From Dictyophora rubrovolvata (taxonomy: Eukaryota > Basidiomycota > Agaricomycetes > Phallales > Phallaceae), in contig CP114117.1 of NCBI GenBank assembly GCA_029959195.1, forward strand, positions 2,108,001 to 2,172,000: DNA of 64,000 nt. The letters run 5' to 3'. Made by a program: the position numbers and the translations under genes. The notes beneath the pieces are model-generated. The model was not told where the DNA came from. It did no database searches and worked only from the letters and a program-made list of their open reading frames with translations. Shown here piece after piece: positions 1 through 64,000 of this stretch. Each line of letters opens with the position of its first letter. The first letter of the stretch is position 1.

Positions 1-97
1 GCAAAGTTGTCAACAGCCACCTCGCTTAGTCATTCCCTCCTCGCCTTACAGTTCCTGCTTGACACTTCTTGGCCCGGCTTTGAAGTGACTTTCTCTC

Positions 98-3000
98 ATG
101 ACAGACTCTCTGGACGATGAAGCAAATGCCTTTTTTGAATTCTTCGCTACTTTCAATCTATCTCGGCCGACTACTTCCGTTTTGGATTTAAGCGATGGTT
201 TAGCACTTTTCGACGTTCTGTCTGCTGTGTATGTGGTTTTCTACTGACGGATACAAAGACTAGAATTTCATAAGTTTATTTCAAGTGACGAGAATTACTT
301 CCGTGCTCTTTCTCGACCCGCGATCCAGCTTTCTGATAACTGGGTAATACGTTTCGCAGCCCTAAAGCGTTTATACCGTCTCATCACACAATATTTCGCC
401 GAAGTCTTGCACCAGCCTTCTAGTTCTCTGGATGTTCCTGACTTGCAAGCTATTGCCAAGGATTTTCAGCTAGAAGCGACACTTGTCTTATGCCGCCTTA
501 CAATCTGCATAGCTGTCCAGAGCGAGAAAAATAAAGAAGTCATTGACAGAATACAAATACTCAGTGAAACAAAACAACACGTTCTCATGCGAGCAATAGA
601 ACAAGTAGATTAATGCTTTATATTATATATTATACTCGAGCAATAACCCAACAACTCTAGGTGATGTCGAAGTTCGAAACAGCAGAAAACAACGACCAAA
701 CAAGTAACGATGCCATGACAGAGTTTGTATATGTCAGCCTTGGAATGTTCTCAATACTAACGTCTGTTTTTAGGGATGATCATTTCTATCGTATACACTC
801 AGAACGAAGTCGTATCCTCACGGAAAAGGAGGCATTGCAGAAAGCCTATGAACAATTATGGCGGGACCATCGAACACTGCAGTCTTCATATGATGACACC
901 GTACATGAGAAGGATGAATTATCTTCTCAATTAAGGGAATCACGAAGGATCACGAGTGAAAATCGTAGTGACAAAACAGATACGTTGATGAGAACCGAAA
1001 TCGATCGGCTACGTCTGGAACTGTAGGTCATTTTTTCTTTACTTGCCGGTTTCCAAGATTGATGATTTTTGACTAGCCAGAAAAGCGAGGAGAATTTAAA
1101 CTCAACGGAGGCCGAACTCGAGAAAAACACGCATCTAGTTACAGAACTTACTCGTAAAGTTGGGATATCGACATCTCTCCTTTCGCAAAATTCTCATTCC
1201 TAATTTTTACGAAATTTTACAGGTTGACGAACTTCAAGTCAAAGCCGATCAAGCGGCACGTTTGAAAGATCAAGTAGACGAGTGAGCGAAATACACGTGT
1301 TGGTGACGAAAATTTGAGCTTGCTTTATAGATACAAGCATGCCGCTGAGAAACTCCAAAAAACAGAGAACGTTATGGAGAAATACAAAAAGAAACTCGAG
1401 GAAAGTGCCGATCTCCGGCGAAATATTAAGGAACGTCCTTCTTTCATCATTCAAGTTATGCTTTCCATTTTAATATTACTTCAGAGTCTCGAAGAACAAA
1501 ATGCCATGCTTGTCGACAAAAACGCCGCCTTGGAAGAAGAATATCGAAAAGTTGCAGCATTTCGACCGCTTATGGAATCATACAAAACTCAAATTGTTGA
1601 CCTCGAAACCAAAGCTTCCACTCGGCTGAAAGACATTGAAGCTTTAAAATTTGAGCTTGAACAATCAAAAGTTCAACTCCGGGTAACCGCCGAGGAAAGA
1701 ACGAAAGATTCGGAAGCATTAGAACTATATCAAGAACGGGTTCGGGAGCTTGAACTAATGTCGACTCGTCGTCCTAGGGCGAAGTCGACAGTATCTGTTT
1801 TGGAACGAAAAGAGCCTATAGAAAATGATGGTGAATCGTTGGCATTGGAAGTGGATGCTTCAGAAGATCACGGGTTGGGTGAAGAACTAGATGATGCACT
1901 TTCTGGAAGAACTATGACCGATCTTAAACTGGAGATCCGTCAGCTCAAACGTGATTTGGACGCGGCTCGAACAAATCAAATTAACTCGAGTCGAATCTTA
2001 GTGCTTGAGAACCTCTTAGAAGATGCAAACAGGATGAAGACGAGATATGAAGCTGATTACCTAGCGACACATAAGGAAAAATTAATACTACAAAGGAATC
2101 TTGAAGAAATTCGGGAAGGCAAATCATTGGGCGACGGGTAGGTTTCCAAATTATCCTTCTTTTTCTTGGCTAATTCCTTTGCTGAATACAGGGCGGAAGC
2201 CGCTATCGCCCTTCGGCAGCGATTGAACGAAACCGTAGAAACATTGGACAACTTAAAGAAAGAATATACCGGACTACAAGTTCAATTTGAAGCGCAGAGC
2301 AGAGATCTTACCATAGCGAAGTCGGACTGTAAGCGTCGTTGTCTATAGATATCCTATGATAACTGAAAGAAGTTCAGTGAACCTTGTTAATAAGGATCAG
2401 CTAGAAATACTTGCAACTCTACGGGATTCCATCAGCGAGGATAAGATTGGTCTCGAATCCGAGATGGAGAGGTTGAGAAGCCAAATCCGAGATTTAAAAG
2501 ACAAAAGCCGAATGCAGCTGGAGCAAGTAAATACCCTTCTCCTCGAGAAAATAAGTCTGCAATCGGAGGGAATAGGTCAACGCGAGAAGATGTTAGAGCG
2601 AGAACGTGATTATGGGTAAGAACGTTGAAACATGTCATCAAACCTATTTGTGAACATCTTTCCAGTAATCTAAGGGCATCGTTGAATGGTCGGAATTTAC
2701 CTGAGGAAGACAAAAACCGGATGCTGGAAATGCATGAGAAGATAGTAAGGTTAGAAGAAGAGGGCCGAACAGTCAAAGAACAACTAATTAAGGCCCGCAT
2801 CGTACGTATCTCTTCCTTCAAGATTTTTTTGTTCACATCGTTTTCTCTAGTTCATTAGGAACCAGGATAAACTCTTCCGCGAACGAGAAGAAACTAACAA
2901 AAACAAATTCTCTGTGTGTCTATTTTTTGCTTTCTTTAAATTAAATGTATATGTAAAACCATTCTTAGACTTCGTACGGAGAAATAGATTCAAGCTTTCA

Positions 3001-3264
3001 ATCGCAGCACAAAATGCAAGAGGAGAACATTCAATTCAAGGTATTTTCTTCTTCTTTTGCTCTTACAAATATTAACTTTGTTAGCGACAAATGCTAATGA
3101 ATCAATGGCGTTATGGGAAAGAACAACAATTGATGCTAAGTGCCATTCATGCATATGGGCTACAGATTGCACGAACGCATCTCGGGGATCCCCAGTCGCG
3201 TCCCGAATCCACCTCATGGTTATTACAGCAACGACGAATGGTACTTGTGATGTTTAATGTCTGA
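98..3264 (+). CDS. HOOK-family microtubule/dynein adaptor
   Basis: Likely a HOOK protein, a cytoplasmic adaptor linking cargo such as endosomes to dynein on microtubules. The start at 98 gives MTDSLDDEANAFFEFFATF, and the first 150 or so residues look like the N-terminal Hook (calponin-like) domain with the FNLSRPTTSVLDLSDGLALF segment. A long coiled coil follows, with family-typical stretches such as AARLKDQVDE, KLQKTENVMEKYKKKLEES, EEQNAMLVDKNAALEEEYRK and FRPLMESYKTQI. The gene is cut by many short introns (first donor near 230), so it appears as several open blocks that join in order. The last exon starts at 3085 after a TTAG acceptor and ends with a TGA at 3262-3264. Individual exon borders are by eye; the family call rests mainly on the middle coiled-coil segment. 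Confidence 0.85.
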
Positions 3265-3823
3265 AAAGCATGAAAAGCTAATCCAGATATTATTAGCAGA
3301 CCCCTGGTATAGTGAGTATAATAATATCGATAAGTCATGATAAGCCTCAGATTCTGAACAATATCTTCTCAAGCGAAGCTGAGGTAGTTGGTATAATTTA
3401 TGAGATATCTTTGAGTACTAAGCACATGACTACCATATGAATTTTTTATTGGGACATAATTTGCACGTTATTCTATTGCATAAACACCATTACCTTGACC
3501 TGTCCGGCCATGCCATTCAATAATCAACCGGACTGAATTCACATGAATGATATAAGAATTTTAGCACTATTTAGGGGCGTAGGCTTTCCGAGTCACCGAG
3601 TTCACCGTGCTGGAAAATCATCACTTGCGTTTAATTTACAGGTATTTGTCGGTTTAATTCTAACAGTTAACCTGGTAAAAAAATATTGATTAGTGTATGA
3701 GTAACAACGTAGTTCAGATCAAGTTTAGGATCTAGAATCTAGATTAGATCAAAGTTAGAGTTGAGTTAGAGTATGTCAGCTTCTTGGATGACGTAAGCCG
3801 CAACGAGATTCCCTCCTACCACC
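3265..3823. other. Intergenic region HOOK-CDC50
   Basis: About 560 bp, AT-rich, with no coding potential I can support. It should hold the 3' end of the HOOK transcript and the promoter of the CDC50 gene. GATCTAGAATCTAGATTAGATC around 3729-3750 is a short palindromic, repetitive patch of unknown meaning. Confidence 0.5.
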
Positions 3824-5228
3824 ATGTCTCTTTTCCGCAGGCGTAACGATTCTGTCCCCAGTTCCGCAGATGATGAACGTAACTCAGAGAACAAGAAGAC
3901 CAAGAACAGCTGGAGAAAGCCCGCTAGTACGCGCCCAGAATGTTGTTCATTCAAATGTTACTTACTATTACTTAGATACCGCCTTTAAGCAACAGCGACT
4001 GAAGGCCTGGCAGCCAATCCTGACACCCAAAGTTGTTCTTTCAACTCTAATTATCATTGGATTAATATTTGCGCCTATTGGAGGTCTTCTGATATGGGGG
4101 AACAGCAAAGTGAGTATCTTGTAATTGTCCGGAGATGTAGTTGTAACAAATGCGTAGGTTAGTCAAATAACTTTCCAGTACTCAGACTGCGAGAAGCAAG
4201 ACCTGGAATTTTCAGACCTTCCCCATTTCGATTACCAATTACGATCGCCCAACTCCAAATTATCGGTCAGCAACCCTCAATGGATGTACAATGGCTCACA
4301 TTGCACCATTCAATTTCAGCTTCCTGTCGATCTTTCTCAATCTGTTTTTCTATATTATAAACTCACAAATTTTTTCCAAAACCATCGTCGCTATGTTCAA
4401 AGTATGAATACCGATCAATTAAAGGGGAAGGCTGTTAGTGCATCTACCCTCGATTCAAGTACTTGCAAACCCCTTTCAACCATTAGTGGAAAACCTGTAT
4501 ATCCATGTGGATTAATTGCTAACTCCTTATTCAATGGTACGCGCCCTTTTTACCCGTTTATACCTTGGACACCTTATGTCTTTATAGACACAATCTCGAA
4601 TCCGGTTTTACTCAATCCCAGTGACGGCCGCCAGCCTGAGATATATATATTTTCCGATAAAGGTATTGCGTGGCCTGGAGAAGCGAGGAAATATGGTCCC
4701 ACACAGTACAATCTTTCCGAAGTTGTTCCTCCTCCAAATTGGATGAAACAGTTTCCTAATGGTTATAGTAACAACAACCCTCCACTTGATCTTCAGACCG
4801 ATGAACGGTTTCAAAACTGGATGAGAACTGCTGGGCTACCCACATTTAGTAAGCTATACGGAAGAAATGATACAGCCCCAATGTCGCAGGGTAATTATAA
4901 TATTTCAATAGGAATGAGTGAGTAGGTGGTCAGTGATGTCGATGATTGACTTATGCTCCACTAGATTACCCAGTTGAAGCGTTTGGAGGAACCAAGTCAA
5001 TAGTAATTTCCACTATCGCTTGGACTGGCGGGAAAAACGCATTTTTGGGTTGGGCATACATTGCAGCTTCTGCACTCCTCGTCCTCCTCGGTATCCTCGG
5101 TACAGTACGCCACGTTATTAAGCCCAGGTATTTATCTCGGTTTGCTGGTTTTGAATGTGTTGCTGATTGGTTTTAGGCGTCTCGGCGACATGGGTTTACT
5201 CTCTTGGAACCAAACGGGAACAAAATGA
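3824..5228 (+). CDS. CDC50/LEM3-family subunit of P4-ATPase lipid flippase
   Basis: Beta subunit of P4-ATPases, needed for ER exit and activity of phospholipid flippases. The start at 3824 (CACCATG context) gives a basic cytosolic tail; after a 5' intron comes the hallmark [17 protein letters not shown]. Transmembrane segment 1 is [20 protein letters not shown], and segment 2 near the C-terminus is [20 protein letters not shown]. The lumenal domain carries the family segment [19 protein letters not shown], several N-x-S/T sites (YNGSHC, NGTRPF, RNDTAP, YNISIG) and paired cysteines (STCKP, YPCGL). The last exon ends [17 protein letters not shown] with a TGA at 5226-5228. Length and two-TM topology are normal for the family. 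Which paralogue (Cdc50, Lem3 or Crf1) cannot be told by eye. Confidence 0.93.
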
Positions 5229-5313
5229 CTAGGTATAAAAGTGAAGCTCTCTCTAGGTTACATAACTATTTATTACGCATATGTCAATATGTAATTTTTA
5301 ATTTATAACACCG

Positions 5314-6600
5314 TCACTCTGCACGGGCATCAACAAAGAAACCAACGCCATCACAAATCAGTATGTTTTGCTTTGCACCCTCTCCCTGCTCGAATTGGAA
5401 AGATGCACCGGTGAATATCTCGGCTGAGTGTATCGCTGTTCTATGAACCAATAAGCCAAAAGTAGGTTCTTCCTGAATTAAAAAGCTTGCACATACTTCG
5501 TATGCATTGTCATTGGGCCGATAGCTACTCTGGATGTACCCTTGGCTAATGCCATGAATATTATAATCTGATCCTAGTTGCATGGTAAGCTCCGAATGCA
5601 GAAAATTTCAAGAGACGCCACACCTGTAGATATTCATCTACACAAGCCCCATGAGAAAGATTTCGAGCAAGCTCCTCACCAGCCTGTCTTCCGGTGCTTG
5701 TAGCATTGGTACCTTTGACACCAACAGCACTGCCGCCTATGAAGCAGCCACCAGCAGTATGAGCCCAAAGAACAATACCAGATCCGTTTCCAATAGCATC
5801 GCTATCCTTGAATACCTCGATATCAACCATTCCCTTATCAATACCGCTAGCGACAAGCGTTGAAGTTGCAGCTTGAGTCATAAGCTCGGCGATGCTTATA
5901 GGAAGTGTGCCCGCAACGAAGGCTTTGCCTCGTACTGAGGTAACTGCACCACGGGTCGTCAAGTTCAGGGGAGAGATAGCATGGGAAAGGCCTGAAATCG
6001 TAGCGACAACTTCTCCTCCGCCTTTTGGCCAATACCCTCTCCTTCGAACATCCAGGCTGACATCGATCTCAAAATGAGAACGAAGGAATGGAAGGAAAAC
6101 ATGTTGTGTATAATCAATTTGGGGGGCAGCAGAGGCGTTAGTTCCGCCCCGCAGCGTAAGATACGATGTCTTTTCTTCACTGCTGCTTTCAGTGGGTAAT
6201 GCAAATAGAAGACAAGGAAGCGAAATCTGTAAAAGCAGTGCTGTCGAACCAGCCGTGCCCGAATCCACAGTATACTGACTACATAGTGTTCGCCGCTCGG
6301 GAATGAACGTCAACACGGTTGAGTTTCGTTCTATTCCTTCCGTCGTAGCAGCGCACATTTGCCCAACCAATTTAAGACCTGTTTTGTGATTTATGATATA
6401 CACTCAATCAAGCTGATCACTGAGCACTTAGTCATACCTGCCACATGTTGTGCTTTCAGGCCGCCTTGTTTTCGATTTTTACGAATATTAGAGATAGAGA
6501 CAGGCATCAAAAAAATCGCCGAGAACGAAACTACATTTCGTACCAGCTGTCCACCGCCTTCCAGAATTCCTCCGTCAATATGGATGGCGTTCGTGCCCAT
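5314..6600 (-). CDS. RTC: RNA 3'-terminal phosphate cyclase
   Basis: Converts an RNA 3'-phosphate to a 2',3'-cyclic phosphate through an adenylated enzyme. The ATG at 6600 gives MGTNAIHIDGGILEGGGQLV, the ExGGGQ signature of the family. After an intron ending in ACAG the protein resumes GLKLVGQMCAATTEG. Further family segments are EIDVSLDVRRRGYWPKGGGE and CVDEYLQ. Splicing two small 3' introns joins CVDEYLQ to DQIIIFMALAKGTSRVAIGP and then MHTKTAIHSAEIFTGASFQF, the C-terminal region with the conserved catalytic-site histidine, which matches RtcA rather than the catalytically inactive Rcl1 branch. The stop TGA lies at 5314-5316. The gene is divergent from the sugar transporter and tail-to-tail with the CDC50 gene, 85 bp away. 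Confidence 0.93.
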
Positions 6601-6943
6601 TGGCTTGGCACCTAGTCACATGTCACAGGTCACAGGTCACAGGTCAAGTCAACGGCTGCTAACAAGCTGCTAAGTCAGCCCGTATCCGTCCTTTAGAATT
6701 GGCGACGTAAGTTTGATAATTTACAGACGAACCAAAAGCCGAAGTTGGGCGGTTAATCGTAAATCACGAATACGGTGGGCGAAATCACTCGCGCAAGAAA
6801 AAATAGACCCCTCGGCAACTGTATTATCCCACAAGCTTTGGTCTCCGCCGCCCTGTCTCGCCTACCTTATAATTATTAATAACACGATACTCCGTTGCTG
6901 GCTGCTTTTCAGCTATACCATTCATACGTCACCGACATCAGCC
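6601..6943. promoter_or_regulatory. Divergent promoter RTC / sugar transporter
   Basis: A 343-bp gap between two divergent genes, so it must serve both. A 7-bp unit GTCACAG is repeated in tandem (degenerate first and last units) at about 6615-6649, right upstream of the cyclase start. It may be a binding-site cluster or slippage product; there is no functional evidence. Confidence 0.5.
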
Positions 6944-8943
6944 ATGTCTCCGCAATCGCCTACATTATCTTTCAGAGGATGGCAAACGGCTTTATGGATT
7001 CTTATGACTAGTTTTCAATACGGCTGGTAATGAGCTTTGTTGTTTGAATCAGTTATACTTATTCGTGCAACAGGCAGATATCCGCTTTAAACCAAATCCA
7101 GGCCGTGTTAACTTGCAATGGTACTAATAACAAACAATCTATTTATGAAGCTTCTGCTTTACCATCGTGTATACCTATGAGTTCCTTTCAATTCTCCATT
7201 GTTACTGCGATTTTTACTAGTATGTTATTTCAAATCTTATGCTGTGGCTTTTTTCAATTCGAAAACAGTCGGGGGATGTGTCGGTAGCATCACTGGAAAC
7301 CGCATCGCAGAAGTCCGAGGAAGGAAGTACGCAATTCGCATTAGTACTATCTTAACATTCTTGGGCGCCCTGTTAATGGCTGTCTCCTTGTCTGTTTCGC
7401 ACCTCGTTATTGGAAGGTATGTACATTAGCCACTACGATACACTGTCTACTACAAAATAAAATGAAAAACAGGTATACCACTCTATATATCAGTAATTTC
7501 AGCCACACTTTCAACTTCAACCAGATTATTAGTCGGGTTCGGTTCAGGCCTTGGACTTTGTGTCGTTCCCATTTATTTGTCGGAAATCTCACCAGCCTCT
7601 ATTAAAGGAAGCGTCGGTCTGTTAATCAAGTGATGACTTTTTTATCATATTAATTGACACGCATCAGGTGTTCTCAACCAGTTAGGAATAGTTCTAGGAA
7701 TTCTTGTCACTCAATTTGCGGGCCTATATTTGGCAATTCCCTCTTTGTGGAGATTTATTCCTTTCATTGTCGCCACTCTTTCTGCAGCACAATTCTCATT
7801 CAGCCGTGTTGCGATAGACTCCCCTCCCTGGTTACTGAAGGAATCAAGATTATCTGAATTCAAAGCCGCCACTTTAACCTTATGGGGAATTGAAACCGCT
7901 ACTCGTATCGAAAGTAAGTCGATAGCGCCTCTTTTGGATTTATTCATCACCCTTTTTACCTCCTGTCTATTTCGTTATCTCCAGGACTACAGGAAGATGT
8001 TGGTGAAACTGAGGGCCTGTTATCCTCTCCGAGTGATGCTAATTCCCCTGCCACAAATGGACCGATTACATGGAAACAACTTATTTCACCGCCAATTCTC
8101 TGTCCCTTCATTGTGGTAACTCTAGCTATGATCGCCCAACAGCTTTCAGGTTTGCCGTTTTGAACCCTCTTTTGTCTGTAATCACCATGTTCATTAAATG
8201 AAACAGGCGTCAATGCAGTACTCTATTATAGTAATAATATTTTTTCCAGCATAATACCCGATGATGCTGCCTATGTTTCTCTGGGAATTACAATTGTGAA
8301 CGCACTGATGACATTCCCTCCTATTTACCTCGTCGAGGCACGAACATATCCCTTATGATTGTGGTAAAGTTGTGTATCTGACATGTTATACCCTCTAGCG
8401 ACTGGGTCGTCAATGCCTTCTTCAAGTGTCGGCGCTGGGCTCCATTGTATCGCTATTTTCTATAGGGTACGGTATAAACTCCGGACAAGTTGTCCTCGCA
8501 AGCGCTTCTGTTATTGTGTTCATTGCGTCAGTATCAACGTCTTTGGACTTCTCAGGCATTTATGACGTTTCGTAGTTCATTTGCTATTGGAATGGGTCCT
8601 ATTCCCTACATCATCATTTCTGATGTCACTCCCTTTTATGTGAGTGCATGACAATGACATTTACTTAATCACAATCGTGAGGCTTGCTTCATAGGCCGTT
8701 TCTGCCGTTTCTTCGGTTGCTCTTGCACTAAATTGTATGGTTAAGGTTGTTTTTTTGGTCTTGTCAATTAATATAGCATTCTCAGGGCTATCAAATTTCG
8801 TCGTTGGGTTGCTTTTCCTTCCTTTGAGAGATCTGTTAGCAGGTGGTGACCCATCCAAAAATGGACGTATTTTTTATGTGTTTGGGACAATGTTGTTGAG
8901 TTTATCTATTGCATGGGATAGAGCATACCGGGTGCTCCAATAG
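6944..8943 (+). CDS. MFS sugar porter (hexose transporter family)
   Basis: Twelve-helix plasma-membrane sugar transporter of the sugar porter family. The start at 6944 gives MSPQSPTLSFRGWQTALWIL followed by FQYGW at the end of helix 1. Family motifs seen in order: GNRIAEVRGRKYAIRI (loop 2-3), GFGSGLGLCVVPIYLSEISP (helix 5), QQLSGVNAVLYYSNNIF (helix 7), VERLGR (loop 8-9), SFAIGMGPIPYIIISD (helix 10) and a helix 12 ending before RVLQ, stop TAG at 8941-8943. There are about ten short introns. The V-E-R-L-G-R motif is intact only if a 61-nt intron at 8338-8398 with a GC donor is removed. The C-terminal tail is short. The substrate cannot be assigned. The gene ends about 130 bp from the first mobile element. 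Confidence 0.9.
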
Positions 8944-9072
8944 ATTTCTCATCGTCCAAGCATTGGATTTATTTGTTACCATTACAGCCTTATTTCGTTT
9001 GTAATATGTAGTAACCTCAAAGAAAACATAGTTTCTTTTCTTGCTGGTGAATTTTCTATAGGGAAAAAACTT

Positions 9073-9284
9073 ACAGCAGTTTGCAGCTGAGTTTGCACTC
9101 AAGTGCTCTATAAACCTGGTTTTCCTGATCGAACAGCTGATTCAAAAATAGGGTTCAATTAGTAGAAAAATCAATCATTATTTTGTGAATTTCTTCTACT
9201 AATTGAACCCTGTTTTGGAATTAACTGTTAGGTCAGAAAAACCCAGTTTATAGGGCACTTGAGTGCAAACTCAGCTGCAAACTG
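9073..9284. mobile_element. MITE-like element, copy 1 (right tip lost)
   Basis: About 210 bp with long imperfect terminal inverted repeats: left begins TTACAGCAGTTTGCAG, right reads CTCAGCTGCAAACTG. The inverted part extends inward over GTTTGCACTCAAGTGC and further to TTCAATTAGTAGAA / TTCTACTAATTGAA, so the whole unit can fold as one hairpin. The last bases of the right terminus (CTGTAA, seen in copy 2 at 19398-19575) are missing; an A-type LTR tip begins at the break. It carries no ORF. Confidence 0.8.
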
Positions 9285-9300
9285 TCAGGGTATGCTAGCA
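9283..9300 (+). repeat. A-type LTR 5' tip fragment
   Basis: TGTCAGGGTATGCTAGCA is identical to the first 18 bp of the A LTR at 11434, then similarity stops. It marks an LTR end joined to the MITE, probably after truncation or recombination. Confidence 0.6.
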
Positions 9301-9609
9301 CATTGCACTTCTATTTCCTATATATTACATTCAGTTCATGCCTATGACATTTATATCTATCCTAGTGTGGCCACAGTCCAGTTTGGTCTGGTTTTTTGAC
9401 CTTTTTTCCCAAACCACAAACTGGACCATCAGTTCAGTTCATGCCAAACTGATACAATCAGTTTTGGTCTGGTTCAGTTCACATCAGTTTGGTTTCTGGT
9501 TTGAACTGGTTTGCTATTAGGTAATAAAGTCAAACTGATGATTTCCCAATACAAAAACATCATAAAATTAGATGAGTCATATATTCTTTTCATTTTATTT
9601 GCAACTTGT
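9301..9609. repeat. Low-complexity CAGTTTGG/CCAAACTG-rich stretch
   Basis: Between about 9371 and 9535 the sequence is built from short variants of CAGTTTGGT, TGGTTT and their complements (CCAAACTG, AAACTGGACC), so it can form several alternative hairpins. It has no coding potential. The rest of this gap is AT-rich with nothing recognisable. Confidence 0.5.
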
Positions 9610-9707
9610 TGTTAGGGCAACTCAGGGCACACACCTAGAGGAGGGAAAACCTAAGAGAAAAAGCTTAGGGATCCTCCTCTAGGGAAAACAACTACATATA
9701 CACCAAT
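9610..9707 (-). mobile_element. B-type LTR fragment
   Basis: Starts TGTTAGGGCAACTCAGGGCA, the reverse complement of the B/C LTR 3' end, and contains the conserved GAGG...CCTAAG...CTTAGG...CCTC hairpin. It is cut off at 9707, where an E-type LTR begins. Confidence 0.75.
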
Positions 9708-9790
9708 TGTCAAGATCCGAAATTGTTTGAGATCATGAAATCAATAAAACGAGTATAATGAGGAACCTGGCTTCAACTTGTGTGTTGTGC
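9708..9790 (-). mobile_element. E-type LTR, part 1 (split by F1)
   Basis: TGTCAAGATCCGAAATTG onward matches the reverse complement of the end of the intact E LTR at 38781-39381. It runs up to the bases corresponding to TGTGTTGCGC; its continuation is found only after F1, at 13037. Confidence 0.8.
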
Positions 9791-9926
9791 TGTAACGATC
9801 TGTAGATAAAAGCTAAGTGTTGTAGCTAAATATACTATCGGAAAAACTATGAAGATATTTGTTTGAGGTTGTCTAGTCTCCATGGAGCAGGTCCTGGTGC
9901 TGATTTTGTGAAGAGGAAGTGGTGGG

Positions 9927-10463
9927 TGTTACGTACGGTGGTCCGCGGCTATCCCGGATATCTCTGAGAAAGTCCGGACCACTAGGGACGGGCAGGAGAT
10001 GGAGTACAGAAGTACGGGATGAGGGACTCGGCTTCAGCTTATAAGCTGCGCCCACTCGCCCAGCTTTATCTATCCCTCAATTTCAGAGTGGCAGGGACTT
10101 AGAGAGTACGAGATGAAACTAATAAAGCTGATATTCAGACTGAGGAACCCCAGCTGTAAGCTGGGGGTTTAAATACAGGGAGGAGTGGAACTATAGGAAT
10201 GGAGATAAGACAAAATAAGGAAAGGTAGCATATGGTTGAACACAGCTAGGGATGATGATTATAAAATCTTCATTCCTTATTACTAAGAGTCAGGGGCCGG
10301 TTTCCCCATAAGGAAGGTGATGGACTTGAAGTCTGGACGACGTCCGGACAGAGTACTGACAAGTACAGGATGGGATTGCTATGGAGATGTAAGGTGAGTA
10401 CAGAAATAACCGGAATGGGATCGGACTTCCAAATTAGGAAGGTGTGGCACGCGGAGTGTGACA
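9927..10463 (+). mobile_element. Solo LTR, type D, copy D1
   Basis: A 537-bp unit beginning TGTTACGTACGG and ending GGAGTGTGACA, flanked by a perfect 5-bp duplication GTGGG (9922-9926 and 10464-10468). TG...CA ends, 5-bp duplication and no internal ORF mark a solo LTR of a retrotransposon. It is nested in F1. Confidence 0.9.
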
Positions 10464-11106
10464 GTGGGGGATAATATGATATAATGAGTGTGTGAGTGTC
10501 AATATTAAACCAAACAACAATAACAAAATATAATGATCCTAAGATCTTGAGTATGTGAGGGGGGATGATGAATGTGGATTAGCAATGAAGTGACAACAAA
10601 TGTGTCGCTGATGATAAAACAGTGATAGAAATCTGTTAAGGTTAATAAGGCTTCAATAACAATACGAATCATCGAGTTTATACTCTGAGGCCTCACTCAG
10701 AGTAATCCAAAGAAATAGACATGAGCATAGAAATAGACTAGAGACAAAACTTGACTTGAACTTGACTTGACTTAGACTAAACTGTGAGACAACCGTTCCG
10801 GTAGATTGCTGCTGTTACACGTATTTACATGCAGTATTTATACCATTCTGAACAAAAGAAATATTTTTGGAGTTTGGGTGGCAACACAATTAGTAATTGT
10901 ATGCCAGATTTGTAAAGGAAAGAAGGAAATGAAGAATTGGATGGATAAATAGGGGAACAGATGAGTCAGCAAAGCTATACAATAATTATCCCAAAATTAG
11001 ACATCACCATCAATAAGCACTACACAGCCTCAAGATTGATTTCCATTCTTTTCCTCTAACCTCGGAAACGATGTGCATTTGCCACTGCCATATGTATACA
11101 TGTATT

Positions 11107-12055
11107 TTATTGTTGAACTCTTGTTAAAAGGCTCCAATCATATGAAACTAGAGGTCTATGTTCAAGATACTCAGGAAGTGGTTGGGACATATTGACCTCT
11201 AGTGGACAATAGGCAGGGGCAGGGTGATTGTTGATCACATTTGTGGATGCATCCATTAAAAGGAATTCATCATGATATAAAAGTGGTCGATGGAATACAA
11301 ACTGCCAAACAGATTGTTTGCTATGAATAAACTGGCAAATCCAAATCAATTCATATGAACATGCCAGTATATTGATACGGATTGTTTTGTTCATTTTTGA
11401 ATTCTCGGGGAATTCCAGTTTCTCATAGGGTACTGTCAGGGTATGCTAGCATCATCCCCTTATTTTCCTTCGTTTATCTTCGGTTCTGGTTTATTTTATT
11501 CATTTCCATATTTCTCGTATTTTATCCCATCTCCTGCATTCCCCCTTCCTTCCATATTCCCTTCTTTCCCTCCAACGGGCGCTCAGCGCCTGTTCCCATC
11601 AGAGCCATGGCCTAGGCCCCAGCTAAAGATCCGGGACCAGTGCATATCCACACCCAGTCCATGAACTGAAGGCCACGTATGGCCTTCGCTGTTTTTTCAT
11701 AGTATATAGTTAGTAGCTCTAGAGGAGGGATCCCTAAGTTTGTTCTCTTAGGATCCTCTCCCTCTAGGTGAGTTAGTATTTTTCCAAAATATATTTTACT
11801 TAGGATCCCCTCCCTCTAGTCTGAGTGAGTAGCCCTGACAGGTACCTGGTATTCCTGGATAGAGACCAGAGAAGGCAGCCATAATGTACTTTTATCTTCC
11901 TCGATGTTTGTGCCAGAGATACGATAGATCTGTATTGTTGATACAAAATTAGCATATTGTTTATCAGAAGTTATCCCAGTAAAAGGATAATAAGGATAAG
12001 GAAGGAAAGAAGTAGGGGCAAGTGATTCATAACCAAGAGGTAGCACAGAACTCAT
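11107..12055 (-). pseudogene. F1 reading frame split by an A LTR
   Basis: Minus-strand frame starting at 12055 (MSSVLPLGYESLAPTSF...) that reads into EYQVP at the A1 insertion point and continues on the other side as YEKLEFPENSKMNK and then ACSYELIWICQF, VWQFVFHRPLLYHDEFLLMD. The frame is kept across the insertion once one GGTAC copy is discounted, so the ORF was open when A1 landed. The second half aligns by eye with the segment before FLFIDAP in the F2 ORFs. Unknown function; no recognised domain. Confidence 0.6.
11434..11840 (+). mobile_element. Solo LTR, type A, copy A1
   Basis: A 407-bp unit from TGTCAGGGTATGCTAGC to GAGTAGCCCTGACA, with perfect 8-bp terminal inverted repeats TGTCAGGG/CCCTGACA and a perfect 5-bp duplication GGTAC (11429-11433, 11841-11845). 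Near the 3' end it contains the hairpin at about 11718-11769 shared with B and C LTRs. It is inserted in an F1 ORF. Confidence 0.93.
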
Positions 12056-12654
12056 GATGGGAGGGAAGGATAAGAAAGGATGAAATTAAATTTTTAAGCT
12101 CTGAAAAGAAAGGAAAAGAAACCACAAAAGGAAAGGAAACAAAAGATAAGAAGGCCCTTGTTTTATGTTTTTTATTTATTCCTGATGAGCCAAAAGGGGT
12201 TCTTCCTATAGCGTTAACCCAGATGTCTTAAATATAGCTGAACAGAATTTCCAAAGTCGATATAGCTTGGAGACAGTAGAACAGGAGTTGAAGGACGAAG
12301 AGAGGGTGACTAAGGTTCGGTGAGAGGATCAAAAGTGGAGATGGGAGGTTTAGAAGTCATGGGGATTTGTGGGATACCTGAATCATAGAATGGAAGGAAG
12401 AATTTGGGTTCTGATATGTGCATATGTTGATGATGGATCTATGAGCAAGGGATATCGAAAACAATATGCCAGAAAGCATGTCCATGTTCCACTATAGCCC
12501 ATATCCTAGTAACCGTTTCCAATAGACCTATGTGAATTGTATACATATTTACTACAACGAACCACTCTTCATATCCTTCTAATCATAAGCATGTTCCAAA
12601 GGAAACTTTCTTATCTCCTGCGTCTGAATATGAGATCAGATCCGAAGCTTTATG

Positions 12655-12873
12655 TTAACCAATAATAATAGGGTTCGGGTATAAAGGTAATAAGGTGGAG
12701 GGATTGAGGTTGAGGTGTGTATAGGATGTGTAGTAGATGTAGTATTGTGTGTTCAAATCGCAGAAATTGATATCAGGAGTAGGAGGGACAAAACGAAAAC
12801 AATGAGAGTCATCGATAGAAGGAGTGTGAAGAGAAGGCAGAGAATGAGAAGAGCGAATTTGGAATGAGGACAT
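12655..12873 (-). pseudogene. F1 second small ORF
   Basis: A 72-codon minus-strand frame with an ATG at 12873. It contains LNPSTLLPLYPNPIIIG, which resembles LDPTTLLPVYLP in the F2 ORF at 37785-38267, so it looks like a truncated relative of that ORF type. Between it and the frame at 12055 (12056-12654) I see only decayed sequence. Confidence 0.45.
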
Positions 12874-13036
12874 ATCTTTTGTATTGAGGTTTTTGGGATA
12901 ACAAAAAAATGTTTAGTCATAAGTTTTGGGTAGTTGCAAGGGTGAATTCAAGCTCTGAAGGACATATCGTGGGATTAGGGAATCTTCAGAATGTTTTTCC
13001 TTAATTCTTGCCAAATATAGATTTTGGTGCGCGACA

Positions 13037-13162
13037 GCACCCACTCCAAAGACTTGAAATGTTCCTCAATTGGAATCATGACGAACATACACTCACAAAG
13101 ACAATTCAAAGAGAAATGAGGCCTTTGATAATGGAGTCATTAAAGACGAGGAGAACGGAGAT
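13037..13162 (-). mobile_element. E-type LTR, part 2
   Basis: Continues the E LTR after F1 (CACTCCAAAGACTTGAAATG onward matches the reverse complement of 39270-39300 and beyond). It stops at GAACGGAGAT, where a C-type LTR begins, so the distal part of this E copy is absent. Confidence 0.75.
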
Positions 13163-14636
13163 TGTTAGAACAACTTGAGCACTGTGGAAAAAACCCCCAA
13201 TGAAAATTTACTGGAACTAGTGGGAAAACCAGATATCCAATGAAATCGGGACGGTTAACCCATTCCCAGAATTACTGGCTTTGACCCCCAAATTCATTGT
13301 TGGTTTGAACCTCTAATAAAAAGGCAGGGATGCCCAATGATTTAATCAAGGGATGTTTCTGTTATCTATTTGAACAGAAACTCCACATATTTCTCATTGG
13401 ACTTGACCAGTAAGATACCTTTGGCTTCAGCCTATTGCATTGATAGTGGTAAATCTGACTCTTTTTCAATAGATCAAGTCCAGTGTTTCTGAATATCTGA
13501 ACTTGAGTAGTAATCCAACTGACAGGTGCTTACTATGAACAGGTTTGTAAGTATTCCCGTTCAAAAACCGACTTTCTTTGCAATATTTAATTACATAGGT
13601 TTTGGTAAAGGTATATAAACTTGGACTTTATAAAAATCCCCCAAGTCTTTCCTTTCACCCCCCTCTCACCTTCTCCCTATAGTCCATGTCAGGCACCCTT
13701 GCATCAGTATGGTTGTGGTTCTTTCAGCGGCTCCCACTCCCACTCAAAAGATGCATAAAGCCACTGATAGTCTTGCTAATGGTCATAGTTGTCCCAGCAT
13801 CACCAAAATCCAAGTTTTGTGGCAGGCTGGACTTTAGGTGGATTCAGGGGAGTTCTTGTTGCGGGCGGTGAGTGTATTATCTTGTCCTATAGCTACTTAT
13901 TTAGTATTAATCCATTACCAAAGTTAGATATTAGAATTAATTTGTACTTAAATAATTATCTAGTTTAATATAATAATAATAAAATAAATTTTATATCTAA
14001 TAAATAAGTGATAAGTGAGCTAAAAGAAAAACAGATAACTGAGTTCGAATACCAGATGTGCTTTATTGTGAAAACCACTGAATTAGGCTGGAAGTTCCAA
14101 ATTTTTAAAAATATGCTTTCCAGAAAAACAGAAGTGGAAAAAGAGTAAAGAACCACTCAAAAAATTATGGTACTGTTACTGAATTTATAGTGGGACTTCT
14201 GGGTGGACTTTCTGGGTGTACCATTGGTAAATCCAATGATAGTCCCAGACCAATTCCGGCGTGGTTTTTTCCACAGTGCTCAGGGCACACACCTAGAGGG
14301 AGGAAAACCTAAGTGAGATATTGAGCAGAACTACTAACTACGTGTCTAGAGGGAGGAAAACCTAAGAGAACAAGCTTAGGGTTTTCCCTCTAGAGATAGA
14401 GACTATATATAATACAGGGCATGTGCTTGTAATCAATAGAAAGAGCTCCATAGGATCTGCAGCAATAAGTTCAAGGATTGCAAAGTGATCTGAGAGTTTG
14501 ATCAAAAATTGAACAAAGGAAGTGAAGAACAAATGGAAATAAGAGAATTCGAAATGATGAAGTGACCTGAATTTCAAGACTTTGAAGTTTGAGGAAGCAA
14601 TCAAAATAAGAATGGACGAACTAGCATACTCTGACA
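13163..14636 (-). mobile_element. C-type LTR, copy C2 (contains element G)
   Basis: Left end TGTTAGAACAACT, right end AGCATACTCTGACA, in reverse orientation to C1 (22128-22447). It is interrupted by element G after 13175. The flanks do not match (GAGAT left, GCATC right), and the left flank is an E LTR while the right flank is a family F fragment, as expected if two C LTRs recombined and removed what lay between. Confidence 0.75.
13176..14282. mobile_element. TIR element G, non-autonomous
   Basis: About 1.1 kb bounded by perfect 19-bp inverted repeats GAGCACTGTGGAAAAAACC / GGTTTTTTCCACAGTGCTC, possibly one base longer on each side. It lies inside the end of the C2 LTR, which reads CAACT before it and GGGCACACACC after it. 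A clear target duplication could not be settled. The inside has only short ORFs without recognisable domains, so it would depend on a transposase supplied elsewhere. The superfamily is not assigned. Confidence 0.75.
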
Positions 14637-15026
14637 GCATCATTAACCAAACATGATATGAATCCTGTAGGGCTAATTCCGACATAGAATAAACATGAGT
14701 AACTTGCTCACTGTAGACTTCTCTTCTGAAAGCCAGAAAGGGGTGTACAATATCTGAACTTCAACAGTTACAGATATCTCTGGGAACCTTGTGCAAGTAG
14801 ACTGGAAGTAGAGTTGTGGAGTCAATCTTGAGGATAGGAGTCAGTGAATAATAAGTGAACAGATTGTGACTATTGTGAGAATGACAAAATAATGAAGGGA
14901 TAACATCTTCTTCTAGGGATGGTTTTTGGGTGATTGGATGGAGTTGGAAGTTGATTATCCAGGAAGGATTTTGAATGTCCACTTTTGGACAAACAATCCA
15001 AATGAGGAAGATTTTGGTGTGTGACA
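14637..15026 (-). mobile_element. Family F fragment, copy F4
   Basis: Right-hand part of a family F element ending ATTTTGGTGTGTGACA. The minus strand encodes NLFTYYSLTPILKIDSTTLL followed by PVYLHKVPRD, closely related to the F2 frame at 37785-38267. It is truncated on its left by the C2 LTR, with no target duplication visible there. Confidence 0.7.
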
Positions 15027-15546
15027 CCACCTCCTGCAAAACATGGTTGACCTGGAGATAAAGGCATTCAGGTGGATATAGCATGGATTAATACATCATT
15101 ATGCATCATAATAAGTTGGGAGCTTGTGCAGGCAATCAAGTATGGCAATGTAGGACAAATGGCCAATCTAACCCCCACCCTCTTATTCAGCGGAAATGGC
15201 ACTTCTTGAAGAACTTCAGATGTGTGAGTCAGTTACAATAAGAACACACCATCAGAATGATCAAACGTATACCCCAAGGACCCAATATTTCATGGAATTT
15301 CATTGCATGTATCTCCCAATGCAAAATTCCATTGAAAAAGAGTTTCAAAAGGGATGGTAGCATGCCAATGTTACATGCAAGATGTGGACATTCTTGTTAC
15401 ATTGTATACTGATGAATGATTGCATAAAAAAGATCTGACTCAAATTTCAGCTGATCCTTTGAGCATTGTGTAAAAGGTCTCTCTACACTCAGCTACAGAA
15501 GAACACTTGTTGATTGGAAAGAGGAAGAAGGCAAAATGTGGGTAAC
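15027..15546. other. Unassigned stretch in the repeat block
   Basis: 520 bp between F4 and D3. I see no ORF with a recognisable product and no match to the other repeats in the window. Probably older, decayed mobile DNA. Confidence 0.4.
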
Positions 15547-16379
15547 TGTCATGCCCTGCTGTAATAATCTGAAAATAATATCTAAGTGTCATGGCTATAT
15601 ATATTATCAGAAAACTATGAAGATATTTGATAGTGAGGTCTTTTAGTCTCTGTGGAATGGATCCTGGTACTGAGTTCATAGAAGGGGAGAGATGAATGAT
15701 AATGTTAGGATGGGAGAGTGTGTGTATTAATGTCAAATCAACAACAAACACAACAACAACTACAATGATGCTATGATCTTGTGTGCAAGTGGGGGAGGGG
15801 GAGATATATGTAGACTGGCAATAAAATGGAATGACAATGAACAAAATGTCACTGACAATAAACAGTGATGGTAATTCTGTAAAAGTTAGCAAGGCTTCAA
15901 TGACAATATGAATTGCTGAGTTTATACTCCAAGGCCTCACTCAGAGTAATCCAAAGAAATAGATGTGGTGTAGAAAAAGACTAGAGATGAAACTTGACTT
16001 GAATATGACTTAAACTTGAGACAACTATCCAGTAGATTGCTGCTGTTATAAGTATTTATATGTAGTATTTATACCATTCAGAAGACATAGGAAAAAGTGA
16101 GATGACCACTCATCATTCACCATGATAACAAAAGAACCAAAGAAGGAGCATCACAAGAGAAAGATGGAGGATATAATTACATAGAATCAACAAGAGAAAT
16201 AGGAGAAATATGATGATAAAAAGGGAAACAAAAGAGAACAAAAGATATCAATCAGGCTCCTAACACAGCTTTATCAAATTCAACATCTGGCACTTCTTGC
16301 ACTGTTTCTTATCCAAAACCATAATCTCACCATCCTAAACTTCTTACCCTATCTATGGGATCATCTTCTTCATGGCCAT

Positions 16380-16870
16380 GGCACAATAATAAAAGCTAAA
16401 GCTGTGCTCAGTAACATCAGATCTTGAACCAGATTGGATTGGAGGTTGGCATAAGAAGGGAGAACTTGATATCCTTTGGAATAGTCAGGAAATGACAGAT
16501 AGAGTGTGTTGATGAATAGGAATTAAACATAGCTACAAAATTGGTGTCAAAAGACCAATCTTCAAATCAACTCCTCTTGATGATTGACAGAAAGGAACCC
16601 AATGAACTCATACAACTTATACATAATATTGATATACAAGGTCAGAGCTCATGGATATCCTAGCTCTAAATCATCATATGGTTTTCCATGGGGTGATAGG
16701 AAGCATGATAGAGGGATTGACATTGATTTCAGAGGCAAGGGAATTGTACACGTGAAGTCAGGTGAGAAAATTTGGGTTGGGACCAATTCACAGGGAAGAA
16801 TGAAATGGGAAAGACAGAGAGTTGTAAAATAGGGAACAGGGGAAGTAGAAAAATTGTTATTGTTCATCAT
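16380..16870 (-). pseudogene. F3 relic of ORF alpha
   Basis: Decayed counterpart of the F2 ORF at 36461-37006. The upper part keeps PYDDLELGYP; below it the segments EELI, RLVF, FLFI and DYSKGYQVLPSYA follow with stop codons between them. Its existence in the same place and orientation as in F2 shows that the ORF is part of the element. Confidence 0.55.
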
Positions 16871-16973
16871 GATGATAGGAATCTACCAAAGTTTTTAAGA
16901 GCACTAAAAAAAAATATCCAGGGAAAGAACAGTGATCTGATTGATAAGTGCTATCCAATCCAGAATTACCAGG

Positions 16974-17323
16974 TGTCACAGTATGCTAGCAACACTTAGT
17001 AGTATATCATTTGCCCCTTCCGTTTTCCCATATTCACATTCTTTTCATGTTCATTCTGTTTTTGCTCATTTTCTCATTCTCTTCATCTCTATCTGTTTCT
17101 CATTTTCAACTTGTTCCCACTCATTTCCACTCATTATCACCAGGGATCCCATGGGGATCAGTTGAGCACTTGTACTCACATATATATAGTTATTTTCCCT
17201 AGAGGAGGATCCCTAAGCTTTTTCTCTTAGGTTTTCCCTCCTCTAGGTGAGTAGCTAGTCATTCTCCATGAATAGATCTTAAGTTTTCCCTCCTCTAGGT
17301 GTGTGCCTGGAGTTGCCCTAACA
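16974..17323 (+). mobile_element. B-type LTR, copy B1
   Basis: A 350-bp unit from TGTCACAGTATGCTAGC to AGTTGCCCTAACA with the shared hairpin at 17198-17247 and a second CTTA(A)GTTTTCCCTCCTCTAGG copy near its end. The flanks CCAGG and CTTTT differ, so it is not a simple insertion; probably a recombination product. It separates the F3 alpha and beta relics. Confidence 0.8.
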
Positions 17324-17459
17324 CTTTTCCTTTATTCTATCCTGCACTGATTAGATCATGTTTCTGTTAAGATTTCCATAGGACAAATGTGATTACAATT
17401 AGTACATAGATGAGGTACAACAGGTTTTGGTGCATCATAGGCTGAGAGTGGAGTGGATG

Positions 17460-17790
17460 ATGAGGGGGTGGCTCTGGGATAGTATCTAAAGGTGTGTCCA
17501 AAAAGAGAACATAATTGTCATATAGAACTGCTCAGTAAGATGCCAAATCAGATTTCCAGGATGATGTGTCAAGAGGGCCCCAATCAGAGTGTGTATGATG
17601 CTTGCATGATAGGAATATGAATGCATTTGTCTACTCTGATCACTTCAGGCAGTTTCAGATCACTGTAAAAATAATGGAATTCAATTGCTGGATTTGAGTA
17701 ATGAGGCCATGGATCACCATCTTCTAATTCTACTATGTCACTCTTTACTCCATATTCATGAATTGTTGTCAGGAAGTTGGAAGTCTTCAT
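17460..17790 (-). pseudogene. F3 relic of ORF beta
   Basis: Counterpart of the F2 ORF at 37092-37628: shared segments are FLTT, ELEDGDPWP, FYSDLKLPEV, IPIMQASYTL and, after frameshifts, YVLFLDTPLDTIPEPP. It is broken by at least one frameshift after YTL. Confidence 0.55.
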
Positions 17791-18159
17791 GTCACCTATA
17801 TGGGATAAAAGGGTGTGGGGATGGTGTTGAGTGTGTGATAACCAATGGGTTGACCAGACATAATAGGAGATGAAAGAAAAAGAGAGGTGTCAAAAGAAAG
17901 AATTGGAGCTCTGAACCAAGAAGAAACCAGATAATTAAATAGAAGTAGGTATGTCCATATTTGTTATTTTTGTTCATTATTATATTTCAAAATTGATCAA
18001 GCTTGTTTCATTGAAGTGTGCGAATTGTTTGTTGATATTGGAGAGGGCATATTGTTAAATTGGAAGAAGTCAGGGATTGAGGAGGTGAATAATTATTGGA
18101 AGATAAGTTTGTTGGTTCCTTTGGAATGGGATTGGCAGGTCAATAGAATCCTAAGACTG

Positions 18160-18480
18160 GTTGGTGATTACATGTTGATAGGATCCACCAACTGGGAACA
18201 TCCAGGACCATTATCATGTATTCCAACCCAACTTGTGTTGTTAACCAAATATGGTACAAATCTTGTAGGGCTGATTCTGGTGTAGAATAAACATGAGTAA
18301 CTGTGAATGCCAAAAAGGGATGTAGGATATCTGAACTTCAATATTCTGGGAACCTTGTGCAAGTAGACTGGGAGTAGAGTCATGGAGTTGATTTCAAGAA
18401 TGGGAGTCAGTGAATAATAAGCAAATAGAGTAGTCTCAATATCCAGATCATGAGTATGAGGACTATCATGAGTATAACGA
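18160..18480 (-). pseudogene. F3 relic of ORF gamma
   Basis: Counterpart of the F2 frame at 37785-38267. It keeps TLLPVYLHKVP, and in other frames homologues of YSTRASALQDSY and WLTTQVGLEYM, so it is frameshifted. Confidence 0.5.
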
Positions 18481-19397
18481 AATAACAGAGGGATAACATC
18501 TTCTGAGATGGTTCTTAGGTGACTGGGGAAGAAGTGGGATTTTTGAATGTAAGCATAAGATGAGAGACAAAGGTTGAATATTTTATTGTTTGCTGAATGA
18601 GGGAATTTGGGTAAGTTGGAAGTCAGTTTTCTAGGAAGGATGGATTTGAATGTCTGCTTTCAGACAAGGAACCCAATTACCAAATAGGGAAGGTTTTGGT
18701 ATGTGATACTGCATGCCCCAATCCCAGACTTACCGAACTCCATACTCTATCATCTGTTCCACTCCCCCAACTCTGCACCCCATATTCTCATCCATACTCC
18801 ACATCACAGACTTTCCTTATGGGGAAGTTTGTTCTGATCAATTAGTAATAAGGTACCCAGATTATATCATATCGTCTCTGGCTTGCACTAGCCTATTTCC
18901 ACCTTTCCTTATTTGTTGTTATCCCCATTTCCATAGTTCTGCTCCCTCCTGTATTTAAACCCCAGCTCCCCAGCTGTAGATCCCCAGTCTGAATATAATC
19001 AGTTATCCTCTCATATTCTCATCCTGTATTGTGTAGTTGGCTCAAACCTAAGTTGACTCATACTTGTCATTCACATCATCTTTGACGACATGGACTTGTG
19101 CATACTCATGTACTTCCTCATACTCTGAAATTGAGAAATATCATAAGCTGGGTGAGTGGGCACAATATATAAGTTGAAGCCAAGTCCCTCACCCCATACT
19201 TCTGTACTCTGCTCTCTATCATCTCCAGTGGTCTGGACTTCTTCAGAACTATCTGGAATAGCCTTGGGCCACTATACATAATAATGATAATTGAAGTGAC
19301 AAAATGGTAGAGGTAGCTTCCAATGTCAGTAATCATGAAGAAGACATGTGGGATGCAGATAGCAATGGCAAATGGATCCTGTTGAATGGTCAGATAA

Positions 19398-19575
19398 TTA
19401 CAGCAGTTTGCAGTAAACACCTCCTAAACCAGGTTTTTCTGACCAAATGGCTGATTCAAAAATAGGGCTCAATTAGTAGAAAACATTCATAAAATAAACC
19501 TATGAATCAGCTGTTTGGTCAGAAAAACCTGGTTTAGGGGGTGTTTGAGTGCAAACTCTACTGCAAATGCTGTAA
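19398..19575. mobile_element. MITE-like element, copy 2
   Basis: 178 bp, left end TTACAGCAGTTTGCAG, right end CTACTGCAAATGCTGTAA, same inverted-repeat plan as 9073-9284 (AACCAGGTTTTTCTGACC / GGTCAGAAAAACCTGGTT inside). It is shorter than copy 1 in the left arm, where a block around GAGTTTGCACTCAA is missing. Confidence 0.8.
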
Positions 19576-19775
19576 AGCATACTGATATCTTCTTTCCAAA
19601 CGTTGTTGAGCTCTAGGTCATGGACTTTAGCCTTTTTGACAGGGTGGGGACATGGGAGAGGGCGAGGGTGTGGTTGACATTCATTCGTCCAAGCCCTGGG
19701 TTCAGAGAATGCTGTGTTCATCAGAGCTAGGTGGTGTTCATCCACACTCTGGGGGAAATGCATACATCAATGTTA

Positions 19776-20060
19776 TGCCATCAAGAGGAGTTGGTTTGGA
19801 GATTGGCCTTTTGACACCAATTTCATAGTTATACTCAATTCCTATTCATCAATGCACCCTTATCTGCTATCCCTCCCCCTCCTGACTACTCTATTGGATC
19901 TCAAGTTCTCCCTTCTTATGCCGACCTCCAATTCAAGATCTGATGTTACTGAGCACAGCCCTAGATTTTATTGTTGTGCCACAAAGAAGACAATCAATCC
20001 TACCAGATCAGTAAGAAGTTCAATGCTGGATGTTGATTTTGGTAAAGCTGCACTAGGGGT
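19776..20060 (+). mobile_element. Family F fragment, copy F5 (ORF alpha relic)
   Basis: The plus strand reads QEELVWRLAF, stop, HQFHSYTQFLFINAPLSAI and then DYSIGSQVLPSYADLQ, closely matching ORF alpha of F2 on the opposite strand. Similarity continues into the following non-coding part (TGTTACTGAGCACAGC...TTTTATTGTTGTGCC) as in F3. It has an in-frame stop and no element ends were found, so it is a truncated relic in inverted orientation. Confidence 0.6.
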
Positions 20061-20689
20061 CCAGTTCCATTGTTTTCTGTTAATCTATTCTCTTTTCTCA
20101 TAATTTATATGAGATGAAGACTGCTGCTTCATCTTCGGAGCAAGTCCAATCCTGTTATATCCTTCAAACCTGACCCACCTACTATACCTCCATGTATCTA
20201 CAAGATTTGATTCTGCAATGCCATTTGTTCATGACACCAACCTTTCAACAAAATACACCAGTCCATCCTATCTGGGCCAGGGTACCAAGTGACTGGTCCA
20301 GACCCCAGACACCAACACTCCTTTACAGAATCCAAACAAACCAGGTTTTCATCAATGTATATGCCATATGCAATGATCAATGTATTGTTGGTTCACAGCC
20401 AAGTTCTTCCATTGATTCAGGGGCAGCAAGCAAGGTCACCATGATTTGACACTCATTCAAGGATGGTTTAGTAAGAATTGGTGAATATGGTAATTTCACT
20501 GATGGAAACATTTGCTGAGCTTGGAGTTCCAGCTGCTTTTGATATTTCTTCATGTCCATTGGTCTTTCTTTATTAATGTGACGTTCCTTATTTTCTAGAA
20601 CTGTAGTCAAACATGGGGGCAATGGGAGGATAGTCATTGCGGTTCCCAACTCAAAATTACACCATCCTGTGGAGATCTTTCTACTCTAT
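20061..20689. other. Unassigned decayed mobile DNA
   Basis: Contains only short ORFs on both strands with no domain I can name. Likely remnants of retroelement internal sequence, but not demonstrable by eye. Confidence 0.35.
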
Positions 20690-20780
20690 CCTGTAGTATA
20701 TATTCTCTATCCCAGGGAAAAACCCTAAGCTTTTCCTCTTAGGTTTTCCCTCCTCTAGGTGTGCCCTGAGTCACCCTAAC
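20690..20780 (+). mobile_element. C/B-type LTR 3' fragment
   Basis: Holds the hairpin core CCCTAAGC...CTTAGGTTTTCCCTCCTCTA and the terminal GCCCTGAGTCACCCTAAC. The A2 LTR is inserted in its last bases (duplicated CTAAC). Confidence 0.7.
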
Positions 20781-21191
20781 TGTCAGGGTACGCTAGCGTT
20801 GTCCCCTTATTTTCCTACATTTATCTTTGGTTCTGGTCTATTTTATTTATTTCCATATTTCTCATATTTTATCCCATCTCTTGCGTTTCCCTCTCCTTCT
20901 GTATTCCCATTTTCCCTTCAACGGGTGCTGAGCACCTGTTCTCATCAGAGCCATGGCCTAGGCCCCGGCTAAAAGTCCAGGACCAGTGCGTACGCATCTG
21001 CGCCCAGTCCATGAACCAAAGGCCACGTGTGGCCTTCGCCGTTTTTCATAGTATATAGTTAGTAGTCCTAGAGGAGGGATCCCTAAGTTTGTTCTCTTAG
21101 GATCCCCTCCCCTCTAGGTGAGTTAGTATTATTCCTAGAATATATTTTGCGTAGGATCCCCTCCCTCTAGTCTGAGTGAGTAGCCCTGACA
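20781..21191 (+). mobile_element. Solo LTR, type A, copy A2
   Basis: 411 bp, TGTCAGGGTACGCTAGC to GTAGCCCTGACA, with a perfect 5-bp duplication CTAAC (20776-20780, 21192-21196). Same structure as A1, including the 3' hairpin. Confidence 0.93.
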
Positions 21192-21681
21192 CTAACACCA
21201 TCTCCATTCCCACCTCCTAGATCAGCATTCCCTGCTCCCACACCTGCACCTGCTGCCCCAGTGGACCTCGAAATGATGCAATGGATGTTGATGCAGCTCA
21301 TTGACATGTCCAGGCTGAAACTGCTCATTGTTATAGGTGCAGGCAGTTGGACATCTGGTTCAGGATTGTCCTCACATTCATGATATTAATATTCGGTTTG
21401 TACAAGCTGAAGAATAATAATAATGTTTTCTATAAATATGGCTGTTTTTAGATGAAAAACCTGTCAGTGCTGCATTATCACTATAAGCAGCACCTGCAAC
21501 AGACACCTCACTGGTTGTAAAAATATCTTTGTTTTGGGGTGTAAAATCTAAGCACCCACCCACATTATATTTTGAAAAGTGCTGTAATAGATAAGATAAG
21601 GAGGCTAGCAATTTAATCTGAGATTTATAAGAAGCCAAGCTATTGTATATTAAAAGCTATCTACTACTTAAAAAGGATTCC
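21192..21681. other. Unassigned stretch between A-type LTRs
   Basis: The minus strand has an 86-codon frame (21378-21638) that might be a retroelement pol remnant, but no catalytic motif is visible. The first 180 bp is proline/methionine-rich in one frame and is not recognised. Confidence 0.35.
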
Positions 21682-21817
21682 TGCATCAGGGTATGCTAAT
21701 GATGTCCTCTTTATTTTGTTATGTTTATTCATCAGCTCTTGTTTATTTTAGCCCTAGAGGAAGGATCCCTAAGTTTGTAGGATCCCCTCTCTCTAGTCTG
21801 AGCACATAGCCCTGACA
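21682..21817 (+). mobile_element. A-type LTR, internally deleted copy A5
   Basis: Only 136 bp: the start TGCATCAGGGTATGCTAA and the end CTCTAGTCTGAGCACATAGCC plus CTGACA of the A LTR are present, while most of the middle and half of the hairpin are gone. No matching flanks. Confidence 0.65.
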
Positions 21818-22127
21818 GTGGCCACTGCTGGAGTGTTGATACATCCTTACCACCAAGGCTATGTTAGATACTGGTGTGATGTTCTTGGATCATGACTATT
21901 GCACTCCTGAGACTGATCTCTGTATTCAATGTGGACAGAACCCCGAATCAAGCAGGAAGTATCACACATGTCATGGATCCAGGGTGGAGAATGCCCTGTT
22001 CTCCTTGGACATATGCCACCCTTCTCACCTGGTAAAGGATCAAGACATTTCCTGCACATTCAAGCTAAGGAAGGTATTACCTGCAGGTACCATATCCATA
22101 CCTGCCTAGTTGACTCAAGGCAGAAAC
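21818..22127. other. Unassigned stretch upstream of C1
   Basis: 310 bp with short ORFs on both strands; none is recognised. Probably decayed mobile DNA. Confidence 0.35.
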
Positions 22128-22447
22128 TGTCAGAGTACGCTAATTCATCTGTTCCATTTTCCATCACTTCCTCGAACTTCGAAGTCTCAAAGTTCAGATC
22201 ATTTCATTGTTCCAAACCATTTCCATTATTTCCATTTGTTCTTTATTTCCTTCATTCAATCTTCAATCAAACTCTCAAATCGCTTCGTGATTCTCAAACT
22301 TATCATCACAGATCCCACAGAGATCTCTCTATTGATTATGAGTGCTTGTCCTGTATTATATATAGTCTCTATCCCTAGAGGGAAAACCCTAAGCTTGTTC
22401 TCTTAGGTTTTCCTCCCTCTAGGTGTGTGCCCTGAGTTGCCCTAACA
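22128..22447 (+). mobile_element. C-type LTR, copy C1
   Basis: 320 bp from TGTCAGAGTACGCTAATTC to GAGTTGCCCTAACA, with the B/A-like hairpin (CCCTAGAGGGAAAACCCTAAG ... CTTAGGTTTTCCTCCCTC). Flanks GAAAC and GCAAG do not match. It abuts the hAT coding sequence, which starts in mid-protein right after it. Confidence 0.8.
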
Positions 22448-23728
22448 GCAAGGTTCACATTGGCATGGATGGGTGGACATCCCCTAACATCTATTCCTTT
22501 CTTGGGGTTACCGTGCACTACCAACATGAAGGCCAGATGAAGACCATTATCCTTGATTTTATCAAATTAATGCAAGCACACACTGGCAAATATCTAGCAG
22601 AACAATTATACAAATGTTTAAAAGAGTACAACCTTGATACCAAGGTAGATTTGATGCTATCTACTTTTTATTATTAACACTCATGGTTGCTGTTTAGATT
22701 CTCAATATCATTTGTGATAATGCAAGTAACAATGATACTCTGATTGAGGCCTTGCAAGACAAAATTGAGGATTGGGGCAGGGCTCCTTTTTGTGTGTGCT
22801 GTTTTGCACATGTACTCAATTTGGTTGTCAAGGTAGGTGTCTAGCTTATATTTGTGTCATTGTTCTTATATATAATTGATATCAATAGGCTATACTATCT
22901 GTTTTTACTGCAAAAAAGAAATGCAATGCAGCTGGCATTGAAGTATATGAAGACCTTGAACTATGCTCTACACTGGAAGATCTAGACAACATTGACAATA
23001 AAGAAGATGATAGGGCACAATGCAAAGATAAAGATGATGGCGAAGCAGCAGCAGATGAAGCTGTTATTGAAGAGCTTACTGGAGATGTGGGTGAGGACCA
23101 TGCTGATGACATTTGCCAAGGGCAAATCATGGTTGAGAAGGTATGTTCTTATGCACTGATGTATATCATACATGGACTTATTGTATTTTCAGTTCAAGGG
23201 ATTAGCCAAAGCTATATTTCACTCTCCTATGATCCAAGAGTCCCTTGATAAGAATGCTGCTGGTCTGAACCGCCCATTGAGTACAATGTACAAGTGCAGC
23301 CCATTCCCTCTAGGTGGAACTCTCTAACAATGACAATCAAGAGCATGTTGAAGCTATGACCAGCATTGAACTTGTTAGTAGACCTTTCTATTCACAATTG
23401 AGTGAAAGGCACCCACCTTCACCAGTTCTCATTGGACAAAGAAGAATGAAATATTTTGGCAGAGCTTTCGTTTCCCACTCAGCTTATCCCCTAATCCACA
23501 TGGTTATTCCATATATTGACCAGCTGATGGAGGTGATGGAAAAATGATCTAACAATCAATAACTGCACCCAGCTATATGCATTGCAAGCAAGCATGGCTG
23601 GGTTGTCATGAATCAATACTATGGTCTGACTGATGATTCAGTCATGTATCAGATTGCAATGAGTGAGTTCTTGATTCAATGATAGATTCTTCAATTGATC
23701 ACCTGTTAGTCATGCACCTGTCAGGGTA

Positions 23729-25305
23729 CAGTAGCTCAAAAAAGTGTCCCAATGTTTTCTAAGTTTCCAGTAATATGGGAATAGCTCAGTAGAAGAAATC
23801 CTACAAATCACAAGAATATTTATAGTTTGAGTTTAACATACTGGCTATATTCTTATCAAGAAATTATGTACTTCTATCAATACATACCTGAGATATCTAA
23901 TTTATAAGATGTGGGGTCATTGGGACACTTTTTTGAGCAGGTACTTTTCAGTAATAGTTATAGAGAATATTAATCCTGTTACAATGAAAGGTGACTTGAA
24001 ATTTTCACACAGTATTACAGACTTGTTACATGATGGTTCCATAAGATAAAACATCTTTGTTTCCTACCTCCACTACCATGCAACCACTTCCTAATGCTGA
24101 TAAAGACAAAGTCATCTCTCATCTATTTTCTGGCAAATCTATCAGAGTCATATCTTCTCTAACTGGTGTTAGCAAGTCTACCATTGGTAGAATTGCCAAG
24201 GACATTGAAAGGGATAAAGAAATCCTCCCAATGGTCATCCATGTAAACTTTCTCCTGCTGACAAGTGGTGAATATCTTACAAAATCACATCTGGGGAGGT
24301 TGATAATGCTATTCAAGCTACTGGTTATATCAATTCCATAATTCCAAACCCAGTCTCTGCATAAACTGTCAGAAATTGCCTCAAAGAAAACAACTTCAAG
24401 GCAGTTGTCAAGGCCAAAAAATCTCTACTAAAGCAAGCTCATTGAAAGCATTAAATGATATTTGCTCTCTGTTATCAGAACTGGACTGTGGAGGACTGGA
24501 AGAGGGTTATTTGGTCAGATGAGACTAAAATCAATAGAATTGGGTCAGATGGACATCAATATGTCTGGAAAAAAATTGGAGAGTCTCATTCTGACCAGAC
24601 TACATCTATAACAGTCAAGTTTGGTGGTGGAAATCTTATGATATGGGGATGTTTTGGGTGGAATGGTATAGGGCATATTCAGGATATTGAAGGGAGGATG
24701 AACAGTGAACAGTACAGGGATATTCTGGACCAGCATCTGCTCCCCAGTATTGAAGAACTAGAAGTTCCCATGGATGAAGTTATCTTCCAGCAGGACAATG
24801 ATCCTAAACATACCTCAAAATTACTTCAAAAATGGTTTGAAGGTCATGATTTGGAACCAATGGAATGGCCTGCACAATCTCCAGACTTAAATCCAATTGA
24901 ACACCTATGGGAACATCTCAAGAGACAGCTTCACAAGTACCCAGATTTACCAAAGGGAGCTTGGGACTTATGGGACAGAATAAAATTAGAATGGGAGAAA
25001 ATAACCCTAGAAGTTTGTCAAAATCTCATTGAGAGTATGTCTAGGAGCAGTACTTAAGACTAAAGGGGGTCATACAAAGTACTAAAATGACACTGTACAT
25101 ACCCACTCAAAAAAGTGTCCCAATGATCTCGCCATCTTAGAAGTTAGATATCCAAGGTATGTATTGATGAAATTACATAATTTCTTGATAAAAATATAGC
25201 CAGTATGTTAAACTCAAACCATAAATATTTTTGTGATTTGTAGGATTTTCTCTACTGAGCTATTCCCATATTACTGGAAACTTAGAACACTTTTTTGAGC
25301 TACTG
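23729..25305 (+). mobile_element. Tc1/mariner-type DNA transposon
   Basis: 1577 bp inserted at a TA (23727-23728 and 25306-25307) ten bases inside the A3 LTR. Terminal inverted repeats are about 210 bp (23729-23940 and 25100-25305), starting CAGTAGCTCAAAAAAGTG on both sides. Each repeat also ends internally with an inverted copy of the outer motif (TGGGACACTTTTTTGAG at 23921 and its complement at 25106). It encodes a DD34E transposase that is now defective. Confidence 0.92.
24057..25090 (+). pseudogene. Tc1-like DD34E transposase, defective
   Basis: The N-terminal helix-turn-helix part reads DKDKVISHLFSGKSIRVISS and LTGVSKSTIGRIAKDIERD. The frame is lost near 24230, with stop codons around 24360 and 24445, and is open again in 24455-25057. 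The catalytic triad is visible: WSDETKI, QQDNDPKHTS and DLNPIEHLWEHLKR, with 34 residues between the second aspartate and the glutamate. The family C-terminus (AVLKTKGGHTKY) is present but in another frame after a small indel near 25040. Thus the catalytic residues survive while at least two frame breaks disable the gene. Confidence 0.88.
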
Positions 25306-26420
25306 TACACTAGCACTGTCCCCTTATTTCCCTGTGTTTATCTTTAGTTCATGTTTACTTTATTTATCTTCATGTTTCTCATATTATATCCTGTTCCTCG
25401 TTTTCTCCATTATTTCCATATTTCATTTTCTCTCTTGAACAGATGCTGAGCACCTGTTCCCATCAGCACTGTGGCCTAGGCCCTGGCTAGTGCCCAGGAC
25501 TGGTGCATATGTGCACCCAGTCCACGAACTGAGGGTCACATATGACCTTCACCATTTTTCATAGTATATAGTTAGTAGCCCTAGAGGAGGGATCTCTAAG
25601 TTTATTCTCTTAGGATCCCCTCTCTCTAGGTGAGTTAGTATTTTCTCAAAATATATTTACTTAGGATCCCCTCCCTCTAGTCTGAGTGAGTAGTAGCCCT
25701 GACAGCACCCAAGGTGCAAAACTACCTACTTCTGCAGCACAAAATGACCAGAATCTTGAATCCAGATAGCTATTGACATTGCACACACTTAATGGGTGAA
25801 AAATTACAAACCGGAGGATGCAGGAACTTCTAACCAGGTGAATGCCAATCTCTCTGAATCTCAGGTAGGTGTTTATCTTGAAGTCATTTGCTTTACTAAC
25901 AGGATTTAGGATTCTTATTTTACTGACATGGACTTGGACAACAATGACAATGCCGACACATTTGAGTTGTACATCTCAAGTCCTCCTATTCCAATTGTTA
26001 CCTGTCCAGTTGCATACTGGTTTGCTCTTGAACAAACTGGCGACCCCCTTGCAAGGATAGCCTTGCATTTTTTAACATGTCCTGGTGAGTGTTACTTTGA
26101 TCTCTCTATTCATCTTCTTATATACCTTTAAGCTGTGTCCACAGATGTCGAGCAAGCCTTCTCACAAGGTTGCTTGACAGTCTCTAGGATGTGGTACAAT
26201 CTCTCAGATGATAGCATGTGCATGTCAACTGTTTCAAGCTCATGGTTTAAGCAGGACTACTTAATACTGACACAATCCTTGATCAAGTCCTTCAGTTCTA
26301 AGCAAGCCCAGCCCAATAATGGTGGAACTCTGATGACTAGGAGACAAGTGGGTTGGACCTGGACAATAATGAAGAGACTGACTATGATGCAACTTAGTAG
26401 TAGTATATTGAAATTGTAAA

Positions 26421-27015
26421 TGTATTTTCTTGGTAGTCAAAATATAGCAGGATCCATTTGTGTTATGTGCCAGAATGTGCATATGAAGTCTTGCGAGGTT
26501 AGTGCGAGAGATAAACAGTAGGCTTCAACTTGCTCTTGAGTTGCACCCTCACTGTGCATGTCCGTTAACTTCAGGTTGCATGGTTGTGACATCTGATGTG
26601 GGGAGCATGTGGTTCAGGGAACATGTGTTAATGCATGGTACAACAACATTGTATGATGAGTGCTGGTGTTTTGATGATGTCCTCAAACGTCAAGATAGGG
26701 ATTTAAGATTTGAGATGAAATGTTGGCAGCATCTCTGATGCCACCCATGGGGAAGCGAGAGATTAAGAAGAAGAGGTGTTTCAAAGAAGCTTGGTGTAAC
26801 AAGTAACAAGGTGAAACTTCTATTGATATCAGAATAGAAAAGTAGATACATTAAATTGATCCTTTTATAGAAATGAAATGTGATGACAAATATGACAAAT
26901 ATGAAAAAGGATGACATGGACATGTTTGGGAGACAGCTACTTCGGGGAGTTGCCCAATAAGGAACAAGTGGAGTTTCAGGAAGTTAAGCAAGGTTATGTA
27001 CACACTAAGCAGGTG
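26421..27015. other. Unassigned stretch after the hAT
   Basis: 595 bp; a 78-codon plus-strand frame (26502-26738) has no recognisable domain. Could include the 3' non-coding part of the hAT element; no terminal repeat seen. Confidence 0.35.
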
Positions 27016-27175
27016 TAACAATGTAGTATATTATATAATAGTATGTAGGTGCCATACACTATGTAAATACCACAATGCAGTAAAGGTGCCAGCAGCCTTT
27101 CTTACTGTTTATCTGGAAATAAACAGATTTACACTGTTAGCTTGTGAATCTAACCAGTTGTCACAATAGTTTCTT
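27016..27175 (+). repeat. Repeat family I, copy 1
   Basis: About 150 bp similar to 38462-38605: both share TAATAGTATGTAGGTGC, ATGTAAATAC, GTAAAGG.GC.AGCAG and CTTTCTTACTGTTTA. It starts TGTAACAATG and could be an LTR end or 3' end of another retroelement. No flanking duplication found. Confidence 0.55.
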
Positions 27176-27385
27176 CACACTCTGAAAATGAAAAGAGTCA
27201 TTTCGGAGTTGATGACTATAGGACAGAAGCTGAAGGACTTACATAAACCCGATCCTAATACTGGAGGTGTTGTAAGGAGTAGCATTTGAAGCATTGAGAT
27301 GGTGTAACACTGAACTGAAATTAACTATCCCCAGAGTCCCCATGAAATGACAGTGTCATCTGAGTCTGAGCTCAATAAAGCAAAT
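27176..27385. other. Unassigned stretch upstream of B2
   Basis: 210 bp without a supported feature; possibly internal retroelement sequence. Confidence 0.3.
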
Positions 27386-27770
27386 TGTCACAGTACACTA
27401 GCAACACTTAACAGTGTACTATTCTCTTTTTCCATTTTCCCATATTCACATTCTTTTTGCATTCATTTTCATTTTGCTCATCTTCTCATTCATTTCATTT
27501 CCATTCCATTCTTGTTCTCTCATTTTCAACTCATTCTCTCAAATTCAGCCTTTGACCAAATTCTCATTCTCACTCATTTCCACTCATTCTCACCACAGAT
27601 CCCATGGGGATCAACTGAGCACCTGTATTGGCATATATGTAGTTGTTTTCCCTAGAGGAGGATCCCTAAGCTTTTTCTCCCTCCTCTAGGTGAGTAGCTA
27701 GTTGTTCCCCATGAATAGATCTTAGGTTTTCCCTCCTCTAGGTGTGTGCCCTGCCTGAGTCACCCTAACA
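27386..27770 (+). mobile_element. B-type LTR, copy B2
   Basis: 385 bp from TGTCACAGTACACTAGC to GAGTCACCCTAACA, with the hairpin partly deleted (CTTAGG arm missing after CTTTTTCTCC). Flanks CAAAT and GCTTG do not match. Confidence 0.8.
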
Positions 27771-28900
27771 GCTTGCCTCTATTCTCCCATCCTCTCCATT
27801 TAGCTTCCATGGTTTTGTTTCCACCCTCTATCTTTTGTGTTGACATCTTTTCAAGCTAGACAATTCTGGAAACAATCAGAGGAGTCTTAAAGCAACATGG
27901 GAACATGTACATTGATACTGAGACTCAAGGCTTTGCGTACTATTGGAGTGCAATGCATTTGTCAAGATGTTCATTGTCAAAGTCAGACACAGCCAATGGG
28001 TTCCAGAAACAAAGAAATCATGATGACAAGTTTTGAAGAAAACCACACTGTTGTTCCACAACTCTGAAAACAAAGGATTGGTTCAGTTTGAGATACCTTG
28101 GATGACCATGTCTACTAGCATGTACCTTGAAATATTACCCAATGAAGAATCACTCATGCATAACCAATACCATGATGTAACGCTCTCACCCCAAATTATG
28201 AACCTGCACTTGTTTTTGGAAACATTGAATTTCCAAGGGCCTCTGTTGCAATATTATGCATAAATGCATCATCCATCACCAAGTCTGCTCAAGTTAGTTG
28301 AGGAAAGTCTGTACTGGCAATCTTTCATATTGATCGCAGTAGCCTCCTAGTAGACCCTCCCTTTTCTCCTGTTTCTTCCTCGACACTCTTATCCTGGCCT
28401 GACAATCTGCATGCTTCCATCGCTGAAATTCCAACTGCTTTTGAAACATCACAACACAAATCTTCTGTACCAAGTACAGCAGTCCTTGTCAGTCATGAAA
28501 AGATAGCAAATCAAGAAAAGAACATACTAGCATTCATACTTGTAGAAACTCACATCAACCAGTGAAATTTCTCTATTTGTTCTGTTCCTCCCTCAATGCT
28601 TGCAGCTAAGCTTGAAGATCTGTGATTTTTTTTAGTTAAATTAACAGTCCTTCCAGCAATGTCATCAACAGACAAATTGTCCACACCTAACGCAGCAGCT
28701 TTCATTGAACATGAAAAGATAGTGAGAAGAGAAGATAACATACCAGCAAATGCATTGGAAGCTCATGTTATCCATTGATGTCCTCTTATTCACTCAGATG
28801 TCTCCATGCTTTTTCATAACCATTTATTCATTGTTTCAACATCTCTATGGCCTGTGATCTTGGAAGGCAAAAGAAAGGACACTGTAGCCAGGTGGATGAC
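27771..28900. other. Unassigned stretch with a degenerate duplication
   Basis: 1.1 kb, no recognisable protein. Two blocks about 200 bp apart (about 28470-28563 and 28679-28780) are diverged copies sharing CATGAAAAGATAG, AAGA.AACATAC.AGCA and GAA.CTCA; they look like an old tandem duplication in a former coding region. Confidence 0.4.
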
Positions 28901-29533
28901 TGTTACATATAGTGGCCCGAGGCTATTCGGGATAATTCCAAAGAAGTCCCAACTGCTGGGTGATGATGGAGGACAGAGTACAGAAGTATAAGGTGAGGGA
29001 CTTGGCTTCAGCTTATATGTTGTGCCCACTCACCCAGCTTACGATATCCCTCGATTTCAGAGTACAAGGAAGTATGCAAGTATGTACAAGTCTGATGAAG
29101 GAGTACAAGTCCACATTGCCAAAGACGATGTGAATGACAAGTACAAGTTGACTCGAACATTAAGTCCGAGCCAACTACACAATACAGCTTAGAATATGAG
29201 ATGGACTAGAGATAAGAGAATAACTGATTATATTCAGACTGAGGATCCACAGCAGGGAGCTGGGGGTTTAAAATACAGGAGGGAGCGGAACTATGTAAAT
29301 GGGGATAACAACAAATAAGGAAAGGTGGGAATGACTAGTGCAAGCCAAGACAATGATGATATAATTTAGGTACCTTATTACTAAGTGACCAGGATAGACT
29401 TCCCTATAAGGAAAGTCTTTGATACAGGGTGTGGATGGGAGTACAGAGTGTGGAGTTGGGGGAGTGAGATGGATGATGAGTATGGAGTCCAGATAGGTCC
29501 GGACTTGGGTTACAGGGCACATGGGGCGTGACA
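28901..29533 (+). mobile_element. Solo LTR, type D, copy D2
   Basis: 633 bp from TGTTACATATAGTGGCCC to GGGGCGTGACA with a perfect 5-bp duplication ATGAC (28896-28900, 29534-29538). Homologous to D1 and to the reversed D3 and D4. Confidence 0.92.
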
Positions 29534-29797
29534 ATGACAGTTATTGTAATGGATTTGTTACATATATGCACAAAGACTAGTTATCTTTGTATTATTATTA
29601 TTCTAAGTTGTAAGTGCTACTGCGTGGTTATGTAATATGTGGCACTTGACATGTTGTAGCTACATGTAGTCACTTACTTAATATCCAACTGTATATAAGG
29701 TGGCTAGCGAGAAGCACTGACAGCACTTCTCATTCAACCACCAATAATTGTCTTTGATCAAATACAGTCACTTGAACTGTTTGATAGAGGACTGGTG
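29534..29797. other. Unassigned stretch
   Basis: AT-rich, with TATATAAGGTGGC at about 29692 resembling a TATA element; possibly part of a further LTR, not provable here. Confidence 0.3.
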
Positions 29798-30222
29798 TGT
29801 TAGAATAACTCAGGGCACACATCTAGAGGATGGAAAATCTAAGTTCTATTCATGGGGAATGACTAACTACTCACCTAGAGGAGGGAAAACCTAAGAGAAA
29901 AAAGCTTAGGGATCCTCCTCTAGGGAAAACAACTACATATATGTGAGTACAGGTGCTCAGGTGATCCCCATGGGATCTGCAGTGATAATGAGTGAGAACA
30001 AGTGAGAACAAGTGAGAACAAGTGAGAACAAGAATTTGGTCGAAGACTGAATTCAAGAGAATGAGTTGAAAACAAGAAATAGTTAGGAATGAAGAGAATG
30101 AGAGAATGAGCAAAAACAGAACAAATGTGAAAAGAATGTGAATACAGGAAAACAGAAAGAGTAAATGGGAAAATGGAAAGAGTAAATGATATACTGCTAA
30201 GTGTTGCTAGCATACTGTGACA
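29798..30222 (-). mobile_element. B-type LTR, copy B3
   Basis: 425 bp in reverse orientation, TGTTAGAATAACTCAGGG to GCTAGCATACTGTGACA. It is longer than the other B copies partly because a 10-bp unit is repeated four times at 29991-30030. Flanks TGGTG and GTGGT do not match. It directly abuts Gypsy gag sequence. Confidence 0.8.
29991..30030. repeat. 10-bp tandem repeat in B3
   Basis: AGTGAGAACA repeated four times without error; the other B LTRs have only one or two diverged units (for example CTCACTCATT...). A recent slippage expansion. Confidence 0.9.
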
Positions 30223-31340
30223 GTGGTACCTTCAGACAATTGAATGCAGAGCAGTGCCACTCAGTCACTGGACTCTAGTGACAGCACTGCAAAAGCTGCA
30301 GGATTGATTCTTGCCAAAAGTAACAAAGCATGAGATAGCCTATCAATTTGATATGGCAAGGCAAGGAACACAATTGTTCATGAGTTCCTGAACGAGTTAT
30401 TGAAACTAGCCAACTGGCTAGCTCACCATCCAGACCCATACACCTTCAAAAGAAGGTTCATAAACGGTCTGAATCAGCAGATCACTAGTGAAGTCACCAA
30501 ATGTGGCTATACAGCTGAGACTTCCATGAAGGCAGAGCTTTACCAGATCACTAACAATGTTGAGTAATTGGTAAAGTACCAGTGACTACAATTGTTGCTA
30601 CATAACTCCAATCAAAGACCAATGAAACTGTCAGGGCTACTCACTCAGACTAGAGGGAGGGGATCCTAAGTAAAATATATTTTGGGAAAAATACTAACTT
30701 ACCTAGAGGGAGGGGATCCTAAGAGAACAAACTTAGGGATCCCTCCTCTAGGGCTACTAACTATATACTATGAAAAACAGTGAAGGTTGTATGCGGCCCT
30801 CGGTTTATGGACTGGGTGCAGATACAGGCCGGTCCCGGACTTTTAGCCGGGGCCTAGGCCATGGTGCTGATGGGAATGGGTGCTCAGCACCCATTGAAGA
30901 GAAGAATGGGAATACAGAAGGAAAGGGGAAAACAAGAGATGGGATAAAATACGAGAAATGTGGAAATGAATAAAATAGACAAGAACCAAAGATAAACGGA
31001 AGAAAAGAAGGGGACGACGCTAGCATACCCTGACAGAAACCCATTGGAAATACATCTACCAACTTGGTAAGAAGAGCACATTCTAATAACATGCGCCTAT
31101 AGTTGAAGACAATGACATTTGCTCCAAAGCAGAGTGAAGGGCAAGTAATGGGAAGTCCCTCATTACTGAGTAGACAAAACCCCTTGTCAATGAGGAGACT
31201 ACCCCTTGTCAATGAGGAGACTGCCCCAGGCAGCCAAACAATACTCCCAGAGCAAGTGTTTCCACTGCAGACAACTGGGACACTACTGGACCAACTGTCC
31301 TGAGCTGAGGTAAGTACAAGCCAATGTGGGTCGTATTGAA
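30223..31340 (+). pseudogene. Ty3/Gypsy gag remnant (capsid and zinc knuckle)
   Basis: Decayed Gag of a Ty3/Gypsy retrotransposon. Upstream of the A4 LTR the frame reads PDPYTFKRRFINGLNQQITS and CGYTAETSMKAELYQITNNV, a capsid-like segment. Beyond A4, at about 31254-31300, a CCHC zinc knuckle CFHCRQLGHYWTNC is intact. A 23-bp tandem duplication (CCCCTTGTCAATGAGGAGAC) lies at about 31179-31224. Multiple stops. The A4 LTR (30629-31035) splits it. Confidence 0.75.
30629..31035 (-). mobile_element. Solo LTR, type A, copy A4
   Basis: 407 bp in reverse orientation, TGTCAGGGCTACTCACTC to GCTAGCATACCCTGACA, with a perfect 5-bp duplication GAAAC (30624-30628, 31036-31040). It is inserted into the Gypsy gag remnant, so it is younger than that element. 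Confidence 0.93.
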
Positions 31341-31516
31341 GAAGTCGAGGACAAAGCCCCACATGTGAAAGACATGTCAAATGGACATGAAGGTGAAGAA
31401 CCTGTTGACAACTAACAGGATGATGATGTCCTAATAGACGGAGAAATGAATGATGATAACCATCTGTATGATGGCAACAACTCATCCAATGGGATGAGGA
31501 AGGGGAAGATTATGGA

Positions 31517-31942
31517 GTGCACATGATCTTAATGGAAGATGATGGGTATGAGGACTGTTGCATGCACTTCACTGCAATGAAGAACATCTCTGATGAGACT
31601 GTAAGTAATTCCCGAGACACAGGAATAGAACCACTCTATGACCATACAGCTAGAGTAAAATCTCATGCACCAAAGCAGGATAAAGTCGCAAATAAACCCA
31701 TTGAAGGGTTTTGGCCTGTAAATGGCCAACTAGCACACTGTCTAGTGGACAGCAGATGTCAAGGACTAATAATGTCCCCAACATTCTCCCACCTAATGGG
31801 AGTTAAAACATTCAAGCTTGACAAACCTGTCATGTTCCAACTGGCTGTTAAGGGCAGTAAATTGTCTATACAATATGGAATGTACACCCAAATAGAATTT
31901 GGTTAAGTTGTAGTAATGGAATACTTTGACATAGTCAATGTC
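31517..31942 (+). pseudogene. Ty3/Gypsy aspartic protease remnant
   Basis: The frame ends with VNGQLAHCLVDSRCQGLIMS, PTFSHLMGVKTFKLDKPVMF and QLAVKGSKLSIQYG, the retropepsin fold of basidiomycete Gypsy elements. The catalytic D-S/T-G is D-S-R here, so the enzyme would be dead. The frame stops at 31904-31906; some similarity may continue to the B4 LTR at 31943. Confidence 0.75.
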
Positions 31943-32263
31943 TGTCATGGTACGCTAGCAACACTTAGCAGTATATCATTTACTCTTTCTGTTTTCCCAT
32001 ATTCATGTTCTTTTCGTGTTTGTTCTGTTCTTGCTCATTTTCTCATTCTCTTCATTCTCGACTATTTCTCATTTTCAACTTGTTCTCTTGAATTTGGTCT
32101 TCAACCGAACTCTTGTTCTCACTCATTATCACCGCAGATCCCATGGGGGTCAACCAAGCACCTGTACTCACATATATGTATTCATTTTCCCTAGAGGAGG
32201 ACCCCTAAGCTTTTTCTCTTAGGTTTTCCCTCCTCTAGGTGTGTGCCCTGAGTCGCCCTAACA
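31943..32263 (+). mobile_element. B-type LTR, copy B4, in place of the RT core
   Basis: 321 bp, TGTCATGGTACGCTAGC to GAGTCGCCCTAACA, shared hairpin present. Flanks ATGTC and ACAAA differ. Protease sequence lies to its left and the reverse-transcriptase connection domain to its right, so the whole RT catalytic core is missing exactly at this LTR. Confidence 0.8.
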
Positions 32264-33645
32264 ACAAATGTACAAAAGTTCCTAGGACTTGTACAGTATT
32301 GTTGCTGCCTACCTCCCAGGAGTAGCAGCATATGTACACCACCCTGTTATCAGGGTGCACACACAACAACAGGCTGTTCATTTGGACACCACTGCTGAAC
32401 AAATGCTTTGATTTAATCAAAGCATTAACACGAAAGGCTCTAGTGCTGAAGCCCATCAATGTTGACAATCCAGATCCCATCTGGTTGGTAACTAATGTGG
32501 AGTCGGAGTGTACTATGGGCAAGGACCCACGTGGCAGATCTGTAGGCCTGCAGGGTTTCTTTCAAAGAAATTTACCCCAGCACAGCACAACTACTGCATG
32601 CATGAGCACAAGCTAATCACTGTGCTAGAAGCACTCCTCAAATGGGAGGATAAACTCATAGGGCAAAAATTCACCCTAGTTACAGACAATGAAGCATTGT
32701 TGCATTTTAAAACACAATCACGCATGTCACCCAGACAAGCCAGGTGGTTTGAATACCTGTCTCAATTCAATTACAAGACAGTACATGTCAAAGGCAAGAC
32801 AAACACAGTTGCTGATGGACTTTCTCGATATTTCAAGGAAGATAATGAAGACAAAGAATACCCACCAGAGGTGTATGTAAACACAGATGCACATATGGAC
32901 CCTACAGGGGACCAACTCCTGACAGAAAGATGGGAAGAACTATGAATCAATGCCACCAGGCAAGCCAAACTCTCAAAGAAGGGTAAAAAGAAAGCTGAAA
33001 TGGAAACCCTCATAGAGGATGAAATACCTGAGCTCACAGAAGTAGAGCAAGATGAGGACGAGGACAAAGTCCTAGCACTCAGTGCTGAATATGACAGAAA
33101 GTCATTAAGAGTCAAAATTGAGGGCTCTGAAGACATAATCCTGACAATACATCAGGGATACAAGAAAGACCCAGTCCTCAAACTGGTACTGGAAGATCCT
33201 AACACTTATAAGGCGTTTGGAATAAAAGATCAATTAATTGATCTTTACAAAAAACCAATACTACCATGACATAGTATGCATCCCCCATAGCATAATTTAT
33301 CAGGGGAGGAAATTGACTGAAATAGTCATTAGTGAAGCCCACCAAATAGTGGGACACTATGAATAATATAAAACATCAAGATACATCAGACAAGTGTACT
33401 GGTGGAAAACGATGTCAGAAGACATTGAGCAATTCTGCAAGTCATGTGGAATTTGTCAAATGACAAAAGGAGAAAACCAGCTTCCTAGTGGGTTATTAAA
33501 AATGCTACCAGTCCCAACTAGACCTTGGGAATCAATTGGAATGGACTTTGTTGGCCCATTAACAATGTCCAATGGACATGACTTTCTGTTTGTCATAATA
33601 GACAGATTGACATCAATAGTACATCTAATACCTACCATGTAATAG
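32264..33645 (+). pseudogene. Ty3/Gypsy RT-connection, RNase H and integrase remnant
   Basis: Begins in the RT thumb/connection (VQKFLGLVQY, then GCTHNNRLFIWTPLLNKCFD and LIKALTRKALVLKPINVDNP). RNase H follows after a frameshift near 32500: GFLSKKFTPAQHNYCMHEHK, FTLVTDNEALLHF and KGKTNTVADGLSRYF. The integrase has its zinc-binding part split over frames (EAHQIVGHYEYYKT, then CKSCGICQMTK) and the start of the catalytic core (PWESIGMDFVGPLTMSNGHD, FLFVIIDRLTS). It stops at TAA near 33640, before the second catalytic acidic residue. Stops at 32943 and 33267 confirm decay. Confidence 0.85.
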
Positions 33646-33737
33646 TTGAGAATAGGGGCCTATAGTTCCCTAGGCCCCAGGAGCATGTAGCTTCCATTAA
33701 TCCCTAGTTTACTAGGGATTTGTAGTAGAGTAGCTTT

Positions 33738-33779
33738 TGTTAGGGTGACTTAGGGCACACACCTAGAGGAGGGAAAACT
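33738..33779 (-). mobile_element. B-type LTR tip fragment
   Basis: TGTTAGGGTGACTTAGGGCA onward matches the B LTR end in reverse for about 40 bp and then stops. Confidence 0.65.
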
Positions 33780-34496
33780 GTTAAGTATCGATACTCAGGT
33801 ATTGATGACACTTGTATAGATGTTAATAATCATATTTAAGAACAACACAAATGTCACTGGGAGCATAGAGCGTGACCTGAACCTGAGTGGGTTGTGTCAT
33901 GACAGTCCTCTTAAAGATTAGTCTTTGTGATTGTCAGGATCTTCAAGTCTTCTTCGGATGTAACCAAGACAAAGCTCTAGGAAGTCCAAGACAATCTAGT
34001 AGAACAGATTGTCAATGAGGAAACAGAAAAAGAGGAGGTTGAAGAAATAACGAATCCAACACCAGAATGGCATTGTTTCAGGAAGTGGTTTAGATGAGAA
34101 ATGCTTTGCAATGATTGAATCATATGAAAGGAAGAAGACTCTATTGAGATATCGAACTAGGTTCGATATTAAGCCTAAAGGAGAGTCTAGCTATGATGTA
34201 TAGAAGGGTTTATATACATGTACGCTAGAAGTTTGAATCTCAGTTTGAAATAGATAACGAACTTAAAAATGTATACAAGTCATAGCAATTCATGAGTATC
34301 ATAAGTATATGCAGGGTCGGTTTGCCATGTGGCAAATATGAGGCAACAAGAACAAAGGAAATTCCTATGACAACTCATGGTCGTCATAGATGATCTTATG
34401 CGCGGTTAGGGACTAGAATATAGACTGAAGATCTACCCGCGGATTACTGTAAGTCCTAGCAAGACAATGGCATCTAGGACATGGTAGAATGGTGAT
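33780..34496. other. Unassigned stretch
   Basis: 717 bp. It starts with the palindromic GAGTATCGATACTT-like core (AAGTATCGATACTCAGG) and has no ORF I can name. GGTCGATATT/ATATCGAACTAGG at about 34148 is a second short inverted repeat. Possibly another LTR. Confidence 0.35.
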
Positions 34497-34867
34497 TGTC
34501 ACAGTATGCTAGTGACACTTTCCATTTTCCCGTTTTCCCGTTCTCCTGTATTCACGCTCTCTCTATGTTTATTCTGTCCTTTCTCACTTTCTCATATTTC
34601 TGACTATTTCCCATTTTCAACTCGTTCTCTCGAATTCAGTCTTCGACTGAATTCTCATTCTCACATGTTTTCATTCATTATCACTGTGGATCCCATGGGG
34701 ATCAACTGAGCACCTGTACTCGTAGATATATAGTTGTTTTCCCTAGAGGAGGATCCCTAAGCTTTTTCTCTTAGGTTTTCCCTCCTCTAGGTGAGTAGTT
34801 AGTCATTTCCCATGAATAGATCTTAGGTTTTCCCTCCTCTAGGTGTGTGCCCTGAGTTGCCCTAACA
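34497..34867 (+). mobile_element. B-type LTR, copy B5
   Basis: 371 bp, TGTCACAGTATGCTAGTG to GAGTTGCCCTAACA, full hairpin and second CTTAGGTTTTCCCTCCTCTA copy. Flanks GTGAT and AACTC do not match; on its right a D LTR starts in mid-sequence. Confidence 0.8.
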
Positions 34868-35131
34868 AACTCGTACTTGTTGTTCACATCATCAAAGATG
34901 ATGTGGACTTGTACTCCATCATCATATCACACATCGTTGGACTTGTACATACTTGCATACTTCCTCATACTCTGAAATCAAGGGATATCATAAGCTGGGC
35001 AAGTGGGGACAACATATAAGTTGAAGCCAAGTCCCCTCACCCTGTACTTCTGTACTCCGTCTTCCATCATACCCCATGGTCTGGACTTCTTCAGAACTAT
35101 CTGGAATAGCCTTGGGCCACTGTACGTAACA
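34868..35131 (-). mobile_element. D-type LTR, 3'-truncated copy D4
   Basis: Matches D2 and D3 in reverse (CTTGTACATACTTGCATACT, CATAAGCTGGGCAAGTGGG), ending CACTGTACGTAACA, the reverse complement of the D start. It is cut by the B5 junction at 34868. Confidence 0.75.
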
Positions 35132-35248
35132 GTGTCCATTCATCATGATTCAAATTGAGGAACATTTCAAGTCTTTGGAGTGGGCGCAACACATAAGTTG
35201 AAGCCAGGTTCCTCATTTCACTTGATTTCACGATTTCAGATCTTGACA
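35132..35248 (+). mobile_element. E-type LTR fragment, copy E2
   Basis: Last 110 bp or so of the E LTR (TTCAAATTGAGGAACATTTC to TTTCAGATCTTGACA), in the same orientation as the intact copy at 38781-39381 but lacking a short internal segment. Its left part is replaced by D4. Confidence 0.75.
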
Positions 35249-35575
35249 GTCCATCCCATTCAACAATCTAGGAGTAAAGATTTCAACACTGACCTACTTA
35301 TTTATTGTGAGGCCTAACATCTCTTGGGACTTAGATTGATGATGTAATGATGTCATCATGTGAATGAGAGACTATCTACAATGAGAGAAAGAGAAATAGA
35401 AAAGCAAAAAAGACATATAAATTACTTTTATAAGTTTTATGATGTTTTTTTTGGTGGGAACCAGTTGTTACATGACAGTCTGCAAGTGTAACAGTTCCAC
35501 TTCTATAGCAGACGCATACCCTAGGGACTTAGGCATAAGTCCATTATACTACGACACGCGACTTAGCACGTGCGC
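35249..35575. other. Unassigned stretch before F2
   Basis: 327 bp, no ORF. A perfect 7-bp-stem hairpin GGACTTAGGCATAAGTCC lies at about 35525-35542, followed by a GC-rich ACGACACGCGACTTAGCACG patch that ends at the F2 insertion site. Confidence 0.4.
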
Positions 35576-36460
35576 TGTAATGATCCAAAGATAAAAGCTA
35601 AATGTTGTAGCTAAATATACAATCGGAAAAACTATGAAGATATTTGTTTGAGGTCATCTAGTCTCCGTGGAGTGGGTCCTGGTGCTGATTTCATGGAGAG
35701 GAGGGTGGGGGAATATAAGATATAGCGAGTGTGTGAGTGTCAATATCAAACCAAACAACAACAACAAAATATAATGATCCTAAGATCTTGAGTATGTGAG
35801 GGGGGGATGATGAATGTGGATTAGCAATGAAGTGACAACAAATGTGTTGCTGACGATAAAACAGTGATAGAAATCTGTTAAGGTTAATAAGGCTTCAACG
35901 ACAATACGAATCATTGAGTTTATACTCTGAGGCCTCACTCAGAGTAATCCAAAGAAATAGACGTGAGTGTAGAAATAAACTAGAGACAAAACTTGACTTG
36001 AACTTGACTTGACTTAGACTAAACTGTGAGACAACCGTTCCAGTAGATTGCTGCTGTTACAAGTATTTACATGTGGTATTTATACCATTCAAGAAACATA
36101 GCATAGGTGAGATGATCACTCATTGTTCACCAAGGTAACAAATAAAAACAAAACACACAACAAAAGAACAAAAAGAAAAAGGAGCATCGCAACAATTCGA
36201 TGGAGATATAATTACACAAGAATGAAATCACATATATTATCGGGGAGAATAGGAGAAATATGATGATGGAAGGGGGAACAAAAGGAGAACAAAACAAAAA
36301 CAAAACAAAAACAAAAAAGATTAAGAGGAAATGATGGCATTGAATCCTTGAGCATAGCTTTACCAAAATCAACATCTGGCACTTCCCGTGCTGCCTCTTC
36401 ACCTGAAATTGCATCGTTGCCTTCCTATTCTTCTGACTGATCTGGTTCTTGTCGATGGGA

Positions 36461-37006
36461 TCAGCTTCTCCATGGCTGTGGAGCAACAATAATGGCTATG
36501 GCTGTGTGTAAGAGCCTCAGATCTTGAACCTGATGGGACTGAATGTCGACATAAGATGGGAGAACTTGGAAACCTTTGGAATAATCAGGGGGAGAAGGAA
36601 TAGCGGAAATAGGAGCATCAATGAATAGAAATTGAGTATAACCATGAAATAGATGACAAAAAACTAGTCTCCAAACCAACTCTTCTTGACGATTGGTTGA
36701 AAGGATCTTGATGAACTCATATGATTCGCGCATGACATTGATGTTGGTATGTTCATACAGAGTTAGGGCTTCTGGATATCCTAGCTCCAGATCGTCATAG
36801 GGTAGAGTTAGTTCAATAACAGGGAGAAGATTAATTGGAAGCATGGTAGTGGGATCGACATCAATCTTGGAGGTGAAAGAATTGTATACACAAAGTTGGG
36901 AATTAACGTTTGGATTGGGACCAATTCTAAGAGAAGAACAAAACATAAAAGGGAAGAAGGGGAGTTGCAAATATGGAACAGAAGGAATGTAAGTGTTGTT
37001 GGACAT
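36461..37006 (-). CDS. F2 ORF alpha, 181-residue protein of unknown function
   Basis: Open from an ATG at 37006 to a stop at 36461. Contains IDVDPTTMLPINLLP, YDDLELGYPEALTLYEHTN, then YEFIKILSTNRQEELVWRLV and FLFIDAPISAIPSPP, followed by DYSKGFQVLPSYVD. The stretch up to FLFIDAP aligns by eye with ORF beta (IWQLIFHQAALYNDYVLFLD, APLDVIPEPP), so the two are probably paralogues. No signal peptide is evident and no known domain was recognised. It is the only one of the three F2 frames with an uncomplicated ATG start. It is part of the mobile element rather than a host gene. Confidence 0.5.
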   Translation of the reverse strand: MSNNTYIPSVPYLQLPFFPFMFCSSLRIGPNPNVNSQLCVYNSFTSKIDVDPTTMLPINLLPVIELTLPYDDLELGYPEALTLYEHTNINVMRESYEFIKILSTNRQEELVWRLVFCHLFHGYTQFLFIDAPISAIPSPPDYSKGFQVLPSYVDIQSHQVQDLRLLHTAIAIIVAPQPWRS

Positions 37007-37091
37007 CGCAATGAAGACCTTTTCTGAGCACTATCAGGATTCTTTCCAAAAGAACGATAAGGGATTATGATCTTGATCGATAAGCGCATTC

Positions 37092-37628
37092 CTAATTTTC
37101 CTCTATCCTTCTTCTTTGCCTCGGTCCAGTATCTTCAAGAAGTTCCATGGGACGAATACGAGCACGATGTAGGCAGGGTACGACAGGTCTAGGAGTATTA
37201 TAAGGTGGCGGTGGAGTGTCTGGATGATGAGAGGGTGGCTCTGGGATGACATCCAAGGGTGCATCCAAAAAGAGAACATAATCGTTGTATAGAGCTGCTT
37301 GATGGAAGATGAGTTGCCAAATCAGAATTCCAGTATGATGGGTCAAAAGATATCCGATCAGAGTATATGAAGCGTGCATGATAGGAATATCAACACTTTC
37401 ATCTATTTTGAGCACTTCGGGTAATCTCAAATCATCATAGAAATATTGGCATTCAATATCTGGCTTTGGAAGACAAGGCCATGGATCACCTTCTTCTAGT
37501 TCTATTGCGGTGCCTTGTAATTCATATTTGCGCATTGTCGTCAGGAAGTCTTCATGTCGTCTATGGAGGAGGTGAATTAAAGTCAGGATAATAAGGAGTG
37601 GGAATAGTGATGAGATTGTGATGCCCAA
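37092..37628 (-). CDS. F2 ORF beta, unknown function, start unresolved
   Basis: Open frame ending at 37092. The frame carries RRHEDFLTTMRKYELQG, IELEEGDPWPCLPKPDIECQ, YFYDDLRLPEVLKIDES, PIMHASYTLIGYLLTHHTGI, LIWQLIFHQAALYNDYVLFL and DAPLDVIPEPP, then a proline-rich and arginine-rich tail. The listed 5' limit (37628) is not an ATG. A short open frame (MSAYFHRLIGHHNL..., 37561-37670) precedes it and may be joined through a small intron or be a separate piece. The FLDAP...IPEPP segment is shared with alpha. Confidence 0.45.
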   Translation of the reverse strand: MGITISSLFPLLIILTLIHLLHRRHEDFLTTMRKYELQGTAIELEEGDPWPCLPKPDIECQYFYDDLRLPEVLKIDESVDIPIMHASYTLIGYLLTHHTGILIWQLIFHQAALYNDYVLFLDAPLDVIPEPPSHHPDTPPPPYNTPRPVVPCLHRARIRPMELLEDTGPRQRRRIEEN

Positions 37629-37784
37629 TCAGTCTATGGAAATAGGCAGACATAATAGGAAAGGGAGAGGAGGGATGATGAAAGTAGGAATTAGAGCTCT
37701 GAATCGGGAAGAAACTAGAGAATGAAACAAAAGAAAATATGTCCATATTCATTTTATTTGTTCTTTATTATACTCCAAAACTGT

Positions 37785-38267
37785 TCAAGCTTGTTCCAGG
37801 AAACTAGAACAGACTTGTCGAAGTGTGCAAAGGGTTTGTTGATATCGGGGAGGTCGTATGGTTAGATCAGATGAAGTTGGGGAATGAGGGGACGAAGGAT
37901 TATTGAAAGATGCTTTAGGTTCTTTGGGAATAGGATTTGCTGAGCGATAAAATCCTAAGGCTGGTTGGTGATTACATGTTGATAAGATCCACCAACTTGG
38001 AACGTTGAGGACCATTATCATGTATTCTAATCCAACTTGTGTCGTTAACCAAACACGATATGAATCTTGTAAGGCTGATGCTCGAGTAGAGTAAACATGT
38101 GTGACTGTAAACCATCTTAATTCCTGTTCGACATAAACTTCTCTTCCGAAGGCTATGAAGGGGTGTACAATATCTGAACTTCGACACTTATGAATATCTC
38201 GGGGAATCTCAGGCAAGTAAACTGGGAGGAGAGTCGTGGGATCAAGTTCGAGGATTGGAGTAGGCAA
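37785..38267 (-). CDS. F2 ORF gamma, unknown function, start unresolved
   Basis: Open frame ending at 37785 and extending upstream beyond 38267 without an obvious ATG (THDLDIETTLFTYYLPTPIL precedes ELDPTTLLPVYLPEIPRDI). Further down: FGREVYVEQELRWFTVTHVY, ALQDSYRVWLTTQVGLEYM. The DPTTLLPVYLP part resembles DVDPTTMLPINLLP of alpha and the relics in F1, F3 and F4. After SYRVWL it does not show the FLFIDAP block, so the C-terminal half may differ or be frameshifted. Confidence 0.45.
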   Translation of the reverse strand: MPTPILELDPTTLLPVYLPEIPRDIHKCRSSDIVHPFIAFGREVYVEQELRWFTVTHVYSTRASALQDSYRVWLTTQVGLEYMIMVLNVPSWWILSTCNHQPALGFYRSANPIPKEPKASFNNPSSPHSPTSSDLTIRPPRYQQTLCTLRQVCSSFLEQA

Positions 38268-38461
38268 GTAATAAGTGAATAAAGTTGTCTCAATATCCAG
38301 ATCGTGAGTGTGGGGACTATCGTGAGTATTTGAATATTTTATTATTTCTGAATGAAGGAATTTGGGTGGTTGGAAGTCGTTTATCCAGGAAGGGGAATTT
38401 GAATGTCCACTTTAGGAAGAACAACCTAAATACCAAATGGGGAAGATTTTGGTGTGCAATA

Positions 38462-38605
38462 GCACTATGTAGCCTGATTATGTAATAGTATGTAGGTGCT
38501 CTACACCATGTAAATACTGCTAGGCGGTAAAGGCGCTAGCAGTCTTTCTTACTGTTTACCTGTGAATATACAGTTTTCCACTGTTACCTTGTGAACCTGT
38601 AATGA
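38462..38605 (+). repeat. Repeat family I, copy 2
   Basis: Similar to 27016-27175. It is the sequence interrupted by F2 on its left side; it shares TAATAGTATGTAGGTGCTC, GTAAATACTGC and AGTCTTTCTTACTGTTTACC. Confidence 0.55.
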
Positions 38606-38780
38606 AACGTTACAGCAAGACGTCTGGTTGTGATGTCTATATAATCCCATGACAGTAAGATAACAGGTAAGTATGATAATACAAATGAATAAATAGGTAA
38701 ATCATAGCTGATAGTTATGTCATGAATCGGGTCATGACATATCTAGCTAGTATTGTTTAATTTTTTTGTTGTTTGCCAGC
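38606..38780. other. Short unassigned gap
   Basis: AT-rich, with the palindromic ATGTCATGAATCGGGTCATGACAT around 38724-38747; no other feature seen. Confidence 0.35.
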
Positions 38781-39381
38781 TGTCATGAGCCATTTTCTCA
38801 TGACATCCGTTTTCTGTACTCATGAATTATAATGATTTATTGTTATACAAATTACGATCAAACTTTACCGCAAACCATCGAATTCTATATTTACTTTGAT
38901 TGGTAAAGTTCACACGATATATATATAGAATGTTTTCCATCGTGTTCTATAAGATTCTAACGAAACACGATGTAGACAAGAACTATTAAGTACTATTCTA
39001 TTTTTGTACTTTCTTTGTTCTTGATCCTGCACAATTTAACTAGTATTTAAACTTACTGTAAATACATAGTTAAAGTCGTCTTGGAATCAAACTTTGATTC
39101 AATTCAATATTATCTTTGTTAAACTCTTATTTGTGTTACAAATCGTTTCTATCTCGAACTCCTGTTTTCTCGAAATCTCCGTTCTCCTCGTCTTTGATGA
39201 CTCCATCATCAAAGGCCTTGATTCTCTTCGAATTCCATCTTTGTGAGTGTACGTTTGTCACAATTCAAATTGAGGAACATTTCAAGTCTTTGGAGTGGGC
39301 GCAACACATAAGTTGAAGCCAGGTTCCTCGTTATACTCGTTTTATCAATTTAACGATCTCGAACGATTTCAGATCTTGACA
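38781..39381 (+). mobile_element. Solo LTR, type E, intact copy E1
   Basis: 601 bp from TGTCATGAGCC to GATCTTGACA, flanked by a perfect 5-bp duplication CCAGC (38776-38780, 39382-39386). It is the reference for the interrupted copy at 9708/13037 and the fragment at 35132. Orientation is arbitrary: no internal element is attached. It contains a TATATATATAG stretch at about 38918. It forms the right-hand border of the repeat block. Confidence 0.92.
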
Positions 39382-40043
39382 CCAGCCCCCAGAGCAATAA
39401 CCTAAGATACAATATCAATATCCTAATATACATAAACTGACATGGGATATCAATACCGAGGGACGATTGTCCCTGAGCCAGAGTCATTGGGGCCATTTCA
39501 TACACCATACTGATTAGACCATAGTAAACACACTTTACATGCACTAATAAAAAATGTGTGGTACAATGGGGTCAGGACAAACAAGTGTTCATACCAGCCG
39601 AAAGATCTGAACAATCAACTGCTCACTCTTTTGTTCGCCATTGCAGTTTGCGTCTATAACATCGAACAATCACAAATTTCAATTACACGCATCTTTCAAA
39701 AGTATACCATAAAACTCGGGAGGCTATATATACATAAAACTGTATGGAGATATAAAGTGAATTAGTTGAGGGAGCCAGCGCACAGCTAAAAAGATCATAA
39801 AACACGGTGCTTAATGAATGGTAGAGAAAAAGAGTGTATGGCATGCTTTGGGAACCTAAAGAAGGAGAATAGCATGAACATATTTTGCATGATATAATTT
39901 TAGATGTGGTTAAAAAAAAGGAAAGTAAATTGAGGTTCCATCATTTAACAATTGATTCGGGCGGGAGTAATGGAAAAGAAAACGGTTTACAGATAAGAAA
40001 ACAAACCATCATACCAGTCTAGTCCGTTTCGTGGGGTAGAGCA
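39382..40043. other. Intergenic region, border of repeat block and genes
   Basis: 662 bp downstream of the Pin4-like gene. No ORF or repeat supported; probably contains that gene's 3' UTR. Confidence 0.45.
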
Positions 40044-41888
40044 CTACAGTTCCAAAGACTCATGGATTCTAGTTTCAAATGCTCCAGGAGCACTTTCACT
40101 AACCGTTGCTCTTTCTCTCCTGATGTTAAATCCGCCGTTTGTGCTACTCGGTCCTCTGGGTTGTCTGACAACTCCGCTATTGGGGCCATCGCTAGCACCA
40201 CCCCCGCCTCCCGTTCCACCATTGATACCCACAGGGAGAGTGGGCACTGGAGGTATGGATGAATTACCTAACGATCCAAAAGCTCCTGCGGTGTTAAACA
40301 ACGACCCGAAACCCCCAGGTGACCTACGCGATGGAGATGCGATCGTGGCGTACCCTTCGCGAATATTGCCATTAGAGGAGCGGTGAGTTAAACGTGGAGT
40401 AGACGAATGAAGCGTCTTCATGTCGGGCATTGATTTTTTGGAACGCAGACCAGGGGGTGGATTATGGTCCAAAGGTGAGACTGGACTCAGGTACGAAGGT
40501 GCTCTCGAAAACGTTTGGGATACGGCTCGCTGAGCCTGAGGCTAGTATTTGTCAGCTTAATGAACATGAGATTTTCATTAAATAGCGCACTCTGCTTTGC
40601 GGGTCTACGCGGGTGACAACAGCATAGCGTTCTTCTCCCTCTCCGACCGAGTAGTGATACACACCTAGTCTTTGAGCAACTAAATGGACTATTCTTCTCT
40701 GCTTAGGAGTGAGAGTTCTAGAAAAGGCTAGTTCGTCCCTCATATGATCGTCTTTAAATAACAGGATACGTGAATATATGTCTAGAGTAACTGGATCATT
40801 AAGATCCAGCTCAGAGCTTATTTTAGCTGGCGTCGTCACTGATGGTTGAGATAGGGTAGGAGAAGCAGCAGTGCCGTGAGGTGAAGAAGTGTTTAGGAAT
40901 GACTGGGTAGGAGCAGGGGTGACTGAAGAGTAGGACGAATACATCATCCCGGTGTATGGTTTGGAGGGTGTCGTGCCAGGATTAATGATAGGACCAAACT
41001 CATCAAAGGGATGTTGCTGGACTTGCGTTTGTACCTGTGCTTGGGCTAGTTGTTCTTTTTCAAGCTGCATAGAACGCATCCGACGCAAGGCCTTTTCACG
41101 TTCGATGCGCTCTTTCTCACCAGCTTGGAGAACCTTCTTGTACTCTACACGCAATTTCCGACCTTGAACGTCGAATCCATTCAAAGCCGCGACAACAGCA
41201 TCAGCGTCCTGAGCCAAACGGAAGTTCGCAAACGCGAGACCGCGGAAAGCACCAGCCGGATCAAGATGATAGTTAAATGCATAGGGAGTTGGTATGCATA
41301 GGGAGGCCTATGTAACAGTATATCGTCAAGAAATGAATGCCAGCATGAAAGCGAAAGAAGAGCTACATACAATTATATCAAGCAAAGTTTCGCGTTTGAC
41401 ATTGAAGGGAATATTTTTGATAACTATAGCAGTGGGAATAATTTCGTCGTCGCCAGTCACAGATTGGGTGGTGGATGTAGTCACGGGAGCCCCAGGCGGT
41501 AATTGTGTTGTCGCTGGGGGAGACCCGCCTCCAGAAGAGATATCCGAACTTTGAGGAGGAGATAAAGGACGCGAATCAGGGGCTACGGCAGGGCTGTCCA
41601 ACCATTGCTGTTAGGTAAATTTTATCAAACAACCTGATCAGCAAGAAGATGGAAGGAGGACACGAGATAGGATAAACTAACAGATGGCAGGGCGGCTCGG
41701 GCACTTTTACTCTTTGGGGTTATTTGGGTCGTATTAAATATATTCTGACTACCCGGAATCATCGGGGGTGAAGTCTGAAAGTAGGGAGTCCTTCCATCAT
41801 ACGTTTCATAATTCTCGTTAGGACGTTGCTGTGGACGCTGGGGAGACAATGGATGAGACTGAATATCCGGGGGTGATGTGGAAGTCAT
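40044..41888 (-). CDS. Pin4/Mdt1-like RNA-binding protein (RRM + R3H)
   Basis: Likely a cytoplasmic RNA-binding regulator related to yeast Pin4 and fission-yeast Cip1/Cip2. The start at 41888 gives MTSTSPPDIQSHPLSPQRPQ, a Ser/Pro/Gln-rich tail. The RRM has RNP2 IVIKNIPF and, after an intron, RNP1 GAFRGLAFANF, followed by VVAALNGFDVQGRKLRVEYK. A charged helix (EKERIEREKALRRMRSMQLE) and a Gln/Pro/Thr-rich linker come next. The R3H segment is TPKQRRIVHLVAQRLGVYHY with the R-x3-H core. The tail is rich in Ser, Pro and Gly and ends IHESLEL, stop TAG at 40044-40046. The RRM-R3H order and disordered flanks are typical of this family in fungi. Confidence 0.85.
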
Positions 41889-42052
41889 GATTGAGAAGTA
41901 AGAAGAAAGAAAACGTTAAACAAATTGACGTGAATGAGGACGACAAGGTAAAAGAAACGGAAAAAGAAATTTCTAGTCCGATGCTTGCGGGACTTGAATT
42001 TGGTGTGAGATGCAGCTTTGCCAGTGATAAGTATTACACAGCGTAAGATGTA
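41889..42052. other. Short intergenic gap
   Basis: 164 bp between two genes in the same direction: promoter and 5' UTR of the Pin4-like gene plus the 3' end of YME2. Nothing specific visible. Confidence 0.4.
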
Positions 42053-45000
42053 TTAAAACCACTTTGTATTTTTTTGGACATTGGTATCGTGTTGTACAAA
42101 CAATTGCTTCAGAGAGTCATTTTCCTTTTCCAGCCGCTTTATTTTTTCAGTAGCGGCTCTCAATTTTTCTGCCAAATATTTTGCCCGTTGGTTCACTCCA
42201 GCTTCAGCCCAGTTCAAGTTTTTAAGCAGCGCGAGCTCCGACTCTACGCTCTTAATTGCCGTTTCCGCGCTCGACATGAGCTCCTCGTTGTATGCTATTT
42301 CTTGCACGGCATAAAAAGTTCGGTCAGAAACCAGTCGCTGGAAAACGTGGCGGTTAACGGGCTTTCCGGGACAGACACTAATCGGTTGACCTGCACAGCG
42401 GACACCATGTCAGTCATGTCACAATATACAATACTGCCGTTCTCGCACTTACCGTTCGCTGTGATAATTGATATCAATTCAGTTTGCTCCAATGCTCGCA
42501 GGGCTACTTCGTTACCCTTGAATGGAGAGTTCATCAGGACATCATAATAATTGGTCTATAAATTCATCACATATGAGATTCTTGGCAAAGACAATTAACT
42601 GCAGGTCCCATACCTGGTCTGTCGCAGCCAAAGCTTTGACAACGGACCATGCTTGTTGTCTTGTCCATGCCGTGCTTTTCCTTTCACCGGACCCATTTCC
42701 GAATACATTCTTTTTTATTTCTATCACACCGCGGCCTATAATATCTTCCACTACTTCATTAACCGTGATGCCCCGAAGTGTGTTGAGTTTATGTATAACC
42801 TAACCACATCGGTCAAACTACAAGCAGATGACGAGTATGGATGAGTTTTACCGTTTCAAGGTCGCGCACTCGACCACCTAGACGCTGAAGAACTTGGACT
42901 TCGTCTTGACTAAATGCATGATCCATCCCAAGGTCTTTGAGGTTCTGTTTTAAATACAATAAAGCACTGGGTTCATCGGCATCCGATAGAACGACATCAT
43001 TTAATGGTTGTGCGGGAACAGCTATCCATAGTTTATTACAAGAAGGCAACCCAAGCACAAACACAAACCTTTAGACAACTTAGTCGCATCCCGATTATCA
43101 CTTGTTACAATCACATGAGCGATCTATAGACAAAGTTGGGCAATTCTGGGTAAAATCTGAAAGAAAAAACTTACCTTGTTCGACACCAATCTACCCACCC
43201 AGTTTGTTAAGGCAGTCGTGATAATCGCCTCATTCCCTTGGCAATTTGGATCATAATGCTTGATTATGACTATAGGCATCGCCTCTACGGGCCGAATACT
43301 CTTGTATTCTTTTTTCCCTGCGTTGCTTTGCCGATTAATTCGGTCCTCGTGGTTCTCAGATAAACCATCAATCTCGTCGAAACGTTCGATGCCAACACCT
43401 AATTCAGATATTATGCCATTCCCAGAGACACAGTCAATACGACCATCGTGAAAATAACCAGATCTAATCTTCGCCAGACGATCGGCCTGCAGTAAACTTC
43501 GTCTCCGTTCTCCTTTCTCACAATCCTCTCTTTGTCTAGAAACATGATCTACAGCTTGCCGCAATCCTTGTTCGACCACATCCAGGACTTCCTTGACCTG
43601 GTCTTGTAGCGAGGAACTGAGGCCAGCTAGATAGTATCGGTAAAACCAAATGCTCATAATGCTGATAGTAAAATTACCTTTCTGTCCAACGAGTCCAACA
43701 CTGGCAATATCTATCAAGTTTTTGAAGGAATTTAGAAAAGTGAAAATGGGATAATATCCTGTTTGTTTAGCCAACATTTTCACCATGCTTGTATCGGAAG
43801 TGGCATCATATATTTTGGAACAGTCAATAATCATGAGATGCCTACAAATTACTTTGAATTGAAGCAGTATACATTTTTAAAAAAAAGATAGCTACCTTGA
43901 AGTTTTATTAAGGACAGATCCCAGAAGCATTGTCTTACCGCACCCAGCTGGCCCGTGCAGAAAAGTCAGCGTAGCTGGCGAAACTAAAGTTGTTTCTTTT
44001 CTTTCATAATAACACAAACCAACTCACTAGGCTCATCCAATAGGTAATTTTGTAAATTTGCTTCGGCATCTTTACGATCTTTCCAAGCAGATGCATTGAC
44101 ACGACGACTTTCCGCTTTTGCAGGATCGAATAGTTTATACAAAGACTGTCGCTTAAGCCATTGAATGAAAAAGTTTTCTGTTTTGTATTTATCACCTCAC
44201 GTCTCTGGGAGCTCAAATAAAGACCTACTACGATAATCAAACCATCCAAGGAGTTTGGATTCAACAGCAAAAGCTCGTAGGGGATCAAATACCTAGAAAA
44301 TTAACCATTCAGCATAGAAGACAAAGCCAAAAAAACGTACAGTGTATGTGAGGGTCCCCAAGAGAAAGGCTATCACCGGAAAAACAATTCTAGGGTGTGA
44401 TATAAACCAACCACGAATCACATGCGCCTTAATTGGCCGTTCGTAAAAGGTACAAAGTCTGGTCCGGACCTGAGGATTTGAAGGAGATGGGATATAAGTC
44501 CCATGAATACAGTTATGAGCAATGACAGCTGATGATATTGTTTGAAAGATAACGAGAGAGGAACGGAAAGTTCCCGCGGAAACAGAAACCGGTGGTTCAA
44601 TATATTCAATGCGCCCAAAGGGCTACTTAAGTTCGTGAATTGGTGTCTAGAGGTGATGGTATAAGTCATTTTTACCCTCAATATGTCCCATAGTTGTTGG
44701 TCACGAAGATCTGGACCATCAAATTCTACACGCAAAGTACGACTTGCATACCGTTTCATATCTTCTTGCCAGGGAGTCCCGATGACACGCCATAAGCGAC
44801 CAGTCCCAAGTGACATTACTGATGGCAGACCTCCATGCGAATGAATTCGTTCCAGCATAACCTTGTAAATGTCATCAAGAGGTGAGACAGGTAATGGGTG
44901 CGAATCCAAAGTCAATTCTGGCTTAAAGCAGAACTCTATAAACACGCCCCCGTCTTTTGTTCTAATGCAAAAAGTCAATTTCAACCGTTACAGGACATAT

Positions 45001-45362
45001 ATTTGGCCATGATTACCTTGGTTCAGTTTTTGAGAATTCATATCCCGGTACAGGGATATCCTTGATTATATTCTCAATTGACTGACATACGGACCGCTCT
45101 CGTAAAAGAGCTATATAATGCCGTATACTAAATACATCAGTTGGGGGGTCAAGGATGCATTTTTGGAGACATACTCCCATGTGCCTAGCTGAATGGGAAA
45201 CACAGAGTCTACGAAAAAGAGTCCTTTTTCCCTCCTCGAACTACCAGTGCAGTTTGCGTCAAGGGAGTTTAACAGCTGTAAAGAAGCACTCGTATGGAAA
45301 TGAGAGGAAATAAAGGCACGAGAAATGGAGCCGCAATTAATGACGGAATACCGTGATACCAT
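42053..45362 (-). CDS. YME2: Mitochondrial escape protein Yme2/Rna12-like
   Basis: Inner-membrane protein that influences mitochondrial nucleoid structure. The ATG at 45362 gives MVSRYSVINCGSISRAFISS, a plausible mitochondrial presequence, then GLFFVDSVFPIQLGTW, the Yme2 signature. Removing an intron with donor GTATGTC gives LGTWDIRHYIALLRER and then DGGVFIEFCFKPE. The RRM-like part has GRLWRVIGTPWQEDMKRYAS and LRVEFDGPDLRDQQLWDILR. A single membrane segment (WFISHPRIVFPVIAFLLGTL) follows, then an ATPase module with a P-loop GPAGCGKTMLLGS near 43930-43970. The C-terminus is a coiled coil (KLRAATEKIKRLEKENDSLK) ending KWF, stop TAA at 42053-42055. There are many short introns. Length is normal for the family. 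Confidence 0.9.
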
Positions 45363-45468
45363 AATTGTACCACTTTGTGAACAGACTATGAAATCTAGTC
45401 GATTCAGTGTGCACTGTGAGTTGAATTACTGTGACGTCACGCTTTTTTTTCAACCTTTTCACCGAGGC
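45363..45468. promoter_or_regulatory. Divergent promoter of two mitochondrial genes
   Basis: Only 106 bp separate the start codons of YME2 (-) and the mS23 gene (+). Both products are mitochondrial, so shared control is plausible. A GTGACGTCAC palindrome (CRE/ATF-like, 45431-45440) lies about 30 bp before the mS23 start. Confidence 0.55.
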
Positions 45469-46457
45469 ATGCGTCGAATAGCCTCCAAAGTCCACCAGCA
45501 GGTATCGCGACTTCTTAATGCTGGGTTCATGAGGACGCCGGTTTGGTATCAGGCCGTTCTTGATCACCCTCCCTTACCCCTTCCCCCTCGTATGATTCTC
45601 CAGCGCACTTCGTTTGACCTGCCAACACCCGCCAAGAAAATTGAATCTTCCGACAGTCCGCTGCCTTCGAAAAAGCAACGTGGCAGCTCAAAATATTTTC
45701 GTGCACCTCAGGTACTTCCAAAACCCATTGAATATCTTGAGGATTGCGTGCGAAGACAATTCTTCAGAGACAGGCCTTTTGAAGCTTTCCGAGCTAAGAC
45801 ATTGGTAGAGGATGGGACTATAGAGGAAGAACATATCGTAGCTGGCAAAGAATGGACGAGATTACGTCAAAGGGGGCGAGTCCTATTACCGGAAGAGTGA
45901 GCTTTATTCTGTTCTTCCTTTACATGGTTACCTAAATACTTTCAAGTGCTATCCGGTTCGCTGTGCACTTACATAGATCTCATGGAAAACCATTGACGCT
46001 GGCCTATGTCGAAGCTGTACGACAATATGATGCTTTGAGGTCAGAACAGCATATCATGTCCCGATTTGCCTTGCTAGAAGCTAGGGCACATGGTGCACAA
46101 TTCAGCGTTGGTGCTAACAGAGTCGACTCTGACTCACCTGAAGTAACACGTGGATTCGAAATGGAGCAGCAAGCCTTGGAAAGTTGGTCAGAATATGGTG
46201 ATATTGATAGCGGCGGCATGTCGAGTGCGGACATACATGTGGCACGGAAGAGATGGAAAGCCGTGGCGGAACCCCCTTTAATTGAAGGGAGTGGGTGGTC
46301 TGGCGGGAAAGATTATATCAAACGATGGAGACAGGGTGCACGGCCAAAATATGAGACGCGGCCACCGAACGATCCTATTCAGCCTGAGGAGAGCCAAGTT
46401 CAACGTTTAGATTGGAAGGATATTGCACCCGCGTCTTCGGTGGAACTATACCAATAA
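45469..46457 (+). CDS. RSM25: Mitochondrial small-subunit ribosomal protein mS23 (Rsm25-like)
   Basis: Component of the mitochondrial 37S ribosomal subunit. The ATG at 45469 gives MRRIASKVHQQVSRLLNAGF and MRTPVWYQAVLDHPPLPLPP, the N-terminal mS23 pattern (short basic helix, then PxWY). LPKPIEYLEDCVRRQFFRDR and PFEAFRAKTLVEDGTI follow. An intron (donor GTGAGC at 45897, acceptor CATAG before about 45975) joins LPEE to SHGKPLTLAYVEAVRQYDAL. The C-terminal half is charged and low in family-specific marks, ending SSVELYQ, stop TAA at 46455-46457. The upstream in-frame extension is not used because the mitochondrial protein pattern starts at this ATG. Confidence 0.82.
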
Positions 46458-46633
46458 CAAGCATTTACGTTCCACTGTCATTCTTAATAGAAACCATATA
46501 CATTTCATCTCACTGTACCCTTTCTCTCTTTATAGTCCATCGTATGCGAAATTTACTATGACGCGGGCTATATTCATGTCCTATGTATGTAAATCTCATA
46601 ATTTCGTTATGAAAAATTTAAAAGAAAATTTCT

Positions 46634-47516
46634 TTAGTAAGCTGGTTCGCGAAACATGAACTGAAAACTATATTGTTTTGTATCTGGGTCCCAATGAGAC
46701 CAACTCCAGCCGGTCTCGTCCTCATCTTCATTGTCAATTTCGCGAGAAGGGATACGAAATGCAATTGACTCATACGGTTCGGCTGCAACCTACACATAAA
46801 TGTCATTGATCCAGTCCTCACTGAAAAAACTCTCACTTACTATTAAATATTGATAAGCTCTATTTGGTGGCTCTCTCTTTTGTTCCCATGCACTCATGAA
46901 CCGTCGACGAGGCTTAACTCCCTCTTTGATTTGTGGTAGATGAACTTGAACCAACATACCCTCTTTGCGCATTGTGGGATCCCGTACTTTGGTTACACGG
47001 TATCCGGGTCTACCAATCTTAAGGAATATTTTGCGAGTAACAGCACTCTGATGTGAAGGAGGAATAGTTAATTGGGCATCTTTAGCGTCTCGTGCGGCTC
47101 GTCGAGCAAGGTTAGTTTGATGCTTTTTACCCTGAGTATGAGCAAGATATGACCCTTCGTTGGTATGCAATGTCAGACAGAGACGACATTCAAGGGAACC
47201 AAGATGATTTCGGAGGATATAAGGATCCTGCAAAGAATTATGTGCTTGTTTATGAGAGGAGCTGAGGATAAAAGATACTTTAGCGAGATCAATGGTTTCC
47301 AAAGCAAGTTTTCTCAAACGTTCGCGCCTATCGACGTTCGTTTCAGAGGCACCAGCGACACCTCCGCCACCAAATTTTGAACCGACGCGATTCTATCACA
47401 ATACATCAGCTCCTATGAAGGAATGTTCTGATAATGAATACGACTGCATATGTACCTGGTAATCTAAATGGAAACGTCAGGAGCCTAGATTTTTCGATAT
47501 GAAGACACTCACCCAT
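46634..47516 (-). CDS. PRP11: Splicing factor 3a subunit 2 (Prp11)
   Basis: U2 snRNP component that helps position U2 at the branch site. The ATG at 47516 opens a first exon of only four bases (ATGG); splicing through GTGAGTG...TTTAG and a second intron gives MDYQNRVGSKFGGGGVAGAS, the very conserved family N-terminus, then RLRKLALETIDLAK. After another intron come DPYILRNHLGSLECRLCLTL and HTNEGSYLAHTQGKKHQTNL, the matrin-type C2H2 zinc finger. Then IGRPGYRVTKVRDP, LVQVHLPQIKEGVKPRRRFM and SAWEQKREPPNRAYQYLIV. The last exon reads AAEPYESIAFRIPSREID and ends QFMFREPAY, stop TAA at 46634-46636. It lacks the proline-rich tail of the human protein, as in other fungi. Confidence 0.95.
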
Positions 47517-47979
47517 TGTAGTTTTCCAACAAAACCGAGGGGGCAGTGTCACGCTGACGCATATTTGTCACAGTCTCTTGCCTTTCAATTCCGAAAACCA
47601 CTCAAAAATCACTTGTCAAGTAATTCTCCTCTCTTACTATATTTTGATTTTTATCGAGGCGTCATTGACGTGACCGACTAATTGATTATTTGCTATGCTT
47701 AGGCTACATAACTTGGGCGAACCAGTTTTGTACTACACGAATTAAAAGCATTTCAATCCATTGACCAGACCTCCGAGGGTGTAGCTAATAACATACGTAA
47801 TACGGAGGACGGGACTGGTACTGTATAGTAAAGACCAAAGATACGACCCTTGTCAAAAGGAATTCAGATTCTGCACAGCCCGTACTCGCTGCAAAAGGCC
47901 TTCGTAGACAGATGTACAATCGGATAGTTAAAATAGAACATCATTAAGGGAGTGGGGTAATTTGTACTTTGAGACCATC
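47517..47979. other. Intergenic region SF3a2-SKT5
   Basis: 463 bp: promoter of the SF3a2 gene and 3' region of SKT5. No ORF or repeat supported. Confidence 0.4.
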
Positions 47980-50055
47980 ACATTACAATGCATTCATCTC
48001 TTGTCTGCGCACGCGTTGGTCGGCCTTGATTGGATTTTTTGTTACCAAGCCGTTTTAGCTCAGTTAATCGGTTCATTGCTCGTTTATTTCCCTGCGCTAG
48101 AAAAAAAACATGAGCGATCAATGTTACACACATTTACCGCTTACCTGCGGCTCTCATATACCACCGCTTTGCCAACTCCATATCCTGTTTAACGCCAATA
48201 CCGACTTCTGCATAATATCCGACAGCATACTCGGCCTTAGAAAGCCCTTTATTTGCTGCCCTGCGAGCCCATAAATACGCCTCAGAGTCACTCTGCTTTA
48301 ATACACCTTCACTTCCGGTTAGATACCAACCGCTTAGAGCTAATTCAGCCTCCGGATCACCCTTTTCCGCTGCTTTCGTGTACCATGCAATCGACCGACG
48401 GGAATCGGCGGAACAACCTAAAGCCCCATATTCATAACACTGCCCAAGTTTATACTGACTCGGAATATACCCGAATTGGGCAGCGCGAGTGAAAAGCTCT
48501 TTGGCGTACATTTCATCATGAACGACAATACTATTGTCCTTCCTTTCATGGAGTAAGCCAAGTTCATGTAATGCATGCGGATTTTCCTCGTCCGCTTGTT
48601 CAGCCGCTCGCTTTAACCACCCTATAGCTTCTCGCGGATTTCTTTGCTGACCTAGAGATCCGTTGAGTAAAATCATGCCCAACTTGTACATAGCTGCAGT
48701 ATCGCCCAAACTTGCAGCTTTTCGATAAAAAGCGAAGGCGCGTGGGTGCTCTCGGCGAGTACCGGCTCCAATCTCATTGCAAACAGCGACACGATACGAG
48801 GCGGCAGCATGGTTTTGCTTAGCAGCCTGTAAATATAGATGGTAAGCTCGTTCATGATCAACTTGCAAGCCCAATGCGCCTGTCCCATGACAGTTAGCAA
48901 GGAAGAACTGTGCTTCCGCGTAAGCATTTCCTTGTGTGGCTAATCGTCTCACGACCTTTAAGCTTTCCGCAATTAAAGTATCACGGTACTTTTTAACCGC
49001 ACGTTGATCGGGAGAGTCAGCGCCAATTTTTTTGGCGGCTTCTATCAAATATTTAGCGTACGAGAAATGAGCCTCTGGATCCGGATCATTTTTAATGCGT
49101 TGTCGGTAGTCATCAACATAAGCCTTCGTGTAAGGTGGAGCAGTTAAATCCACGGCCTTGGACTTCTTCCTCGATCCAAAATCCACAGATGTAACTGTAC
49201 TCGATCGCTGCAAGCCGGATCTTGGATCTGCAGGATTGGGATTGGGTAATGACGACGTGCTTGAGATGGAGGGACTAACTGAAGGGAGTCTTGCAAGAGA
49301 GGGATCTGAAGGAAAGACATGTGTCTCCGAATGTCCCGCTGCACTATAATAACTGGACTGTTGTGTATGTAAGGGAACGACGGCGGGGGCCACACCCAGT
49401 GAATCAGGTCCAGCCGGGTAGTAGGTATCGTAGTATGTGTTCGATGTATTATTGTGCTGATAAGGATAGGAATAGGGTTGTTGCTCTTGGTGTTTCCCTT
49501 GATGTGGTTGAGCGTGGTCGAATGGAAGGGTAGTAGCATGTCTAGGTCGACTTTGCGAATAAAACAACGTTGTGTGATTCGACATAACGCTTTCACTCCG
49601 ATCAGGAAGATCAGTCAGGCCGCTGTGATAGCCTAATGCACTGGGGGCTCTGGTGGAGGGAGGATCACTGATACGTAAACCACTCATATGAAGAGAAGCA
49701 TCGTCGTATAGACGTGCATTTTCGTTGGAGGATTTTATTCCGTGATTTAAAGCTGGAGTCGATTGATTGTGTAGGTTCATGAGTGGATTTGCTAGTTTCA
49801 TTAAAAATAATCTGGATTCATCAGCTAGAAAGCAGACTCACGCCCACGACTTGGATCCAACTTGGGATCCCAAACACTGGGACCGTCCTCACCATCCCAG
49901 TTGTATTCATCAACTATGGAGTCCAATACCGGTGCCCAAGTTGGGTTGTCAGGTTGTTTGCCTTCGGAAAGCGACAGGCTAAGCTGGCCCTGAGGTTGAG
50001 AATTCGAATAAGACGACTGTTGCATGAAACCGTAAACTTCTGGTTGATATGACAT
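47980..50055 (-). CDS. SKT5: Chitin synthase activator Skt5/Chs4 with CaaX terminus
   Basis: Activator and localiser of chitin synthase III at septa and the cell cortex. The ATG at 50055 gives MSYQPEVYGFMQQSSYSNSQ. The first 240 residues are Ser/Pro/His-rich and disordered. Sel1-like repeats follow from about PYTKAYVDDYRQRIKNDPDP: SYAKYLIEAAKKIG, EAQFFLANCHGTGALGLQVD, ASYRVAVCNEIGAGTRREHP, AAMYKLGMILLNGSLGQQRN and PSQYKLGQCYEYGALGCSAD, through AEYAVGYYAEVGIGVKQDME. A 48-nt intron at 48097-48144 joins RAA to QGNKRAMNRLTELKRLG and a C-terminus DECIVM, a CaaX box expected to be farnesylated, as in yeast Skt5. Without that intron the motif would be missed. Stop TGA at 47980-47982. Confidence 0.92.
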
Positions 50056-50410
50056 CTCTGTGTGTTGCAAAAAGAAAAAGCTTGGCTGAACGTCGTTGAA
50101 GAACAAGGATAGATTCAAAATTTCGGCAAATGAGTTTGGAGGCGCTGCTTGAAAGAAAAGATAAGTTTACATAACGAAGCGGAGTACAAAGTGGGACAGA
50201 GTATACATTGAACTGTTTCTGGATGGTAGCACTAGTTGCGAGTTTTGAATATAATTATAAAGAACCTTCAAAAAGTATCCGCTCTCTACCTAATGAAATG
50301 TCGATATGCAACGTCAATCACCGGCGCATTCAAATTTCCTCACAGTTGTATCATTCATACTCCGTCGTCACGCGTCACACGTGACTTTGCTTATATCACA
50401 CGCCGCAGGC
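50056..50410. promoter_or_regulatory. Divergent promoter SKT5 / JHD1
   Basis: 355 bp between divergent start codons. Includes CGTCACGCGTCACACGTGAC near 50368-50387, with an E-box-like CACGTG; function unknown. Confidence 0.45.
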
Positions 50411-52945
50411 ATGGCTCCTCGTCGACGTTCCACTCGCAAAGCAACCACCACGACAACCACCCGCGAGCCTTCTCAGCAGCCATCAGAAGCTTCAGTTTTA
50501 TCGGATGTCCCTCAAACAAAAGACAAAGACAGCTGTCCATTTTGTTCTAAGTCGGAGTTTCGTCTTCAAGAAGGAGAAAAGGACACTTGGATCCAATGTG
50601 ATAAATGCAAGACTTGGTTCCATTGTCGATGTATAGGACAGGGCGATGATTATGAGGCACTTCACAAATGGCATGTAGGCTTACTATGCACTCCTGCTGT
50701 TAAAGTAAATCGTCCGTTAGGTACTGTCAACTATGTCGCGACGCCGATCCTACCCTAAAGTCGACTTTAAAGCCTCCTGCCCGCAAATCATCTCGGAAGC
50801 GTATGCAACTGGATTACGCCAATCTTCATGCTGGCCTTGATCCTTCAACCCATGATGCCAGCAAATGGCTGCAAATCATAGCGACAAAGGATATTAAAAG
50901 TGGTGATTTTCGGTGTATGAAAGGTTCAGACGTAAATACAGAGTGGTTGGAGCGTGACCCGGACGCGTTAAAGGAGCCAGTCATTATTGAAAATTCCGAA
51001 GGCTTGGGAATGCGCATGCCTCCCAAGGAATTCACGGTCGCCGACGTTGCAGAGTGCATTGGCCCTGAAACGCCGCTTGAAGTCATAGGTAATTCTTTAG
51101 GTTTCGGGTTTTTATTTCAAAGAAAACAATTATATCTAGATGTGTCTACTCAATCCACGTCCCCGAATTGGACATTGGGCAAGTGGGCCGAGTACTATTC
51201 TTTGCCTGCGAGCTCTCGTGATAAAATCCGCAATGTGATTTCCTTGGAATTCTCAAACACCCCCCTTGTGAATCAAGTCCATCCTCCTCGCATTGTGAAA
51301 GAGCTAGACTGGGTAGAGCTATTTTGGCCTGCCAGCAAACGGGGCCCTGGGCATTCATACCCTAAAGTTCAGATGTATTGTTTGATGAGCGTTTCAAATG
51401 CTTGGACGGTGAGGCTTTCTTTACTTCACTAAATACGTTCTTGCTAATTCATGAGTTCTTTTAAGGATTGGCATATTGATTTCGCGGGTTCCTCTGTGTA
51501 TTACCATATATTCAAAGGATCTAAAGTATCAAAATCTCGCTTCATATATGTTTAAAGTATTCAGTCTTGCCAGGTTTTCTATTTCATCCGCCCTACACCT
51601 TTTAATTTAAGTGCATATGAACGATGGTCCGGTACCGACATGCAAACTACAACTTGGCTGGGTGATATGGTGGATGAAGTTTTCAAAGTTGAGCTCGCGG
51701 AAGGTAGTACCATGCAAGTGATTTTTTTTTTCCTTATAAAGGCGTTTTATTTGTTGAACCAGTCTTGCTTTTAGGATCATTCCGACTGGCTGGATTCATG
51801 CTGTGGTATGCACCAGACATTGGAAAGGTTTCTTGCCGGTTATAAGTTTATCTTGCATAGTATACGCCTGTTGACTCCTTAGTTTTCGGAGGCAATTTCT
51901 TACATTCTTGGAATGTTGCGACTCGTGCGTATTCGTTTTGCGTACAGAGATATTTACTAATGCTTAGGAATAATACAGAACTAAGAGTTCGTGACATTGA
52001 GATTGCTACTCACGTCCCTAAAAAATTTCGTTTCCCATTGTTTTCTCGGTGAGTATTTTTCCACCTTTGGCATCTTAATTTTCCGGGAATTCCGGGAAGA
52101 CTTGCTTTTGCCAAGAGCGCGCTTATTTACTGATTTGATGATTTGGAAGGCTCTGTTGGTATGTTGGAGAGAAGTACCTTCGGGATCTCAAGGCATACGG
52201 AGAATTTTCCACGCGCATCTTGGAGTCACTTGCTGCCCTTGCTGATTTCTTAGTCTCTGAAGCCAGACTGGTTGAATCTCGCCCAAGTTCCCTCGCAGCT
52301 GTTGAGGCTATCAGGAAGGAGGCAAGGGAGGCCATTCCCGCGGACAAAGTAAAGGATGGCCCAGGTCTGGCGCGTGAATTACGATGGCGTGTGCGAAATG
52401 CACTTGGATTAACGAGCGATGACGAGACTATGAGCAAAAAAAGCAAGCCTTACAGCGTGACAATGCCAGCTCGCAGAACGAAACGCAAACGCGAAAGCGT
52501 AGACTTAGCGGACCAATCAGAGAAGGAAGAAGTTGCACAGACTCATCTTTTTCGAAATTGGGTCCCGCCAAGCTGGGATAAGGAAAAGTGTTTCCCAAGA
52601 CAAACAGTATCAGAAATTCGACAATTGAAAGGGACTGTTTTTAAAGAAAATGATACTGGACTCGAAGATTGGGCTGTTGATATTACCAATGGGGACGAGA
52701 TGCCAAATGGGACGACAAAGGATGAGGTTTCTGTAGAAACAACAACCGATGTTATCATGAAGATACGAAGAGTGCAATCGAGCACGGGGGATATCATTGA
52801 GCGCCAACGGGTAGAGCGTAAGTTAGAAGTGTTCAAATGGCCCAGGAAGGAGTATATCGAGTGTATCCATGGCGAAAATAAACCAATGGACGTGGAGGCG
52901 AACTCTCCCTCGAGCGAGTTAAAAATTGAGAGTTGTGTCAATTGA
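50411..52945 (+). CDS. JHD1: JmjC histone demethylase Jhd1 (PHD + JmjC)
   Basis: Nuclear Fe(II)/2-oxoglutarate-dependent demethylase, expected on H3K36. The ATG at 50411 gives [20 protein letters not shown]. The PHD finger is CPFCSKSEF... [17 protein letters not shown]; its final C-x2-C (WYCQLC) appears only if a 50-nt intron with a GC donor (50671-50720) is removed. [40 protein letters not shown] and [20 protein letters not shown] match the family. The JmjC core has [20 protein letters not shown], giving the H-x-D iron ligands, and [20 protein letters not shown], giving the second histidine. The C-terminal region has basic patches ([11 protein letters not shown]) and ends [11 protein letters not shown] at 52943-52945. 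About eight short introns. Confidence 0.92.
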
Positions 52946-53090
52946 CTTAGAGTCCATGTTGCTAATTGTTCGTGTAGTCATCATCGAATTATGTAACCTG
53001 TACTTCATGGCTATACAAAATTTGAAGCCGATTTACTAAGAGCGCGCGCCGCTTGAATAGGCTCGTCCCCCCTGTTACTTAAATGACAAC

Positions 53091-54876
53091 ATGGCTACAA
53101 CGATGAAACCGCTGATTAGCATTGTTGGAACCACAGGCGTTGGTAAATCCCGTTTGGCCATTGAACTTGCATTGGCCATGTCAAGGCACACTCAAAAGCA
53201 TCCTTGGAAATCTGCAAAAATAATAAACAGTGATGCGATGCAAGCTTACATTGGTGCCGATGTCCTAACCAATAAAGTTCCTTTAGCGGAAAGACATGGA
53301 ATTGAACATCTTCTCATGGACTTCAAGCATCCGGGAGAGCAGTATGTGGTTGGACAGTGGGTTAACGATGCCATTCAAAAGGTTTAGTGAACTGAGTTCC
53401 CTCCAACGTCACATGTTGTTAATCATTTTACTTTTCAGATAGCAGAATTGCATGAACAGTCCGTTCTCCCCATCGTTGTTGGCGGGACAGCATATTGGAC
53501 TCAACATCTTATATTCGGCAACCGTTTAGCCTCCCTAAACCTCTCAACACTACCCGATGAGAAACATGCAGCTTGTTCATTTTCACCTGAACTTGCGCAA
53601 AAAATTCACTCTCTTCCCCCGGATCTATTGGAACTCTTCCTCAATTTACCCAGATCTTCCCAGCTGGAGCAAGCGCCAGCCTTTCACGCGCTTCTGTCCT
53701 CTCTCGATCCTATCACTGCAGCAAGATGGCACTGGAGAGATACTCGGAAAGTGATACGCAGTTTAGAGTTAATAAAAGAGCACGGCTGTCTGACTAGCGA
53801 AATTATGGCCAAGCAGGCCTTATTTCACGCTCAGCCAAGGTATGGTGCTGTTCACTTCAATTCACGTCTAGTTCAGTTGAATCAACACCTGAACCAGATA
53901 CCATACGTTAATTTTTTGGCTTTACGCAGATCCAGATGTATTAAAGCCTCGGTTGGATGCACGGGTCGATGAGATGATGAAGGTATGTGTTGTTCTTCCT
54001 TGCCAATGTAATTATACGGTGGAAACCATCATTTAGCAAGGACTGCTGACGGATGTGATTGCTCTTCGAAATATCTTACACGGCAGCGCATTTTCTGCCG
54101 CTGAAAATGGCGAATTACCCGGTATATATCAATCCATAGGTATGAGAGCACAAGTAAAACGGATTTATCTATGTATAACGTGATCTTAGGCTTCAAAGAA
54201 TTCGATAACTACTTGTCATATGACTCCCCTACTGAGAAGGAGTACAAAGAGTCAGTCGAAAGGACAAAAATATCCACACGCCAGTACGCAAAAAGGCAGG
54301 TTCATTGGATACGCAACAAACTATTGCCCGCGATCGAACAGTTAGAGACTTGCGAACCTAAAGTTTTCATGTACTTGCTTAATGCCACAGGTATGAACAT
54401 CCCACTTAACCAAATATATTGTTTGTTACTTGAGGCATGCATCCCTCAGATCTGACAGCATGGCAGAAAGAAGTCTTCGATGTCGCCAATAGGTTGATAC
54501 TAGGTAATTAATCGCTTTTAGACTAAATTATACCCCATGACCAACAAACTAGTTTTCCTTGAAAACAATGACCTTCCGGATCCCCGAAACGTCTCAGAAC
54601 ATGCAAATACAATGTTGACTATTTCATCCAGAGATGAAGAGTACGAGCATCCGTCTAACTCTTTTTTCCTTATCTTACTATTGACATAGCCCAACGGCCT
54701 TTTTGAATGGACGACAAATGGTTGTTTGTAATATATGTACGACTGATCAAGTGATGCCTACAATGATGGCGGAGGGCCACGAATGGCAGACCCACCTGCG
54801 TTCCCGCAAGCACCGGCGTAATCTGCGCAAGCATAGCCAAACTTCTTTCTCGCCATCCTCGGTTCTTACTCGATGA
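53091..54876 (+). CDS. MOD5: tRNA dimethylallyltransferase (Mod5)
   Basis: Adds an isopentenyl group to A37 of certain tRNAs, using dimethylallyl diphosphate. The ATG at 53091 gives MATTMKPLISIVGTTGVGKS, with a P-loop at about residues 12-20, then KIINSDAMQAYIGADVLTNK and LPIVVGGTAYWTQHLIFGNR. ARWHWRDTRKVIRSLEL and, over introns, PRLDARVDEMMKQGLLTDVI and GIYQSIGFKEFDNYL follow. TRQYAKRQVHWIRNKLLP is the usual helix before the C-terminus. The end has a C2H2 matrin-type zinc finger, VVCNICTTD... EGHEWQTHLRSRKHRRN, as in eukaryotic family members. Stop TGA at 54874-54876. The gene converges on the PFK-2 gene with 53 bp between stop codons. Confidence 0.93.
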
Positions 54877-54929
54877 TTCACGAAGACACCAAAATACATC
54901 GCAGTCTGATACAAAATATGTTGTAGACA

Positions 54930-57246
<2,317 letters not shown>

Positions 57247-57708
57247 AAAATGAAAATACGCAGATAAAGATCGTCTAGCCGTTGTTCTGGCATAGATTAG
57301 GCGCTTAGAATTGTGGACTCCGATCAAATTGAGCGCCCAGTAGGTAATTCAGTGAAACGGTAGTCATAATCAACATGACCCCCTCCCGGGCCTCAAAATC
57401 CACAGGCGGTATGTTCCAGTGTTTCGTGTTTCGGGAGTTTTTACACAAATCTAGGTGGTCAACATGCCAACTTAGATGTTGCCGATATTTTGTCATATTG
57501 TATGTTATATTTCTGCGTTCCACACAGCAAGCAATAATTGAAATCACATGACAGGACAGCACAAGAGAATGGAGATCGGGAACAGAAGGAAGAGAAGAAG
57601 AAAAACAGAAGCTGGGTGGTCTTGATAACAAATCCATCACGGAATAGTGATGGACCTTATGCACAGAGATGATGTGCATACGAAGTAAACAGATGATGAT
57701 GTACCTTA
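57247..57708. other. Intergenic region PFK-2 / GSK-3
   Basis: 462 bp, promoter of the PFK-2 gene plus 3' end of the GSK-3 gene. A 75-124-codon minus frame here (57305-57679) has no recognisable features and is not called. Confidence 0.4.
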
Positions 57709-59242
57709 CTAATCCAGGGTAATTCGCAATTGTTCCAATGGTATGGGCACAAATGAGTCTAATTCAATTCCCCGTTGGCGCAACTCAGGTTCGCAATGAG
57801 GAGGAACGAGCTGTCGCATCAGATCAGGTCGGATAGACAATTCTGTGATGCCGTTGAACGATCAATGCTTTTCAACAAGACAACTACCAATCGCTTACCT
57901 TCTCGAGAAAAATCAAATAAAGGAGGAAAGTCTTTACCATTCGGCATATGTTGCCCTTCTACGCGCAACTCGTCAAAGAAGGGATGGCACATGGCTTCAA
58001 CGGCACTTAGTCGAGCCTCAGGTGTATATTCGAGAAGTTTGCTAACGAGATCAATGGCTTCGAGAGTGGTTCGCGGTCGGAATACCTGTACAAGCAGAAG
58101 GTGTAAAATTCCTGAGTATACACTGAAGACCAAAGTTTAAAACTCTTACTTTTGAAAACGGATGGGGTTTAATCTGAGGGAAGCGGTGATCTTGGTAATT
58201 AGGATTCATGGTTTTGATTTGCTCGCGCGATGGAGTGCCCAGGACCTTAATAATTTCGACCAGCTGATCAATGCCACTTTCCCCTGGGAATAAGGGTTGC
58301 CCCAACATCAGCTCCGCCATGACGCATCCTGTTGACCATATGTCTAGTCAAATTCGCAAGGTTAGTTTAGAGACAGCACGTCTACTCAATGTCAAACAAA
58401 CCAATATTTGTAGTATAGTTCGTAGCTCCGAATATAAGCTCCGGCGCACGATAGTACCTTGAGCAGATGTAGCTCACATTCGGCTCCCCTGCGACCAGAA
58501 TTTTCGCACTCCCAAAGTCACATAATTTGAGGACCCCAGTAGCTGGGTTGAGCAAGAGATTCTGTGGTTTAATATCCCGGTGACATATTCCAACGGAATG
58601 TATATAAGCCAGAGAACGGAACACTTGATACATATACAGCTTGATTTGGAGCATTGGCATAGGTTGCTTGAGTCGAACATAATGTCTACTGGCACGATAA
58701 ACAGTGTCCGGAACGTATTCAAGGACCAAGTTCAGGTAGACTTCGTCTTTCTATATTCATCAAAAAAAGGTTAGATCAGGACTGAACTGCCACAACTGGC
58801 CTCCAGTACCTTGCTTTCCCCGTTTGAATAAAAAAAGGCTTTTAAATCCACTACGTTAGGATGTGAGACTAGCCTCATTATTTGCAACTCCCGATTCTAT
58901 TGACCAACGAAATAGCCGACAAGTCAGGTATGCCGCCTTGTTGAAGAAGAAGCCCGATAAAATCACCTTAAACCGTTTGTCCTGTAGAACTTTCTTGATT
59001 GCGATGTCCTCTTCTCCCTTTGGAGCATTGATAACTTTTGCTTGAAAGACAATACCAAAAGAACCATTGCCAATAACTTTGCAATTTGTATATGAAAGTT
59101 CGCGTTGCTGTCCCGTCTTGCCATCAGATGCGACGACTTTAACAACCTTGTTAGAATCATCTAATGACACCCAATGAGTCACAACATAATTGCGAATAGA
59201 GATTAAATCGAACGCACCCATCTTTAAGCTGCTTCCAGACAT
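57709..59242 (-). CDS. Glycogen synthase kinase 3 (GSK-3/shaggy)
   Basis: Serine/threonine kinase of the CMGC group acting in signalling, metabolism and cell fate. The ATG at 59242 gives [20 protein letters not shown]. Kinase motifs in order: [20 protein letters not shown] (glycine loop), [15 protein letters not shown] (lysine), [35 protein letters not shown] (catalytic loop), [20 protein letters not shown] with [20 protein letters not shown] (activating tyrosine in SYICSRYY) and the region of D-I-W-S-x-[38 protein letters not shown] and [20 protein letters not shown] complete the domain. It ends LEQLRITLD, stop TAG at 57709-57711. About 390-400 residues, usual for fungi. Several introns. Confidence 0.95.
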
Positions 59243-60478
59243 TTAGGATGAGTGAAACTTGTCGGAAGTGGATCCGTCCTGCATAAGAAGACTCGTAAGC
59301 GGGCGGCTCAATAGGAATGCCCTAAGTCAAAGAAATGAGGGCCACGTACTCGAGTTAAGACAAGGAGGAACGATGCTGAAGAAAGATGACCTAGTGCTGG
59401 GTGGAGGGATAGAAGAGAGTACTGCGAGATGCCAGTAAGTGGAAAGTCACGCGGAAGATGATTCGTTAGAACAAATACGTACAAACAACCGCCGAGGTTC
59501 GATCGTGACTTTGACCGCCGGCGCCAATTATATCTGTCAACTCGACCCTCTTACGACGATCGAAGTTGTTTCATGCCTTTTCGCCTGGACATGTCATCAG
59601 CAATCAATAACTTTACGAATTACTTCGTTGAATTTCTGCTCCTGCGTCACGTAGAAGGTGTTTCATGGTTGACATCCCCCGCGAGCCTGTGCCTATAGGC
59701 AGCTCTGTAAAACGTAACCCTATACATCGACACTCAGCAAACGCTAAAATTCAATGATTTTTGTTTTTGTTCGGGGCTTTTAGTTTGGCGGGTTGTTGCT
59801 GATTTGTTGAGGCTGAGTGATGGAAGGTGTGCAGGGTAACAACCCCAGTAGTCGATCGGTCTATGGTAAATAATACGCGTGACATCATCCTTTGTTTTGG
59901 CGAGAATTAATGTTTTTGGTTCTTTAGCACTTTAGCACGTCCTCTACCTGCGAGAAAAAAAAGAATTATTTTTTTAATTGAGATTACATTCCTATGGTCA
60001 GTGCGCGGTAACCAAACCTTTGCACCTCCCACGACGATAGGACCGAATCGGAACACCTCAAGGCCTCCATATCAATCACTGTAAGCCATTTAGTGCAACT
60101 ATCAGAATTTATGATTCCTCACCCACTCTTCCGCAGCATCTGTTTGTTTAAATCTGTTCGTCCACTCGTTGTCTCTGCTCTTTCAATCTTTCTTTTCTTG
60201 TCAACCGGACCACCCTACCCATCAAACTCTGCGAGGCAATGGAAGCTACATTGGCTTATTTTCCTTTTATACCACTATATGAAAACCACCCCTTTCATAC
60301 CTATTACATATCCCCACGGTCTGGTCTTCCTGTTAAGTATGGTACCATCAACTGCGGGTGAACATCTGTCTGGGAATTTCTTTAAATATCGACCTGTCCT
60401 TTGCATATAAAAGCCATGCTGCGCATCTGTTCTCAACCTCCACGCTTGCTTGTAGTTTAAGGCTTCCCCCCAGTGATT
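59243..60478. other. Divergent intergenic region GSK-3 / cupredoxin gene
   Basis: 1.2 kb between two divergent genes, the longest gene-free stretch outside the repeat block. A 105-codon plus frame at 60093-60410 has membrane-like leucines but no ATG-context or family support and overlaps the likely promoter, so it is not called. CTTTAGCACTTTAGCAC near 59920-59937 is a short direct repeat. Confidence 0.5.
60406..60413 (+). promoter_or_regulatory. TATA box of the cupredoxin gene
   Basis: TATAAAAG 66 bp before the ATG at 60479, within CTTTGCATATAAAAGCC. Clear TATA boxes were not seen upstream of most other genes here; it suits a strongly regulated cell-surface protein. Confidence 0.6.
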
Positions 60479-61448
60479 ATGAAGCTCTTGGTCGTCGTTG
60501 CTTCTTTTCTCGCTCCCACCCTCGTCGCTGGCCAAATCTATGGTATTCCTCCTCCTGCTGCCGCAACCCCCACTCCAACGCCAACTCCGGGTCAACACAT
60601 TGTATCCATTTACCCCACCTATACATGCTGGCCTGCCCACTAATAGTTTCCTCATCATATAGATCACAGTTGCTACAGGCAACTCCCTGACCTTTTCGCC
60701 TTCATCTGTTACTGCCAATATTAACGAGACTGTCACGTTCTTATTCTCTACGTATGTAAATCATAGATTATATTATACCCCTGACTGCATTCTCTCTCTC
60801 TCAGCCAAAGTTCGTTTAACCACTCGGTGTCTCAAAGCTCATTTAATGCGCCGTGCACGAAACTCAAAGGCGGGTTTGATACTGGCCTTCAGCCCCCTGG
60901 CCAAGAGTTTACTATCACTATTACAAATGCAAGCGAACGTAGGCTATATTTACATTGCATTTGCGAAAATTAACTAACGACTGTCTTATAGCTATTTGGT
61001 TTTTCTGTGAGGTGATTGATAATAAAAGATATGAGTGAAAAGGTCTTTTTACAAAAACCATTAATCAGCAAACTATTCCAGAAAAACATTGCGGTACAGG
61101 AATGGTCGGGTAAGCTATACCGTTGATTGCTTAGATCCATTTGATACTGACTTTTTCAGCGTTATCAATCCTCCAACGTCTGGGGACACCTTCGCCGCCT
61201 TCAGTTCAGCTGCGTTATCAATTGGAAACAATGAGGTTATGGTGCGTACATATATATAACAATACTATTGCAGAGCTCAAAATACTGAATAAATGCAGCA
61301 AACTCCTGGTCTTGCTTTGATTGGTGTTGGAGCCTCAGCCTCCGCTGCGCCAAGTGCACAACCAAGCTCAAGCGGCGCTGAACGACTATGGGTTGGAGTA
61401 GGAACATTACTATGTGCCTTGTTTGGGTTTGTCATCACCCTGCTCTAA
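60479..61448 (+). CDS. Secreted GPI-anchored cupredoxin-like protein
   Basis: Fungal extracellular serine-rich protein with a plastocyanin-like domain. The ATG at 60479 gives signal peptide MKLLVVVASFLAPTLVAGQ, then a TP repeat (PTPTPTPG). After an intron: ITVATGNSLTFSPSSVTANI and NETVTFLFSTQSSFNHSVSQ. Type-1 copper ligands appear in order: H in NHSV, C in WFFC (reached through tiny exons near 60995-61010), H in EKHCGTGMV and M in GMV. A Ser/Ala-rich linker (SASAAPSAQPSSSGAE) precedes a hydrophobic end WVGVGTLLCALFGFVITLL, typical of a GPI-attachment signal. Stop TAA at 61446-61448. Role in nature (wall, development, copper) unknown. Five or six short introns; the exact small exons need transcript data. 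Confidence 0.85.
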
Positions 61449-61674
61449 GTACTTATGGAAATCGCGCGCTCATCATGAATATTATTATACATACATACTT
61501 GCAGCTGTATTGTAGAGGTAGTATGGAATTATATCACTGCAGAGACATTATTGAGGATACGGCAACGGCCGTCGCCTATCTAATGTAGGGGGGAACCAGA
61601 GTACAAGCAAAAATAAGGAAAAGAATACATTATAGGGCGAATACAATGATTGACGACGATGAAATGGTAGAATC

Positions 61675-63112
61675 CTAACCAGCCCATTTCCCTGAGGCGT
61701 CTCGTTGAGGGGACGCGCGATGCGGGATAATGCACTTCGTGATATTAAAGACCTTGATGGCATGCTGTATTGAGAGATCAGCCGAAATCATCGGAAATTT
61801 CAAAACGTCTTTTACCTCCCACGTAGTCATATCCAATTCCATGACAATTTGTTGACGACGTATGCCATCTCTGTAATCGTCTTGAGATGGTTTCTCGCAG
61901 GCGACTGCGGTTAAAAGTGGGTGTCGTTGAGAGAGCTGATCACTGAGAAAAGAGAAGGAAAATTCATACAAATCATTGGTTCCTCGGTTTCTTCGTCGAA
62001 TTCTAGGGCACAAACACCATCACGGACTAGGAAAGAAACATAAAACAAATTCTCGACCGTCTGTCCGAAGTCTTGAGGGTTGGTGATGAAGTGGAATAAG
62101 TTAATTCGTCCTTGTTCGACCAATAAGTCTGATATCTAGAAATGTTCAAATTAGGAAGCGGACTGTTTTCACAGCGTACCATTTTGACGTTTTTGGTGGT
62201 TTCGTTTTCAGAACGCTGGATGTCTTCTTCGGTGAGCTATAATGGGGATGGGAAGAACGCACTTTGAAACAAGGGCAAAGCAACGTAATACGAACCTGTT
62301 GAGGAGCTCGTTCGATCTCCTTGGTTTTTTCGAACCTAACTCTGGTGGTTTTCTTCCGCTGTTTCATTTCCGCTGACAATGGTCCAAGCCTATGGTACAC
62401 CATCAGTTGACTCTGGCTGTCCAGCATAAGAAAGGAAACTCGCATGAAATCTATCACAGGAGCTTGTCGGCTTCTCCTCGTGGACAAAATACCAATCTTC
62501 TTCCAATCCAACATCCCACCATTAGCATCAATATCCTTTTCCTCATTCTCATCATCGTCGCGCGAAGACTCAGAGCGGGCACGAATGCCCGCTCCGTCGC
62601 CCATGTAAGTCACCAGCTTTGCGACAAAATCATCAGCATCAAATCCTGCACCATCAATCTTCATTGCTTTAGCTTTCACCACACCCATGTCTGATGCAAT
62701 CAGGAGAAACTTGGAATCGAGGGTGGCTTCGCTTGTGTCCTTCACTGTGAGACCAAATGTTAATAAACATTTTTGAATAGAGTAGGAAAGAAAACTGACC
62801 TTTATGGAATAAAGAATTTCCTTTCGCAAGACCCTCTTGAATATCTGAGATCTTGACATTTCGTATATTGGCTTTTTGTTCTGTTGTACGCGTTAAATAT
62901 TTTAAACAAACAAAACAGAGATGAGATATGTTCAACAAATCGAAATACGCATTCAACTTACCATTTATTTCTGATAACAGTTTTCTTAAATCTCGTCGGA
63001 TTTGACGTTTCTCGGCAGGATCTTGGTCGGGGTCATACGTCAACTTCGCTTGACTTGATTCCTCTTGTGTATCTTGAGTATTTTCCTGTTGAATTGATTC
63101 GGCCTTCGCCAT
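61675..63112 (-). CDS. NSE4: Nse4, kleisin subunit of the Smc5/6 complex
   Basis: Kleisin of the Smc5/6 DNA-repair complex, bridging the Smc heads. The ATG at 63112 gives MAKAESIQQENTQDTQEESS, then YDPDQDPAEKRQIRRDLRKL, the Nse4 N-terminal signature. TSEATLDSKFLLIASDMGVV and AMKIDGAGFDADDFVAKLVT follow, then MLDWKKIGILSTRRSRQAPV and IDFMLGPLSAEMK-like text after splicing. The C-terminal domain has QGRINLFHFITNPQDFGQTV, ENLFYVSFLVRDGVCALEFD and RRQQIVMELDMTTWEVKDVL. The frame then runs about 40 further residues to TAG at 61675-61677; this tail is not family-like and could hide a missed intron. An upstream GTG-started extension is ignored. About six introns. Confidence 0.87.
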
Positions 63113-64000
63113 TACTTCGTTCTTTTCTTTGCGTGCTCGTTGCACGAAGGTAAATTCGAGACTAAGAAACTCTTGAGTCACAGTGGAAGGGTTAGCATGT
63201 CACATGTTACGCGACGCGACGGGCCTACAAACATACCTAGATTAGGGAACCCGGTGCAGGCCAATGCAGGCATAGTCTTGTTGAGTGTATTTCATAAAGT
63301 TTTGGATCATCGCTTCAAGTCTAATTAGACAATATCACACTGTGTACATTGCAAATTCAGTAGTACACGAATGATAATCATTCATGCAAGCAACATGCAA
63401 TTCTTTGCCTAGGGTCAGATAGAAAAGCGTTCTCTAGGTGAAATTGATGGAGAACTTGGTGTCTTCAGTATCAGTATTGTTTTGAGATGTCTGTTATCAG
63501 TTAGATTGTGCTATAAATTAACGGGAGCAATGAATCGGTTTAAACCTAATTTCTGCACTGAACACATCGTGACATCTTTCCCGTTCGCCTCCAGGTTCGC
63601 GTTATAGATCCTACTTGACAACTTCGTTAAATCACACAGCTCGAACACATGCAAGAAAGATTGACTAATTATGGAGTTTTATGTTTAAAACTCTCCCTGT
63701 TCACAAATGGACCTCACGATACCTCCTCGTAGTAAAGCAGTGCTTATGTATTATGTATTATGTATTACACCAATGATATATTATCCGAAAAACATGAAAT
63801 TCGGTAATCTTAAAGAAATACTATCATAGTCGGAGGAGCAACATTGATTGGGTCGTCAAAGTTTAGTGAAAGACGTACCTTGCAGCTGAAAACAATGTGG
63901 TAAAAAATCACCAAGAAAGTAAGAAAGGAAGTTATAGTAACATCTATAGGGTAATCGGATTGCCCGAGTCTTTTAAAGATAGCTGGAGGATGAAGGTGAT
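63113..64000. other. Window edge, no gene called
   Basis: 888 bp upstream of NSE4. It should include that gene's promoter. TATTATGTATTATGTATTA near 63747-63766 is a short tandem repeat. Towards the edge, ACGTACCTTGCAG at about 63874 could be a minus-strand splice donor of a gene that continues outside, but no coding frame supports this. Confidence 0.4.

Follow-up and report, generated by a model that had tools for sequence, protein, structure and literature searches.

The F units of Dictyophora rubrovolvata are very probably solo long terminal repeats (LTRs) of a Ty3/gypsy-like LTR retrotransposon that carries genes within its U3. The units have TGT/ACA tips and 4-bp NCGN-like duplications, one copy leads into a primer-binding site (PBS) and gag-pol, and the U3 open reading frames (ORFs) evolve as proteins.

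Structure of the F units

The window, the whole 64,000-nucleotide stretch that was analyzed, contains three F units with both ends. By eye, its gene content suggests a basidiomycete host. The features of F2 and its relatives are listed below.

35576..38461, minus strand: F2, very probable solo LTR; minus-strand reading TATTGCACACC...U3...TATA...R-U5...GGATCATTACA; flanks GCGC / GCAC
35572..35575, no strand: F2 target-site duplication copy GCGC
38462..38465, no strand: F2 target-site duplication copy GCAC, which differs from GCGC by a CpG transition
35576..36050, minus strand: R-U5 part of the F2 LTR, conserved between subfamilies; boundary approximate
36078..36084, minus strand: TATA-box-like TATAAAT, U3/R boundary region of F2; motif match only
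37788..38411, minus strand: ORF alpha in U3 of F2, 208 aa between stops; F2 lacks an early Met here
37095..37628, minus strand: ORF beta in U3 of F2, 178 aa stop to stop; probable gamma paralogue
36464..37006, minus strand: ORF gamma in U3 of F2, 181 aa from Met; probable beta paralogue; dN/dS about 0.2 versus F' gamma
9791..13036, minus strand: F1, very probable solo LTR from a different subfamily, with a U3 of type B and broken ORFs; flanking 4-mers GTGC/GCAC
About 9926-10464 and 11434-11840: two nested repeats in F1
15560..18708, minus strand: F3, very probable solo LTR and a relative of F2; flanking 4-mers CTGC/CTGC
18171-18659 (alpha) and 17587-17889 (beta): F3 ORFs, partly broken

The positions and tips of F1, F2, and F3 are those of the initial annotation, but its orientation of F was reversed. 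The other strand reads as a 2.25-2.9 kb LTR consisting of TGT, a long U3 with ORFs, TATA, R-U5, and ACA, and the U3 ORFs have the same sense as the retroelement. The TATA motif of F2 is ~500 bp from the U5 end. The LTR identity of F2 is taken from its relative L037, the copy with PBS-gag-pol.

The left part described as common to all three units is continuous over ~580 bp only between F2 and F3 (77.6% identity; F2 1646-2533 aligns at 74.2%). F1 has only this left part in common with F2, as segments of 136 bp (88%) and 386 bp (94.6%) split by a nested 537-bp repeat. The second nested repeat in F1 is 408 bp; each of the two resembles a solo LTR from an element other than F and has a duplication of about 5 bp. 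The three F2 ORFs are present on the minus strand (178-208 aa stop to stop); F3 alpha and beta are partly broken. The 4-bp duplications attributed to the three units are exact only for CTGC at F3. The F1 and F2 flanks are inexact, and their sole differences are C>T or G>A at the central CpG. One F fragment stops at position 15026 of the window.

An LTR followed by a primer-binding site and gag-pol

The sequence downstream of the L037 copy runs AAAG, PBS (TGGCTGCCCCAGTGAGGC), gag (755 aa), and PR-RT-RNaseH-integrase. This PBS matches two host tRNA genes over 15 encoded bases and, in addition, the CCA tail. A T-arm/acceptor pattern predicted from the PBS gave two exact matches and one 2-mismatch match in the genome, compared to none for the backwards control. 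Both exact matches are tRNAs by ARAGORN, which assigns L106 as Asn and L107, with an intron, as Ile or Asn depending on the settings. This PBS was seen by eye, for this tRNA's site only, in 1 of 97 U5-end flanks. The far flank of L037 is CCGC; it thus lacks a target-site duplication (TSD), as expected of a 5' LTR. Pfam identifies an aspartyl protease (below the cut-off), RVT_1, RNase H, H2C2, and rve in the pol of L046, the Ty3/gypsy order. The leader occurs a second time at C7 (90%), with an alpha-ORF fragment 7 bases ahead of it on the same strand. The AAAG after U5 is also present at the C6:440k copy (L070), and the flank at L017:8145 also begins A-TGG.

The absence of a visible mobility enzyme was correctly described for the F unit itself, but such enzymes are encoded by the parent element at other places in the genome. 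Among the three options that the initial annotation offered, the long ORF-bearing solo LTR is the best supported, with PBS-gag-pol following one copy.

Genome-wide copies and CpG-centered target sites

The genome contains 111 left ends (≤2 mismatches; backwards control 0) and 197 right ends (≤1 mismatch; backwards control 12). A same-strand right end was located at 2,250-2,294 bp for 34 of the 64 left ends examined. Thirteen distinct fetched F' copies show 2.0% divergence, or 0.9% outside CpG.

A preset test asked whether the duplications persist in a larger copy set, and they do. Thirty two-ended units were scored, 3 from the window and 27 fetched elsewhere in the genome. The flanks were identical in 14 and differed solely by transitions at the central CpG in 10, giving 24/30, compared to 1/30 identical for control 4-mers further out. 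The other six, L037 among them, lack a TSD under the rule used. Identity did not extend to 5 bp in any unit (0/30). The U5-end flanks (n = 97) were NCGN in 51, NTGN/NCAN in 43, and other in 3, including L037; the dinucleotide background of the window is 2.8% CG, 7.1% TG, and 7.0% CA. Two copies provide insertion-site evidence: the F unit of L017 sits within a pol gene, the overlap being 4 bp, and L036 is located inside the frame that encodes the C4 integrase.

F was also considered as the 3' or 5' LTR of an abundant chromovirus, as suggested by L011, where an integrase-chromodomain frame runs into F, and L010, where gag follows F. This reading was rejected. The units have their own TSDs (L011 ACAG/ACAG; L010 GCAC/GCAC; L012 CCGC/CCAC), and other copies of that pol diverge at the same point without F.

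Scarcity of internal regions

Clear gag sequences were found at three loci (C4, C6, and C7), and with weak relatives there are 16 matches in total versus 111 U5 ends. This solo ratio is extreme given how little the 13 F' copies differ. No internal region with an LTR on both sides was found among the genome copies. L031 (C1:568401-578000) was examined as a two-LTR element with LTRs 4.2 kb apart and rejected because its F copies differ in U3 type. The C4 element has a 5' LTR only, and its integrase, interrupted by L036, is soon followed by other sequence. Integrase is truncated in the sole 5'-LTR-bearing copy, where the chromodomain position (integrase C-terminus) is missing. A polypurine tract of 6 purines before the U3 tip had no exact match; a purine-run search with 1 mismatch gave 8 matches, all target-site-like, and the backwards control gave 1.

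Since neither an intact 3' LTR nor a polypurine tract was found, some probability, though a low one, stays with an LTR that spreads together with its genes as one unit, moved in trans by the integrase of its Ty3/gypsy parent to CpG-centered sites. Integrase takes both tips of an LTR as its substrates, so both ends of F could be used in this way, and young unit-length copies are numerous while internal regions are few. CpG-centered targets are also shared with Ginger1 (PMC2836005). However, LTR-LTR recombination leaves an identical footprint, 2.25-kb LTRs should recombine readily, and neither excision nor an intermediate was seen. If this reading were true, F would represent an extant intermediate form that links Ty3/gypsy LTRs to DNA transposons of the Ginger type, and its U3 genes would be cargo under selection.

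Less probable again is a nonautonomous Ginger-like DNA transposon, cut and pasted by a Gypsy-integrase-like transposase encoded elsewhere, an option that the initial annotation had raised. Ginger1 is described with TGTNR tips, 4-bp CCGG or CCGT/ACGG targets, and a Gypsy-integrase ancestry (PMC2836005). The TGT tips, 4-bp duplication, and CpG-centered targets of F, CCGT and ACGG included, recall these properties, and a single unit length is common (the 34 of 64 left ends above). The outer bases of the NCGN-like F target are wider than those of Ginger1. The comparison fails on the termini and the enzyme: Ginger1 has 40-270 bp terminal inverted repeats and its own transposase (PMC2836005), whereas Pfam shows no transposase in the F ORFs, and the two ends of F2, compared side by side, have no inverted repeat beyond their TGT/ACA tips. 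F is asymmetric in the manner of an LTR, with a long and variable U3, a TATA motif, and a conserved R-U5, and L037, with PBS and gag-pol but no TSD, suits an LTR rather than an insertion.

Apparent exchange of U3 between LTR subfamilies

F1 and F2 have R-U5 in common, the 386-bp segment at 94.6%, whereas their U3 regions lack detectable nucleotide similarity. Two U3 protein families are retained across LTR types whose U3 DNA is unalignable. From these alignments, U3 cassettes look to have been swapped between near-identical R-U5 regions.

Genes within U3

The U3 gene content is one alpha plus one or two beta/gamma ORFs. Alpha and beta each have at least 151 matches in the genome, many of them broken. 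The longest ORF in 300 shuffles of F2 averaged 107 aa (95th percentile 146, maximum 229), and against these values ORF length alone is suggestive of genes. Codon comparisons indicate that the U3 genes are under purifying selection between LTR subfamilies, with dN/dS about 0.17-0.5. The values were 0.20-0.23 for gamma A versus C, 0.20-0.21 for alpha A versus X, 0.17-0.19 for B2 L027 versus others, and 0.34-0.51 for alpha A versus C. The comparisons near 0.2 span 135-189 codons, and dS between subfamilies exceeds 1, which is near saturation. Most differences fall at third codon positions in 6/6 pairs. Close pairs gave high or erratic dN/dS (0.77-0.79 in three pairs and anywhere between 0 and 1.66 among F' copies), as expected of decaying copies. 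Alpha is intact in 5/13 and gamma in 7/13 F' copies, the others having stops, and nonsynonymous changes are weakly depleted within F'.

Alpha and beta/gamma are probably paralogues, and a shared origin is likely from profile comparison. The hhalign alignment of alpha with beta/gamma gave E = 5.7e-4 over 56 columns (probability 29.5%). A second run covered 211 columns with E = 0.0026, probability 4.6%, and a score of 17.1; the best of 100 column shuffles scored 10.9 and the reversed control 3.3. The strand order is almost alike in the predicted alpha and beta/gamma models, and phmmer gave no cross-matches between the two among the seeds.

Pfam searches at E up to 1 detected no family in five ORFs, three from F2 and two from the F' copy in L021. 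The U3-ORF protein sets A1 and A2 (15 members each) gave no credible Pfam family, only stray single matches to other families (E 0.059 and 0.098), and no match to PDB sequences at E up to 1. The Pfam collection includes a model for Sag, the protein encoded in the mouse mammary tumor virus (MMTV) LTR, and the U3 ORFs did not match Sag in Pfam or, for A1 and A2, in PDB sequences. Fold searches with Foldseek, at a cut-off of E = 0.001, gave nothing in PDB (both models) or BFVD (beta/gamma only). The predicted models are modest, with mean pLDDT of 66 and 57, core blocks mostly at 70-90, and tails below 50. These small, predicted beta-rich domains with low-confidence tails hint that the U3 products may be binding or regulatory accessory proteins rather than enzymes. 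The least probable reading, that the ORFs are open only by chance in an LTR that is poor in GC and decaying at CpG, is in keeping with the stops in many copies, the weak depletion within F', the shuffles that reach 229 aa, and the lack of family matches, but not with dN/dS about 0.2 between subfamilies, the third-position excess, two protein families that persist across unalignable U3 DNA, or the confidence of the predicted core blocks.

Proposed life cycle and comparison with known systems

We propose that transcription of the retroelement would start at the TATA box that lies close to the U5 end, that a host tRNA matching the L037 PBS would prime reverse transcription, and that integration would occur at CpG-centered sites. 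Recombination between the two long LTRs would remove the interior and leave a gene-bearing solo LTR, which would decay mainly through CpG deamination. The U3 genes would then be accessory genes of the retroelement, two sets per full element and one per solo LTR, with cassettes exchanged between R-U5 regions; counter-silencing and particle assembly are examples of possible roles. Because these genes would outlive element loss in solo LTRs, the genome would hold more than 100 accessory-gene loci and almost no retroelement.

F resembles Ty3/gypsy (Metaviridae) elements in the PR-RT-RNaseH-integrase order, the tRNA PBS after the 5' LTR, TG..CA tips, a short duplication, and solo LTRs. It differs in its 2.25-2.9 kb LTRs, a U3 that encodes two or three proteins, and the 4-bp NCGN-like target. 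No description of a fungal Ty3/gypsy element with two or three probable paralogues inside its LTR was found in a search that lay outside most subscription journals and Repbase.

The MMTV LTR with sag is about 1.3 kb and is described as exceptionally long because it encodes an accessory protein (PMC3026287). F shares the exceptionally long, gene-bearing LTR, but MMTV is a mouse retrovirus with one gene that gave no match, whereas F has two or three probable paralogues. In the Podospora element crapaud, variation lies mostly in U3 ahead of the TATA box and the 3' half of the LTR is conserved, with many solo LTRs and signs of inter-LTR gene conversion or recombination (PMC10787394). F is alike in all these respects. 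In contrast, the available portion of that account describes no U3 genes, and it reports 150 full copies among 1455 terminal repeats, compared to one partial 5'-LTR-bearing F-type copy. LTR retrotransposons of bdelloid rotifers also have additional accessory ORFs of variable types (PMC5408684); theirs is an ORF3 besides gag and pol, whereas the extra ORFs of F are within the LTR.

A copy of family F is linked to a gag-pol region

The three copies of family F in the window were confirmed at the positions reported in the initial annotation:
9791-13036, minus strand in LTR orientation, F1
15560-18708, minus strand in LTR orientation, F3
35576-38461, minus strand in LTR orientation, F2

The LTR anatomy considered in that annotation held when F was read on the opposite strand; its orientation did not. 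From U3 tip (right end) to U5 end (left end), F consists of a TGT tip, a long region with sense ORFs, a TATA motif (window 36084 in F2) and a conserved sequence of about 450-500 bp up to the ACA tip. A first impression that two F copies are the LTRs of a chromovirus was rejected; both have their own target-site duplications and are nested insertions.

The internal region was found at L037, a copy of the ~2.25-kb LTR subfamily F' on contig C4 and one of three left-end flanks that lack a target-like 4-mer. Its U5 end is followed by AAAG, TGGCTGCCCCAGTGAGGC and a 755-aa gag frame, which has a CCHC knuckle by eye and no gag family by Pfam. Downstream are a protease (below the Pfam cut-off) and Pfam matches to RT, RNase H, H2C2 and the integrase core. 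The tRNA predicted from this primer-binding site has TGCCCCA/TGGGGCA as its stem and GTGAG/CTCAC as its T-stem. Two exact copies of this pattern are present in the genome, along with a third at two mismatches (control 0); both exact copies are called as tRNAs, and the site matches 15 of their encoded bases as well as the CCA tail. On its far side L037 is flanked by CCGC, so the two flanks differ, which would be expected if L037 is a 5' LTR but not if it is a unit insertion. Another copy of the leader, on C7 (90% identity), has an alpha ORF fragment 7 bases upstream on the same strand; this is weaker support, since such nests often contain pieces of F. A truncated F at C6:439857-440010 also has AAAG after its U5 end, followed by CACTCG, and is a candidate for a second junction between LTR and internal region, one that would use another primer site.

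Genome copies and target duplications

A search of the whole genome (28.24 Mb, 11 contigs) with F2 gave at least 65 matches, 40 of 214 candidates being scored. Pattern searches located 111 left ends (up to two mismatches; backwards control 0) and 197 right ends (up to one mismatch; backwards control 12). A same-strand right end lies 2,250-2,294 bp from 34 of the 64 left ends checked. The bulk of these unit-length pairs seem to belong to F', and at least two (C2:2358804 and C2:2369112) carry a type-A-like alpha ORF (A being the F2 type) instead. Fourteen F' units were fetched, 13 of them distinct (L036 equals L037 in sequence). Pairwise identity is 96.8-100% among the 14, and the 13 distinct units differ by 2.0% on average, or 0.9% without CpG sites. 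Of the C>T/G>A changes, 149 in number, 109 fall at CpG sites; another 48 changes belong to other classes. F ends occupy exact mirror positions in C1 ~875500-900300. Their layout points to a ~25-kb palindrome with its centre near 887.9 kb, whether genuine or produced by the assembly.

Mirrored F ends on contig C1, from end patterns
875538, 883475 and 886051, minus strand, against 889737, 892313 and 900250, plus strand: right ends
883310, minus strand, against 892471, plus strand: left end

The 4-bp duplications described in the initial annotation persist in a larger sample of 30 two-ended units (3 window copies, 13 from larger loci and 14 F'). The 4-bp flanks are identical in 14; in 10 the sole difference is C>T at the second base or G>A at the third, and 6 differ otherwise. 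Control 4-mers farther out are identical in 1/30, and five-base flanks in 0/30. The middle dinucleotide of 97 left-end flanks is CG in 51, TG or CA in 43 and neither in 3; window frequencies are 2.8% (CG), 7.1% (TG) and 7.0% (CA). This is most naturally read as a target centred on CpG that deamination blurred afterwards.

Excess of single units

An intact 3' LTR was not found, and a six-purine run precedes a matching U3 tip in no case. The L037-type primer site was seen by eye in none of the other listed left-end flanks; the flank at L017:8145 also starts A-TGG. Gag matches total 16, with three clear loci (C4, C6, C7) and several weak ones. The RT-RNase H-integrase part has 96 matches: one close relative on C6 (86% over 190 aa), a group with 37-50% identity and a large number of distant ones. 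The excess of single F units is therefore extreme. Recombination between the 2.25-kb LTRs is a simple account of it. Movement of the F unit in trans as a single LTR would also yield single units and is rated improbable.

The C4 integrase is interrupted by L036, a solo F' flanked on either side by CCGA; past L036 the integrase frame resumes for a few codons and then gives way to unrelated sequence. L036 sits in the integrase gene of the same element that has L037 as its 5' LTR, and the two LTRs (C4 2490753-2501063) are 100% identical in opposite orientation, which may reflect gene conversion or very local insertion. F' units lie inside other gypsy-like genes as well, for example L032 (C2:733385-735651), where a pol is broken in two near residue 157. 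F' LTRs are found within or between parts of such genes at C2:732921-736895, C4:2490753-2498789 and C5:1067515-1073669. Either targeting or tolerated nested insertion would produce this arrangement.

U3 genes

The U3 encodes three ORFs (alpha, beta, gamma) in F2, two in F' and two in the F1-like type B, best seen in locus L031. Nine ORF seeds were sorted by phmmer into alpha (aA, aX, aC, B1) and beta/gamma (gA, bA, gC, bX, B2) groups, with no phmmer match between groups. Profile comparison gave E 5.7e-4 with a probability of only 29.5%; a second run gave E 0.0026, probability 4.6% and a score of 17.1, whereas 100 shuffles scored 10.9 at most. AlphaFold models of both groups have nearly the same strand order and a low-confidence C-terminal helix. 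These data suggest that the groups are related. At least 151 genome places match beta and at least 151 match alpha (each search scored 150 candidates, out of 177 and 228), many with stops.

Selection was estimated by the Nei-Gojobori method. Gamma of F2 versus F' and locus L012 gave dN about 0.25 and dS 1.1-1.3 (ratio 0.20-0.23). For alpha, dN/dS was 0.20-0.21 (A versus X), 0.34-0.51 (A versus C) and 0.25-0.49 (X versus C). F' versus L012 gave 0.26-0.31, B2 (L027) versus others 0.17-0.19, and beta 0.32-0.65. Close pairs reached 0.77-0.79 (alpha W versus L021 and one pair each of B1 and B2), and single F' pairs, with very few changes each, ranged from 0 to 1.66. The third codon position is the most divergent in 6/6 pairs tested. 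Within F', alpha has 25 non-synonymous, 20 synonymous and 5 stop changes (expected 34.0, 13.4 and 2.6), and gamma 23, 16 and 5 (expected 28.3, 13.1 and 2.6). Alpha is intact in 5 and gamma in 7 of the 13 distinct units. The ORFs within F' look to be evolving nearly neutrally. Given constraint between subfamilies and near-neutrality within F', the U3 genes were most likely selected while elements moved and decay once inserted. The R-U5 of F1 and F2 is 94.6% identical over 386 bp, and no nucleotide similarity was detected between their U3 regions at E 1e-6; this indicates exchange of U3 cassettes.

Pfam returned no family for the three F2 and two L021 ORFs at E up to 1, and only single matches (E 0.059 and 0.098) for 15 members of each protein alignment. 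A PDB sequence search with alpha and beta/gamma gave no match at E up to 1, and Foldseek with the AlphaFold models (mean pLDDT 66 and 57) gave none at E up to 0.001 (PDB for both, BFVD for beta/gamma only). On thin evidence, we favour non-enzymatic accessory proteins.

Known systems and neighboring repeats

The literature listings searched, with Repbase outside their scope, gave no evident match for ORFs lying within LTRs, whether of Ty3/gypsy or of fungal elements. In crapaud, variation lies mostly in U3 ahead of the TATA box, and 150 full copies are reported among 1455 terminal repeats, with signs of recombination (PMC10787394). The MMTV LTR owes its exceptional length to the encoded Sag (PMC3026287). 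In Ginger1 the tips are TGTNR and the duplications CCGG or CCGT/ACGG; unlike F, it has long terminal inverted repeats and its own transposase (PMC2836005).

A 408-bp repeat, TGTCAGGG...CCCTGACA, occurs at window 11434-11840, 20781-21191 and 30629-31035 and in fetched loci, and is full length in 33 of 56 matches (window and L009-L031). All three window copies are flanked by duplications of 5 bp (ggtac, ctaac and gtttc), unlike F with its 4 bp, and the repeat resembles a solo LTR from a different, abundant element. A 537-bp repeat, TGTTACG...GTGACA, is nested in F1 (window about 9926-10464) with a 5-bp duplication; it is full length in 5 of 14 matches (window and L009-L031). A 200-aa ORF at window 24455-25057 (plus strand) encodes a putative Tc1/mariner-type DDE transposase, recognized by eye.
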